Shown here: positions 1 to 64,000 of the stretch, piece by piece
Position numbering within the stretch: position 1 is the first letter of the stretch
Layout of the letters: the number at the start of each line of letters is the position of its first letter
Source of the DNA: Suillus spraguei
Taxonomy: Eukaryota; Basidiomycota; Agaricomycetes; Boletales; Suillaceae
Length of the DNA stretch: 64,000 bases
NCBI GenBank assembly: GCA_016800925.1
Contig: JABCPU010000371.1
Location: 1 to 64,000 of the forward strand
Direction of reading: 5' to 3'
Translations under genes and position numbers: made by a program
The notes under the pieces: generated by a model
The model's input: only the letters and a program-made list of their open reading frames with translations
The model's database searches: none
What the model was told of the DNA's origin: nothing

Positions 1-326
1 AGGTCCAAGAAGCGATCTCTGTCTGTGTCATCTTGCTGTGTGAACACAGCACCTCCCAAAACATCTGGACGTCATTTGTACATGGCAAAAATATATTTTT
101 GTTCTTGGTCGGTCAAGTTCCCCTCTAGATCAACTCTAATTCATGGATCCGTGAGCGAGACAATTCGCACATCCGATTTCGATTTCCAGAAGGCAAACCA
201 AACGACGATCTCAATACGTTGTATATACAAATAATTGTATTAGAAACGAACTAGATTATCTACTAGTAGATTTATTCAAACAAGCCGCACAGCAGCAAGT
301 ACTTTTATATAATGAACAATCCATAT
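1..326. other. left-edge sequence without a recognised gene
   Basis: Only a short open frame is present and it has no recognisable motif. The stretch lies 3' of the minus-strand gene that ends at 327, so it is likely that gene's 3' flank. Confidence 0.4.
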
Positions 327-1835
327 CTAAGGAAGTTCAATAGCTAGTCTGCCGGGAACATACAACTCAGGCTCTCCCCGCGAATTTTGCCGCACCCTGA
401 ACGGGTCCCTCTCCAGTCGGTTCAGTTGAGGTAAATAGGGCCATGGTGATACAGGTTCATGTTCCAGAGTAAGAGAGTTTTCTACCTCGTTCTCCTCATC
501 TGAATCGTCATGATGGTCTTGATCGATTGGTTTGGCCTGCTTTTTCTCCGGGGGATAGAAGCATCGTGTGGGAACTGGCGAAAGTTCGACGTCTTTCAGT
601 GGTGGTAACGCAGGGGTTTCCTTGAATTTTTTCTGAGGTGAGTACCCAGGGCGGTCACTCTCCTCGTCATCTTCAACCTCAAGATGTCGTTTGCAGCTCT
701 TATGCGAGGGTGACAAATCAATCCATTTCCTAGAAATCACACATTAGAATAAACCGATTGGATTCAAGTGAGTTACGCACCGAGATGTCTCATCCTCGCC
801 ACTGGAATACTCATCGTCTGCGACGTCTCCCCGACGCCAGTTAGGGCTATTTGGCTGGTGCGAAATCCCTTGGAGAGAGGAATTAGGACTCTCATCTGCG
901 GGCGGAATCTCAGAGCTTTCCCTAAACAACACACATAAGAATTTGATGATTTGCGCGAGTTGTATCAAGTTACGTACCAAAAATAGGCTTTGCCTTCCCT
1001 GAAAGACTCATGAAGAGAACAATCTAGGCTGCTGGGGCTGCAGCTTGCAGTTGGAGACTCGGACGTTTTGCTAAAACCACAGGTTAGAAACTAACAATCG
1101 ATGCAATTTTAAGTGAGGTACGCACCGAGAACCATCGTGGCTATTTTCTGCGTCTTGCGGACCTTCCTCACTCTTGCCAGCATCGCCATCAAGATCCTCC
1201 TCTTCCGCGTCTTGATGATCTACTTCGCCTTCATCGCTGCCGCTCGAATCCTCGTAATCCGAGTAGTCTTGCGGCTCCTCTTCATAGTGGTTGTCCGGTT
1301 TTTCATTAAATGTCTTCAGAGACCGCTCGACTTCCCTGATCATTTTGCGCACAAAGTTCTTCCCAGCGACAGATCCCACACGATTCAGGAAATATTGCAT
1401 CTTATCCCTCTCAGCCTTGAGTTCAACCTCTGCAAGAGTGACGTCGGCCAGAGCTTTGGCAGCCTCAGTTCGTGCAAGCTCGAGTTGAGTGTTGACACGA
1501 GTGCGGTTGCGATGAACGGTGGCGACCATCTGCGTATGCCATGTGGGGTCGTCGGCAAGAGGTGACAGAGGGGGGTACCTGAGCAGTATGCGAGGTGAGT
1601 CGAGGGAAGCAGTAGTGCTCGGGACGCGTGCATTGCGAGATTTGTCTCCTGGTGGTAAAGGGAATTGTTCGAAAGGGTACTCAGCCCGCGTGTCGTTCCC
1701 AGATTCTTCAGGGTCAGACATGTCCTCATGACCAGAAGAATCGACTTCCTTCTCCTTGCCTCTACCCTTCGGGTCTGAGGTAGAGGCAGTTGCGGTGATT
1801 TGTGTTGAGTTTTGATGCTTGGTATCGATCGACAT
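327..1835 (-). CDS. unrecognised acidic protein with central coiled coil
   Basis: I do not recognise this protein. Four exons are joined by three short introns (1071-1125, 922-977 and 730-780), each with GT-AG ends. The predicted protein begins MSIDTKHQNS. It has a Ser/Pro-rich N-terminus with a basic patch, then an Ala/Glu/Leu-rich helix around residues 115-165 that looks like a coiled coil. Long Asp/Glu/Ser-rich tracts follow, with DYSDYEDSSGSDEGE-type and SSGEDE stretches. The C-terminal exon carries further basic and acidic clusters. This composition is typical of a disordered nuclear or chromatin-associated protein, but that is inference. The start at 1835 is the first ATG of the longest exon. 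An overlapping open frame upstream (to about 2076) may mean a longer N-terminus. The three introns resemble each other (see findings). Confidence 0.6.
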
Positions 1836-3584
1836 TATAGCTATAGTCTGTCTTCAGCTGTGTGAGCCAGTAATCAAGTACAGGAGGAGGTGTAAGTTCA
1901 AAGTCAAGAGGGACTGGATCGTAAAAGTACCCATAACACACCGTCCACAACGTGTTGAAGCCACTCGTGGTGGACCAAAGAATCGGGCTATTGTTCACAG
2001 CCCGCAGTTCACAGAAACACCCTAGGATCCCCAATAAGTCTCGATGCTTATGGAATTGAATTGTGGAACTTACCATCTGGGGATGGGGTGAAACATATCC
2101 GACTTGCCGGAGGTTTCATCAACGCTGCTGTGGGCTTCATTTAATTGTCTATTGTCCTCTGTGGGTCACAGCTACAGGTCAATGGCTGACATAGTGCGTA
2201 CCTCAGTGCTTGTTCCTGGATAGTTGCACAGCCGGCTACCAAATTTAAGCAGTGATTACAGGTGAAATAGCACGAAAATTGATCATAGCTCTCTCACAGT
2301 TCGGATGTAGCCTTAGAAGAAATGATAAAGCAAGACTTGGAGTTTGGGAACGTGGAGGCAACTTCAAAGTCACGAGGTCAAAAGATATGGCTTATTCTTC
2401 TTAATGCGATCAAATTTTATACACAGGCTCAGATGACGGCCCAATGCTCCTGATTGGCACTCTGTTGGGACAGCGTAGCAATGCGATGCCAGTATGGTGG
2501 CGGGTGCTGTTGTGGGAGTCTGGACTCTGAGCTCTGTATGTTATATTCTGCAGGGTCGGGTGTTGTTAGTGCAGAGGGGAGTTCAATGGAGAAGTTCCTT
2601 CCCTGACATTAGCGGTAGCTAAAATCATCAAAGGTTGTCGCACGCAGCGTTGTAACAACCTCAGTCGTCGGGCTAATTCGCACTCACAAATTCCATACCG
2701 CAATTTTTTTATCTTTGAATCAGTTATTATTGCTGAGAATATTTAATTATAACGTGCGGCCGACAGCTTGAAGGCTAATAGTTATGATTGGATTATGGGG
2801 GTAAAGTTTGACTACTAGTCACGCGTCACGTTTACATAGCTTAGTCATGGAATTTTACTACTTAGTCTGAGCACACCCGGATCGATGATCTGGTGGATCG
2901 ATAAAGTAAGACCTTCATAACAAAATCAATTCAACAAGTATAATCTAAGAACAGAACTATCTGTCAGCAAGAAATCTTCTTTGGGATTCCAAGCGCCCCG
3001 CCCGCACTCGAGAGTCGAGACCTAGAGTAAGTTGAAGCTATCCCACAGTGACAACAGTGAGGTCGCAAAATGAGGTACCTAGAAAGATAGCATAGGAGCC
3101 CTTGGTCTTCATTCCAGGAAACGTCAAATCGCGGAACGCGAGGTGTCACATCGTTTTTGTATCCACCTTGATAACAACGACACCCGACGCCAAGCTTGCG
3201 GGCGTGACATTGAAGTCAACTTCGATGTCGCTGTAGAACTTGAGTACACTCATGTTCCTAGAAAGGAGGTGTTCACTGTCCAACGATAGGCAGGTTCGAA
3301 TAGATTTGAACCGTAGCAGCTAAGGCATCAGTGTCGATGGAGGTCAATCTGTAGTGGAGGATGTGAACGATCATAAGTAGTAGATAAACACGTATGCAAC
3401 CTCGAAGGACCGATGAAAATCTTCTTGACAATGATGCCCTTGACAGCGGAAGTCTGGGGGATATCATAGATAAATTGGGATTAATATTAAGGACATTCGA
3501 GGTCGATTTCAAGATTTCTTGCTTTCGACGTCAGACCTGCTCGGAAACAAGCTTCAATAGAAACTGCGTGAGGGCGTCTCTGAA
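1836..3584. other. intergenic or poorly resolved stretch
   Basis: A minus-strand open frame at about 1838-2076 encodes a Tyr/Trp-rich stretch (about 80 residues) that looks coding. It overlaps the start of the preceding gene in another frame and may be an alternative or additional first exon. Between about 2960 and 3520 there are short minus-strand open frames with possible splice sites but no recognisable domain. The rest is AT-rich and I see nothing in it. Confidence 0.3.
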
Positions 3585-6500
3585 ATGGTCAGTCTGGGTA
3601 TAAGTCTGCATAGAGAGGCTTCAAGTCTAGTATTGTCTGGGTCTGAGTGTGACGACACACGTGACGACTCCTTGTTAAGTTATACCTCTGCAGCGGTCCG
3701 ACGGACTATTGCGCTAATCCGTAGCTCACAAACTGGCAGTAATCATCAACAACCTCAACGGCTACCACGAGCCCTCTATGGAGGAGCTAGATAATGAGCT
3801 CCCTGTAGTTCTTGATGACCAGGTTCCACTGGGCGACCTTCTTTCCAGAGTGGCCCAAGCCATCTATGCTGAGTTGTCTGAACTTGCTGAGACGTGAGTG
3901 TACCCCATGTTCAATCCACAATATCAATTAAACCACCTCCATTAAGTCTTCCAAATATGTCCGATAGTGCTCGAAAACGCACACTCGCTGATTGGGTCGT
4001 GAAGACCAAAAAGCAAGTTGTAAAGCTGTATGCCATCACTAAGTGGGCGCGGGATGCAGAGACTGTACAGAAATGCATGGTAAGTGATACTTTTTTCATC
4101 AAGGCTTTATACTTCATAATCATTTTCTAGAACATCACTGCTTTCCTCATGAATCAAAACCAGCAATTCGAAGATGTCATGAAAGGTTTGACGTACGCAA
4201 AAGAAAGTTTGGATCCTGCCAGGTAGAGACGCTTTGCACGCCCTCGCGCTTATTCTGACGCGTCCTATGTTGTAGGCTACGAAATCATGACTTACTCACG
4301 TCGCTGGATGTCCTTACTACGGGTGCATATCAGCGGCTACCATCTGGCATTAAGGTTTTCCCCACCTTGCCGTGTGCTAAGATTATGCTCATGTCTTTCC
4401 ATAGAAACATTTTATTCCAGTCACTCCCTTAACGGATGCTGAAGTTGTAAGCACGCTCAGTGAAATGGAAGACGCCATCCGCTATCGTCTCCGTATGTCG
4501 GAGATAATCCCGGTGGAAATGTCCCAGCATCGCATTGGTATCTTTTTGAGCTTATAATCATCAAGTCCTCACTCACTTTATCTCAGCTAATGGACGTGTA
4601 CACTTTTCGGTCCCTAAGTTGTTCGAAACTGCCATCTGCCTAAGAGGTGCAGAGAAGAATGATGGCTGGTTCTTTCTTAACGTCAAATTCCTTATCACTG
4701 TGGGCGGTGATCTCACGGGCATGCAAGGTATTGATGCGTCTGATTTACTACATACCATCGTTTATGCTGTGTACACCTAGAGTTCCCTTCCGAGCCCACT
4801 GGCATTCTCAAACGACATATTGCAGATGAGGCCGATCAACGGATGGCATGTTACCTTCCGCTCCCAGATAACCAAGAATTTGCTCCCAACCCAGATGATC
4901 CACCGCGACCGCAGCTTCCAGAGGGAACGGTAGATGCACCTCTTGTAAGGCTCTTTAATTTCCTTCGTAAGTGAAAGAGTTTCTTGTCGTTGAATGATAG
5001 TTCACGGAGACGCATAGAAATGATGTCCATGTCATATCAACTTGAAATATTGTGCTACCAAGTAGGCACATCTTCATGATCACAATGCTGTTGGCTAATG
5101 GCTTTCCCACAGGCTCAGAGGATGCGCTCCCTAGGTTGGGCTGACTTCCTCAAAGTTGAGATGCGTGATGGGCGAAAAACACTTGTTGTATCGTATTGGA
5201 TGTAAAGTCCTTGGGTTCATAGATCATTCTCTTGTCGCTCATGTGCACTCAGGCGACCCCCACAACCCGGAGTGCCCATGGTGGCCCCCAATCGTCTCAA
5301 ATTACCACTGCATGGTGGTACCTTGACTATTTCTATTGTCGAAAAGGTTGACAAAAAGGCCGCACGATCACCTATAGCACGGATGATTGCCGAACTTCAA
5401 CGAAAGTCAAAATTAGGTGACCTGCGCCCTTCTGATGATGTTGAAAGCCTGCAGTTTGATGTAAAATGGGAACCGATGAAGGGTGTGTTGGCTGCCAATA
5501 TCGACGCTGAGGAAGCGATAGTTGGGGTTAAAGAGCTTGCGGTTGTATGTCAATGATTTCCTGCTCGATATGACTTTCCATAACATGCGTTTTGATAGGA
5601 GTCTGATAATATCGACTTTGAGTTGATGTTGAGAAAGGTGATTGAGGTGCACACACAAGCAATTCTGAGATTCTATCAGGCCCAACTTCACCGGGTCCTG
5701 TTCGGGTATTCTCCCCTGCAGGCAAAGTAATTCTGGTTTCTGACAGTGGGTGGAAAACATTATGATGCTGATCTCGCACTGAATGTCACACAAGGGGGTT
5801 ATCATTCTTTGCGCGTGCATCTCTGTGCCGACGAAGTCGCGATTGTGTCCATCGACACTAGGACAGGCCGGCTGAGTATTCGAGATACTGGTGACCTCGC
5901 AGCAGCAGGCCGAGACCGCGATTTTCTGCTCTCTCTGACAAACTCAATGAAGCACCAAATATGCTTTTCGATGTACTAATCAGACTACGACTTAACGTGC
6001 GCAATTTTATTTTACACCATGATCGTCACTGTATTGTATTGGCAGACGATTACAGATATCATAGAGCAAAAAGCAAACTACCTTGGCTTCCAAGTGTTCC
6101 GGCAACGAAACTTCTCAAAAGAAGGTTTGGTATTGTCAATTCATAGTTATACCCCGTCTCACTCCTGTCTCAGAGATTCAAAAGCTTGGACCTGCAGCGC
6201 GCGGCATGATGTATATTCAGCTTGCCAACTTCCCCACGCACTACCTCGTGCTTGTCCTCACAGATGAAGAGTTCAGGTACGCGCTCATATCGACAAAAAT
6301 GCTCTCAGACACAATGTTTGGCAACATGATTATGGAGGATATTGGCTGGCTTGATGTGAGACGAATACGAGGTGATAGGAGTGCTGGCGCTAGCATGGAT
6401 GAGATTGTGATATCATCTATGTCGCACGAACCACTGGTGTTGCAAAAGAGAAACCGAGATGACATCCCTTCGGAATTATCAAGAAGCGAAGATAGGTGAG

Positions 6501-8089
6501 GTATTATTCAATTCTCTCGTTTGTGTTTATGTTGCTAACATGCAATCATAGATTCAATCTGGAAACGCAGGTCCTTCGGGAGTTATATGCATATTGTTGG
6601 TATGAAACCTTATTCGGTCGTTACTAATAATTCTCAATCGTTCTTCCAGCGCACGCGTTGCATACACCCGAGTTGAGCGCCAATTTAAGCTCCGTGGCAT
6701 CCCCTACACCCATGTCAACCCCACGATCACCCTCCCACAGATATCCGAGCTTGGACACATTCAATCATCTCTTGCCCGTTCTGTACCGGCACTTTGTGTT
6801 CAGTCCTCAGACATTCTATCAGGCGCACCAGCAGCCGAGGCGGCCATGCCCAACATCCGCGTCATACCATTAAACTGGTGGTCAGACAAGAAGGCGCAGG
6901 TGGTAACCTGCGTGAAATTGAAGTACGTACAACAGCCAGTTGGGAAGCGTGCTGCGGCAGGGTCTACCAGCAAAAATATCATTCGTCCATCGAAAAGAAT
7001 CATCTATGATGCGGCCGAGGCTGTGGTTTCCTTTTTATCTGAGGAGGTCGACACCTGTGTGGACGAGTTTCTAGAGGAATGGGCCCGTGTTTCTAAAATG
7101 GTTGTCATTGCCCGTGAAGGTAAGCTGTACTTGAAGTTGTCTATGTATTATTGATGCTTACACAATGCAGTGGCACGAATGGCGAAAGGGAAGAAATGGC
7201 CGGATGTGAGACTATTATCATTTGACCTGCAAACTGTGGAGTTTGCGTACGCCTCAGTGAGATTCACCAACCATTTGTCGAGTAATATTTCACCTCACTT
7301 CTGCAGGATTATACAGTCTTAATCACTTGTACGGATCAGCTATCACCTACAGGTGGATCCTTTGAGCTACGCTTTTCACGTTGTGCGCCTTCGCCGACCC
7401 TCCTACAACCTTCCTCTCTTGCTCCGCCTCAACTTCGTTTCCTGAAATCACCAGCAACGGATTAATCCCCACGAAGAGGCTGAACCATATCTCTGCCATG
7501 TTCTTCGTCAAGGCCCATTGGCATCCTCACTTGACCGCCTTGTTGAACTCCTTCGAAATACCCTTCCTATAGCAGTGGAACTTGAACACATGAGAGCGAG
7601 CTCCCGTGACGCGAAGCAGTCGCCAGGACGTGGTAGAGGTCGGCCACATATAGTGGTCAAGGCCGGTACCTCCGAACCATGGGTAGACACACACGTAAAA
7701 GGTTTGGGCTGGTGGAGGGTGCTATATGGCGACCTTAGGTACGGTTCCTTACTATATATGCTTATAAGCGTGGCCTGATGTGACGAGGTAGGCATGCTCT
7801 TGACTTCCGGTTAATGACGGGACAACGAATCGCTATCCTTGATGCATCACACACTCTTTTCGGCTCAAGCTTCTCTTCAACACCATCACCATCTTCCGAA
7901 CTTCTTAGTCTGCTACCAATTCCAGACTTCAAGACCCTCGTTATTGATGCCTTAAAGTTTGTACGTATAAAAGACGAACATGCAAGGGTGGCCTACATCG
8001 ACGCCGGGGTGGTCTGTGATAGCTCTTTTGTGAGCGGTGTGGCAAGGGCATTGCACGAACGAGTGTTGAAGAAGTTACAGGATAAATAG
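3585..8089 (+). CDS. MED14: Mediator complex subunit 14 (Rgr1)
   Basis: Med14 is the backbone subunit of the nuclear Mediator complex. It links the head, middle and tail modules and passes activator signals to RNA polymerase II. The Med14 N-terminal domain is clear: the LSRVAQAIYAELSELAET segment is followed, after an intron at 3894-3946, by RKRTLADWVVKTKKQVVKLY and then NITAFLMNQNQQFEDVM. Further conserved blocks follow over a dozen or so exons, for example VHFSVPKLFET-like, MRSLGWADFLKVEM, LRVHLCADEV, IGWLDVRRI, MPNIRVIPLNWW and FLEEWARVSKMVVIARE. The ending at 8089 matches the family's C-terminal region. The start was chosen as a 13-nt first exon (3585-3597) followed by a near-consensus donor GTATAAGT. 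Splicing to 3725 keeps frame into LAVIINNLNGYHEP. The total length of over 1000 residues fits fungal Med14. Some middle exon borders are uncertain. Confidence 0.93.
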
Positions 8090-8528
8090 TCCAAAATTTC
8101 TCTACTCGATTGGTATTCTTAATATACCTTGTGAATGCATCTTTTGCAAAAATACCACTGCGTTAGGTCGTACATGCTGTAGTATTTAACTTCACTCACT
8201 GATTGCATGTTCACACCGTGCCCACTTTGGGTGCATTGACTGACTATGATCATGCCCAGTCGGAGTAGTGCTAGTTGTGTCTACTACTAAGTTCCGTGAC
8301 TGAATTGATGTTCGCTCTGTCCTGCAGGTGCATCCAAAAGGTCCTGGACTCGAAGACGGCGCTGTCATTCTTTCAAACCCTGTAGATATATATTATTCCT
8401 AGCAAGTATTCCAAAGATCGGCACTACTTTATACAATGATCTCCACATGAGTAGTAGTTTGTATTTTTATTACCGAATACTAAATCTCTTTCGTGCAATC
8501 GAGCTGGTATTAACCTCATGGCTGATAG
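8090..8528. other. intergenic between convergent genes
   Basis: This AT-rich stretch lies between the 3' end of MED14 and the 3' end of the minus-strand HET gene. It presumably holds both 3' UTRs. I see no other feature. Confidence 0.5.
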
Positions 8529-10322
8529 CTATGCCAAATCTTCTCCACGTCTTTCCTTCATCATCAGTCGCCAGTAGAAGCCAGAACCACCATTGGGAAC
8601 ACCTTCAAACTCCCAACTCTGTTCCCCAAAAGTTGCCAATACGACTTCGCCTTGTCTCTTTTCTGCTTTCTGATTCAAGAATGCCTGACTTTCCTCGCGT
8701 TCCTTGTTTGCGATTTGCTGTCGCAAGGTAGGTGGACCAAAGAAGGCAGGATCGCGCCCGCTATTGGAAGGTTCCAATATCCCCCCGACAATATATATTC
8801 CGGTTTGAGGTGGTCTTTTACGGAAGAGCTCGGCATAGCGTGGTATGAGGTGGATCTCGATATTGAGATCATCATGCTCTACCGCAATTGACGAGAAACT
8901 CAAACATTCGGCGACTTTCTCCACTTCGAGAAAGTACATAGACGTGTGCAGTACGCCCTCAGGGTCGACATGAGGCAAGAGTTCGGCATGCGGCATAACG
9001 CCAAAGATATCCCTTGGCTGCCAGCCAAAGCCCCCAGGCAACCATGATATGCCGAGACCGGGTTCATCCCTTTCGTAGAATTCATGCTGGAGCGTGAGTA
9101 AAGCGGATAAATCCCCGTCTCGAACTCTCAAGTAAGAAAATATGGCGAGAATGATCCCTGGTGAAAGATAATCCACCGGAAGTGAGTGGCGAATTTTGTG
9201 GGAAAATAGGCCAAGAATGCCGTAGATGTTATCATGAAGGAAATTGCACTCTCGCTTGCGACAGTACTGCAAGCAGAGTTCAGGTGACATTGGGCGATGC
9301 CAATCTGATATCGGAATAGAAATAGGAAATTCGTCGCTTGTTATACTGAGAAGGATGCGAGAGCCAGGCGAAGCCGAATTACTGGTCTTGACTAATTCAT
9401 TGGCGTCGATTCGGATGTTTCTAGCGCGGACTACGACTTTTTTTGCCAAGTACGTCTCCTGGAAAACCCAGACCCGCTTGGCATGATATCCCTCCATCAA
9501 GTTATAATCCTGTGCCAAGATTGGCTGCTTCTGGATCCCAGTCGGTCTGTGTCATCTTGGGGCGGGCCCCTGGCGGTGGCATAGCGCTTCGGATACAGCA
9601 ACGCAACAAGCTGCATTGCAGTAGTAGTCGCTTATTCTTGGTATCTCACGCGCGACATCTTCTGGATCAGCTTGATTGATGCAAATGCTGTCCATCCAGA
9701 CGTACTCAAGACCCATCAACAAAGCTTCTCTGGCAACAAGTAAAAATATCTCTAGTAGATATTCCCGCGACAGCCCCGCTGGCACTTCTAATGGACACTG
9801 CAAACGATGCAGCTCCTTTTCCTCTGCATCAACTGCCTGAATGATGTTGGGATGCATGAAACAAGTCAGACGGAACCAATCGTCGAATGTGGGTGCCTGG
9901 GGTATATCTTCTGACAAACCAAAATAAAGTTCTGAAGTGTCTGAAAATCTGTCTGGATTCCAAAGGTAGGATGCAATAACATAGCGCTTCGTGGTATCAT
10001 TATGAATAGTTTCGATTTGTCCCGTGAAGATGTTAACCAGCCTTGTGGGGACATGCCTGGGAGCCAATGATGCGTCTATTTTCTGATCCAGTGCATCAAA
10101 CTTTTGCATTGCGTTGATCCAGGCTACCCTAGCCCGGTCGGTTTTAGTAGTGGATGAAGGCTGGCCATCCAAGTTCCTTGACGATCCGAGTCTAACTTGA
10201 ATGAAGGTTCGTAACCAGCAATATATTGTCAATAGGTATCTTGAAACAGGGTGAGTTGGTTCGATTCCCCACAGATTCTTGATATACCTTAGCATTTGGG
10301 AAGTAAGTTCATCCAAATGCAT
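8529..10322 (-). CDS. HET-domain (heterokaryon incompatibility) protein with an in-frame stop
   Basis: HET-domain proteins trigger cell death after fusion of incompatible hyphae and also occur as expanded families of unknown role. The N-terminal half has the usual blocks: a YVIASYLW motif, then a YVWMDSICINQ motif with an Asp/Glu pair behind it. The second half has RVWVFQETYLAKKVVVRA. The reading frame is the same in both halves, but a TGA at 9552-9554 interrupts it, with 11 further codons before the second half resumes. A 72-nt GT-AG segment on the minus strand that spans the stop could be an intron and would keep frame, although its branch point is weak. So this is either a spliced intact gene or a nonsense-mutated one. 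The C-terminal region of about 200 residues after the HET domain has no motif I recognise. The upstream start at 10322 is the longest option. Confidence 0.75.
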
Positions 10323-11266
10323 AGTGGGTTCAAGTCGAAGCTAACTGAAAACCGGCCGAATCGACTAGCGCGAGATTGAGACTGCAGGAGAATAAAAGGA
10401 ACTGGTGTAGTAGGAGAGGCAGTACGGTATTGCTCACAGCAGTAAACTTCAAGTTGGCCACGAAATGCCAGCAGGCCGCAGCTTACAACAACGCCAGTTA
10501 CGCCACGTCCCAGATTGGCAGGAGGTCTGATCACACCAAAGGGTTATTACGTCGATGGCCTCGGACTAGTGTCTTTGAGAAGGGGAGTTTTGAATAAAGA
10601 AGGTTATCATCATTAGTGTTGCTTCTCCAAGTCATCTAACGCCTGCTTCGAGTATTGCAAGAAATGTAGCTCAAGGATGCTCACCAGTAGGCTACATGTC
10701 GCTGGTGAGAGAACTTCAAGATCTAAATCAGACCAACTGAACGATGTCTAAAGGGGAGGAGAAGCAAAGCAAATGATTATTACGTCGAAACTGTGGTCTT
10801 TGTAATTGCGAACCATGAATATTTGCCTGTAATCACATCCACCTGAGTATTTGTTTCCGAGTCTTTACATATTCGAAAGATTTTGTGCAATGATCTGGTA
10901 TTATAAGTTGCACACCAGTTGGTGTACATGATAATCCAGTCTGGAGAACATTTGCGACAATCACCATGTCTTAATAATGTCATGGAAGATGTGAACTGGG
11001 AGTGACAGCGTGCTATTTAGTAGCTTTGATGTAGCTCCACTAGTCTAAGCTGAATTCAGAAATACCGACATCGACGTTCGTAACATTGTGATAGATAATT
11101 TGTGAGCAATATATGAGTCTTGTATATACGGCAGCACCTGAGAATGACTTTATACTTTTCCTGTGGCTTCTTTGTTCTGAACAGGATGAGAGAATAACCC
11201 ACAGCATCTACAAGACTCGGACCGTCTGATAAGCTCCTCAAGTCCGAACCGACTTAGCGTTCAATC
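10323..11266. other. AT-rich intergenic region
   Basis: This is the shared upstream region of the divergent HET and F-box-like genes. There are short open frames only, none with a recognisable motif. I see no RNA gene or transposon end here. Confidence 0.5.
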
Positions 11267-13040
11267 ATGCATTTCCTCTCTCGACGCTCTACGGAACCGT
11301 CAAGGCTATCTTCTGATCTGGACATAGCTGGAGGAAGAAGCGCTGCAGCAGACACTAGTACTATTCCCCAAGAAAAATCTCCAAATCGTATTCTTAAACG
11401 CGTCACTACCCTCAGGCTATTCAACCCTCGCAAAAGAACTTTGTCCAAGAACACCAGCCCTGTGGGCGGCAATGGAGCAGTCGAATTCATTCGTGATGCC
11501 GCCGCAGTGGCATATCCCCGTCTGTCTAGTGACTCCTCTACTACATCGCCAGACGAAATTAGGAGACCCAGCGGCTTGGGACGCAGGGCTAGTTTAATGG
11601 AGTCTTTACAATCACCCAGTGAGAGTATCGAACTAGAGCGGTCAAATGGAAATGGAGGTGAGGCAAGAGTGTTCAAGTCTTTGCCCGACCCATTGAATAA
11701 TTCGTCATATTCGTTCCAGGATTATTCGCAGGACAAGCAAGTATCACGATCCAGAGCCTTCCTATGGAGCTGTTAAAGACAATTCTGTCTTTTTTGCCCA
11801 AGTCTGATTTACCGCGTATTGCCTTGGTTTCGGCTCAACTCTGCGACGCGTCGCGCAACACATTATATCGGATACTTGACCTCCAATCAATATCAGAGTC
11901 ACAGGTTGAAAAGCTTTGTGGAACCCTTGCTACCCATGCGTCTCTCGCTGCAAGGGTACAATCTTTCTCATGTCACTTTTGGCCAGCAACAACGTCATCC
12001 GACGGTCATCTTATACCATCTCTTGATTTCACGACTGCGTTCCATAATATGTCGAAATTGGAATCTCTTACACTACGGACATTTGTTCCAGTATTTTCGC
12101 AGTCGCCCCCTCTTTCTTTCCGATTGAAGACGCTGGTCATCCTTGATGACACAATCTCTGTGGAGGAAATCATCGACATTCTACATTTCCTCAGAAATCA
12201 ATCCTCCCTACAGTATCTAGGCTTTCCTAATGTCGTCGAGAATCCCTTCTCACCTGAAAATTCCTTTCATCAACGTATATTCGCATCTGGCCTCGCACGA
12301 GAAACCATATTGCCATCGCTCTCTCAATTGCATGCTCCTCCACGATTGACGATGGCAATATGCTCCTTACTGGGACAAGCACTCCATACTGTTGTCTTGG
12401 ATGTCACCACCACGCTGTATACGGGGTTCCAGCCAGCCTCGCTCCTCCGTGCAATTCAAGGTGTCTCCAAATTGGATGTAGTCTTCACTCACGAGGTGGA
12501 CAAACGAACAGTCGAAAAATTCTTGGGTGCTGCCGGTGGAATACTGTCAGGCAGCGGCGCTGCCAATAGCCACGGCCTCAACGTTTTAGAGGTAGAGGTG
12601 CACTGGATGGAAGATGACACCCCCGAAGTAAGTAATATTTTCTGAATTCAAGAATCGTTGATTTGACACTTTGCTCGAAGGTACTATATGGCATCATTGA
12701 TGCAGTCATCTCGCGTTTCAATGGCTTGCGCACGCTCAAGCTCACCACACCATTTCGTTCTAGACAATCGCAATCGTTGACACCTCCGTTATCTGGATCC
12801 CCCCAACTGTCCGCACCATCCAATACGCCCACATCACCCTCATTTGACTCTTCAATGCTGATTACTTCACCTATGGGTGTTGTCCTACCGAGCGAGTTTG
12901 TGAACTCAGGCACAGAGAAGATACATGCCAAAATATGGACAAACGCTTGCTCTACGCTGACTGACATCCAGTTTTGTTTTCCGGATCCATCGCCAGAAGC
13001 AGACGTTGCACTGTGCGGAATCTGGTGTCACCGAGAGTGA
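11267..13040 (+). CDS. F-box-like protein
   Basis: This is probably a substrate-recognition subunit of an SCF-type ubiquitin ligase, inferred from the F-box. Three exons are joined at introns 11658-11719 (62 bp) and 12628-12680 (53 bp), both GT-AG and both frame-preserving. The N-terminus (about 130 residues) is basic and Ser/Arg-rich. The F-box-like segment follows directly after the first intron: SLPMELLKTILSFLPKSDL, then a conserved helix with VSAQLCDASRNTLYR. The remaining 300 or so residues contain Leu-rich stretches of the irregular leucine-rich-repeat type found in agaricomycete F-box proteins, plus a Ser/Pro-rich insert around the start of exon 3. The specific substrate cannot be told from sequence. 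Such genes are highly expanded in agaricomycetes. Confidence 0.8.
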
Positions 13041-13328
13041 CAGTCCTCTCCCATGAGGAGAAATTTATTTATTCGGCTCCGCTAGGCGCTTCCGACCATC
13101 TCTGCTTACGCGCAGTGTTGTATCTGATTTCGTTTCGTCCAGTCTAGTGAACTTTTGGACTTTGAAAGTCGAGTGCTACCATGACGGGACATAGGTATGT
13201 ATGGCAATATGCAAGATATATATGTATACAAAAATTAAATGGCTAGATATCAAAAGTCCACTTTGGTATTCTGACTGCACGAGAAGCGCCGACGATGATC
13301 ATCTCTGGCTGTCATGCAAACCCTTTTA

Positions 13329-14254
13329 TCAATTCGTGCGAAGACGTTTCTTGGCACTCCCGTTCGCATGGCCATTAGTGGCCGCATCATCCACAGTCGA
13401 GAAGTAGTCTATAGATCCTATGGGGTCCGGTTTGATGGTTTTATCACCCTCATTCCAGCCCAAAGGACAGACCTCTCCATGTTCCTCCTGCAAAATATGC
13501 AGTGAAATGTTACGATGCACAAAGAAAAAAATCATACCACAAATTGGAAGGCCTTGAGAAGACGGATGGTTTCGTCCACAGATCGGCCGACGGGCAGATC
13601 ATTAACGGTAATTTGCCTATTTAAAAACGTCGGTTACTAGACTAATCCAGAATTTACGGAGACCTACCTGACAATACCCTTGGGGTCGATGATAAACAAA
13701 CCACGTAGTGCGATGCCTTCTTCCTCGATGAGGACACCATAGTCCTTGGATATTGACATATTCCTGTCCGCAATCAAAGGTAACTTGAGGTCAGGTCCAA
13801 TGCCGCCCTGCTTCCGCGGTTGCTGCGCCCATGCAAAATGGGAATACTGGGAATCCGTGGAAACACCTATGGAGCCATCAGAACGCATCTAATAGACTAC
13901 AAAAATAATTCCAAACTAACCGAGAACAGATGCGTTCAGCGCTTTGAATTGGGGAAGCGCATCATTGAAAGCCAAGATCTCGGTTGGACAGACGAATGTG
14001 AAATCCCTGTTGGTGTGATGATGACAATGGTGAGAATATAGTACTCGAGGACGGATAGTATCCTCACATTGGGTAGAAGAAAAGAATTACCCTTGGAGAT
14101 GATTCTAATGTTAGCTCCTCCTCTCACGAATGTCTGACGCCCAAGACGCTTACCATTGGCCCAGGTATTCGGACAGGGAGACCTCCTTGAATTCAGCCTC
14201 TACGACGGCAGGAGCTGTAAAGGCTGGTGCTGGGCGCTGAACAAAGACGGCCAT
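13329..14254 (-). CDS. TSA1: typical 2-Cys peroxiredoxin (Tsa1/Prx1 class)
   Basis: This enzyme reduces hydrogen peroxide and organic peroxides in the cytosol with electrons from thioredoxin. The start [12 protein letters not shown] is followed by SLSEYLGQW. Two introns then interrupt the region before the active site, and the exon junctions restore [14 protein letters not shown], which holds the peroxidatic cysteine. The conserved [13 protein letters not shown] and [13 protein letters not shown] blocks follow. The resolving cysteine lies in GEVCPLGW, which marks the typical 2-Cys class. The tail after the resolving cysteine is longer than usual and ends in a Lys/Arg-rich KKRLRTN that could act as a nuclear signal (inference). 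Five or so exons with short introns are needed. The class is certain; the yeast symbol is given by analogy. Confidence 0.93.
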
Positions 14255-15181
14255 TTTGTGATGCGCAAATGAACAGGCGAGTTGTTCAAGTAGCGTCAGT
14301 GCGAAGATTTTAAATCTAATGAGCCGACGCGTTATGTGTTTTTATTTGGCTGGTCCATGGACCAATCAAACAAATCACCGTCTCCACCTTCTTCGGTTCG
14401 GAAGCGACCGAAAAGTGTGCCTTAGACACTTGGAGTAGGTACTAGTAGTAGCCTAGGGTCGATGTGATAAAGGCTACGACGAATAGCGAATAGCCGTCTA
14501 CGCTTGGGTTCGCATCTCCCAGACCACTCGTATGAGTCAATATCAACCAGCGCAAGGCTTATTATGCATATGGGGTGCGTAATTTTATGAGACTTGAGCT
14601 ACCCTGCCGGTGGGTAATGGTTGGCTACTGGACGCAGTTACAGTCGTGCGATTACTGCAGTCTGCGATGGAACCTGTACTCCCACTAGGTCAGTATAGGC
14701 TCAGCATTTGCTTCGGATCCACGTCCTATGCGCAAATTGGACCCTTCATTGTCTCCAATTTCCCCTCTGTTTTGCATATGTTCCAAGATCTTACCCTTGA
14801 TAAGACCGTTCTAGACCTTTGCGGCCGCACACGTACACGGAATATTTACGTCAAATGTTGTATATTACATAAGAATTGTTTTGCAAGCACTTGTACTATG
14901 TCTTCATCTCATCTTTCTGTCAGTTCACTGAGTGACCAAGTCAGAACTCAGGTAGCTATAATTGCATCACAAGTGACCTTTTTTGCTTCTATCAATTTAG
15001 ATCATATGCCGGTAACGTGAACAAACCACTAGCATGGTGTGCATGATGCATGACACATGATCGGACTCATTGCAATTGACGCCGGCCCCATATACTGTAC
15101 TCCTGCCAGTGGGCCCATATTATGGTTCACCCTCTCAAGGAGCCCTTCTCGAACTTCGTGACCTTGTAACAACAGTCAACG
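14255..15181. other. intergenic region between divergent genes
   Basis: This is the shared upstream region of the 2-Cys peroxiredoxin gene and the GPI-anchor-like protein gene. One open frame of about 136 codons (14610-15020, +) shows no recognisable motif and has a composition like non-coding DNA. I do not call it a gene. Confidence 0.4.
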
Positions 15182-16005
15182 ATGCATGTTCATTCAATCT
15201 ACCTCGTAATCCTGTCATTTGCTACTACCCTTGTCTCATCTCGTCCAAGCGCTTCTTATCCACTGACCCAGTCTTTTCGGGCGCTGTCGAGTCCGTCGTA
15301 CAAAAGACAATATGAAAGCAGCTCCGTTCCTTCGCAGTGCATCTCAACCTGCGATCTTGTCCAAAACGAAGTGAATGCTGTAAGTTTGCATTGCTGACCT
15401 TCAAGTTGTCCATGTTGATGTGGCTCTCATCCAGGGATGTCCTATGACCGCATGCTGCACCCAGTCTTTTGGAACAAGCTACTACGACTGCCTCTTATGC
15501 ATCGGAACTGCACTTAACGCTACGGATTATACACAGGCACAAGCTGATATAGACCGTAAGTTCAGCTTCACATGAGTAAGGCCCATGTGAGCCAATCGCC
15601 TGATTAATATATACACCAGAATTCTATGTCTCTTGCTATGATGATGGATATTCACTCCAACTTGAAGGGCGCGCTTTCCCTGGTCAAGATCTGTCCCGCG
15701 CTCGCACAACTTCTTCCCGTGCTAAAACTGCCACTACCGATACTACTACTTCTGCCATCGTCGGTACTACTACTTCACCTACATCCGTATCGTCACCTAA
15801 TACGTCCATCTCAGCGACCACTACATTGCCTTCCAGTGCTTCGTCTGCCTCGTCTGGGCCGTCGACCTCTGTCAACAGCACTGCTTCCTCCACCCCCGGG
15901 TCTATACCCTCCGATAGTGCTGCGCAGGGGCTAAGCGCAGGAGGAAGCAGAGTCTGGGCTTTGGTTGCTGCTGTTATAGGATTGATCGTGCTGTGGAACA
16001 GCTGA
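15182..16005 (+). CDS. secreted Cys-rich protein with Ser/Thr stalk, probably GPI-anchored
   Basis: Three exons carry two short introns. The protein starts with a hydrophobic signal peptide (IYLVILSFATTLVSS). A Cys-rich domain of about 90 residues follows, with pairs such as CISTC, ACCTQ and DCLLCIG and a later VSCYDD. A long Ser/Thr-rich, presumably O-glycosylated stalk comes next. The protein ends in a small-residue site followed by a hydrophobic tail (VWALVAAVIGLIVLWNS), the pattern of a GPI-anchor addition signal. The overall design is that of a fungal cell-surface or wall protein. I do not recognise the Cys-rich domain as a named family. Its function is unknown. Confidence 0.8.
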
Positions 16006-16627
16006 TTGGTAAACCTACGATTTTTTCTTCTGTGATTCATTGATATTATTGTGCTCGCCACCATAAGACTGATGCACGATACGGCTCATGCAGCTGCGGT
16101 TGGTACACGCACATGACTGGTATTAGCATCAAGTAAAATAGCACAGATTGAAGGCCTTGAAATATTGTAATGACTGACTTGAAATACACCGTTATTTGAA
16201 ACACTCTTCAACCACAAGTCGACCCAAGGTATTGGCAACCGGCACGTGCCTTCATGCTCATGCATAGGAAAACTTAGTCGAAACGACGAGGAAGTACGAA
16301 GCTTCTACTAAGTGGTAGCTGATAGCATGATTCACGCCTTTTCCCAACCTTATTACATTTTGGGGGGTTCTCCCATATTGAAAACCCGGGATGGTGGTTT
16401 TCCCTGCAATCGCTCTTCCTATGATTCAGGGGTTTGGAAGGGATGAAACTTGAAGGATTCAGAGATATGACAGATGGGAACACTTCGAAGCTGCCGTTCA
16501 TTGTCTAATTACAACACTGATTCGTACCTCTCATGTGAATATACTCTTCAAATCACACGAATAAAAGATGAGCGGTGAGAGAAACTGAATGTATTCACAA
16601 ACAGAAATATTAACTCTGGTGGATAAT
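16006..16627. other. intergenic between convergent genes
   Basis: This stretch holds the 3' flanks of the surface-protein gene and the minus-strand metalloprotease gene. There are only short open frames and I see no RNA gene or repeat. Confidence 0.5.
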
Positions 16628-18197
16628 CTACGACCATCCAGGAGAAACCTCCCTGAACCGTCTCACATAGTCCTGCATACCTGCGCATTGAGGACTACTA
16701 GCTTGTGTGGTATAGGCCCCTGGTACTAGTTCCTCGAGATGCTAACGGAAAAGTGAGACCATGAAGTTCAAAGTAGAAACACTACACTGACTTTGATTCT
16801 CCGCTCCGCACCAGGGTGCGTGCGCAAGAATTCTAGACTTGTTGCTCCATGCGCCTTTTCATGTTGTGCGAGTCGCGCATGCATTCTGTAACATCGCACA
16901 CATAAGTCAGACAACGGAAAACCCAAATCACTCACTCCACAGCAGCCTGGGGGTCAAAACATGCCTTTGCAGTGAGCTGCATGCCGATAGTATCGGCTAC
17001 GTCCCTGACGTCAGCATTTCCATGATTATGACTAGAAGAAACGCACCCTCATATTCCTGAGTCCGCGAATTGGGTAGCTCCAGTAGCAACGTGCTTATGA
17101 GGTTGGTGATTCCAAAATCGAACCCAAAGATTGTTTGCAGAAGAACTGCTATCGCCAGGAATACTTTAGAGGATGAATAGCGTTCAGAAGCATGTCGAGC
17201 AACTGGTAAAGGGGCGTTAAGAGTGTACGTGCATATTGTATCATGCCATCATACCCACGTGAGCGATCTCTGTCGAATAATTTGAGTTGCGCAGATTATC
17301 TTTGGCAGAATCGCGTACCATGTCCAAGAACAGCAGCCAAACCCTGTTCATCCTTGCATATAGGTAATATTCCGGTGAAGACTACGATATTTCCTGTGAC
17401 CACATATATGTAAAGGTTCGCTGGTGGAGGTAGCTCGAGAGCGAACCAAAGGTGGCCATAGCGTTTACAACGGATGGATCATTTACAACAAGCAAATTCC
17501 ATTCTTTACCTCCGCTTTCTGGGGTAGACGACTCCCCGGAAGGTCTTCCAGTGGTGAATGAGTCCTCGCTCCAGAAGTCATCTAATGCTTCTACTAGTGA
17601 CCGGCGAGGCTCGCTAGAACGCAAGTGGCCAAGATCCGATGATTCAAGGACACGATTAACAACTCGTTGGACATGTTGTGTTATAGGATGATTGGAAGGT
17701 AGTATCTTGCCTCGGAATTCAGTCAAGAGTTCATCATATGCCGCCTGTGCAAGCTGCAAGGGGAAATATGAGCGTGTGTTCCTTCAGGCTAAGATTTTCT
17801 CACTTTGGTTTCGTACTTTGGACTGATATCCATAAATCGCCATCTACCTGTTTCCGGGACTTGTTCTAAACTTAAGGGCTAAAGTGAGACATGATATGAC
17901 AAGCAGTGCACTGAACACGTACTGCACGACATAATATGTTCCTGCGACTGCAGCAAGTGCAATTACAATCTTCATGCGATTGTCTATTGCCTCTCCCGAT
18001 GGATTCCGGTGCTGTTCGGACGGAAAGCGCGTGTACTGAGCATGTCGAGGAGATGATGTCGAGAGCTGGCGCAGGGGAGCTGAACGAAGGCTGTGTGCCG
18101 GTAGTCGAGCTCGTAGGTAGTTTCCAGCAAGGACTGGCAGGCCCTGAGTACCACGCGACTTCTGCAGGATAGTAGTCCAGATGCGAGTAGGGAACAT
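16628..18197 (-). CDS. OMA1: mitochondrial M48-family metalloprotease, Oma1-like
   Basis: Oma1 is a zinc metalloprotease of the mitochondrial inner membrane that acts in quality control and stress response. The N-terminus (MFPTRIWTTILQKSRG) is rich in Arg, Ser and Leu without acidic residues, as expected of a mitochondrial presequence. A hydrophobic segment around residues 90-120 would span the membrane. The peptidase domain follows with VVFTGILP, CKDEQGLAAVLG and the zinc-binding HEIAHV (HExxH). An intron splits that motif directly after its first His, and a second intron lies right behind it. The third zinc-ligand region is seen as an EADTIGM-like block, and the C-terminus has FLRTHPGAERRIK. 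The usual HEIGH has become HEIAH, which keeps the catalytic Glu and both His residues. Six or more short introns are required. The start at 18197 was chosen because it begins the presequence; an ATG at 18236 is in frame upstream. Confidence 0.88.
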
Positions 18198-18303
18198 TGC
18201 GAATGGGGAGATGAATGTCAAAGCTTCAAATTGCAAGTGTCTATGTACTTAATCCATTGGCACTTATAACAGCTAGAGCTATCTACAAGCCCTGTGTCAT
18301 CGA

Positions 18304-18385
18304 TCGGATATGGTGTAATGGTTAACATTACCGCCTCTCATTGATGGGTTCGCGGTAGCCCGGGGTTCGATTCCCCGTATCCGAA
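18304..18385 (+). tRNA. tRNA-Glu (anticodon CTC) with 10-nt intron
   Basis: Acceptor arms TCGGATA and TATCCGA pair fully. The D stem GTGT/ACAT closes a loop with GG. The anticodon stem ACCGC/GCGGT closes a loop with anticodon CTC at 18337-18339. A 10-nt intron (18341-18350) follows position 37, the canonical place. The T arm CGGGG-TTCGATT-CCCCG is perfect and contains the B box. A T-rich run shortly downstream can end Pol III transcription. The discriminator base is A at 18385. Confidence 0.95.
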
Positions 18386-19798
18386 CGTTTTGTTCTCATC
18401 GTTTTTTTCAACCATGATACTCTTCATCATTTCTCAACCTTGTGAAAATTTGACACACAACTTACTACTTTTTTTATTGTAACATACGTTCTCGTAACTT
18501 TTGGGCGGCTTCTGATGAACGTTGTGATAACATTTAGTGGCCGACCTCCTAGGTTTTCAGCTGCGGAATCGTGCGGAATCTGGATGGCCTCTCAATCAGA
18601 GGGCACGAATACGTTTAGACTACCAGCAATGGCACTCGAGTTCACTCATATTATGCCTCCAAACTTTACTATTGTCTTCATGTTCTCTATCGTAGTAAAC
18701 CGTTTCGAATTTTCCGAGTCGTCTATGAGGCCGCCTGTCAAGGCTAGACCAGCCAAGTTCACATAGCATAAACTGACTCGGACGTCTGCTTTCTTTCGTT
18801 TCGGTATTGCCTCTTGTCACCTCCATCGTTGCTTTGAAGCCTATTTCCTTCGCGTGAATATGTCCTCCCGAGAATAAAAGGTCAGCTGTGTGGAAGGCAG
18901 TCCCGAGCAAGTTCGTCATTACTGGCTATATGATGCACAGCACTATAGCATGATCTAGTGAGGAAAGATGAAACCAGACCATCCCGATACGGACAATTTC
19001 AATAGCTATACGACGGAGTTTATCATCGATTCTGACCCAATTCTGGGTGCATCTTCTTCTTGAGTACCTTGCTTGGTATGTGTGGATCAAGGGATGAGGT
19101 AGTGTATGTCAAGCGCACCTCCCGTTCGTAAATATCGCATTCCCTTGCGCAAGTTGAAGACTAAACCGGAGGAGGTGCTTCGTTAAGGTCGCACAGCACG
19201 CTGCGGACGAGAATCTGAGGTGAATCTAGATCAGTGGCCAGATTGTAGGCCGCGAACACGCCACTGACTATGCACGGAAGTGTATTGAGTAGTATATCAG
19301 GGCGGCTTTCGTGGGTAATGGGATGGTGTTGCACACGGATGGGTCCGACAGGCACGGGCAGTCACCCAGCGGTGGGCGCGTGGGCGACACAAGGCTGTAC
19401 GCCCCCGAACTTTGAGCTAGAATGAAGTGAAGCCAGAATTATCGTCGTCTGCGCTACTCATGCTTTGTGATGTGACTAAGGGTCTGCTCTGAGCAGTCTT
19501 TGAGAATAGAATACAGTTATTGCTCTCGTCGTCGATGGGTGATTCAGTATAAGGTATCGGGTTTTCATGATGTGTCAAATGAGTGACAGTGTGGATAAGA
19601 TTAGATTACATCCCATGCACTCAGGTGCACCGTTCAAGTTGATCAGGCACCAAACACATTCAATAATACCCGTCATCTCATTCTCCTCACCGTCAACAAC
19701 AGCATTCAACCACAGTCCATCAACGTAACGCGTTCTCCAGAGACAACTGTATACCATACTACTCGCATACCTGTATGTAAATTTGTATTTTCCTTTAC
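18386..19798. other. intergenic region with only weak open frames
   Basis: Two minus-strand open frames (18620-18919, 99 codons; 19161-19355, 64 codons) have no recognisable motif. They could be exons of an unidentified minus-strand gene, but I cannot join them convincingly. The right end is the upstream region of the WD40 gene. Confidence 0.35.
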
Positions 19799-22700
19799 AT
19801 GGCACCTCCCAGGCGTAGGGTATCATATGTGATACCTCCACCCACGGACGACGTTCCACGGCTTAGGCTACCACCACTTGGAATCCTCCGCAATGGCTCA
19901 ATACGCCCACTCCTCATACCCTCTCATACATCACTAGCCGATTCCAAGAATATTTCGGAGAATTCTCATCCAAGGCATCGACTGGGCGCCATGTCCCTTG
20001 CGCTCGACACAACCACGCGTCTCGAAGGTCGGGACACACCGGAAGGCATCCTTTATACTGGTGGAAGGGATGGATTGATCATATCATGGGATTTGGGACT
20101 TCCGTTCAAGCGGAGACTCGATGGCAGGCACCGCAGAGACCGGTTGGACAGCTGGGAAATGTTGACGGGGATGGGAGATGAAATACTTGCTGAGGAGGCC
20201 GAGGAAGACGAGCAACGAGATGGTGATGTGCTAGGAGATGTAAAGGAGAATGGAGGACGAAAACGAAGAGGCAGCACAACGGACCAGTTACCGTACGAAC
20301 TTCAGTGGCAATTGGACACCGATGCGTTGACATCAGGATCGGTGAGACATCCTATTTATCATGTTGCGTGTAACTGGAAGCATCCCTTGTAGCCTTCTGG
20401 CTTCCGTCAGTGCGCACAGACCCACACAGACTGGGTAAATGATCTCTTGCTTTGTAATTATAATCAGACAAGTAAGCACATAGGATGCAGTGACGCGTCA
20501 ATGGGCTGACTATAAGCAGTTGTTTCTGCATCATCTGACGGAACCATCAAGGCCTGGCATCCCCATGCTATTTCTCCCAGTGACCCCTCTGCAATAGGAT
20601 CTCACGCCGATTATGCACGCTGTCTTACTCTTTGGTATGCATTCCTCGAATATAATGGTTCATGCTAACATGTGTCTAGCCGTGAACAGAATTGGATAGC
20701 TTCTGGTTCATTTGACCGGACCATTAAACTCTGGGATCTTACCCGAGCATCGATGACGCCCGAACCATTCCTTACCCTCAACCCACCTGATACTACTGCG
20801 CCAAAAGCCTCTGTATATGCAATAGCCTCCGACCCGTACGGACATGCCATCGCAAGTGGATCTCCGGAACGTGTTATCAGGATGTGGGACCCGCGGTCGG
20901 GAAAGAGGACAGGGAAGCTAGTTGGTCATACGGACAATATTAGAGCCATTCTTATTTCAGAGGATGCGCGATACGTAAGTTATGAATAGTTCGACAATGA
21001 CATGTTCTAATGAGTTTGGCAAGCTCCTCACAGGTTCTGCAGATGGTATGTAATTCATCATGATCTTAAATATTTTTCCTGAATAGTTGTATCGCTAGCA
21101 TCCATCAAGTTATGGTCATTGTCATCTCAGCGATGCCTCCATACGTTCGCATACCACACAGATTCTGTTTGGTCTCTACATTCGACGCATCCCTCACTCG
21201 AGGTGTTCTACTCTGGCGACAAGTCGGGTATTGTGTGCAAAGTTGATGTGGAGGGATGCGCAGACGTTTCGGACGGTACCTGCATCACCGTTGCGCGGGA
21301 ATCTTCTGTTGAAGTCGGGGAAGGCATCAATAAAATCGTGACCGCAGATGACGGCCTTCTTTGGACCGCCTCTGGTAAATCAAGCATCAGTCGCTGGAAG
21401 CTACCGAAACCCGTACCGAAGCGCGTCTTAGATGAAGAGAGAGAAATTATTTCTGATAGCTCCTTTACTACGATCTCGAGGAGACAAGTTTCCCTTGGAC
21501 GTGACTCTATGCAGTGGTCTGCACCACCGTCAATACATCAAGGTGCACTTGCAATTCTAAGTTAAATTTTCAATACTGAGCTACCGACTAGTTCGTAGAG
21601 ATGACGCGACAGCAGCTTACCCTGGGGTACCGCTCGCATCTTTTGTACGACTCACCTCTCCTGATGGTCCTTTCTGCTCTTCTTCATTCGCTCTGCGTGG
21701 ACGCGATCCCGAGGTTGCAACATTATACTCTGCTGCGTCCATCGCCTCCGTTCCGGGAGGACGTTTACCACTCCATGCTGTCGTTCACAACTCTTCTACC
21801 CTCATGCCCCCCAACACTCTGCGGAGCATGAAAAGTGAGATATCAATGGCCCTAACTGTTGATGCAGTGCAAGACCCTCGAACAGCATATGAAGCCCGAG
21901 AGTTCGCTGCTGATGCTGAGCCTTTCAATGCAAACCCAGATGCAGTGATAGCAGGCTCTCCTGGCCTCGTGCGAGCCATCTTGCTGAACGATCGGATGCA
22001 TGCGTTAACGGTGGATACGACAGGTGAGGTCGCTGTGTGGGATATCGTGCGAGGAGTCTGCAAAGGTTGGTTTGCCCGCGAGGAGGTGCGTGCGGCGAGT
22101 AGATCATGCAGTACTTCCAGCAGTGGGCCCCGTCGTGACAGCGGGAGTGTGACAGGGGGTGACAAAGAACGAAGTCCTCGTGAGGCGCTTGAGGCAGTCC
22201 GAGAGCGCATTGAGGGTGATGCTGTCAGTTCATCTTGGTCGTCTGTGGACACGAAAACCGGTGTCCTTACTGTGCATATCAACGAGCGCTGTTTCGATTC
22301 AGAGATATATGCAGATGAAGCTGGCTTTGATCATGACAAGCAATTTGGCGATGAACTCCGATGTAAGGATGCTTTTCTTCGTGTTAACAATCATCTGATC
22401 TGGACACGCATTTCAGTTAACATTGGAAGGTGGGTCCTGCGAAATTTGTTTCTCGGCTTCATTCGCGAGGAGCAACGTATTCGTCGTAAACGCGACACCC
22501 ACGGTTCCGAGACTGGTCACTCTGCTATACAGCGCACTGCGGCCCCACCATCGTTGGAATTGAACGGAAACTCTTCCAGTTCTACGCTGCACCATTCCTT
22601 CGAGTCTTCAACAAGGCCGCCGCGAGTTCTTGTTAGCAGTGCGGTTGTCATATCAACCACTTGTTTGCCCGCTGTCCTGCCTTCACTTCCCTCTTTCACA

Positions 22701-23954
22701 CGACCCAGCCCTCTTCTTACCCCAATGATACAGCTTGTTCAGCTGAAATCTCCTCCACCGTTATCCATCATCTCTCAATTACCTCCTAACGACACCACCC
22801 CTGGTCCTCGACCAATACGCACCCAAGGCCTTGATCCAGTGGCTTCGCTCCCTAGCGCGCCTCGGGACATGGATTATTTCTCTCCCCACCCCTATGCACG
22901 GCGCCAGTCTACGGGAAGCACTGCGCTGTCAGACGCCGGTGATTTTTCTGCATGGAGTGGTCCTTCGAGCGTCCTGACAACACCGACATTAAACACTCCT
23001 GGTGGCAGCAGCGGGTTCATGGGGCGTTTGAAGAGCCTTGGTAAAGGCACTGCGAGAAAAACGATCAGTGAGACGTTGCCAGGTTCACCTATATCTAGCC
23101 CTTCGAGCAATCCGACCTTCACGCCAACCGCTCTAGAGGTGAATTTGATGAATACGAAAATCTGTGTTTGTCTGACTGTTGCTTTGTCTAGGCGCCTACA
23201 GATAGTGTTGAAAAATCGCCTGTACAAGCACTCCTCGCAAACCCTATATCACCTCCCACGTCCAGTGATGCTCCCACTTTGATGTTGCCTCCGGCGATGA
23301 CAATATTGATATCTGATGAAGTATATCCTGGGTGGAGAACGGTGTATAGGGGCAGTGTATCGACCACATGGGCCGACGTGTACAAGTTAGAGTCGACCAT
23401 ACCTCTGTGGCTTGCTGAATACCTGCTATTCAACAAAATTTCGAGTCCGCCTCCTGTGAAGGTCTCTTTTGTATTATTACCCTGGCCAGGCACAGAACAG
23501 GGACATCAGCCACTCCCTGAGTTGCTCAATACGTCAGTGAACTTCATTCATCGTGTGCCGTGTATTCTAAACGTGTTCTTCAGATCACAATCCAAATTAA
23601 CATCAAGCAGGTTCCTCAGAGTTCGCAAGCTGACCCACCATGTAAGTTAATCTCCTGTGTGGGCGATGCAATAGTTAATATCATATGCAGGTTCAGGAAA
23701 AGTTAGACAAAATATCTGGCAGTCCTACATCGACACATCATCCGCCGCATGACGATAATCAAAACTCGCATGATCGTGCTCGAGGTGAAGACCTGTACGA
23801 AATCCTCTGCAATGACTCTGTTCTGCCGCTAGATATGACTTTGGCTGCTGTGCGACATTATTTCTGGCGTCAGGCTGGCGAGCTGGTGATGCACTATCGT
23901 TCTAAAATTCGGACGCAAGTACCGAGTATTGCTGTGCCTTTACAACATATATAA
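19799..23954 (+). CDS. WDR48: WD40-repeat protein, WDR48/UAF1 type
   Basis: WDR48 (UAF1) binds and activates ubiquitin-specific proteases of the USP1/USP12/USP46 type. Fission yeast and filamentous fungi have counterparts. The start [14 protein letters not shown] is typical. WD repeats follow across several exons: [70 protein letters not shown] and [10 protein letters not shown]. After the propeller there is the family's second domain ([32 protein letters not shown]) and a block with [16 protein letters not shown]. The C-terminus ([21 protein letters not shown], then ELVMHYR) matches the SUMO-like domain of this family. An acidic insert (residues about 110-170) and Ser/Pro-rich linkers are longer than in animals. 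About eight to ten introns are needed, and their borders in the 21.5-21.8 kb region are uncertain. Confidence 0.9.
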
Positions 23955-24630
23955 TTTTCTGTAGAACACTCATGTATGTGATATGAGAGACCATTGCGCC
24001 TGTTAGAGTGCTCTCAATACCTTTGTCTCTTACTGCTCTCCACAACATGTGTATATTCGCATCCCACGGTGCGCCAGGAATTCGAGCCAGCATCCAGTCG
24101 GATAGGCAGCAAGAATAACTGTTGGAACTGAGCTTTTCGGGCTGCCTGAAACAGTGCTTGACGTGACACATGATTTCCGGGAACCGAACAAGTAACAGCT
24201 GCTTAGTCATTCCTATAAACTATACCATTTTTTTTTTCCATTTTCATTGCATTGCAATAATGCGTTTATTTCGATCCTAGCTAGTCGCGGCGCGTCCGAG
24301 TCTACCCGTCTCCTTCGCTGTCGGGCAGAACGATGAGCAAGGCGTTCGGGACCCTGTTAAGAGCGCATCATTTAAATAAGTTTTCGATCTCGATTCCCTG
24401 AAAAATCAAAAGTGGTCTCATCCGGTCAAATGATTTAAAGATCTGGCCACTTCAAAGTAAAGTTTATCCACTTTGCGGCATCCACAATCATACTTAACCA
24501 ACGCCCAAGGATCTATCATTTTGTACCAGTACTTGTATTACTTCTAGCTCTCATCGTCACCCAGAAGTGTAGTACCCTCTCCCCATCGATACCAAGCTCA
24601 ATCTTATCCCCAACTACGCACGCACACACA
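23955..24630. other. intergenic, upstream of farnesyl diphosphate synthase copy 1
   Basis: It contains the 3' flank of the WD40 gene and the promoter region of the synthase. A homopolymer T/A tract lies near 24230. Apart from that I see no clear feature. Confidence 0.5.
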
Positions 24631-25979
24631 ATGTCAAAAGCAGACAAGCGTAACAAGTTCCTCGCTGTATTCGAGCGCATCCGCACGGAACTTATTGACC
24701 ACATGAAGTCAGAGAACATGCCTGAGGACGCCGTGACCTGGTTCAACGAGGTAAGTGATCTTTCGTGTATTCTAAGGATAGTGATGTTGATCCACCTACT
24801 TTATTTAATCTCCTCAACTTCCTGCAACCCGCTTCCTTCGATCGGCTAGAACCTTGTTTACAATGTTCCAGGAGGCAAACTCAATCGTGGTATCTCTGTC
24901 GTCGATACTGTTGCTATACTTCTCAACCGACCTCTAACTGACGACGAGTACTTCAAAGCCGCCCTGCTCGGATGGTGCATTGAACTCGTAAGTTTCAGTA
25001 CCTTATCGGCTTCTTACATATACTCAGCCAATATACCCCCTTATGATTATAGCTACAAGCCTTCTTCCTCGTCTCCGATGACATGATGGATGGTTCCATC
25101 TCGCGGCGCGGTCAACCTTGTTGGTACCGCGTCCGTGATGTTCAGGGCCTTGGAAAGGTTCACAACATCGCAATCAACGACTCGTTCATGCTCGAGGGTG
25201 CAATTTACCACCTCCTGAAGTCCCACTTCAAGCGGGAGAGCTACTACGTAGACCTATTGGAGTTGTTCCAGGAGGTATGTCTCTCGCAGTCCCCTACTTC
25301 GTTCTTACCTTCTGACATGGACGTGTTGCAGGTCACGTACAAAACCGAGATGGGCCAGCTCGTCGATTTGATCACTGCTCCAGAAGATAACATCGACATT
25401 CGCAAATACAACCTTGACAAACATACTTTCATCGTGCGCTACAAGACCGCATTCTACTCTTTCTACCTCAGTGTCGCACTCGCCATGCGCATGTGTGGTG
25501 TCCCAGATGTATACGAGCTCAACGGAAAAACCATCGAGGCATACAAAGAGGCTGACCGTATTCTCATTCCTATGGGCGAGTTCTTCCAGGTGCAAGATGA
25601 CTACCTAGACTACCACGGTACCGAGGCAGAAATCGGCAAAATCGGCACGGACATTGTTGACGGCAAATGCTCCTGGTGTGTGTGCACAGCACTCACGTAC
25701 GGCACCGAAGCGCAGAAACAGCTCCTGTATGAGAACTACGGGAAGAAGGGCGCAGATCAGGCTGTGCGGGAGCAAGCTGTGAAGGACATGTACAATGATG
25801 AGCAGGGGCTGAACATTCCCAGGCACTATGAGGAGTATCAGAAGAAGGCGGTGGCGGAGATCAATGCCCTGATTGATCAGATCCCTGAACCCAGTGCGCA
25901 CCAGGCGGTTGAGGGTAACAGGTTGAGGCGGGATGCGTTCCGCGCCTACTTGAGCAAGATTACTGACCGTAAGGCATAG
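24631..25979 (+). CDS. ERG20: farnesyl diphosphate synthase, copy 1
   Basis: This enzyme condenses dimethylallyl and geranyl diphosphate with isopentenyl diphosphate to farnesyl diphosphate, the branch point to sterols, prenylation, dolichol and sesquiterpenes. It acts in the cytosol with magnesium. The first exon (24631-24750) begins [20 protein letters not shown]. Exon 2 begins at 24850 with [14 protein letters not shown]. The first Asp-rich motif is in [15 protein letters not shown], with Phe at both positions 4 and 5 before it, as in standard farnesyl synthases. SRRGQPCWY and the isoprenoid-binding TYKTEMGQL follow. The second Asp-rich motif is in [13 protein letters not shown], followed by [11 protein letters not shown]. 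The length of about 350 residues is normal. It ends at KITDRKA. All catalytic elements are present, so I take this as the housekeeping copy. Confidence 0.96.
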
Positions 25980-26579
25980 AATAGAAGAGTGTATGTAAAA
26001 GATCAATCACCGTAATCGTTACTTGGTTTACATGTTGGAAATATTTGATCATGGGTCCTAGCATGTATTGCGGACTATCCGACAATACTCACATCGCTAA
26101 GACAATCGTGGTTCATCGGACGTACGTGATGGGTACAAAGAAAGCTTCTACTCAGTTGGGTTTCAGCAGCATAAATATGGTGTAATATGTTAGTCACAGG
26201 CCACGTCAACTTGCATGACACGCATAGGTAATGTCAAAATCACGATGACGATAGCAGATCGTTAATACAAAAAAGATTTAGGGCACTAGAGCGTCAATGC
26301 GCATGTTGCGGTGGATAAACAGCTGGCATATGGTGCGCTTGTTGTGATAGGCTCTGGTGGGGTGGCTTTGGGGGCAAGATGTGTGTGACAGCTGTTGCTT
26401 CATCTCTGAATAGTAGCAAGACCCATTTAACGAAGATTAGACAGAATACGAACATGAACAAACACACCCAAAGACAGTCCTGATCAACTCATCTAGCATT
26501 GCTTCTTTCTTTACTTTTTCGTCCTTCGCCTGTGCCCTCGCAACTCTACATGAGGTGATATCAATGCCACGAGGACTAT
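25980..26579. other. intergenic between convergent genes
   Basis: This holds the 3' flanks of the synthase (+) and the zinc-finger gene (-). There are no convincing open frames and no repeats. Confidence 0.5.
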
Positions 26580-27713
26580 TCAGATCAATTCAACGCACCT
26601 GAGTTCCTCGATGAGCGCCGCATGTGTTTCAAGCGCGTAGCGCATTTTCGCTTTCTGAATTATATACATGACCATTGCAGGAGTGCGGCCCATGATCAGG
26701 CCAGTCCTGGGATCCACGAGCCGTTGTAAATGTGGTGGAAGTCCATCGTCCTCTCCATCGTCGTCGTCATCTTCGTCTTCCTCGCGCGTAAGTGCCGAAA
26801 AGTAATCTCCTCCGCCCCCAATCCCATTATCAAGCTCGGAAGGTGTCTGAGGCTCGAGCTTAAAGGTGTTGAATGCAGGAGTGTTCGGGCGCAGATGCAT
26901 TGGTTTGAGGGTGGGAGGGAGAGAGAGACCGCTTGCGTTTGCGTATCCCTGAGGAACCTCTACCAGAGGGTGGAGGGGGCATGTTGTGTTGTAGTCGCAT
27001 GTGCTTTGCCAGCGCGTCGGAGCGGGTGAATGACTTGTCGCATTCTAGGAATATTTAAGTGAATGGATACAAAGGATAAAAGTAGAAGTAGGGTAAACTG
27101 TTGTGGACAATGACGATTGGTGCACGAAGGTAAATTATTATAAAGGTAAAAACATTATCATAATACGGGTAAACCAGTTATATTCGTTTACTTTGAATAT
27201 AAATGAAAAGAGGATACGCCACTCACCTGGCCGAGAACAAATGAAGGGCTTCTCGCCAGTATGCGAGCGGATATGAGATATAAGAGCAAATCGCGAAGTC
27301 TGTGCGAGCCCACGGCGGTTACATGTTGACCACTCGCAGGTGTAGTTCGACTTGTGCACGCCAATATGCGCTGTAGCACATACATGATGTTTAGGTTCAA
27401 CGGTATTAGGACATGGACGTACTGGAATGAATGTGTTCTATGAGACTGGGAAGATGGCTGAAGACAACACCGCAGTCGTCCCAGAGACATGTCATCGTGT
27501 CTGACCCTGCTGCTTCCCCATGCTCAGCATTTGAAGGCCCGGTGAGCCCGTTTGGCTCACGCTTGGTTGAATATCAATTTCGTCTTCTGAAGAGTCATCT
27601 AGTGGCACGGAACTCTGTGAGAATATAGGAGATGGCGAGCGACCGTATGCTCCGTACGCGTACGACATTGTCGACGAAAGAGCTCGCTGGTCTGCACTAT
27701 TTGCACTTGCCAA
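26580..27713 (-). CDS. C2H2 zinc-finger nuclear protein, frame unresolved in two places
   Basis: The protein begins MASANSADQRALSSTMSYAY and has an acidic Ser/Asp/Glu stretch. Three zinc-finger units follow: one with CLWDDCGVVFSHLPSLIEH (27400s), a second with CEWSTCNRRG, SRFALISHIRSH and the linker TGEKPF, and a third with ECDKSFTRSDALAKHMRLQH split by an intron. The C-terminus is acidic (a run of Asp/Glu) and ends in a conserved helical block with LVDPRTGLIMGRTPAMVMYI. The architecture resembles fungal C2H2 proteins such as Iec1 of the INO80 remodelling complex, but this match is from memory and weak. Frame continuity fails at about 27509, before the first finger, and near 26925, in a GA/CT dinucleotide run. 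Either unseen introns, assembly indels or genuine decay would explain this. Confidence 0.72.
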
Positions 27714-29196
27714 ATTTGGGCAATCCCCGGCGGGTAGACATTGTTCCTTATAAACTTATCAACGATCTATTTTATTCAACTTTTTTCTTCTCGAGGATAT
27801 TTATCGGACTGCATACTGCTAACGATAATCCGACGCTTTTGCTGTATTTGTATTTTACAGAACAAATCAACGATCTGCGGAACCGCTTTCACAGTTTGCA
27901 CTTGACGTTGAACGTTGGACCGTCAAGCTGGATTAGAAAGTCAGCTATGCTGCTGACTACCATTGGACTTGTACCCTTTGATGGTATGATGGTGTATGAC
28001 TGACTTTCTAATCCACCTTGATGGCCCAAGGGGAAACTGGAAGTTGCACGAAGAGTTACACACAGATTCAGGTACGTATTGGTGACATTTACTTTACTCA
28101 GTGATCTTCCTAAAGTTAATGTATGCTCTTTTTGATCTATGTGTAAGCACGACTCGTGAAAGTACTGGTCCTTATTATGCAGTAGACGGCTCAACTTCAG
28201 ATGGGAATTCGTTGCATCCCTGTGTTGGAACTGGGATTCACTATATCTTCTACTTCTCCGGTCTCTTCTTTTTGCAGTGATCAGAATGTAATTGCACCAT
28301 ACCATTTTTTCACTCGTTCTCACTCCTCGTTTAGAGCCGTAGCCCTGTTGGGAAGAATGTTATATGATTTTATTTTATTTAGCTAGCTGGTAATGGAGCA
28401 GTTGGACTCACAAGTATTAACCTTTCTCTATGCGAATCAAAGATTGGTCATATCTCATGCGTGCCTCGTGCAAGTTATAGTCTTAGATCATTATCCACCT
28501 GGTGCTGATCATTCTCGGGCATTGGTTCCTCGGAGGTGGGTACCTTACTTGCACAAGACGTGTTAATTTTACTGATCAAACATATTTGCAGGTGTCCTCC
28601 TGACTAGTGTCTGGCATCCCGTCGCTAATTGTACAATCACTTATGGTGATACCACTAGCCTTGTCGCCACTTTTATTTATTCAGTGTCTCTGCTTTTTGG
28701 TCATGTGCCTTTCGGCATATCAGTTCGTCTGGCTACTTATTACGTGGAACGGCGCGAATGATGCACCCACTAGACTTGTGATAACGATGGTGTTTGACTT
28801 AAACATCATCATGAATGTTTTTTTTCATCCCAGGTGAGATACTGATGAATTGGGTTTTTATCATAACAATTTTTGGTTATCATCGTAGTCAGCCCACATT
28901 TGAGTCTGTCCATCTAAAATGGCCGGTGGGAATACATGCATTGCTTTCCTTGCTCCACCAATTTCGGCAGACCGTTTATCAAAATACCTATCGCTGGGTC
29001 ACGCTTGCTCAGTCTGTTCAAATGTTCATCCTCAGACCCTCATGGTATAACTTTATTGTACGCCCTCATTAGGCGTTGTATCACTCGGCACACATCTACA
29101 TAAATCTTGAAATTCCATACATTCATGAACCTCACTTATATAGAATTAGTGGTAGGTTGCGTCACTGATGACGTTATAGTGGTCGCCGATGTTCAA
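27714..29196. other. gene-poor region with a hairpin
   Basis: No open frame here has a recognisable motif. A long imperfect inverted repeat lies at 27917-28027 (listed separately). The right end is the upstream flank of tRNA-Gly. The remainder is AT-rich. Confidence 0.45.
27917..28027. repeat. imperfect inverted repeat, arms about 28 bp
   Basis: Arms at 27917-27944 and 28000-28027 are reverse complements with about three mismatches. They share an uninterrupted TGGATTAGAAAGTCAG core of 16 bases. The spacer is 55 bp. It could be a remnant of a miniature transposon or a transcript hairpin. I see no clear target-site duplication. Confidence 0.6.
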
Positions 29197-29267
29197 GCAT
29201 TAATGGGGTAGTGGTAACCTGGGTCGTTGCCATCGACCCGCCGGGGGTTCGATTCCCCCTTAATGCA
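29197..29267 (+). tRNA. tRNA-Gly (anticodon GCC)
   Basis: Acceptor arms GCATTAA and TTAATGC pair fully, with discriminator A at 29267. The anticodon stem GGTCG/CGACC closes the loop TTGCCAT, which holds anticodon GCC. The T arm GGGGG-TTCGATT-CCCCC is perfect. There is no intron. A T-rich stretch begins about 10 bases downstream and can end Pol III transcription. Confidence 0.95.
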
Positions 29268-29552
29268 CTGGCGGTTTGCTTTTGTTTTTATTTTATTTTG
29301 TGAGAGCGTAACAATTCCCTGCGTTCTAGCTTGCTTGGAGGATTGGTTACTTCGGATTCATGGGATGGGTGATGTCAGCATCTCACAATCATCGTTGGAT
29401 TCCAGAGAAGTTCGCCTGATTACATAAGTGATATCTCGGGTATGGTTCGGTCCAGCGAACCGACGACCAACCGACGCTAGTCCTACACTAGCTCCTCCTT
29501 TTTCTCCTCTGAGTCGGTCTGCGGCTCACTCCCCGCCTGAAAATTACTTTCC

Positions 29553-32376
29553 TCATGATACAACACTCCAATACCCACATTTCCCGGGGGTGAGACCCAA
29601 CAAATCACCGAGAACGCGACGAATGATATCAAAAGACCTGCGGAAGTCGCCGAATTTTATTAAACATTTAAGATGCTGTTTCATAGTGGCAAACCTACCG
29701 ACGAAGAACGCAATATGGAAAATGCGTACCCACACATTCCACGTAGTGGCGTCGCGGGTTGTCATGATGAGCCCAGGCATGGTTGGAAAGACCCCAAGCA
29801 CCCAGGCGAGTGGGGCACGCCAGTGGATGCCATTGTGGTACCTTGGCAGAAGTGAGATGAAGAATATGCTTTGTGATGTTTGCGCACCAGTAGATAGAGC
29901 GTTTGTCGCCGATATAGCAGTCCTCGAGTTTGATCACGCATCTCCGTACTACGAAGTAGTCGGCGAGGAGGATCCCAGAAAAGGGAGCGACTAAGTAGGA
30001 ACAGGTTTATACGTGATGAATAAGACTTCTTTAACACGCACAGAATATTCCGAAGCTAGATATCACATTCAGGAAAGTTGAAGCATTAGACAGGTATTGC
30101 CAAGGGTTCGAAGCTAGCCCCAGAAAGGCGACCAGGTAAGCGCCCCTCCTGATGTTGATATAGCGTCTGCAGAAGAACGTCCGTTGATATGTGCATTCGG
30201 GGTACAAGAACGCAAAATACGGACGGTACGACACCCCTGCTCGTATGTTAGTTAGTTGTTCACACATGGGAGCAAGGACGTACGAAAGATCCATTCCAGC
30301 GCTCACAGAGTTGAGAACAATACTAATACCGAGCTGGGCGCATACACAGCCGAATCCAGCGAAGAAACTGAAGCGCGGTCAGAGAAGGAGCTAGAGCACA
30401 TTAATGTGTTACATACATCGCAGCACGAACTGTTCAATGAAGAATTGAGCGCTCACACTTAACACGAAATTATCCTTACCTCTTGGAGAGTCATTACTGA
30501 AGAAACGAGTTTAGCTATGCCCCAGTGGACAACTCTCCTCCCACTTACTAGTAATCTTGCAGAGTTGCGAGAAGCAGGAAAGGCTCCCAAATCAGACTCC
30601 CTACAATTTCTTGGGCGCACGATGTGACAATGATCCCGATCGTGGCACACACAATGATGCAAAATGGACTGGGAGTAATCAGTCAGACTAAACCAAGGTG
30701 AATAGGGGTTGTAGACATACGCAGTGATCAGCTGAGATAACGTAGGCGCATCTGAATGGACATGTCAGCCTGATAAACAAGAATGTGATGGTGTTGGACA
30801 GACATGGCCGGTTGGCATAGCGCGTCCAGTCACTTTGACCGATGGTCCCACCACCCCTGTTCACCATAGCCATAGCATATGTTAGATGTGCGTGCAAGCA
30901 GCAAAAGGACATTATCGCACCACCCACCGAGGACCGCAGTGATACCGAATAACATGGCCCTATTGCATTATTTATCAGACTATCTAACTTTATCTCGAGT
31001 CATGATCTCACCATCCTGTTCCACCGTGGACGGCAGAACTGGCTTGGTCCCGAAACAAGGGACCGCCAGAATGCGTGTTCGATACCGCCCAAGCAAGAAG
31101 TCCGATCAGGCTAGATTGTAAACTAAGTGCAGTCCGTGCGTGGAGTCAGAATAGTGACGGTGCTTACGTGCCACCAAACATGACAGATGAGACGATAAAT
31201 GGTTTCTGGAGCCGCTCAGGAGGGATACGCATGATTGCGACGAAGAATATGTAGTAAATACTGCATACGACATGTCAGATTTAATGGATTCGTGGAGAGA
31301 GGATGTATCAAACATTATGCCTATGAAGTCCTTCGTCAGCAAGATTCCTCCCGCTAACGTCTGTTTCCTAAGTTATTGTGTGTGAGTGGCGAAAAAACTT
31401 GACAAGTTGAGTGTGCTTACATGTGGGCAAATCCTAAAACAAGATAAAATAAGCGTTGCATGATCTGAAAAGAATTTTGCGCACCAGGAATAACAGCGCC
31501 AATTGTTACCTACTCAAATGCGTGAAAAAAATGTAAGATGCACGAGGACTTTGGGACATACCGCAACAGCTGCGAGAAATGGCGCAGTTTATTAGCGACG
31601 GGCAAGAGAACACGAATAAAAGGTAGGTTACCTTGTCCACCCCAGTAGGCCTGGAGGCCATCCCAGCTAAATGCACATCTGCTTTTGGCAATTCAAAAAG
31701 AAACTTGAGAGACTTACAAGATGGTCCTTGAATTGTGACATCAAACAGTGTACCCGACATATTTAGCGCACCACTCACACAAAAGCACGAACCATCACAG
31801 GGAAATAGGCGCCTCTGCAAGAGGAATCAACACAACGTGCCGTTGTCAATTGTTGCGTACTCACCGCATGCCCCAGCTGAACCTGCACGCCACAGTAAAG
31901 CCTATGTGATGTCTGTAAGTTGTCAGCATTTCGATAGAACTCATGCCGTGGACGCAGCATCCACACCTCTCTCCCATCCACCCGCAGGTGACACAGAGCA
32001 CTCCAATAATGAGACCTCCAATGACGAGGGTCACGATAGCCTGTCGCGCGTCTAGGCCGTATGCGAGCAATGTGCTGCCTGCGGCATACCCTGAAATGCA
32101 GAGCCCAGAGATGCACCAGTAGATGAAGTAAGACCATATCTTGTAGGTGCGGCGCTCTTTGGGCATGGGGATGAGGTCGCGGTTGAGCCATGGTGTATTG
32201 GGCACTCCAGGATCGGTAGGTACCTCAATGTACTGGAGGAACTTGCGCCATTGAGACGGATGCAGATCTACTTCCCTTGCGTTGGTCATCGCGGTTGGTG
32301 ATCCAGTGTTACTACTTGAGCTCCCTGCAGATGAGTAATCCGAAGAAAGGCACAAATTCAGCTCCCCATTCTGCAA
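29553..32376 (-). CDS. NCS1-family permease (uracil, nucleoside, allantoin or thiamine type)
   Basis: NCS1 carriers take up nucleobases, nucleosides, allantoin, thiamine or related compounds by proton symport across the plasma membrane, with 12 membrane helices. The cytosolic N-terminus ends in WLNRDLIPMPKERRTYKIWS, the family hallmark before helix 1. The helices GLCISGYAAGSTLLAYGL and AIVTLVIGGLIIGVLCVTCG follow. After an intron comes HHIGFTVACRFSWGMRGAYFP, matching the conserved GFP-region. Near the C-terminus the ADYF-region is followed by CYIGDKRSIYWYHNGIHWRAP, a junction that an intron creates exactly in frame. PTMPGLI follows. About ten or more short introns are present. The first in-frame ATG (32376) is used; 32289 is an alternative start. 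The substrate cannot be assigned by eye. Confidence 0.88.
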
Positions 32377-32783
32377 AGATTATGCCAAGGGTAACGTTAT
32401 CGTGACTCTATGCGGTTAGAAAAAAGCTTGTCCGTCCGGGGATTAACGAATTTCAATGATATTGATACCAAAGTTAGGACGATATCAACATACACAATCG
32501 GATTGGTCGTTGAACATAGGCGCAAGAAAGTGATGTACAGTCGTTTGATAGTCCGATGGATGTCGACACCTATATTATAAGCAGAGTGGGCCAGTAGTCC
32601 TCGGATTAATTAAAATTGGACTTCGACACCCGCCTTTGTTTGTGTTTTCACTTATGTAACACCTTAGTGCTCAGTGATGAACTTATGAGACATCTGATGA
32701 AGCTAACTTGTAAACATTCAAAGGCATATTAGCAATTGACTAAAGGTGGTTTTTCTTCTTACACCTCCAGGGTTCATGTAGTC
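32377..32783. other. intergenic between permease and second synthase gene
   Basis: Both neighbours are on the minus strand, so this is the promoter region of the permease and the 3' flank of the synthase. It is AT-rich, with no clear element. Confidence 0.5.
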
Positions 32784-34143
32784 CTACGCCGTACGATCAG
32801 TAATCTTGCTCAGGAAGGCCCGGAACACATCTCGCCTCAACCTATCACCCCTCAACTCATCCTGGGCATTGGGCTCTGGTACCAGTTCGATCAACGCATT
32901 AATCTTCGCCACTGTGTTCTTCGAATACTCCTCATAGCGCTTTGGAATGTTCAGCCCCTCGTCATTGTACATGTCCTTTACAGTTTGCTCCCTCATGGCT
33001 TGTTCGGGACCCTTCTTGCCGTAGTTCTCGAACAGAAACTGTTTTTGCGTTTCGGTGCCATGTGTGAGTGCGGTGCATACACACCAGGAGCACTTGCCGT
33101 CAATGATGTCTGTACCAATTTTCCCGATCTGTGCTTCAGTGCCATGGTAATCGAGATAGTCGTCTTGCACCTGGAAGAACTCGCCCATGGGAATGAGAAT
33201 GCGGTCGGCTTCTTTGTATGGCTCGATGGTCTTTCCGTCTAGCTCGTATACATCTGGGACGCCACACATGCGCATGGCAAGCGCGACACTGAGGTAGAAG
33301 GAGTAGTAGGCTGTTTTGTACCGCACAATGAAAGCATGTTTGGGGAGGGTGTATTTGCCTATGTCGATGTTGTCCTGGGCAGTGATTTGGTCTACGAGCT
33401 GACCCATCTCGGTCTTGTAAGTTACCTGGATGACTAGGGTAAGAGGGGCTCCGTGAGGTGCATTGAAGGGTCGTTGTATGTACCTCCTGGAACAATTCCA
33501 ATAAATCAACATAATAGCTCTCACGTCTGAAGTGGTTCTTGGAGATAGCGCCTTCCAGCATACATGAGTCGTTTATAGCAATGTTATGCACCTTTCCGAG
33601 CCCCTTGACATTAGAGACGCGGTACCAGCACGGCTGTCCACGGCGTGAAATGGATCCGTCCATGATGTCATCAGAAACGAGCAAGAATGCTTGAAGCTAC
33701 CAGGAAGTGAATATGAATATTTCAGAATGGATAACAGAGAACGTACAAGCTCAATACACCATCCGAGGAGCGCAGCTTTAAAGTATTCGTCGTCGGTTGG
33801 AGGGCGGTTTAGGAGAATTGTGACGGTGTCCACGACAGATACACCACGATTGAGTTTACCTCCAGGTACATTGTAGATTAGGTTCTGATAGGATGGAAGT
33901 TGAAAAAAGATTAATTGTCATAGGTAGTGTAGCCAGAGAGAGGATCCGGTATGTGACAACATTGATGGCAGTCCAACGAAGACATGAACATCAATATTCG
34001 GTGGAACACACAAAACTCGTCACCTCGTTGAACCATGCGATAGCATCTTCAGGCATCTTCTCGGACTTCATATGCGCAACCAGTTCCTCCCGGATGCCCT
34101 CAAAGACTGCGAGAAACTTGTTCTCCGTGTCTGCATGCGACAT
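32784..34143 (-). CDS. farnesyl diphosphate synthase paralogue, copy 2
   Basis: This is a second prenyl diphosphate synthase, inverted relative to copy 1 and about 7-8 kb away. The exon structure matches copy 1: a first exon with [19 protein letters not shown], then [16 protein letters not shown], then the first Asp-rich motif in [15 protein letters not shown], and later the second in [13 protein letters not shown] and [11 protein letters not shown]. The frame stays open and catalytic Asp residues are kept, so it looks functional. It differs from copy 1 by Leu instead of Phe four residues before the first motif, by loss of three residues in the GAI...HF segment ([13 protein letters not shown] versus [16 protein letters not shown]), by a missing residue before DNIDI, and by many scattered changes. 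The changed position sits where chain length is set in this family, so product length may differ (inference). Confidence 0.93.
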
Positions 34144-34972
34144 CATGTGGCGATGGGATCGAATGTAGGGGTCAAAATAAAGCAGGGATCAATGAACGCT
34201 TGGATATCTCCACTATTAGTACCTGGATGGTATGAGACCATTTTCGAAATTGACCACTTGGTGTGAGAACGTGAACTACGTTTGCGCCGTGACGCTGTCC
34301 AGCGCTAGATGCACGAATGACAATTCACCCAGTAATCAGGAGATTTACAATGTGCATGCTTTTGGTGTGTCGGCCGACCACCCGAACCCAGGAAGAACGT
34401 TGACTGATGGAGCACTAGTCTCAACTGAGATTAATGATACCATGGGACTGGTGCTAATCAAATCAGATGTGTGGCATTTTACTGCACCTTTGATTCAAAG
34501 AAGAAGAGCCTACTAAACTCAAACGATAACCATGCACTGACTGGCCACCCCAGAGGCTGTATTCGAAGATACCGGTCGGTATCTAAGGCGGTGGAATACA
34601 TACGCAATAACTCTGACACCACGTCTTCAGACGAGTTATCCGAAGTTGAAGCTCCTTGACTGTCGGCTGAAGAAATTGCGCACGTGAAATGAGATGAAAT
34701 GTCGTCCTTACACCGGCTGAAGAATGTGCGCTCGTTCAATGTCGATGTGCTTCGCAAAGGTGAGTCTGAGGGTCCACAGAGAGAGGAAAAGAATAGTCAT
34801 TGGCTGATGTGATTAGTATGTGTCCAAATAATAAATGAAATAAGGGACATGGACGTTTGAACCCATGTTGAATGCTGTGGCGTGAGCGCTTGTCCCTTAA
34901 CAGACCTGCTGACATAATGATGTCGCGTCTAGCGAGCTTGCGCGTCGATTGACCGGTTCTACCAGCTTCACC
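34144..34972. other. shared upstream region of synthase copy 2 and proteasome gene
   Basis: The two flanking genes are divergent, so this stretch holds both promoters. A minus-strand open frame of 92 codons (34479-34757) has no recognisable motif. I see nothing else. Confidence 0.4.
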
Positions 34973-36018
34973 ATGGACCATTTCCCGACGAACTGGGGTC
35001 GTCCAGTGAGTACTGTTGTTTGGAAATAGAGCACACTGAATTCCGATCTTGCAGAGAAACGACGCATTTGATGCATATGCTACCTACCCCATTCACCAGC
35101 GACCATATAATGGTCCAAAGGATACTTTCGCTGATGGCGTACAACGAACACAGTAAGTTTTTTCATTATCTTTTCATGTCTATCAATAACTCAATATTCA
35201 GACAACCAATCGTAACTGGAACGAGCGTGCTTGCAATCAAGTACAAGGATGGTGTCATGATGGCTGCTGACAATCTTGGTGCGTTCACTTCCCAGTCATT
35301 CTATCCATAGGCTCATCTATTATCTAATAGCATCGTACGGGTCCCTCGCTCGATTTAAGGATGTTCAGCGTCTGCACCCAGTTGGCAACTATACTGTTAT
35401 TGGCGCGGGAGGTGACATGTCCGACTTTCAGTATATTCAATATATTCTCGAGGAGCTATCCATCAATGAGGTATCAGCACAGGATGGACACGAACTCGGT
35501 CCTGTCGAGATCCATGAATACATGTCGCAGCTCATGTACGCACGTCGGTCCAAGATAAACCCGCTCTGGAATTCTTTGCTTATTGGTGGATTCAAGGACG
35601 GTAAGAGGTAAGGATGTGTTATATCGTTCTCGAGCGCGGATCAAATATTATTCTAGGTTTCTATCATACGTTGACCTATTGGGTACGACGTATTCCGCCT
35701 CGACACTTGCTACTGGATACGGCGCTTTCATCGCCCAACCACTGTTGCGCAAGGCCGTCGAAGGGAGAGAGGACGTCATTACTGAAGAAGAAGCACGAAA
35801 GATCTTGGAGGACAGTATGCGCGTGCTATTTTACAGGGATGCGCGCAGTGTGAATAAGGTATGTTTCACAATAATTATCATTATCGCTTGACTAACTCTT
35901 TCAGTTCCAAATTGCTACTATCTCCAGCGCTGGCGTGTCCATCAGTGATTCGACGCAACTCGAGACCGCATGGTCATTTGCAGAAAATATTAGAGGTTAT
36001 GGTGCCCAGACACAGTAG
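34973..36018 (+). CDS. PRE4: 20S proteasome subunit beta-7 (Pre4/PSMB4 type)
   Basis: This is a structural, non-catalytic beta subunit of the 20S proteasome core. The start MDHFPTNWGRP is followed by an intron, then a prosequence-like segment with PYNGPKDTFADG. The mature part begins near QPIVTGTSVLAIKYKDGVMMAADN, typical of beta-7. RLHPVGNYTVIGAGGDMSDFQ, LMYARRSKINPLWNSLLIGG, FLSYVDLLGTTY and ATGYGAFIAQPLLR follow. The C-terminus ends in AENIRGYGAQTQ. The residue at the mature N-terminus is consistent with the inactive subunit of this family. About five introns are present. Every conserved block is present and in frame, so this is an intact housekeeping gene. Confidence 0.95.
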
Positions 36019-36310
36019 TTGGTTATGCATGTATTCTAGGTCTAACTCATCTAAATATACGAGACATGCAAAACCCAGTAATAGTCTGTAGCGCCAACTC
36101 GAGGTTACGCTATTGCCTTTCCTTTGTTGTAGAAACTGATTCACGACACACATCGACCTGCTTTGATCTTACCGGAAGTCATCCATTAATCTTACTGGGA
36201 GCCATCCATCACTTTCATGTGAACACAGGCAAAGCTTGTTACTTATGCGTGGACTTCGATGCGCATTGTCAAAAATGAAATCAAAGTGCTGCCATTGCTA
36301 TCCTCGTACG

Positions 36311-38231
36311 CTACCTGTCAAGTGGTCCGAGCCTATGATATGGTGGCGGCGGATCCTGTCTATCACGGTGCTGATGAACTGGATCAAGCACTCCGCGATC
36401 TGTACACGCAACATTCGACGCAGAGTAGTAATGCCGCAGATGGTTCGTGTGGCGCACGTCTGATGTCGAATGGGGTACAGCTGGGTGCTGTCGGTGGGAA
36501 GGTGGTGCTATATTGTTACGAGGAATGTCCCCTGTCGAACGTGAAGAATGAAGTGTGCGCGTGTTCCTCTCAGTGTGAGAGTGGGAAGTGAATGGTCTGG
36601 CTTCTTGTCCAAGGGCAGAGCGCTGCGGAGACAAAGATGAATTTGCAGGGCGGTGGCCGTTATTAGCAGAGCGCATAGAGGAGGCTGATTGCTGCTGGCG
36701 GGGGGTTCGCGAGGAGCCAGCCTGTGGAGATTGAACAGCGTACGAGCTCGATGGGTTGCGTGGGGGTCGAGAAGAGGGATCTTCAGGAGAACGCAAAGAC
36801 GTATTGGATGGCTGACGGGAAGCAGGTGGAACTACCAATGGACGTGTATGGGTACGTAAAGGAGAGGGCTTTGGACCGACGGGTGAGTGTGTAGAGGATG
36901 CCTCTGTTGGAGACGCCATCCAATTATTCCGCCAGGAGATGTCAATCACGGACAAAGGGACCGAAACATTTACCCGTGGCACGGATGCATTAGTGCTTGG
37001 TGCAGGGTTGGCGGTCTCAAATGGCCGGGGCCGCGCATCTTGACCGGCAATCAACCCTCGCTTCCTGCGTCGGAACTTTACCACGGCAAAGCACAAAGCA
37101 GCGAGGATCATAGTCCCACCAACTGATGCGCACACAGCAATGATGGTCATGTCTTGATGGCTTATCTCTACACCGCCATTCGATCGCGCGGCAAGGATCA
37201 CTGTGCTGGCCTGTCCCCCCCAATTCCTAACCTCACAGGATACTCCGCTGGTATCGACGACATCTACAAATTGGGTCGTATGTCCAAATACGCCAGACCT
37301 GTGAAAAGAGACAGGTTTGGTATAAGTGTGCCAGCAGGATCTAACAAAGATGGAAGGGACTACTTACGAATCATGTACGGCAGCTTTAACGGTAACAAAA
37401 CATACAAGCTTTACCCTCAGTCAACAATCTCAGGTTGCCGAGGACTCCGACGCACCTATAGTAGGACCTCTTAGTGCGATACCGCTATTTATGAACGAAA
37501 CCAGACTAGACTCTTGTGATACGGCGAAGTCCTGCAGGGAGGGCGCACCGGGTGATGCGAACATGATGGTGTATGGTGGGACTCCGCCTGAGATGGACAT
37601 CTGCCATGAGTCGCAAGGCTCGATATAGGTGGCATTCGTTATAATCGTCGGAGCATTTGCAGGTGTGGAAAGTGTGGGAAGACAGTCTGAGGATCCTGCT
37701 GCGAAGATATTTCAGTGTGTTCCTGTGGACATTTACAGGAAAAAGGGCCTACATGCAACCGTGAAGACTGTGGGGAGCACCCCACCTGAGTTCCCCAAAG
37801 AGTCAACAAGAGTGAGGAGTAGCAGGGACCCTGTATAATATTGCTCTGTAATTTATCCCAACATACGGCCGGTTGTACGAACCTGCTGGATGTTTCACCT
37901 GCCACAAACCATCTTCGTGAATTTGGGTAGCAGTCAACGCCCCACCAGCTTCAAAGGCAAGAAGGGTGTATGGCAAATGTCCAATATTGTTATAGTTGCC
38001 CGACGACGAAGGAAGTGATATGTGCAGACTATCACAGACGGTTAGACTGCGTGCTCGCTCAAATTCCTAATCAAAGCAAAGTGATTAAAAAAAAATAACA
38101 TACGAGAAAGAACAATTACAACTTACGTGATTCGTTAAATGCCAGGAAAAACTTTGGCTACCCTCCGCAAGGCCTAAGAGTGCATGAAGGAAAATACATA
38201 TCGCTAGGCCTTGGGGAAGCAGCAAGACCAT
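36311..38231 (-). CDS. single-pass type I membrane protein with long disordered tail
   Basis: The start at 38231 begins a signal peptide (MVLLLPQGLAICIFLHALL). The extracellular part, about 250 residues over several exons, contains segments such as LPYTLLAFEAGGALTATQ and SGGVPPYTIMFASPGAPS, with few Cys. A membrane helix (MTIIAVCASVGGTMILAALC, then FAVV) is followed by the basic stop-transfer KFRRRKRG. The cytoplasmic tail of about 250 residues is rich in Ser, Pro and Arg and has many possible phosphorylation sites. It ends in PPPPYHRLG, a PPxY-type motif that could bind WW domains of a Nedd4/Rsp5 ubiquitin ligase. This arrangement recurs in agaricomycete surface proteins of unknown role. I do not recognise a named family. 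Confidence 0.75.
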
Positions 38232-39350
38232 GACTTTTAGGAGATAACAAGCTCCAGGGACCAGCCTGAGAGGGCCTCCAGCTCCGGTACCAATCAAGGG
38301 ACGCCCGCGTCTTCCAATTAGAACTTCGGTAAGAAACCCAAGGAAAGGAAACAGGAACACTTTTAACTGAGAAGTTTCATAAGTATCTCGGTAATTGCCA
38401 CGTGATACATACCTACTTGGATGCTTTTGATCACCGAGAGGTTCGAAGACTACGTGCATGCACTGGCTGGAGCGATGCTGTCGCAGCGCTCAGCACAGGT
38501 GTCTTGAAAAGAGGCCTTGCCCAAAATTCACTGCCCTTCTGATCGGCTGGGGCGATTGACAATTCTTATTGGCGTAGACTGTGTAAGTAGGATCATTAAG
38601 GCAGTAGAAGTTACGGGTCAAATTGGCTCACGTCTAGAACCCTGACAGTTCCTGGTAATCGGGTGCGAGCAATTCTTAGAACAATCATTTCTTTCGGCAC
38701 ACTCGAAGCAGTACTAATTCGTAAGTACTGAGCACATTATACAGCCCGGTAGGAGGTGCACAGACCCGTGCATATGTATATGGTTCAAATGTATAGTATC
38801 ATCGTGACCAAGAGAGATATTACTGGCACGTGACTGATATGATGCATAGTACGCACAGTGCAAACCTGAAGCACTGTTATTATGATATCTACGGCTATCC
38901 TATGACCAACCTATGACTGTTATTTTCCCAAAACTTCAGTCAGGCCCTGCGATCATCGTACCCGACTACAAATAGCGCAGATGGCTAAATATATCTCATT
39001 TCATCATGAAATCCAAGCTGTACGCGGAATCGTATCAAATCGTCTCGTGAGTAACATTAGCTACCATGGCACTGATCTGCACAGTTGAAATGTTGAGGAC
39101 TGCATGGTTCAGAAGCATTGTCTGTACAGGGTGCCAGTACTGACATGCGCCTATGATTGGATGTTTAAAACAAGGTGAGTTCTCATACGCATACAAGTAT
39201 CACCTAGCACGGAAGTATCAGATCCGCCAGTAAAACTTTCTTGAGGCACGGTATGAGCAGGCCTTCAACATATCAAGTAGTGAATGCGTCAGACTCCGGA
39301 ACTATACATGTCATAGTCCACAATACTTCTCCACATCCCTACGGTACGGT
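38232..39350. other. intergenic region, no recognisable gene
   Basis: It is upstream of the membrane-protein gene and downstream of the Prx5 gene, both minus-strand. It has AT-rich sequence and short open frames only. Confidence 0.5.
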
Positions 39351-40096
39351 TTAGAGCTGAGCGATTACAACATTCGCAGCGGTGGAAGTAATATTCGCGG
39401 GGGAATCTTCCACTGCGATGAAGTCGACCTTCCCATCTTGAGCCACAATGGTGTAGCGCTAAAGAAAATTCAGTATGTTACAAAATCTTGAGCAAAGACC
39501 AATATAACCTTGGATCTAGGTGAGCCTAGAAGGCCAGAAGCGTCGAAGAGGAGTCCCACGCCAGAGGTAAACTCCCCTTTATCATCCGCGATGAAACGAA
39601 CGCCTAAGTAACATTACAGTGTGATGAAGAAATGACCGTGCGATAGAAAGTTCCTACCTGTGCCCTGTGGTGCAAGTTTTTCTTTCCAAGCCCTGCAGAT
39701 AGGGTGGCTGAGCATATGCGCTCGGTCATGCGTGTGTGCTCACTTTACCACGAAGGCGTCATTCACAGCAACGACATAGATATTTTTCACGCCCTTGGCT
39801 TTGAACTTGTCGTAGTCTGCGATGTACTGCGGGACTTGGGAGCTGCACGGCGGTGTAAATGCACCTGGAACGCCAAGCTATTATTGCGACAACATTAGTG
39901 CCTCGCGCAAGATTGAAATGGGGCCATGTACAATGATATTCTTTCCAGAGAGGTCGAGCGTAATAGAGTGCTCAGGATCTTCTTCCTTTACGGGCTTCTG
40001 GGGAATTGGTTCGCCTGCCTCGATCTGGGTAGCACTGAGCATTGCGGCAGCAGCAGAATGCGCCGCATGCGCAACACTTGTAAGAATGGAAGCCAT
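39351..40096 (-). CDS. peroxiredoxin, Prx5/Ahp1 type
   Basis: This is a thioredoxin- or glutaredoxin-dependent peroxidase of the atypical type. The protein starts MASILTSVAHAAHSAAAAML, an Ala/Ser-rich leader that may target mitochondria or be cleaved. The catalytic block is GVPGAFTPPCSSQVPQY, with the peroxidatic Cys; the usual Thr before it is Pro here. VKNIYVVAVNDAFVVKAW follows, then GLLFDASGLLGSPRSKRYT and the end VVIAQL. Three or four short introns are present. No second conserved Cys is obvious, so it may act as a 1-Cys enzyme. It is the second peroxiredoxin in the window and belongs to a different class from the 2-Cys gene at 13.3 kb. Confidence 0.9.
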
Positions 40097-40826
40097 GGCG
40101 ATCGGCACAGATGAGATATGTAGGTGATTGAGAAAATAATCTGCGGAGACACTAGGGGTTGACACCTGCTACAAACCTTATATATGGACGCTCCAAACAG
40201 CATTATGTAAGCAAGATATCTTGTGGTGATACACGATCAGGTTGACAGTGGCACTATTTTCCTCAGTAGAAGGTCTTCCGAGATTCGAAATAAAGGAGAT
40301 TCTGGCTAGGTCACATGAGCTCAAACAATTTCGGTTGGAATATTGACTTGCGAGAAAGTGAGCAAGCTAATTGGCTTTCAGCATGTTTTGGATGACTTAC
40401 TCAATGTTCCGCATTCTTTGACTCTGACTATCATAAAATATGACCACGAGCATGGAGTAGGGACTTTAATTTGCTTGCCCTAAACTTGAGAGGCGTAAAT
40501 TGATTCAACAGTTGCAGTATATAAATCAACTTGAATCGTGGCAGCCACGTGTACGGGTAAGGACACGATCATGACCTAGTAATCAGCTCTAAAGCTGATG
40601 CGCATATTCATATTTTGCTGCGTGCATTCATCGATGCAGATAGTAAGAACGTGATTACTTACAGAGAGCACGGTGGGATTTGATTAGATGTCAACACTGT
40701 GCGCTGCTCATAGTAATCGTATCCAACTAGGTAGAGGCAACCAAAACGTGATGGTGTTTGAGGGCCAATGTGGAATCGCGACAGAAAATGATAGAGATAT
40801 ATGACCGCAGATGCAAGCACACGAAA
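40097..40826. other. intergenic region without recognised gene
   Basis: Both neighbours are on the minus strand. The sequence is AT-rich with no long open frames and no repeats that I can see. Confidence 0.5.
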
Positions 40827-41728
40827 CTATACTTTGTACCGACGACCTGTTTTTGTAAAGAAGGTTTGAAGAATATACACCTGAAGACTAAATATCATTT
40901 AGTTGTGATCGAATTACGCCTGGGTTGCACTTACACGGCCATGCCCACAATGCCCGAACTCTCCATAACCATATACCAGAACAGGCGACTATATTGCTTG
41001 TGAGTGACCCAGTCACATAAACGTGAGAATATCCACCAACTTTTGTGTCGACCTGACCAAGGAGAACCCTCTGTTCTCTCGTGTATGGAAACTTGGGGAA
41101 GAAAGGTCGGTACGCGTGATAACAACTCGAGACGATAGTAAAACATACTATTTTTGGGTACGTTTAATGTTCAAAAGCAGCGAGTTCAACCGGAATGTGC
41201 TCTCCTCCAGTGCACTGGTGTGATCCGCCACTTGTCCTGGCTTGGCAGGTGCTTCTCTGCGAGGCTCACTCTCCACCATGATGTCGAAGTCAACCAGCTT
41301 TACCGTGAGAGTTGACATATCATTCTCGAAGCAAAACGAGTACTCTCCGACGGTGTTGGCAGTCAAAACGTAGTCGCCTTGCCTTTCGCTTTTACCATCA
41401 AGTATGACCTTCTCATTGGGATCCTTGACGTCGAAGTCTATGTCAAACGATCCTCCAGATTGAACCTAGTTGATGAAACAATCAGTATATGAGCCGGCGT
41501 AATACCGCGTGACGTACTGCAAAGTAAAACTTCAAGCGGGACGTTTAGTATAACTCAACAAACATGACCTTTCGTGCTTACCCCAATCTTTTCTCCCGCT
41601 TTGTCTGCGTCAACATAGAAACACAAACGCTCATTTGCAGCAATGGCAGTAGTCAACGCCGAGCTTCTTACTGAAGGAAGAAGTGATAGGAAAAGAAAGC
41701 AGCTACACAGAAGAAGTAAGAGAAACAT
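40827..41728 (-). CDS. p24/emp24/GOLD-family cargo receptor
   Basis: p24 proteins cycle between ER and Golgi in COPII/COPI vesicles and sort cargo such as GPI-anchored proteins. The start MFLLLLCSCFLFLSLLPSVRS is a signal peptide. The GOLD domain follows: ANERLCFYVDADKAGEKIG, FAVQSGGSFDIDFDVKDPN, and TANTVGEYSFCFENDMST with the two conserved Cys. A helical segment comes before the membrane helix (ESSGIVGMAVVQVY). The short cytosolic tail FFTKTGRRYKV has a di-Phe and basic residues, as expected for COP binding. Exon borders near the C-terminus were chosen to give this tail. Which p24 subclass (Emp24, Erv25, Erp) cannot be said with confidence. Confidence 0.88.
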
Positions 41729-41989
41729 TGTTGAGCATGTATTTGTTGCACTTGCTTGCGTGCTTAGTGACCTTGCCGGTGTGCCGGTAGTATTAAATTA
41801 TGGACTCCGCGAACTCCGAGTCATTAGAGGCCAAGTTACTCGTGCATTGCACTGTGCTTTGACTTGGTTCTGAGATCTGACCTCCATTAAGATACACTTC
41901 GACTTCCCCTACAGTACTGACACCAAGCTGCTGCGACTATATGCTTGGTGTGTACCATTATCACTGCGATAATTTGACCTATTCTTGAA

Positions 41990-44007
41990 ATGAATTCACT
42001 GACAAATATTCATACTTGGGATCTTATTTCAGAAATATTTTGCGAAGTCGATGGGTCTCATCGCTCTGATTATCTTGAGTTGAGTAATCCTCCTGCAAGT
42101 CCTGCGCGACTCCAGTTCCAGCGCGACAAATACGCATACGCTATGACTTTGTGCTCGGATGCCCCTTTTGTATCCACGGCGGTGCGACACTCCACCATAG
42201 ATTCTATCCCTCCCAGCTCAGGACAAGACGTCCTTTTTCAATTTCCTCGGGCCGAAAGTATTTTTCGATCCATATCAATGCCATCTACTCCTTCACGCCG
42301 GTATGGCGTGTCGGCTTCTTCGCCAGGCTTTCAGCAACTGTCTCGTGTGTATCCCACACCTTACACTGAATCCTGGGTAGAACAACAGCTGTCCTCTTCG
42401 CCGAGTCCTCTTCCCAGGATCCCTCCTCTACCCGACTGCGGTCTATCACCTTCAACTCTTAATGCTGAAGGAACGCCATTCGATCGACATTTCGACTTGT
42501 CACAATCGTGGCACAGCTCCGATCCGGATATGGATATGTCTCCCATAGCTAGAAGGATATCTGGTGACAATGCTACTGCGTCTCCACGTGAAAGTCGACA
42601 CTCATCTAATCAGTCTTCCGGAGGATCTTTCGTTCCAGGTCCGTGGCCGTCGATGAAGAAGAAACTTCCTTCTTTACATTCCTTCGGTCATCCTACCTTC
42701 TCTTTAGGCTTCACTTCGAGTCCTGTCATGCATGTTAGCGAACGGTCTTGGTCTCCTGTGTCCTCTCTCTCTGCACTCACCCCCCTTTCATCTCCCGAGC
42801 GCCCCCTTGGCGATAATTTTTCGGGTGGCTTGTCTTGCGCTTCTTCACCATGCTCGCCCATTTTCGGACAAAACTCTACTACACAACGTTCAAAAAAAAA
42901 CCGCGGGCTAGATGTTACTTCTCGGCGCTCGTTTCGTATTGCCAGCCGTGCGGTTATTGTGCGGAGTCCTAAGCACCCCCTTGCGGACGATCATGACGAG
43001 AAACAGCCTTCGTGCCGGCCAAAACGCGCACGTACCTCTGGCGACCTCACTGCTATCGACTTTACCTCTCAGACTCTGGAACCCAAATCTCCCGGTATAC
43101 CGTCACAGCGTCGCCTTCCATCAGAGGTTCCTCGTCACCCCGACTTTCCTTTATTCTATCGGCGCTATCCTATAAGCTCATTTCTGCAACTTAATGCCGA
43201 AGAGTAAGTTATTTCTTACCCATAATCTGGCGCTCACCGTGCGCAGGGTTTCCCTTTTCAATCATTCCACAGACCCTGGCGGTATTTGTAACCCTCCACG
43301 CGATCCACGCGATCTGTATACTCCTCGCTTTGTCAAAGGTAAAGGTAGGTCCAAGATTGGACTGTGCCCGATCTGCATCGAAAGCCCCTTGCGCGGTGGA
43401 CGGGGACAGAAACTGTGGTTATCGACAAAATTCTCTGCGTTCAAGTGGTCACTTAATTTTTGCTCGCAGCATATACAATTATACTAACGTTTTTGTCTAG
43501 AGAATTTTAGTTTCTGTTATGATTTTACTTAATTTTCTTTTTCAGCTATCATATGCAATTTGCGCACGGTAAGAGACATTTGAACGACTCTTCACCCACT
43601 GATTTTTTTTTGCCATTTAAGGCGTGTCAGCGACAACTGGACGTCCATTCTCGCCTCCACTGTCATACAGGACAAGTAGTCGCCGCCACCCGCTGAAGTT
43701 TGAGCGATCGGAGATTCTTGAAGGAAGGTGTCATAAATGTAAAAAGTGGGTACCTGTTGAAAGTACCAAAGATTGCGAGGTGAAGGTATGAAGTCGGTAC
43801 GGTCTCTTGTGACATTTCTGATGATTGCCATTAGGTCAAGGAACTATTCTGGTAGGACACATGCGAGGCATAGCGAGCAATGGTTTCACTTCTGCTTTTA
43901 GGTGGAAACATGCCGCAACCTGCCACCAAGGATCCCAGGTTCCAGGGGACGACGACTTCTATGAACAAGACGATGTATTCCGCCGCTTGGAAGAACTCGG
44001 ATTATGA
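41990..44007 (+). CDS. Rua1-like transcription regulator (C-terminal Rua1/DUF4451 domain)
   Basis: The first exon (to 43205) codes for about 405 residues of a Ser/Pro-rich, largely disordered N-terminus with PSSSP-type clusters and basic patches. Splicing at GTAAGT into GCGCAG joins VSLFNHSTDPGG, then GLCPICIES with a CxxC pair. The third and fourth exons give HMQFAHGVSATTGRPFSPP, GRCHKCKKWVPVESTKDCE and ELFWWKHAATCH. The pattern of CxxC, H..AHG and CHKCKKW with WWKHAA.CH is the C-terminal domain of Rua1-type regulators. In Ustilago maydis, Rua1 controls a glycolipid biosynthesis cluster, but no such cluster is adjacent here. Four or five exons are present. Confidence 0.85.
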
Positions 44008-44937
44008 AAGTATCGCCACTTTCTTGTTCTGGAATATAGACTGCGCTGGACTTTCAATTGTATGTATATTGCGATCAGTAAGCGGATATCATTGTACATT
44101 CGTGCTGTATTTTGTATGGCTTGTGGTTACAGCGCTGACAAGCTAATTTGAATGTATTTTTGGTCCACTATAACTATGCGATGTGTGATGGTTTGGCAGA
44201 GCCGTGGACAATATCTTCATTTCATTATTCCTTGGTCTTGGTCCTGGTCGCTTACCATCAGATACTCTTCCGCAAACAGTTTGAAGTGTTCATCTTTGGT
44301 TGTGTGTATTTCGCCTGATTCATGTATTTATGTATCAGGCTGGAATCAGCATAGAAGTACTCCAAGACTTTATTACTGACTCCCAACGCCCGTCATTGCA
44401 GTCAATGGTTCTACTATCAATCCTCTTTCCTATCCTACGTACTTGTCCATCTCGTGGCCGTCAGTTTGGGAAAGCACATACAGCGTCTAGCGACGGTTTT
44501 TGACAAGACAATGTAATACGATAAACCTAAGTATTGTTTCCAAGCTTTTTCACCGATTCACACCTTTGATCAATGATTGCCGACGTCGCGCGTTCGCTCA
44601 CGTGACTTTGATTACCGGTGGTCGGTCGACCAACCCTAAGCACTTTCTCATAAACGCGTTCGTCGATCAAAGCTTGCAGACAGTCTTCTTCCAAGTAAAT
44701 TTTCTTGCCTCTGGGCCTCCTCGAAGTCTGCACCTACGCACCATACGCTTAATTTTTTTGTGGGGATTGAGTGTTGCATTCAACTCCAGTCGTAGCCAAG
44801 GACTTCGCATCCTGCAATAGTCCAAAATCTTCAAGTGGATCCCGCAATCTTCAGTGACGGTTAAACCCCTTCAATTGAGTTTAGTGCTCATGGTGGATAC
44901 CGTAATCTATTCAAACATCAGGCTTTGAGGAATTGTC
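44008..44937. other. intergenic region upstream of SUS1
   Basis: Overlapping open frames on both strands (44500-44820 +, 44527-44733 -) have no recognisable motif. No RNA gene is seen. The right end is the promoter region of SUS1. Confidence 0.4.
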
Positions 44938-45409
44938 ATGTCTAAATCGACCTCTGAGGTTGAAATGCTTTATGTAGAAGTTCACCGTCGAATGATCGAG
45001 AATGGAGAGTGGGATCGGTGAGTGCTTATTCGATATTTCTCATAGCTACTGAAAAAAAACTCATCCTAGAATATTGCATCTCCTGTCCTCTAAGCTGTCT
45101 GAAAGCGGATGGACAGATGACCTTTTGCACCGTGCCAAAGGTATGTATGCCCAGTGTCTGTTGCTGCTTGATTTCTAATCCTCAACTTCATACGCAACCA
45201 ATAAGAAAACAGTAGAACTATGGATCCGCTTTCCCTTCAGACAATCTTGCAGGAATTGTTATCGCATGCGCAAAGTGCTAATATCCACCCGATCATTTGC
45301 CATCGTCACTGACTCCTTCTATCATCCCCTAGCAAGCGTGCCTCTCTCCGTGAAACGAGAAATTACAACTATTATCAAGCAGTTCGTGAAAGAGCAATTC
45401 GAGAAGTAG
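44938..45409 (+). CDS. SUS1: Sus1/ENY2, SAGA and TREX-2 subunit
   Basis: Sus1 is a small nuclear protein shared by the SAGA histone-deubiquitinase module and the TREX-2 mRNA export complex. The gene is split into four short exons and is easy to miss. Exon 1 (44938-45017) gives VEMLYVEVHRRMIENGEWDR. Exon 2 from 45070 gives ILHLLSSKLSESGWTDDLLH. Exon 3 gives MDPLSLQTILQELLSHAQ. Exon 4 gives SVPLSVKREITTIIKQFVKE and ends at FEK. Reading is continuous only if acceptors CCAATAAG (before ENSRT) and CCCCTAG (before CAAGC) are used. The total of about 105 residues fits the family. Three introns in so short a gene agree with the intron-rich SUS1 genes of other fungi. Confidence 0.92.
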
Positions 45410-46322
45410 CCATTACACCTTGCATGACCCCTTCTCCTTATCCCATGCGAAACTGTTCATGTAACTCTGCTCACAATCCTAAGTTAAATGCAATGACTTT
45501 GGACAGTTGAACCATGCTGTTCGAAAGCTACGTGCGGCACTTTTCTGCGGTACCCGTGATCGGATTTCTTCTGCGAGAAGCACCGCCCGTAATCAATTTA
45601 ATATAAGTGTCATGATGTTATACCTTCTAGCATCTCAGCATTGCAGCTGACCGCCATGTCACCTGTATGCTGAACAGATAATGCCGTATTGTGTAATAAC
45701 ATCGCTTCTGGAAACGGTGGGGAAGAATACAATGAGTTTACTGGTTGAGTTACATATGTATAACGGTCCTAGGACATGCAATTCCGACAAATATTTACAT
45801 TCTTCGTTGTTTTGATGCTCGCAGCTCCCCCACTTGCAGGTTTTTATGAACCTTGTGTTCGTGTTCATGACCATCATAAATCGACAGATATGTTCTTGCT
45901 TGTTTTTCGAGATCTTATCATCACACTCGTAACTAGTTGGGTTATCTACAAAACCCAGCAGAACTCTCACATAAAGGCTAGAACAACGAGTGTCTGGTCT
46001 ATATCAGTACGGAGTCTAAGTACGAGTCTGCAAGATAAACATACCTCAGCGAGTGGGAACAAATGCTGAGGGAAAACATACGAGCGACGAAGCGCTACTC
46101 ATAGTATACAGAATGATGGTTATATAACGGTGGCTTGAGTGGCGAAGGTGAATCGCTGTATAGTTCCAAGAAGCAAAGAAGTAGCAAGAACGGTAATAGT
46201 AAATCTATGACAGCCAACTTATCACAAACCCCTGTGTTCTAACTGTTGGGCATGTGGGGTCCTTCTCCTTGTCTATGGTCACGGTGCCAAATCATATCTT
46301 CGCGGGTATTACTATATTCTGT
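45410..46322. other. intergenic; one weak signal-peptide open frame
   Basis: A plus-strand open frame at 45776-46069 begins MQFRQIFTFFVVLMLAAPPLAG, a plausible signal peptide, but the remaining 75 residues look random. It may be chance or a decayed small secreted protein. No other feature is seen before the solo LTR. Confidence 0.35.
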
Positions 46323-46499
46323 TGTTGAGTTGCACGCAAGTCTCCGACACGTTCTGCAAAGTAGTAATACCAACTCAGGTTTTACAGTGAACCACGCTAA
46401 AACCATGCTGCCGACGGTAATATTGCGCCATCATTCCCGAAGATTCCCGATAAGTGTCGAGCTCGTACCTCGACCTCTGATATCCAACATCTGTCTCGT
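46323..46499 (-). repeat. solo LTR, family A, with 5-bp target-site duplication
   Basis: The unit begins TGTTGAG and ends ATATCCAACA, so it has TG/CA ends on either strand. It is flanked by the exact duplication TCTGT (46318-46322 and 46500-46504). Its sequence matches the LTR at 52090-52314 and the split LTR ending at 62214. At 177 bp it lacks an internal part of about 48 bp that contains the TATA-like TATATAAG in those copies. Strand is set by that TATA-like box in the longer copies. Confidence 0.9.
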
Positions 46500-47444
46500 A
46501 TTCAAGGATATGCATGTAGAATATGTTGAGTACGCTTATAGGGAAGCGATATCGTATGACGAAAGAATAGTCCAAAGTTACGTAGAGTCACCATGGATTA
46601 ATGTTAATGCTCGCTCTCGCTAAACGGATGACGGGTGAGGCATTTTTTACGATCTTGTCTCAAATTCGGACGTAAGTAATACGACCTGCGCCCTTGGGGC
46701 TGCTTGTCGAGATTACAGGATATAGATATATATACGGTCCTTTAAGGATGCCTACTTTTGTCAAGGCCATATCAAAATTAGGTGCCTATGTGATCAGATT
46801 GGGTATCGCAAGCTTTTGGACGACGGCCTTGCTTGCCGTCGCTCAAGCTAGTGGCACTACCTATGTCTGAGTGGAGCAAAGAACCGACAAATAGACTTCT
46901 TGGAGCACTGTAGGGGGGGAGTACTTATTGTACCACAGCCTTACAAAAGCATAGATGCGTCGAGCATGCGGCTCTTTATTAATATATTATCAACCTTGTA
47001 TTTCTGACGGTTACGATGGTGTCATATAATACGCACCATCAGCAAAAGAAGTACCAGTATTGTTTTCTTACATGGAATGCGGTGATTAAGCTACTATGGG
47101 GATTCAAATATTCATGCAGGGTCATATGTTGTTTATTGTCTCACTCACCAGATGTGTAGCATTAATCAAGAGAACGCAAAGAAAAGTATCACGCGTCGCG
47201 ACGCGGTCTCGTGATTTCTAATTCAGGAAGGACTGTGGAGGTCATTGCCGAAATGCCGACTGACATAATCATCAACTTTCAATTGAATAGCCTAGAGTGA
47301 CTACCGCCACTTGCAGGTCTTCGTCCCACCTTCATTGCGCATATTTATAGGGCAGCTTGAGGACTATCATCTTGAGGTACTCAATACCTTATTCATCGTT
47401 CTTTACGTCGCCGAGCTCAGTATTTTTTTTTGCAGGAAATTATC
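46500..47444. other. upstream region of CK1-type kinase
   Basis: No gene is recognised. A T-rich tract with CAG at its end just before 47435 looks like a splice acceptor, so the kinase may have an untranslated or short upstream exon here. Confidence 0.4.
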
Positions 47445-48660
47445 ATGGATTTCATGTTCGGTGGAAAGTACAGACTTGAAGAGGAAATCGCCATTGGAGG
47501 ATGTGGTAACTCTTACTCTCTCTGCTCATCTACCACCGGTCCCCCTGATTCCATATCATGTTTAAACAGGCACAGTGTTCCTTGGAGTTCATACAGTCGC
47601 AGGGAAGGAAGTTGCAATTAAATTAGAACCAGCCATAGCACGCAACAGTCCCCTTAAGCAGGAGTCCAAGGTCTACAAGACTCTCATGGGTGGCCCTGGG
47701 GTGCCATGGATCATATGGTCGGGAAAGCATGGCGATTACAATGTTATGGTGATTGATTTGTTGGGTCCATCCCTCGAGGACCTCTTCAAGATGTGCAATC
47801 GTCACTTCACAATGAAGACCGTGCTCCAGCTTGCAGATCAATTAGTGAGTCTTCTTTCTTATCTGCAGTATTGCTTCAGGCGAGGTGTATGTCTTATCCA
47901 CTGTTGCGTGTCCTGCATCTACACGTGGCCCAGAGCATCTTCTATGACGCCAAGCTGTGTCGGACTTTCCTTTTCCTGCCTTTATTTCTGATGTCTTCCC
48001 CGGTAACCCAGTTATCGCGTGTAGAGTTTATCCACTCGCGCGATTTTGTCCACCGTGACGTCAAACCTGCCAACTTCGTAATGGGAACAGACCGCGCAGA
48101 ACATTTGGTCAATGTGATTGATTTTGGGCTTGCCAAAAAATTTCGAGATCCAAAGACAAGCGCCCATATCCCTTATCGACAGGACGACCATCATGGCGTG
48201 GGTACATCCCTCTTTGCATCCATCAATGCGCATCGCGGCATCGGTGAGTTGTAATCAGCTGTCGGAGCAACCATAATGAACCTAATGGCTTGGTAAAGAG
48301 TGCTCTCGGCGTGATGATTTAGAATCTCTTGCTTACATGTTGATTTACTTTCTCCGGGGCACGTTACCGTGGCGGAAAATCAAAGGCACCACAGTCGCTG
48401 AGACGTGGGATGCTATACGAGACAAAAAGCTTGAGGCTTCATCGGTTCTTACCGTGGGCCTTCCTGTAGAGTTTGAAATTTTCTTCAACTATGCAAGAGG
48501 TCTCGAGTTTGAAGACCTCCCAGACTATGTGGGACTCCGAGATTTATTCAAAGGGTTGGCACAAAAAATGAAGATTGAGTATGACGAGGTTTACGATTGG
48601 ACCCTACCCTCGAGGCGGAGGACGAAGAGGTTCTGTGAAGCGTGTAATGCGCGACGATAG
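47445..48660 (+). CDS. casein kinase 1 (CK1)-type protein kinase, divergent
   Basis: CK1 kinases phosphorylate Ser/Thr in many pathways. Exon 1 begins MDFMFGGKYRLEEEIAIGGC and, after an intron at 47516-47569, continues GTVFLGVHTVAGKEVAIKLE, which gives the Gly-loop and the catalytic Lys. GGPGVPWIIWSGKHGDYNVM and DLLGPSLEDLFKMCN are the CK1 hallmarks. The catalytic loop is FVHRDVKPANFVMG and the DFG motif is DFGLAKKF. The activation-segment region reads GVGTSLFASINAHRGIECSRRDDLES, as in CK1. The second intron (about 47846-48009) is longer than usual. Unusual points are HRDVKPANF in place of HRDIKPDNF and an abbreviated C-terminus. All catalytic residues are present, so I expect an active enzyme. 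Confidence 0.9.
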
Positions 48661-49324
48661 CAGGAAACGAAGACGAAGATGATTCTATCCTAGCCGTGAG
48701 TATATTCTCACTTTATGAAACCCAAGTGGTCAATCAACATGTTCATTTGTTTATTGATCAGACCTTCGAGCAGAACACGTGGCGGCACTCGTGAATTGGC
48801 ATGACGAAACCCTTCGATCACATGTAGCCGCTGTTACGTTGTCCTCGTTTATGAGGCACTTATTATGACGCCGGCCTGATACTGGCCAGGCTTTCTCTAA
48901 GTGGCCGACAGCGATTGTTCGGCAAGCTTAGGTTCGTATCAATATGGCCTGACTGTTATCAGGACATCTCGTGCTAAACAGTTTCCTTGCAGAATCTTCC
49001 ATGCTGATGTTGCATGTGTTCATCTCTGCTTCAATAGCGCGGAGTTGCATGGGTAATCCAGAAGTAGGGATTCTTGAAGGACCTCCTTTTTGTGTTATTT
49101 AGTTTCTATGAGTGTTTTTTCTCGTACTTTACTGCTCGCTGTCGTCCCTGCTATGTCATCTATGCTATAAGTACTTCCAAATCACTTGAATACCAGACCG
49201 TTCGCTGCTTGGTGATTACTTCAACTTTGCTCGAAAATGTAAGGATGGGCAAGGATATCTTACATAAACACTCGACCTTTCAAACCACCAAACACCCTGA
49301 ACGTACGAAAGTCGTACACGACAA
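48661..49324. other. intergenic region between CK1 and EAF3
   Basis: This region is the 3' flank of the kinase and the promoter of EAF3. Short open frames only; no motif or repeat is seen. Confidence 0.5.
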
Positions 49325-50630
49325 ATGTCTTTATCGTTCACAGTCGGCGAGCGCATCCTATGCTATCATGGGCCCCTCGTTTACGAGGCCAAGATACTAA
49401 AAGCAGAGACGTGGGACGAAACTAACACAAAGCTCTCCACAGTTGGCTCCCATTTCTTTGTGCACTATAAGGGATGGAAGCAGACGTGCGTTAGCCTTTA
49501 TATTTGCATTTTACGCAATCTGTTGCTCATTGCTGGCTAGGTGGGATGAATGGGTGCCTATCACGCGGCTGCTCAAGTTCAATGACACGAATGTGCAGCT
49601 GCAGAAAGCACTGATGGCACAGGCCAGCGCGGCTGCTTCGACCTCGGGGACATCCTCAAAAGGAAAGGCCCATGGCGGGGGTATGATGAAAGACGGTAGC
49701 TCCTCGCGCGGTGGCGGGCTTGGCCGTAAGGATGGTAGGGGAACAAAAAGAGGGAGAGAGGAGGTACGTTTTTTCTTAATAAGAAAAAACACATCTATCT
49801 CATGGCATATTTTCTGTGGTGGTGCTGATGTCATTTTTATAAAAGGACGATGGCAGCAAAAAGCCGGAGATGAAACTTAATGTCCCAGAGGTGCTGAAAG
49901 TACTGCTTGTGGATGATTGGGAGGCGATCACAAAGAACAGTCAGGTAGGATCGTGTTGCTTCTACGCATTGGTTGGGTATTGATGACCCAAAAGCTGGTA
50001 TCCGTACCACGAAACCCAACAGTCGTTGATATCCTGCAGGAGTTCAAAGATCATGTGTTGGGGCTGGGGAAAGGCACAACGTCAGGTCCACTATTGGGAA
50101 TACTCAATATTCTGCTGACTCAAGTATCATGCCGTTTTCCAGCCTTCGCGAGCCTGAACTCGTCCTCCCAACCATAATTTCAGGGTTGCAAGTCTACTTT
50201 GATCGCTCGCTCGGCGCAAACCTTCTCTACCGCTTTGAGCGTCCACAATACGCTGAGATCCGCAAGCAGTATGTCACGGGTCCCAAGGTGCAGGTTGGTC
50301 AGGAGAAAGATATGAGCGCCATATATGGAGCAGAACATTTGCTTAGGATGCTCGGTGCGATCTTATCCACATGAGGTACTCAGCGTTAACTGATGAGCCG
50401 CTCGGCTCAGTGAGTCTTCCACAGATGGTCGCCAGTTCTACGATGGACGCGGAAAGCGTTGGACTAGTGAGGGATTATGTCAACGAGCTGCTAATGTGCG
50501 TTGTTTCACCCTTCTGTTGTAATTATTTGCTGATGTCTGGTGAAGGTTTATGATGAATGACCGCAGTCGGCTGTTTTTAACACAGTACGAAAGCTCAAGT
50601 TTGCAATATCAAAATATTTCTCGATCATAA
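49325..50630 (+). CDS. EAF3: Eaf3/MRG15-type chromodomain protein
   Basis: Eaf3 is a shared subunit of the NuA4 acetyltransferase and the Rpd3S deacetylase and binds methylated histone H3 Lys36. The N-terminal chromodomain is clear: VGERILCYHGPLVYEAKILK, then HFFVHYKGWKQ, an intron, and WDEWVPITRLLKFND. A linker of Ser, Gly and Lys follows. The C-terminal MRG domain begins PEMKLNVPEVLKVLLVDDWE and continues LVSVPRNPTVVDILQEF, LVLPTIISGLQVYFDRSLGA, NLLYRFERPQY and YGAEHLLRML, ending at about 50630. Roughly six introns are present. Everything is in frame across the splice sites I chose. Confidence 0.94.
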
Positions 50631-51837
50631 TCCATCAATAATGTTCCTGTGTACATACCGTTACTCACGATCTTAATCGCCTACGCTAGCCTTCAATCGG
50701 AATTCACGCCGACTGTGAGGTATCATCAGTAAACGCCTGAGTCCTTGATATTGTAGCTGTGGGAACTATATGAGGGACCAATTATTTTGCTGCCAAAGAT
50801 GACCATTTATACTACGGCAAAATTGATTTATTTGTATTATACTTACCACTATAGACTAACAAGAGGAGTTCTTGACAATCGCCATCGCACCTACTATCTT
50901 TGGTCGAGAGTTGTAAAATGGCCCGGAGTTGCAAATCACAATGTAGCACACACATCTTCCACTCATTTCCTTTACACAATGATTCTAGAGTATGGTCAGT
51001 ACAATGTCATGGAAGTGCTCGCGGCAGCAAAACACTGTTCAGTATATGCACTTTCCACGCCAATCCATCGAAGGGAGGCTAATACGTGCAGTAAAAAAAT
51101 CAGGAATTTTAACAATAATTTCTTATTAGCTTATAACACTATTCTAATTTTTTCTAACACGAGCACTGAGTTATGTTGAGAGATATAAATGTTGTACTAT
51201 CGACATGCATAGCGTGACAGGAGGTGTGAGCTTGTGTTCGGAGTTGCAAATAGGATTTTTGACAGTTGCCCCAGTTTCGTTCCTGAATCGTCGGAGACTT
51301 AAAACGGCAGTGTGACATAGTGTGACAGGATGGCTTCTGTGCGGGTGAGAATTTTTGCAACTCTGTGCTCAAACACTGTTTTGCACCGGCCTCTCTCTGG
51401 CAACATGGCCTTGACCTTTTTTGACATAGCATTAGAGTCTGTACTAATTTTTACTTGCTCCTGTTGTTTTCTTATTTTAATGTTGTGTAGTTGTTGTCTT
51501 ATAAAAAACTGGTTGAAACATTTTGCAACTCTGGGCCAAAGATAGTAACAAGGGATGAGAGTGCACTTGTGTCGAAGTTGTTGACCAATCTCATTTCATA
51601 TCATTCATGCTTCATATTAGAATCTAATTCAAGACTTCTTCAAGGATGGTCATTTTAGCATGGGTCGGCAGGGATAGATTTGCCTGTCAATGCACGACAA
51701 ACTCATGAGATACTGTATAATTTTGACCTTAGGTTCGTCCATTGCAAGCCCGACGAACCTAACCTATTTTTTTGTGACAGTCACATGCAAATTCAGCTGA
51801 CGAACCTAAATGTGTGACACTTGGTATTCATGCGATT
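50631..51837. other. AT-rich, probably repeat-derived region
   Basis: No gene can be supported. Short direct repeats around GTGTGACA occur near 51310 and 51800. The stretch is unlike the gene-rich part in base use and leads into the transposon nest, so old transposon debris is likely (inference). Confidence 0.4.
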
Positions 51838-52089
51838 TCAAGACATATACATGCTAATGCTCCTCAAATGCACCATATTGTTTGTTCGCAACACGTCTGC
51901 GCTTGCCCCTTCCCAATGGAACGGGTTCACCATTAAAAGCACTGGCAGGAACTTCCTCGAAACAATCAGTGACCTGTCCACATCAATTCTGTACCCGTCA
52001 GGTGCACACTTCTTTCCTGACACTACAAACTGCAGGAGAAGCTCCAATGGAGCATCATCACCTGGTTCCTCTTTGTTGTTGACAGTATC
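51838..52089 (-). pseudogene. downstream part of an interrupted reading frame
   Basis: A minus-strand open frame runs from the outer-element boundary (52089) to a TGA at 51838. It starts with an acidic, linker-like stretch (NNKEEPGDDAPLELLL) and continues with GKKCAPDGYRIDVDR. The reading frame is the same one that is open on the other side of the element at 62215-62308. I do not recognise the protein. It may be a host gene or an older transposon gene. Confidence 0.5.
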
Positions 52090-52314
52090 TGTTGAGTTAT
52101 CCGCAAGTCTCAGACACATTGTCGAAGTACAATCTGACTTGATTGTACAGGGAACCCGCTGACAAACACACAGTGTACTCGTACAGAAAAATACCTACTT
52201 ATATATGCCAGCCAACACTAAAACCATGCTGCCAACGCCTGGTAATATTGTGCCATCAATCCTGAAGATTCCTGATAAGTGTCGAGCTTGTACCTCGACC
52301 CCTGATATCCAACA
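52090..52314 (-). repeat. intact LTR of the outer element, family A
   Basis: 225 bp, ends TGTTG...CAACA. It contains a TATATAAG box on the minus strand (near 52200). It matches the solo LTR at 46323-46499 and the split copy that ends at 62214. Confidence 0.88.
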
Positions 52315-52800
52315 CACCCCCTTGAGTGAAGACACTCTCGGGAAAAATTTCACCCCCTGCAACCAAGACCAAAATCCTCCTGTGCCCTGCTTTTCCAGCC
52401 TGTGCTGAATGTCTTCATCATCCAATTCTTCCTCAGCATGACTGATCCAGGGCGCTAGACTCCACCCACATCATCCCCACTGATCCTGCCCTTGACATGA
52501 CTAACCCAGGCACCTGATGCCCCCGCTGTCCCTGCCAATAATTTCTGCCTTTCTGCTGCAAAAAAACCTTCACATTTTCTGCCTCAATCGCCTTGTCCGC
52601 CCTCCAATGTTCATCAACCGTTGCAAATACCATGTCTGAGCAAGAGATCTTGCTTGAGTGATAGTGCCAGGGCATGCGAGATAGCAAATAGAATTTGGGG
52701 TAAAAGAGTGATGAGAATAAGGCCACCTTGTCCAAGACTTCTGCCTTCTGCTGGTGATGTTGTCACCAATAGCTCCTCATGGGGCTGCAAGAGCTCTGCC

Positions 52801-53273
52801 TGTTACAATCGTACGTGCCCCTATTCATTTTCCATCTCATTTACTTGTATATTACGTAACATGACTCTGACTTGTATGCTCAACGCATCTGTACTATAGT
52901 TGCCTTCCTTCTTTGGATACGCACTTACGTTCCCACGTCTCACTTGGTCTGTGTGCACATATTGGCTTATTTAAGCACAGTGTATTTGTAGTAGATTCTT
53001 TACTTTAATCTTACTGGGTTTTACCTGGAATCTCCTTCGCTTAGGCCTCCAACCTAAGTCGTCTTGAATCGTCTCTAAGTCTAAGCACTCCTTAGTCTTA
53101 GTCTCTATTCTTGTGGATACCTCTTTGACTTGTCATTGAGGCTAAAACCTTGATCGTACTCAGAACGCGTTCCTAGTACTTTCACCTTGTCCTCTTGTGG
53201 ACATTGTAAGAATTCCCAGCAGACCGTCTGTGTCTTCTCACTGTCGCTGGTGACGCCACCCCAGTTCGTAACA
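52801..53273 (+). repeat. left LTR of the Gypsy element
   Basis: 473 bp. A TATA-like TATTTAAG at 52968-52975 precedes ACTTTAATCTT (53002-53012) by about 34 bases, a spacing fitting a transcription start there. That 11-mer is complementary to the bases just behind this LTR. Confidence 0.95.
52968..52975 (+). promoter_or_regulatory. TATA-like box of the Gypsy LTR promoter
   Basis: The sequence TATTTAAG lies 34 bases before the proposed transcript start at 53002. The same box occurs in the right LTR. Confidence 0.6.
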
Positions 53274-53274
53274 A

Positions 53275-53285
53275 AAGATTAAAGT
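53275..53285 (+). promoter_or_regulatory. putative self-priming primer-binding site
   Basis: AAGATTAAAGT begins two bases after the left LTR. It is the exact reverse complement of ACTTTAATCTT at 53002-53012 in the LTR. In Tf1 of fission yeast the first 11 bases of the transcript anneal to such a site and prime minus-strand synthesis instead of a tRNA. I see no tRNA-type site (TGG start) here. Confidence 0.75.
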
Positions 53286-53473
53286 CCATTTTGATCGTCG
53301 ACTATTCAGTCTTCGACCCTGAACCCTGATCGCTTAGATCAGCAGACTAGCGTACGCGTACGCTGAGCAGATTGTCAAGAGGAAGCCCCCTGACAGAAGA
53401 AAAGCCCTGACGGACAGCAAGACAGCGCGTGTAGGCATCGAGAAAGTATAACTCACCAGAAGAATCATCAACC

Positions 53474-54310
53474 ATGTCGACCAAAGAATTCGAATACAAG
53501 ATCGGTCAACCGATTGGTTTTGATGGAGATCGTGATAACTCTCGCAAGTTCATCCAGTCATGCAATTTGCACTTTGACATCAATGAAAAGCTTTACACCA
53601 CCGACAAGCAGAAGATCATCTACATAACATCCTTTATGACCGAAAGGAATGCCAAGTCTTGGAAAGAACAATTCCTTGAACACGCCCAATCTACTGATAC
53701 TTCGGGACAAAAAGTTGGTTATGGGACGATGGCAGATTTTATGAAGAGCTTCAAAGAAGCATTTGAACCAGTGGATACCAAGGGAACCGCACTTACAAGA
53801 CTCAGAGATCTCAAACAAGGAACTGGAGATCTCCACACCTATGTCGCTGACTTTGAGGCACTTGCAGCCAAGGCTCAGATCACTGACAACGCGACGAAGA
53901 TCCAGTTCTTCCAAGACGGCCTTAATTGGGGTATCCTTACAAAGCTTTTCAATACAGGAGACGTCTCCGAAATATTCAGAGAAGTTGTGTTGCAATGCGT
54001 TGCTATTGACAACGCTCATCATCGGCTCAACGCCATGAGGACACGTCATACTCCACAACAGAAGAAGAAGAACTATGGGAATGCACGGTATATTCCAAAC
54101 CGTGACTCCAATGCAATGGTCGTAGATCGAATCTCCGACATGGAAAGATCCGAATGCATGAAGAAAGGGCAATGCTTCGGATGCAAGAAGACAGGACACC
54201 GTATCCATAATTGTCCTGAAAGAAAGAAGAAGACCCCACTCCGACAAACCGAAGTCAAAGGGGAAGAAGGAGATGAAGAAACCGTGAGACGGATTGTTGA
54301 GGATTTTTGA
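53474..54310 (+). CDS. gag: Gag of the Gypsy element
   Basis: Structural protein of the retrotransposon particle, 278 residues. The N-terminal and central part is the Ty3/Gypsy capsid type (IGFDGDRDNSRKFIQS at the start, then RLRDLKQGTGDLHTYVADFE and a FQDGLNWGILTKLF segment). A basic stretch leads to one CCHC zinc knuckle, CFGCKKTGHRIHNC, at about residues 235-248. The frame is intact. The stop TGA (54308-54310) directly follows a run of five T, and pol begins in the -1 frame at this spot. Confidence 0.93.
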   Translation: MSTKEFEYKIGQPIGFDGDRDNSRKFIQSCNLHFDINEKLYTTDKQKIIYITSFMTERNAKSWKEQFLEHAQSTDTSGQKVGYGTMADFMKSFKEAFEPVDTKGTALTRLRDLKQGTGDLHTYVADFEALAAKAQITDNATKIQFFQDGLNWGILTKLFNTGDVSEIFREVVLQCVAIDNAHHRLNAMRTRHTPQQKKKNYGNARYIPNRDSNAMVVDRISDMERSECMKKGQCFGCKKTGHRIHNCPERKKKTPLRQTEVKGEEGDEETVRRIVEDF

Positions 54311-57300
54311 CTTGGAGAAACAAAGACTCGACGTATGTTTCTCCCAATGTATTACTAAGACTTGTACGCGCTGTAGGTGAAAGAAAAGAACTTTGTGTCC
54401 CTATCACCCTCCACTCGCGTACTCGCTTGAAATCCGTCGACACCACCGCTGTTATTGATTCAGGAGCAGCAGGAACATTCATCTCAGAAGAGTTTGTGAA
54501 ACTCCATCAAATCACACGACGAAAACTCAAAGAACCATTTCGAGTTACTACGGCAGATGGAACTCTCATAAAAGGAGGACCAATTACGCACTACTGTCTT
54601 CTTGTGGTCAAGATTGACGATCGAACCATGTACGGAAAATTCAATATCACTAAGCTAGGAAGAAGAGATCAAATCCTCCTTGGAATCCCATGGTTGCGAG
54701 CGATGAACCCAATTATAGATTGGGCTGCTGAAACACTCATCCTCTCACGGACAGAGAAATCAGATGAAATTGAAATTGATATAGACGAAGATCGGAAGAA
54801 GAACGGACTGCCCCAACTCTTCAATCATCACACCAGATGGCAACATTCCCGCCTTCCGAAGCCCTTCATCGCCTCTCCTATTGATGCTCCTGAGAACCCA
54901 GAGCCAGAAGTACGAATGCCATGTACTGCAGACCCTACCCCTTGTGTACAATTGCCACGAGCAGTATCACCAATTCCCCGCGCAGAGAAGCGCAAGAACG
55001 AATCCGAACCTGAGCATCGGATCGGACAAGAACCTATTGAGCAGCGGCCAATAGAAGAACAGAAACATGGAAAGAGGAAAACGGAAGAAGAACTCCCAGG
55101 GCGAAGCACCAACGTACCAAAATTATCCAAGTTCTTCGTTCCCCCAAAAACCCTTTCAGCTTCAATAGAAGAAACCCCCGATAAAGAAGAACCCGTACCC
55201 TCGTTGATCCCAACCGAGGATGATGACCAATTCGATACCATGAATGACGTCTGGCATACGCCAGAAGTACGCGAAATTTCCTCGTATGAACTAGGAGATG
55301 GAGAATTTCTCGTGGAATACGACACTGATGGAGTCAGCATGAGAATCATAGAAGAAGTTTCCATGGACACGCCTCTCACACCTGATGGAACTTCCCGATT
55401 CGAACAAACTTCCAACTATTCCACAGTCTTCCTTCCACCACCAAAATACAGCAACAAGGCTCAGGAATTCGCTACGGATGAGAAGGAAAAGAAAAAGAAA
55501 TCCTTTGAAGAATTGGTCCTGGATTATTTGCACGACTTCGCAGACGTCTTTGCTAAAGACGGATTAAACAAACTACCCCCCGAATGCCCTGGTATCGATC
55601 ATCGGATCGACACCAAACCCGGTTTTATCCCTTGCATGTCTAAGGTTTACCCACTATCGGAAAAAGAACGCGCTGCTGTCAAAACGTTTATCGATGAAAA
55701 CGTTGCGAAAGGCTTTATCTCGGAATCGAAGTCACCTCAAGCTAGTGGCTTCTTCTTTGTGAGAAAGAAGAGCGGAGAACTGCGTCCCTGTCAAGATTAT
55801 TGCTACATCAATGATTGGACAGTCAAGAACGCATACCCGCTTCCACTCCCTATTTCCCTTGTCGCACGTCTTCATAATGCACAGTTCTTTACGAAAATGG
55901 ATATCCGGTCCGGTTATAACAACATTCGCATCCATCCTAACGACAGGTGGAAAGCTGCTTTTACCACAGAATTTGGCCTCTTTGAACTGAACGTCATGTT
56001 CTTTGGCCTCTGTAATTCCCCAGCAACTTTTCAAGCATACATGAATCGCACCTTTCAACAAGAAATCAATGAAGGATGGATGGTTATCTATATGGACAAT
56101 ATCCTGATTTTCTCTACAACAATGGCAGAACACCATGAACGGACTAGACAAGTTTTGATGAAAATACGAAAAGAACACCTGTTCTTGAAACCGGAGAAAT
56201 GCACCTTCGATGCAGAAGAAGTGGAATACCTCGGAATGATAATTCGCCCCGGACAAGTTGCCATGGACACCGCCAAGACCAAGGGAATCTCCGAATGGCC
56301 AATCCCGAAATCTGTAAAAGATGTTCGGTCATTCCTTGGTTTTTTGCAACTTCTACCGCATGTTCATTTCCCACTATTCTGACATCGCCAGACCCCTTAT
56401 CAATTTGACAAAGAAAGATAAGGCCTTTGAGTGGTCAACCGAATGTATGGACACCTTCGAAGAATTGAAACGGCGCTTCACTTCCCAACCGGTACTCCGT
56501 AACCCTGATCCTTCCCGACAATTTGCCATTGCTACCAACGCTTTGCTTGTAGCTACTGGCGGAGTTCTCCTACAGACTGATGAGAATGGTGTTTATCACC
56601 CATGTGCATACCTCTCACAGTCTTTGAACCCCGCAGAACGCAACTACCAGATCTTTGATCGGGAACTCCTTGCCGTGATCCGGGCATTGAACGAATGGCG
56701 TCATTATCTCGAAGGACACCCACACCCCGTCCTGGTATTCACAGACCATAAGAACCTTCTGTACTTTAGAAGTGCACAGAAGCTCACCCGTCGCCAAGCA
56801 CGTTGGCAATTGATTTTGTCTATTTACGACATTGAACTGCATCACGTTGCAGGTACTAAATTAGCAGTACCTGATGCACTATCCCGCCGGCCTGTTTATG
56901 ACTCTGGCAAAGACAATAATGAGGACCAGACCCTCCTCCCTGACGCTCTATTCGTTCGTCTTATTGATACCGACTTGAAGGATGTGCTGTCATCCTCTGA
57001 CCCCCTCGACGACCCTGTCTTCAAGACGGCATCTGATGCCCTTGATGGCGTGTGCCTGCCCCCTATGAAGTCGGCACTTTCTGATTGGAAGGTTGAGGAG
57101 AACATCCTCTATTTTAAAAACCGCGCCTATATTCCACCGGCGCATCGCTCCGATATCCTGAAAAGGTATCATGATCATCCTACCGCGGGTCACCCCGGTA
57201 GATTCAAAACTGAAGAACTCGTAAAACGGGAAGCCTGGTGGCCTGCAATGGGCTCTTATATTCGGAAATACATTGAGGGTTGCGCCCTTTGCCAGCAAAT

Positions 57301-58411
57301 GAAAGCGGATACTCATCCTGTCCGGCCCCCGCTCACGCCTATTCCCTCGTCGGCTGTTCGCCCGTTCTCCAGGTCTCCGTTGATCTCATCACTGACCTCC
57401 CCGTCTCTGGAGGCTTTGACAGTATCATGGTCGTGGTAGACCATGGCCTTACGAAGGGGGTAATTATTATCCCTTGTTTGAAAACCATCACTTCAGAAGG
57501 TGTGGCTAAACTATTTTTAAAACATGTTTACTGACGATTTGGACTTCATGACAAAGTCATCTCGGATCGAGGACCGCAATTCCTATCTCGCTTCTCAAAG
57601 AACTTGCCCGACTTCTCGACTACGTCATCGCTCCATCTACGGCTTACCACCCACAGACTGATGGCCAAACTGAAAGGCTAAATCAAGAACTTGAAACATA
57701 CCTCCGCATCTACTGCCGAAACCACCCGAAGATTGGGTAGAACACCTACCAATCGCTGAATTCGTCCACAACCACCGAAAACACGATGCAAGGAATGCAT
57801 CACCTTTTTATCTGATGATGGGATATGAACCACGCGCTATCCCTCATCTTATCCCTGATTCATCAGTCCCCGCAGCAGAAGACCGAGTACGATCTCTGCA
57901 GAAGATAAGAGAGGAAGCAATCGCCTGTCATAACATTGCAATGCAGACAATGGCCGAACGATCTCGAGGAGATAAGTACATCCCATGGAAGATTGGAGAT
58001 AAGGTTTGGCTATCTGCCGCCAATCTTAGACTCAAACTCTCATCAAGGAAACTCGCCCCAAAGCAATATGGACCTTTCCCGATCATCGATGTCTTATCTC
58101 CCATCACGTTCACGCTCAAACTCCCTCCGCAGTGGAAAATCCACCCCACGTTTCATGCTTCTGTCTTATCATCCTATAGCGAAACAGACATACATGGCCC
58201 GAACTTCCCCGAACCACCACCTGACATCATCGAAGAAGAAGAAGAATATGAAGTAGAAGCAATCCTTTCTCACAAAGGAACCGGCATTCACCGACATTAT
58301 CTCGTTTCTTGGAAAGGATATTCATCAGGAGATAACGAATGGCTCCCAGAAAAGAACTTGAAAAACTCCGCTCAACTCTTGAATGCTTATAAGAAGCAAC
58401 ACACCCTCTGA
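54307..58411 (+). pseudogene. pol: Pol of the Gypsy element, broken in several places
   Basis: Pol starts by a likely -1 shift at the gag stop. An aspartic protease core follows (VIDSGAAGTFIS). A long acidic/Pro-rich linker precedes the reverse transcriptase, which reads up to KMDIRSGYNNIRI and the catalytic block YMDNILIF (standard YxDD has become YMDN). RNase H carries TDHKNLLY, and the integrase has an H2C2 zinc-binding region (HPTAGHPG, CALCQQ) and a DDE-type core. The C-terminus is a chromodomain with HRHYLVSWKGYSSGDNEWLP. Breaks: an extra base in a T run at 56340-56345, one-base losses near 57370, 57595 and 57727, and a TGA at 57532-57534. The changed last Asp of the YxDD box alone would abolish polymerase activity. 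Confidence 0.92.
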
Positions 58412-58466
58412 TTATTCTTCAGTCAAATCAACTCGCGTCAAGCACCTGATTAACTACTATCTCGAA

Positions 58467-59702
58467 ATGTCTTTTCCCACTGCTTACATCACACCCGTCG
58501 TCATTGCCACCAATGACTCTGACTCTGAAATTGAACAATACGGAACTCTCACCGCAGAAATCGACAATACCTCTTACATCGAAGCCGCCATCCTCTGTGA
58601 GGGACATGCCCTCGAAATCGAAAGAATCCTCACTGAAAGAGGTGCCTTCCCCGCTCTACTCCTTGTTAACATCATCTGCACCGCAGCCCTCATCGAAGCC
58701 ACCGCTAAAGAAACTACAGAAATCACACTCCGTCACCATTTCATTCATCTTCAAAAACGCATTCATGCTTACGCTATGCTGTTACTTCCCGATTCTTTTA
58801 AGAATGATGTTGAAGAAGCTATTCACATCATTGCCGAACGTCGAGCAGGTGTTGCTCGACCTCCCTCTCCGCAAGGAGATACGCCACTTCCTATCCCAGC
58901 ACCCGCCTCTTCGTGCATTTATTCTAGTCTTGATGCCTTTGCTGGCCTATACACTGCTGTGCAAGAAATTGGACAACTTACCGGCACGGTTGTTGACACC
59001 ATCCAGCGATCGGTCGCTGAAACTAGAGCAGCCAGAAACCTAGTAGAAGAAGCTATCACTGATTTACAACAAACGCAAGCTGATCTTGCATCTCCCCGAA
59101 CTCCATCTCCCATTGAACGGCCAATCTCGCCACCGCCAGCAACAACCTCTCTTGATTGCCCTGATTGGTTGTACGAACCTTGCACAATAGAACAGTGTGA
59201 GGCCGCTAAACTACTAGGTATTCTGGCCACTGAGTTGGTAACACTCGGTCCCCGACTTCGCGACCTCCATATACACCCCCCCAATGTCTATCCCATCATC
59301 ATTCAGTCCAATGGATTCTGTCTCGCTGATCTTAGTAAAAGATTTTGGCATAACCTCTTCATCTCCTCTGGTGAACTTCTTGCGGCTGCTGAGCGAGCAG
59401 TTACCCCAGATCTTCCCACGTCGGCATACACATTGTCCCCGCTCAACAGGCGCAACTTTAAACGAGCTAACACACTTGCCTTAAAACGTATGAAGAGGAA
59501 CAAGGGAAAGAAGCGCGCCAGATCCACTAGCCCCACGCCCATCATTTCCCCGTCACCCTTACGCAAAGTCCATTCCAATCCAGATGAGAATATGAAGTGC
59601 CGTGTCTGTGGGTTGCTAGGACATCGTCAAAGAATTGTGCGGAATATCAGTGCAAGGTTTGCAGATATTGGTCGCCGACTCATTTGTCCCTTACTGCCCT
59701 AA
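58467..59702 (+). CDS. third ORF of the Gypsy element, function unknown
   Basis: An open frame of about 410 residues lies between pol and the polypurine tract. An upstream continuation overlaps the pol end (from 58383), but the ATG at 58467 has A at -3 and begins MSFPTAYITPVVIA. The N-terminal half is helical and Ala/Glu-rich (ALEIERILTERGAFPALLLV, IHLQKRIHAYAMLLLP). The middle is Ser/Pro-rich, with a further helical stretch. The end is strongly basic (RMKRNKGKKRARS) and has the beginning of a zinc-knuckle-like pattern (CRVCGLLGHR). A one-base loss near 59630 seems to break a second half of that pattern, since Cys-containing residues continue in the next frame. I do not recognise the family. 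A nucleic-acid-binding or accessory Gag-like role is only a guess. Confidence 0.7.
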   Translation: MSFPTAYITPVVIATNDSDSEIEQYGTLTAEIDNTSYIEAAILCEGHALEIERILTERGAFPALLLVNIICTAALIEATAKETTEITLRHHFIHLQKRIHAYAMLLLPDSFKNDVEEAIHIIAERRAGVARPPSPQGDTPLPIPAPASSCIYSSLDAFAGLYTAVQEIGQLTGTVVDTIQRSVAETRAARNLVEEAITDLQQTQADLASPRTPSPIERPISPPPATTSLDCPDWLYEPCTIEQCEAAKLLGILATELVTLGPRLRDLHIHPPNVYPIIIQSNGFCLADLSKRFWHNLFISSGELLAAAERAVTPDLPTSAYTLSPLNRRNFKRANTLALKRMKRNKGKKRARSTSPTPIISPSPLRKVHSNPDENMKCRVCGLLGHRQRIVRNISARFADIGRRLICPLLP

Positions 59703-59949
59703 ACGAGTTGGGCCTCCTCCTTTCAAGTTAACTTGGAAAGATGAGGATTCTATGATGCACTTCACGCTTGGAGCAGCAGCTTGACGATGAACGTATTCAA
59801 GCAGAAAAGAGAAGGGACTCTAAACGACGAGCTGGTCTGGAGGAAGCTAAGTACATGAGGGGTGGGTCCTTTGCTGACGAAGACTACGACTGGAGTGACG
59901 ATCCCGTTTACTACGCAAACCAAAGTGATTGAAAGTCGGTGACTTTCAG

Positions 59950-59965
59950 TGTAAAACGGGGGTAA
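59950..59965 (+). promoter_or_regulatory. polypurine tract of the Gypsy element
   Basis: The run AAAACGGGGG directly precedes the right LTR (59966), the standard place where plus-strand synthesis starts. Confidence 0.8.
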
Positions 59966-60434
59966 TGTTACAATCGTACGTGCCCCTATTCATTTTCCAT
60001 CTCATTTACTTGTATATTACGTAACATGACTCTGACTTGTATGCTCAACGCATCTGTACTATAGTTGCCTTCCTTCTTTGGATACGCACTTACGTTCCCA
60101 TGTCTCACTTGGTCTGTGCGCACATATTGGCTTATTTAAGCACAGTGTATTTGTAGTAGATTCTTTACTTTAATCTTACTGGGTTTTACCTGGAATCTCC
60201 TTCGCTTAGGCTCCAACCTAAGTCGTCTTGAATCGTCTCTAAGTCTAAGCACTCCTTAGTCTTAGTCTCTATTCTTGTGGATACCTCTTTGACTTGTCAT
60301 TGAGGCTAAACCTTGATCGTACTCAGAACGCGTTCCTAGTACTTTCACCTTGTTCCTCTTGTGGACATTGTAAGAATTCCCAGCAGACCGTCTGTGTCTC
60401 ACTGTCGCTGGTGACGCCACCCCAGTTCGTAACA
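59966..60434 (+). repeat. right LTR of the Gypsy element
   Basis: 469 bp. Compared with the left LTR it differs by two substitutions (near 60101 and 60119) and four small indels (a C in the AGGCC run, an A in the GCTAAAA run, a T in CTTGTTCC and three bases in TCTTCTC), which accounts for the 4-bp length difference. Confidence 0.95.
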
Positions 60435-60511
60435 CTGCCAGGTTGTGAGATGCATTTGTGTTGAGTTATCTGCAAGTCTCAGACATGTTGTTGAAGTATG
60501 ATCTAACTTGA

Positions 60512-61288
60512 TGAAGGCAAGTAAGGGTGACTGGGTGGACTGGTGAAGAGTGCTGACTCTACAGAGCTCCTCTGGATGAAAATGAAAACTCGTCCCAAGG
60601 GGATTGCTACTGAGAAAAGATTCCTCTAAGAAAATGAGGGGATCAGTGGGCTAGATTTCAGTCTGGGGACTCGAAGAGCATCCTAGAGCAAATGAGATCG
60701 TGGGAACTTGAAGTGCGTCAAAGGCGCCAAAAGCGCACTTTGTATAGAGACACATGAAAGGCGCGGATAGGCTTTTTAAGTCTGGAGAGGCAAAGGTACA
60801 ATACTACTTGAGAGAAGGAAGGCGAAAACAGCAAATATGTTCGTGAAGTGGTCAAGCGCGAGCTCAGGCAAATGAATCCAAAATGAACTTTGATATTCAC
60901 TACTACAGTACCAGTAGATGGTGGAACGGAAGATGATCCTTCTTTTTCCTGCTGATGTATATATATATCCCTGTGCGAGTTCCCAGGGTGTGGAACCAAG
61001 TAGGTAGTGCTCATGTATGTAAGGTGAGTAACATAGGAAAAATAACAAGAGTGGTATGTGATAATAGAGTAATAGTGACTGTGCAAGCAAATAAGAACAG
61101 AACAAAATTGAGTATTCACCAATGGACCTTGGAGGACAGTGGACAGGACATGCGAATGGAGGACACCAAGTTTTGAGAGGATGCGATGAAAGGTGCCATA
61201 GGCACCAAAGCGCTTACGAGCACCTTAACACTGGTGGTTGTATAATGTGGGTGGCGCCTATGCAGGCATGGAGGCTCCAATCTCTACA
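60512..61288. mobile_element. 0.78-kb insertion in the outer element's split LTR
   Basis: This stretch interrupts the family A LTR between sequence matching its first and middle parts. It begins TG and ends CA and is flanked by the short duplication TTGA. If one base is moved to the flank, the duplication is TTGAT. It has no inverted terminal repeats and no recognisable coding domain; a minus-strand open frame of about 130 codons shows no motif. It may be a solo LTR or another non-autonomous unit. Confidence 0.6.
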
Positions 61289-61308
61289 TTGATTGTACAG
61301 GAAACCTG

Positions 61309-62054
61309 TGTTAAGACCATACTCAAAGGGTAAGAATCTGAAGGGCTTTGGCCTCAGTTCGTGCACTGTGCCCTTTTCTGAGTATTGCCCCTTATTTCGG
61401 AAGGAAGATATATGTTCAAAGGTCCAAAGGTGGTCGCATGAAGGATCCAGACATCTGAAGGTAATGGATATGTCATGTCCGAAGGATATCCAGAATGTAG
61501 GAATGGAACAAGGTATAAGGCTAGTGTTGGACAGAGTCCTAACTAGAAACTAATGGGAATAGACTACCCGAAGGTAGAGTTGGAGATATAGACTATAGGA
61601 ATTAATCCTAAGTCTCAGAGGATGACTAGAGTTGGAAGGAACTCAAGTCCGGAGGAACAGAATGAGCAGAATCTAAGATGATATTCAAACTAAGGTTCTA
61701 CAGAGGTTTACATGTAGGTTATATATTATAGGTAACGGGATGTTCAATCCCCCGGGTCCAAAGGTCATGTGCAAAGTATAATGGAAGTCTATCAGTATGT
61801 ACATTAGATCAGTGAGTGTGAGTTGGAAATGAAACATATGTAACAGATCAATAAGCAGGACAGAATGTAACGATAACCGAAATACTGGACACAGGAAAGA
61901 TACTGAAAGGAGATAGATGCTGAGTTAATAGTGGTGAGAGAAGTCAAGATGTAGGAAGGTTTGGATGGGTGGACCAGATCAGATCTGTGGACTGGACAGA
62001 AGCAGAATTGATCAGATCTGATCAGATCTGGGATCAGAAGTATGGTATATGACA
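61309..62054 (-). repeat. solo LTR, family B, internally deleted
   Basis: It begins TGTTAAGACC and ends ATATGACA and is flanked by the exact duplication ACCTG (61304-61308 and 62055-62059). It matches 62395-63625 in the opposite direction but is 485 bp shorter, mostly through missing middle sequence. It sits inside the split family A LTR. Confidence 0.88.
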
Positions 62055-62214
62055 ACCTGCTGACAAATGCATAGCGTACTTGTACAGAAAAATACCTACT
62101 TATATATGCCAGCCAATGCTAAAAGCCATGCTGCTGACATCTGGTAATATTGCACCATGAATCCCGAAGATTCCTGATAAGTGTCGAGCTCATACCTTGA
62201 CCCCTGATATCCAA

Positions 62215-62308
62215 CAGTATCCTCAGGCACAGAGACAGTGGCAGCAGCATCTTCACTACTAGTAGTAACAGGTTGACTTGGACAATGTGATTGGATGTGC
62301 TCCCACAT
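62215..62308 (-). pseudogene. upstream part of an interrupted reading frame
   Basis: A minus-strand open frame starts at 62308 (MWEHIQSHCPSQP) and is continuous to the element boundary, ending with an acidic PED. Without the 10.1-kb element and one copy of GTATC it reads in the same frame into 52089-51838. The protein is not recognised. Confidence 0.5.
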
Positions 62309-62394
62309 GTCTGGAACTGTTCATGGCAAGTCACGAAGTGTGCAATGTGCTTCAACACTTGTCAGGCTGTCAAATGAGAGGTTGAATGAGCTGT

Positions 62395-63625
62395 TGTCAT
62401 ATACCATACTTCTAATCCCAGATCCGACCATATCCGATCAGATCCGATTGATTCCATTTCCGTCCGGTCCACAGATCCTGTCCGGACCACCCATCTGAAT
62501 GTGCTCACTTCTCGCACCTTAACTCCCTTGTGTATATCTGCGTCTATCTCCTTTCGTCTTTCCTCCTGTTTCCGGTATTCCGGCTGTGTATATTTCCATC
62601 CTGCATCACTGATCCTGTCACGAATTCCAAATACAAATCATTACTATTTCCTCAATTTCCCTAAAGCGTCTAAATCCAGCGCTAAGACAAACACAAACTC
62701 CATTGAAATCCCTATGGCCGCTTCTATAACCGAACTTCCTGATGAAGATGAAGAGATCTTTTATGATGCTATCGGATAAGATAAGATAAGATAAGATAGT
62801 ATCACGTGATCTTAGAACCTTTCAGAATATGATGTCATAACAATGTCACAATCATCACATCATACGATTCTTACTTCTATTTTATGATTGGCTAGTAGTT
62901 TCAAACTCAGTTTATATCTCAGTTTTAATATGTGTATATAGTTAGCTAGTTTTGCTGTAGTAGTTCTTTAGTTCAAACCTCTTGTATCTACACTTGTAGC
63001 AATCCAAGACGTCCTTGCTCTTCTCTTCCTCTGTGATAACCTTAGTTTGAGTCCTAGTCTCTGCCCTAGCGTTAATTCGTTTTGTGGGTTGTGACAGATC
63101 CGTTACCTGTGTTCATTTCCGATTCATGCTTACTGATCCGCTGTGCATTAACTAATAGACTTCTGTTACACTTCATACATAGTCCTCGGTCCCAGACTTG
63201 TTGATTATCCGTCTTAGATACTTACAGTATGTAAACCACTTGTAGATCTCCGTAGAACCTTAGTTTGAATATCATCTTAGATTCTGCTCATTCTGCTTCC
63301 TCCGGACTTAAGCCGCTTTCCACTCTAAGTCATCTTCTGAGACTTAGGATTGATTCCTATAGTCTATATCTCCGACTCTATCTTTGGATAGTCTATCTCT
63401 GTTAGTTTCTAGTTAGGAACTCGTTCCAAAGCTAGTCTTAATCTTCGTTCTATTCTTACGTTCTGGATAACCTTCGGACATCCGGATCTGTCATGCAACC
63501 CCTTCTGGATCTTCGGACATATAATTTCTCCCTGAAATAAGGGGCATTACTCGGGAAAGGGGCACAGTGCATGAACTGAGGCCAAAGCCCTTTGGATCTC
63601 TCTACCTTTGAGTACGGTCTTAACA
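62395..63625 (+). repeat. solo LTR, family B, long form
   Basis: 1231 bp, begins TGTCATATACC and ends GTCTTAACA. It is flanked by the exact duplication GCTGT (62390-62394 and 63626-63630). A GATTGGCT box and a TATATAG box near 62885-62940 set the plus strand. It holds a (GATAA)n microsatellite at 62775-62799 and a short acidic open frame before it. The family differs from that of the Gypsy element. Confidence 0.88.
62775..62799 (+). repeat. (GATAA)n microsatellite
   Basis: Five tandem GATAA units, just after a stop codon of a short open frame inside the long family B solo LTR. Confidence 0.9.
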
Positions 63626-64000
63626 GCTGTCAATCCCAGCTATGCAGAGCAAGAAAGCCTGCCAGTGCACCCCATGTCAGTGGCCAAAATCAAATGATGA
63701 AATTCAATCTCACTTGTTGTATAATGGCAGGCCTATTGATGAGCTTGAAAGCTTTGACAAACCATCAGACAGAACAATCATGAAGTGTTGGTTTTGTCAC
63801 ATCAAGTCGAATGTTGCCTGGGATCTTTCCAGCTGCAAGTTGAGATACTGTTTCTGAAACAATGTTGCCATGCTGCAGCTCTCAATTCACTCACTTTACA
63901 TGTAGCTAAATTTTCTTACATCATAAAACTCCAGGAATGAACTTAATTCCTAAATGGAATTATATTAGGGTTTGCAATATTTAAACTGGTTTTATATATT
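63626..64000. other. right-edge sequence flanking the solo LTR
   Basis: A plus-strand open frame with Cys-rich segments (KKACQCTPCQW, then MKCWFCHI) runs from about 63640 to 63857. Without the solo LTR it would read on from the plus-strand frame at 62295-62394. It may be part of an old transposase or host gene with CxxC pairs, but it is not recognised. Confidence 0.4.

Follow-up and report, generated by a model that had tools for sequence, protein, structure and literature searches.

The LTR retrotransposon at positions 52801–60434 of the window, that is, of the whole 64,000-nucleotide stretch of Suillus spraguei DNA analyzed here, represents a family (family 1) that, judging from its sequence, very probably primes its own reverse transcription in the manner of Tf1, using the first 11 bases of its RNA. 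Tf1-type self-priming is strongly supported for three Gypsy families of this genome because the two others carry 11-base complements that consist of different letters, yet are equally exact and are arranged in the same geometry. The basis of this conclusion in the present analysis is the sequence match itself, its conservation, the compensated matches in the two other families, and the predicted fold of the leader RNA.

The element in the window and its 11-base complement

The domain content identifies the element as an LTR retrotransposon of the chromodomain Ty3/gypsy type, as the earlier note had proposed: the Pfam domains RVT_1, RT_RNaseH, Integrase_H2C2, SH3_Tf2-1 and Chromo were all found, and the reverse transcriptase (RT), RNase H and integrase follow one another in the order typical of Ty3/gypsy (RVT_1, RT_RNaseH, Integrase_H2C2). 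The chromodomain lies at the C-terminus of the integrase, together with SH3_Tf2-1, and is recognized in the window copy with an E-value of 5.3e-12; in family 3, the corresponding value is 2.6e-16, and in family 2, it is 4.5e-5 at 23.7 bits, below the cut-off of 25.1. The integrase core (rve) was detected in families 2 and 3 and is absent from the five scanned ORFs of the window copy, which leave positions 57440–57814 uncovered. The attribution to a basidiomycete agrees with the fungal names that occur in the list of 120 protein relatives (e.g., Sparassis, Antrodiella, Trametes, Lentinula and Moniliophthora); one of the 120 bears a bacterial MAG label, and P0103, also on this list, carries the name “putative retrotransposable element tf2 155 kda protein type 1-like”. 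The features of the window copy are as follows.

52796–52800, + strand: 5-bp target-site duplication CTGCC, with the second copy at 60435–60439
52801–53273, + strand: left LTR, 473 bp, TGTTAC...GTAACA
52968–52974, + strand: TATA-like box TATTTAA, beginning 34 bases upstream of 53002
53002–53012, + strand: predicted self-primer, the predicted 5'-terminal 11 bases of the RNA, where R would begin, exact complement of 53275–53285
53013–53018, + strand: ACTGGG, 5' arm of the second predicted helix, directly after the primer, predicted to pair with 53260–53265
53260–53265, + strand: CCCAGT, 3' arm of the second helix in the predicted fold, near the LTR end
53274, + strand: one-base spacer between the LTR and the predicted primer-binding site
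53275–53285, + strand: predicted primer-binding site for the self-primer, complement of 53002–53012
53474–54310, + strand: gag ORF, 278 aa (Pfam Retrotrans_gag and Ty3_capsid)
54628–56382, + strand: piece of the pol ORF with the reverse transcriptase (Pfam RVT_1), the catalytic motif of which is altered in the window copy
56321–57439, + strand: piece of the pol ORF with RNase H and the integrase zinc-binding domain (Pfam RT_RNaseH, RT_RNaseH_2 and Integrase_H2C2)
57815–58411, + strand: integrase C-terminus with the Tf2-1-like SH3 domain and the chromodomain (Pfam SH3_Tf2-1 and Chromo)
59953–59962, + strand: probable polypurine tract AAAACGGGGG, assigned by its position 3 bases upstream of the right LTR
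59966–60434, + strand: right LTR, 469 bp

The two LTRs are 98.3% identical. The window copy looks defective because its RT has an altered catalytic motif and the frames of pol are broken; for these reasons, we dropped it as a candidate active element, and the self-priming claim concerns the families rather than this copy.

The LTR 11-mer at 53002–53012 is ACTTTAATCTT, the 11-mer behind the LTR at 53275–53285 is AAGATTAAAGT, and the letters confirm that they are exact reverse complements of one another; the match comprises exactly 11 bases and can be extended on neither side. The position of the LTR 11-mer about 34 bases after a TATA-like box, claimed previously, is likewise correct, TATTTAA beginning at 52968 and the 11-mer at 53002, whereas the second 11-mer lies closer to the left LTR than the two nucleotides given in the earlier note, given that the LTR ends at 53273 and the spacer is the single base 53274. 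We assessed the match with dinucleotide-preserving shuffles of the LTR, in which a complement of at least 11 bases was accepted anywhere in the LTR and the distance from the TATA box was left out of the odds. Such a complement arose in 6 of 5000 shuffles when its site was allowed to start 0–4 bases from the LTR end and in 2 of 5000 when the range was 0–5 bases; among 142 control windows inside the element, the longest complement measured 8 bases. Because the shuffles rarely and the internal controls never reach 11 bases, the match in family 1 is unlikely to be a chance occurrence, even before its position is taken into account.

In Tf1, as described in passages of PMC7175516, the first 11 bases of the RNA are complementary to a site behind the LTR, and the RNA is cut after base 11. 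On this model, from which we infer the RNA start, the cut and the use of the primer, transcription of the element would start at 53002, approximately 34 bases downstream of the TATA box. The RNA would fold back on itself, and its 5'-terminal 11 bases would form a duplex with the site that follows the left LTR at a distance of one base. This fold would be helped by a second short helix, in which the end of U5 would pair with the bases immediately following the primer. The RNase H of the element would then sever the RNA after base 11, and the released 11-mer would be extended as the minus-strand primer.

Conservation and predicted folding of the leader in family 1

Copies of family 1 were collected as 20 stretches from a search with an RT motif (806 hits), supplemented with the hits of an LTR search. 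Two stretches that represent the window locus itself (L001 and L003) were excluded before alignment; of the 48 alignments made, 7 were dropped (six that were incomplete and L006, which represents the L020 copy), and removal of two duplicates from the remaining 41 left 39 distinct LTR copies. The 806 hits, as well as the 164 and 81 hits for families 2 and 3 discussed below, are hits of the RT motifs and not verified copies. Among the 20 stretches, an incomplete one (L028) lacks the 11-mer, and six (L014, L015, L018, L019, L024 and L028) have no site behind an LTR. L019, at one point considered a further family, is a diverged member of family 1. In two other stretches, the LTR pairs are identical (L010, 1395–8961, and L026, 1344–8671, with alignments of 464 and 476 bp, respectively, at 100%), which suggests recent movement of family 1.

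The LTR 11-mer is unchanged in all 39 copies, and the site at 53275–53285 in all 19 left LTRs; six of the seven dropped alignments also cover the 11-mer, which is intact in each of these. The rest of the LTR is more variable, with a mean of 6.5% per site over the 39 copies: averaged over the 463 11-base windows of the LTR, 57% of copies are unchanged, and fully invariant windows begin only at 53002–53005. Immediately upstream, the window at 52991 is unchanged in only 9 of 39 copies, and downstream of the site, the window at 53286 in 4 of 19. Genome-wide, the 11-mer is kept at 1566 of 1608 LTR sites with intact flanks (42 changed), and the partner site behind the LTR at 139 of 141 (2 changed). 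The sequences thus show a conserved stretch that begins abruptly where the RNA is predicted to start.

Conservation alone cannot single out the primer because the conserved block continues beyond it, to about 53030, and further LTR stretches, e.g., 53072–53095, are conserved nearly as strongly. The leader hence must be subject to other constraints as well, in keeping with an alternative under which the 11-mers pair for a function in packaging, translation or promoter activity, and something else primes reverse transcription. We consider this very improbable: in all three families, the site occupies the usual place of a primer-binding site, 1–2 bases from the LTR end, where no TGG-type site is present, and the pairing ends at exactly 11 bases. 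Self-priming remains the preferred explanation of the paired 11-mers.

When leader RNAs were folded from the predicted transcription start, the mean predicted probability of pairing between primer and site was 0.97 in families 1 and 2 and 0.92 in family 3. Across 19 copies of family 1, it ranged from 0.84 to 0.97, which is uninformative with respect to conservation because only copies with both 11-mers intact entered this calculation. The leader of family 1 as a whole folds better than expected (z-score of -4.31, with 0 of 200 shuffles as good), and the whole leader of family 3 no better than shuffles (z of -1.20, with 25 of 200 as good). The predicted fold depends on the assumed start since additional 5' sequence lowers the pairing probability of the primer, to 0.52 with 30 extra bases and 0.87 with 60.

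A helix beside the primer duplex, described for Tf1 in passages of PMC10085805, is likewise predicted in family 1, where ACTGGG (53013–53018, unchanged in 38 of 39 copies) would pair with CCCAGT (53260–53265, unchanged in 37 of 39), with a predicted probability that varied between 0.18 and 0.97 over the family 1 copies scored (18 of 19). It is similar to one side duplex, out of two, in the Tf1 “pretzel” as outlined in the same passages. For the other side duplex, the predicted folds yielded weak candidates only, so that, of the three duplexes of the pretzel, the primer:site duplex and one adjoining helix are predicted here.

Two further families and tRNA priming as an unlikely alternative

Families 2 and 3 were selected by RT motif only (164 and 81 hits, respectively), without prior knowledge of their LTRs; some hits in both sets resemble family 1, including, by letters, 7 of the 81. 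The RT pieces of the three families are 40%, 50% and 47% identical in pairwise comparisons.

In family 2 (L037), an LTR of 769 bp, the bounds of which were set from recurring end sequences rather than from an LTR pair within L037, ends with GTCTTAACA and is followed by the spacer GT and the site ATATTCGAACT. The TATA box of this LTR, TATATAAA, is at LTR position 348, and the LTR partner of the site, AGTTCGAATAT, is found 34 bases later, at position 382. The same site recurs behind another LTR in L035. Five family 2 start sites were located via the TATA string, of which the one in L031 differs at a single base from the four others, which are identical to each other. Two LTR ends in L031 have no family 2 site behind them, and family 2 was initially taken as non-matching on their account; this assignment was overturned by the exact match in L037, which has a left LTR, and by the same site in L035, and we read the mismatching ends in L031 as LTRs that are not followed by a primer site. 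Both L029 and L031 contain family 2 LTRs with head-to-tail partial duplications or nested copies. In family 3 (L032 and L033), LTRs of 475 and 476 bp are followed by the spacer TT and the site AGGTTTGAACT, the LTR partner of which, AGTTCAAACCT, is at LTR position 350, 35 bases after TATATAG at position 315.

Thus, the complement spans exactly 11 bases in all three families, and in families 2 and 3, the site is separated from the LTR by two bases. Complements of at least 11 bases appeared in 11 of 5000 shuffles for family 2 and 9 of 5000 for family 3, and among 142 control windows inside family 3, the longest complement measured 10 bases and was seen once. Each site fits its own LTR only, the longest cross-family matches being 4–7 bases, and the three primers differ from one another, in pairwise comparisons, by 6, 4 and 3 mismatches. 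With the RT only 40–50% identical between families, the divergence is deep, and the geometry appears to have been preserved across it, with matching changes of letters in primer and site. The primers of families 2 and 3 both start with AGTTC, so that these two might not be fully independent. Covariation between the two 11-mers in related elements, put forward earlier as a check on self-priming, hence takes a split form: within family 1, where both 11-mers are invariant (39/39 and 19/19), there is conservation and not covariation, and across the families, different letters form complements within each LTR.

These comparisons also bear on the idea that a chance complementarity was simply retained through recent common descent of the copies. 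Copies of family 1 share both 11-mers and are therefore not independent of each other, which is what such retention would produce, but the remainder of the LTR has diverged at the rate given above, two other families show matches with different letters, and shuffles reach 11 bases in at most 11 of 5000 cases per family. We regard this explanation as extremely improbable in comparison with self-priming.

L034, the RT of which is 72% identical to that of family 1, has neither an LTR pair nor either 11-mer within 10 kb and is perhaps a further subfamily. When IMG/VR viral contigs were scanned for relatives, 49 stretches matched, none of which was confirmed.

Most Ty3/gypsy elements are primed by a tRNA, which speaks for an alternative under which the primer is a tRNA, or a fragment of one, and the 11-mer occurs in the LTR only incidentally. 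In families 2 and 3, the 11-mers (L037, 2378–2388, and L033, 1378–1388) indeed look like a tRNA T-arm, as would suit a tRNA fragment: compared with what we take to be the tRNA B-box consensus, the RNA-start 11-mers match at 8 of 11 positions in family 2 and 9 of 11 in family 3, a resemblance spotted after the fact. The 11-mer of family 1, in contrast, matches at 6 of 11 positions only. Furthermore, TGG, the usual mark of a tRNA-binding primer site according to passages of PMC5006619, is missing within 27 bases behind the LTR in the checked copies of all three families, and an exact self-match in one geometry is present in all three of the testable families. A tRNA that would match the site better than the self-primer was not found among the two tRNAs called by ARAGORN in the window, tRNA-SeC (18304–18386) and tRNA-Gly(GCC) (29197–29268), the longest match being 5 bases. 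The tRNA-SeC call is doubtful for a fungus and may represent an intron-bearing tRNA. Given the lack of TGG, the three self-matches and the short matches to the two tRNA calls, priming by a tRNA appears very unlikely. Overall, the self-priming interpretation advanced in the earlier note is supported by the conservation of the 11-mers, their covariation across families and the missing TGG.

Relation to known and proposed self-priming elements

The mechanism considered here is already known and has been proposed for a basidiomycete element before, namely, Tcn1 of Cryptococcus neoformans, an LTR element thought to self-prime like Tf1/sushi (passages of PMC7175516, citing Goodwin and Poulter 2001); what is new are further members, and we claim no priority for mushroom-forming fungi. 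The finding is sound and ordinary in kind, and the three-family comparison is unusually clean. As far as these elements can be likened by the description in those passages, only Tcn1 among Tcn1–5 is proposed to be self-primed, whereas all three testable families fit here. In Tj1 of S. japonicus and in Tosmo1–3 and Tcry1 of other fission yeasts, passages of PMC4600332 and PMC10085805 describe a primer-binding site complementary to the predicted 5' end of the RNA; again likened by description, these elements reside in ascomycetes, unlike the families analyzed here. The majority of the Tcn1-clade chromoviruses of mosses and club-mosses are predicted to be self-primed, with a complement of at least 10 bases located 0–5 bases behind the LTR (passages of PMC6317226). 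This criterion is nearly the same as ours, although it was applied to plants and, in the same passages, yields prediction only. For one member of this clade, SM-Tcn1, passages of PMC2864245 report that no tRNA site could be identified, and no self-primer either.

One trait of the self-primed Tf1/sushi branch, a site complementary to the predicted 5' end of the RNA, is present in all three families over 11 bases, with the 5' end predicted from the TATA box and tRNA priming discounted through the missing TGG; the TGG-initial site near the LTR that characterizes tRNA-primed Ty3/gypsy elements was not found in the checked copies of these families. Membership of the element in this branch would fit its chromodomain, its Tf2-1-like SH3 domain and its putative priming site. 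Our results add comparative evidence that abundant chromodomain gypsy families of a basidiomycete probably use Tf1-type self-priming, with the 11-base length kept. Three natural primer/site pairs in one geometry make it possible to compare primer length, spacer and specificity without engineering, and searches for primer sites that rely on TGG would miss these families.

A more tentative possibility, to which we assign a rather low likelihood, is that the families hold private priming codes that drift in exact step and so cannot prime one another's RNA, the ruler of 34–35 bases and the 11-base primer being fixed and the letters free. The site would be rebuilt in each cycle by copying the 11-base self-primer, and changes at the 5' end of the RNA would therefore pass to the site in the next generation.

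Tf1 of Schizosaccharomyces pombe, as well as Tf2, is likewise a chromodomain gypsy element and shares with family 1 the 11-base length, and the Tf2-1-like SH3 domain of these elements is also detected in the window element by Pfam. This comparison with Tf1 relies on its published description, and self-priming is here predicted from sequence. In contrast to Tf1, the host is a basidiomycete, gag and pol are separate ORFs in the window copy, and an extra ORF follows pol. This ORF (58383–59702, 439 aa), which separates the right LTR from the chromodomain-encoding end of pol, has no Pfam match; a zinc-knuckle pattern, CxxCxxxxHxxxxC, is present in the corresponding region of three of the four other copies inspected (L010, L013 and L020, but not L026). 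Copies of another repeat, 76–89% alike, flank the element on both sides (52153–52314, 62054–62216 and 46395–46489), so that the element may be bracketed by members of a second repeat family.
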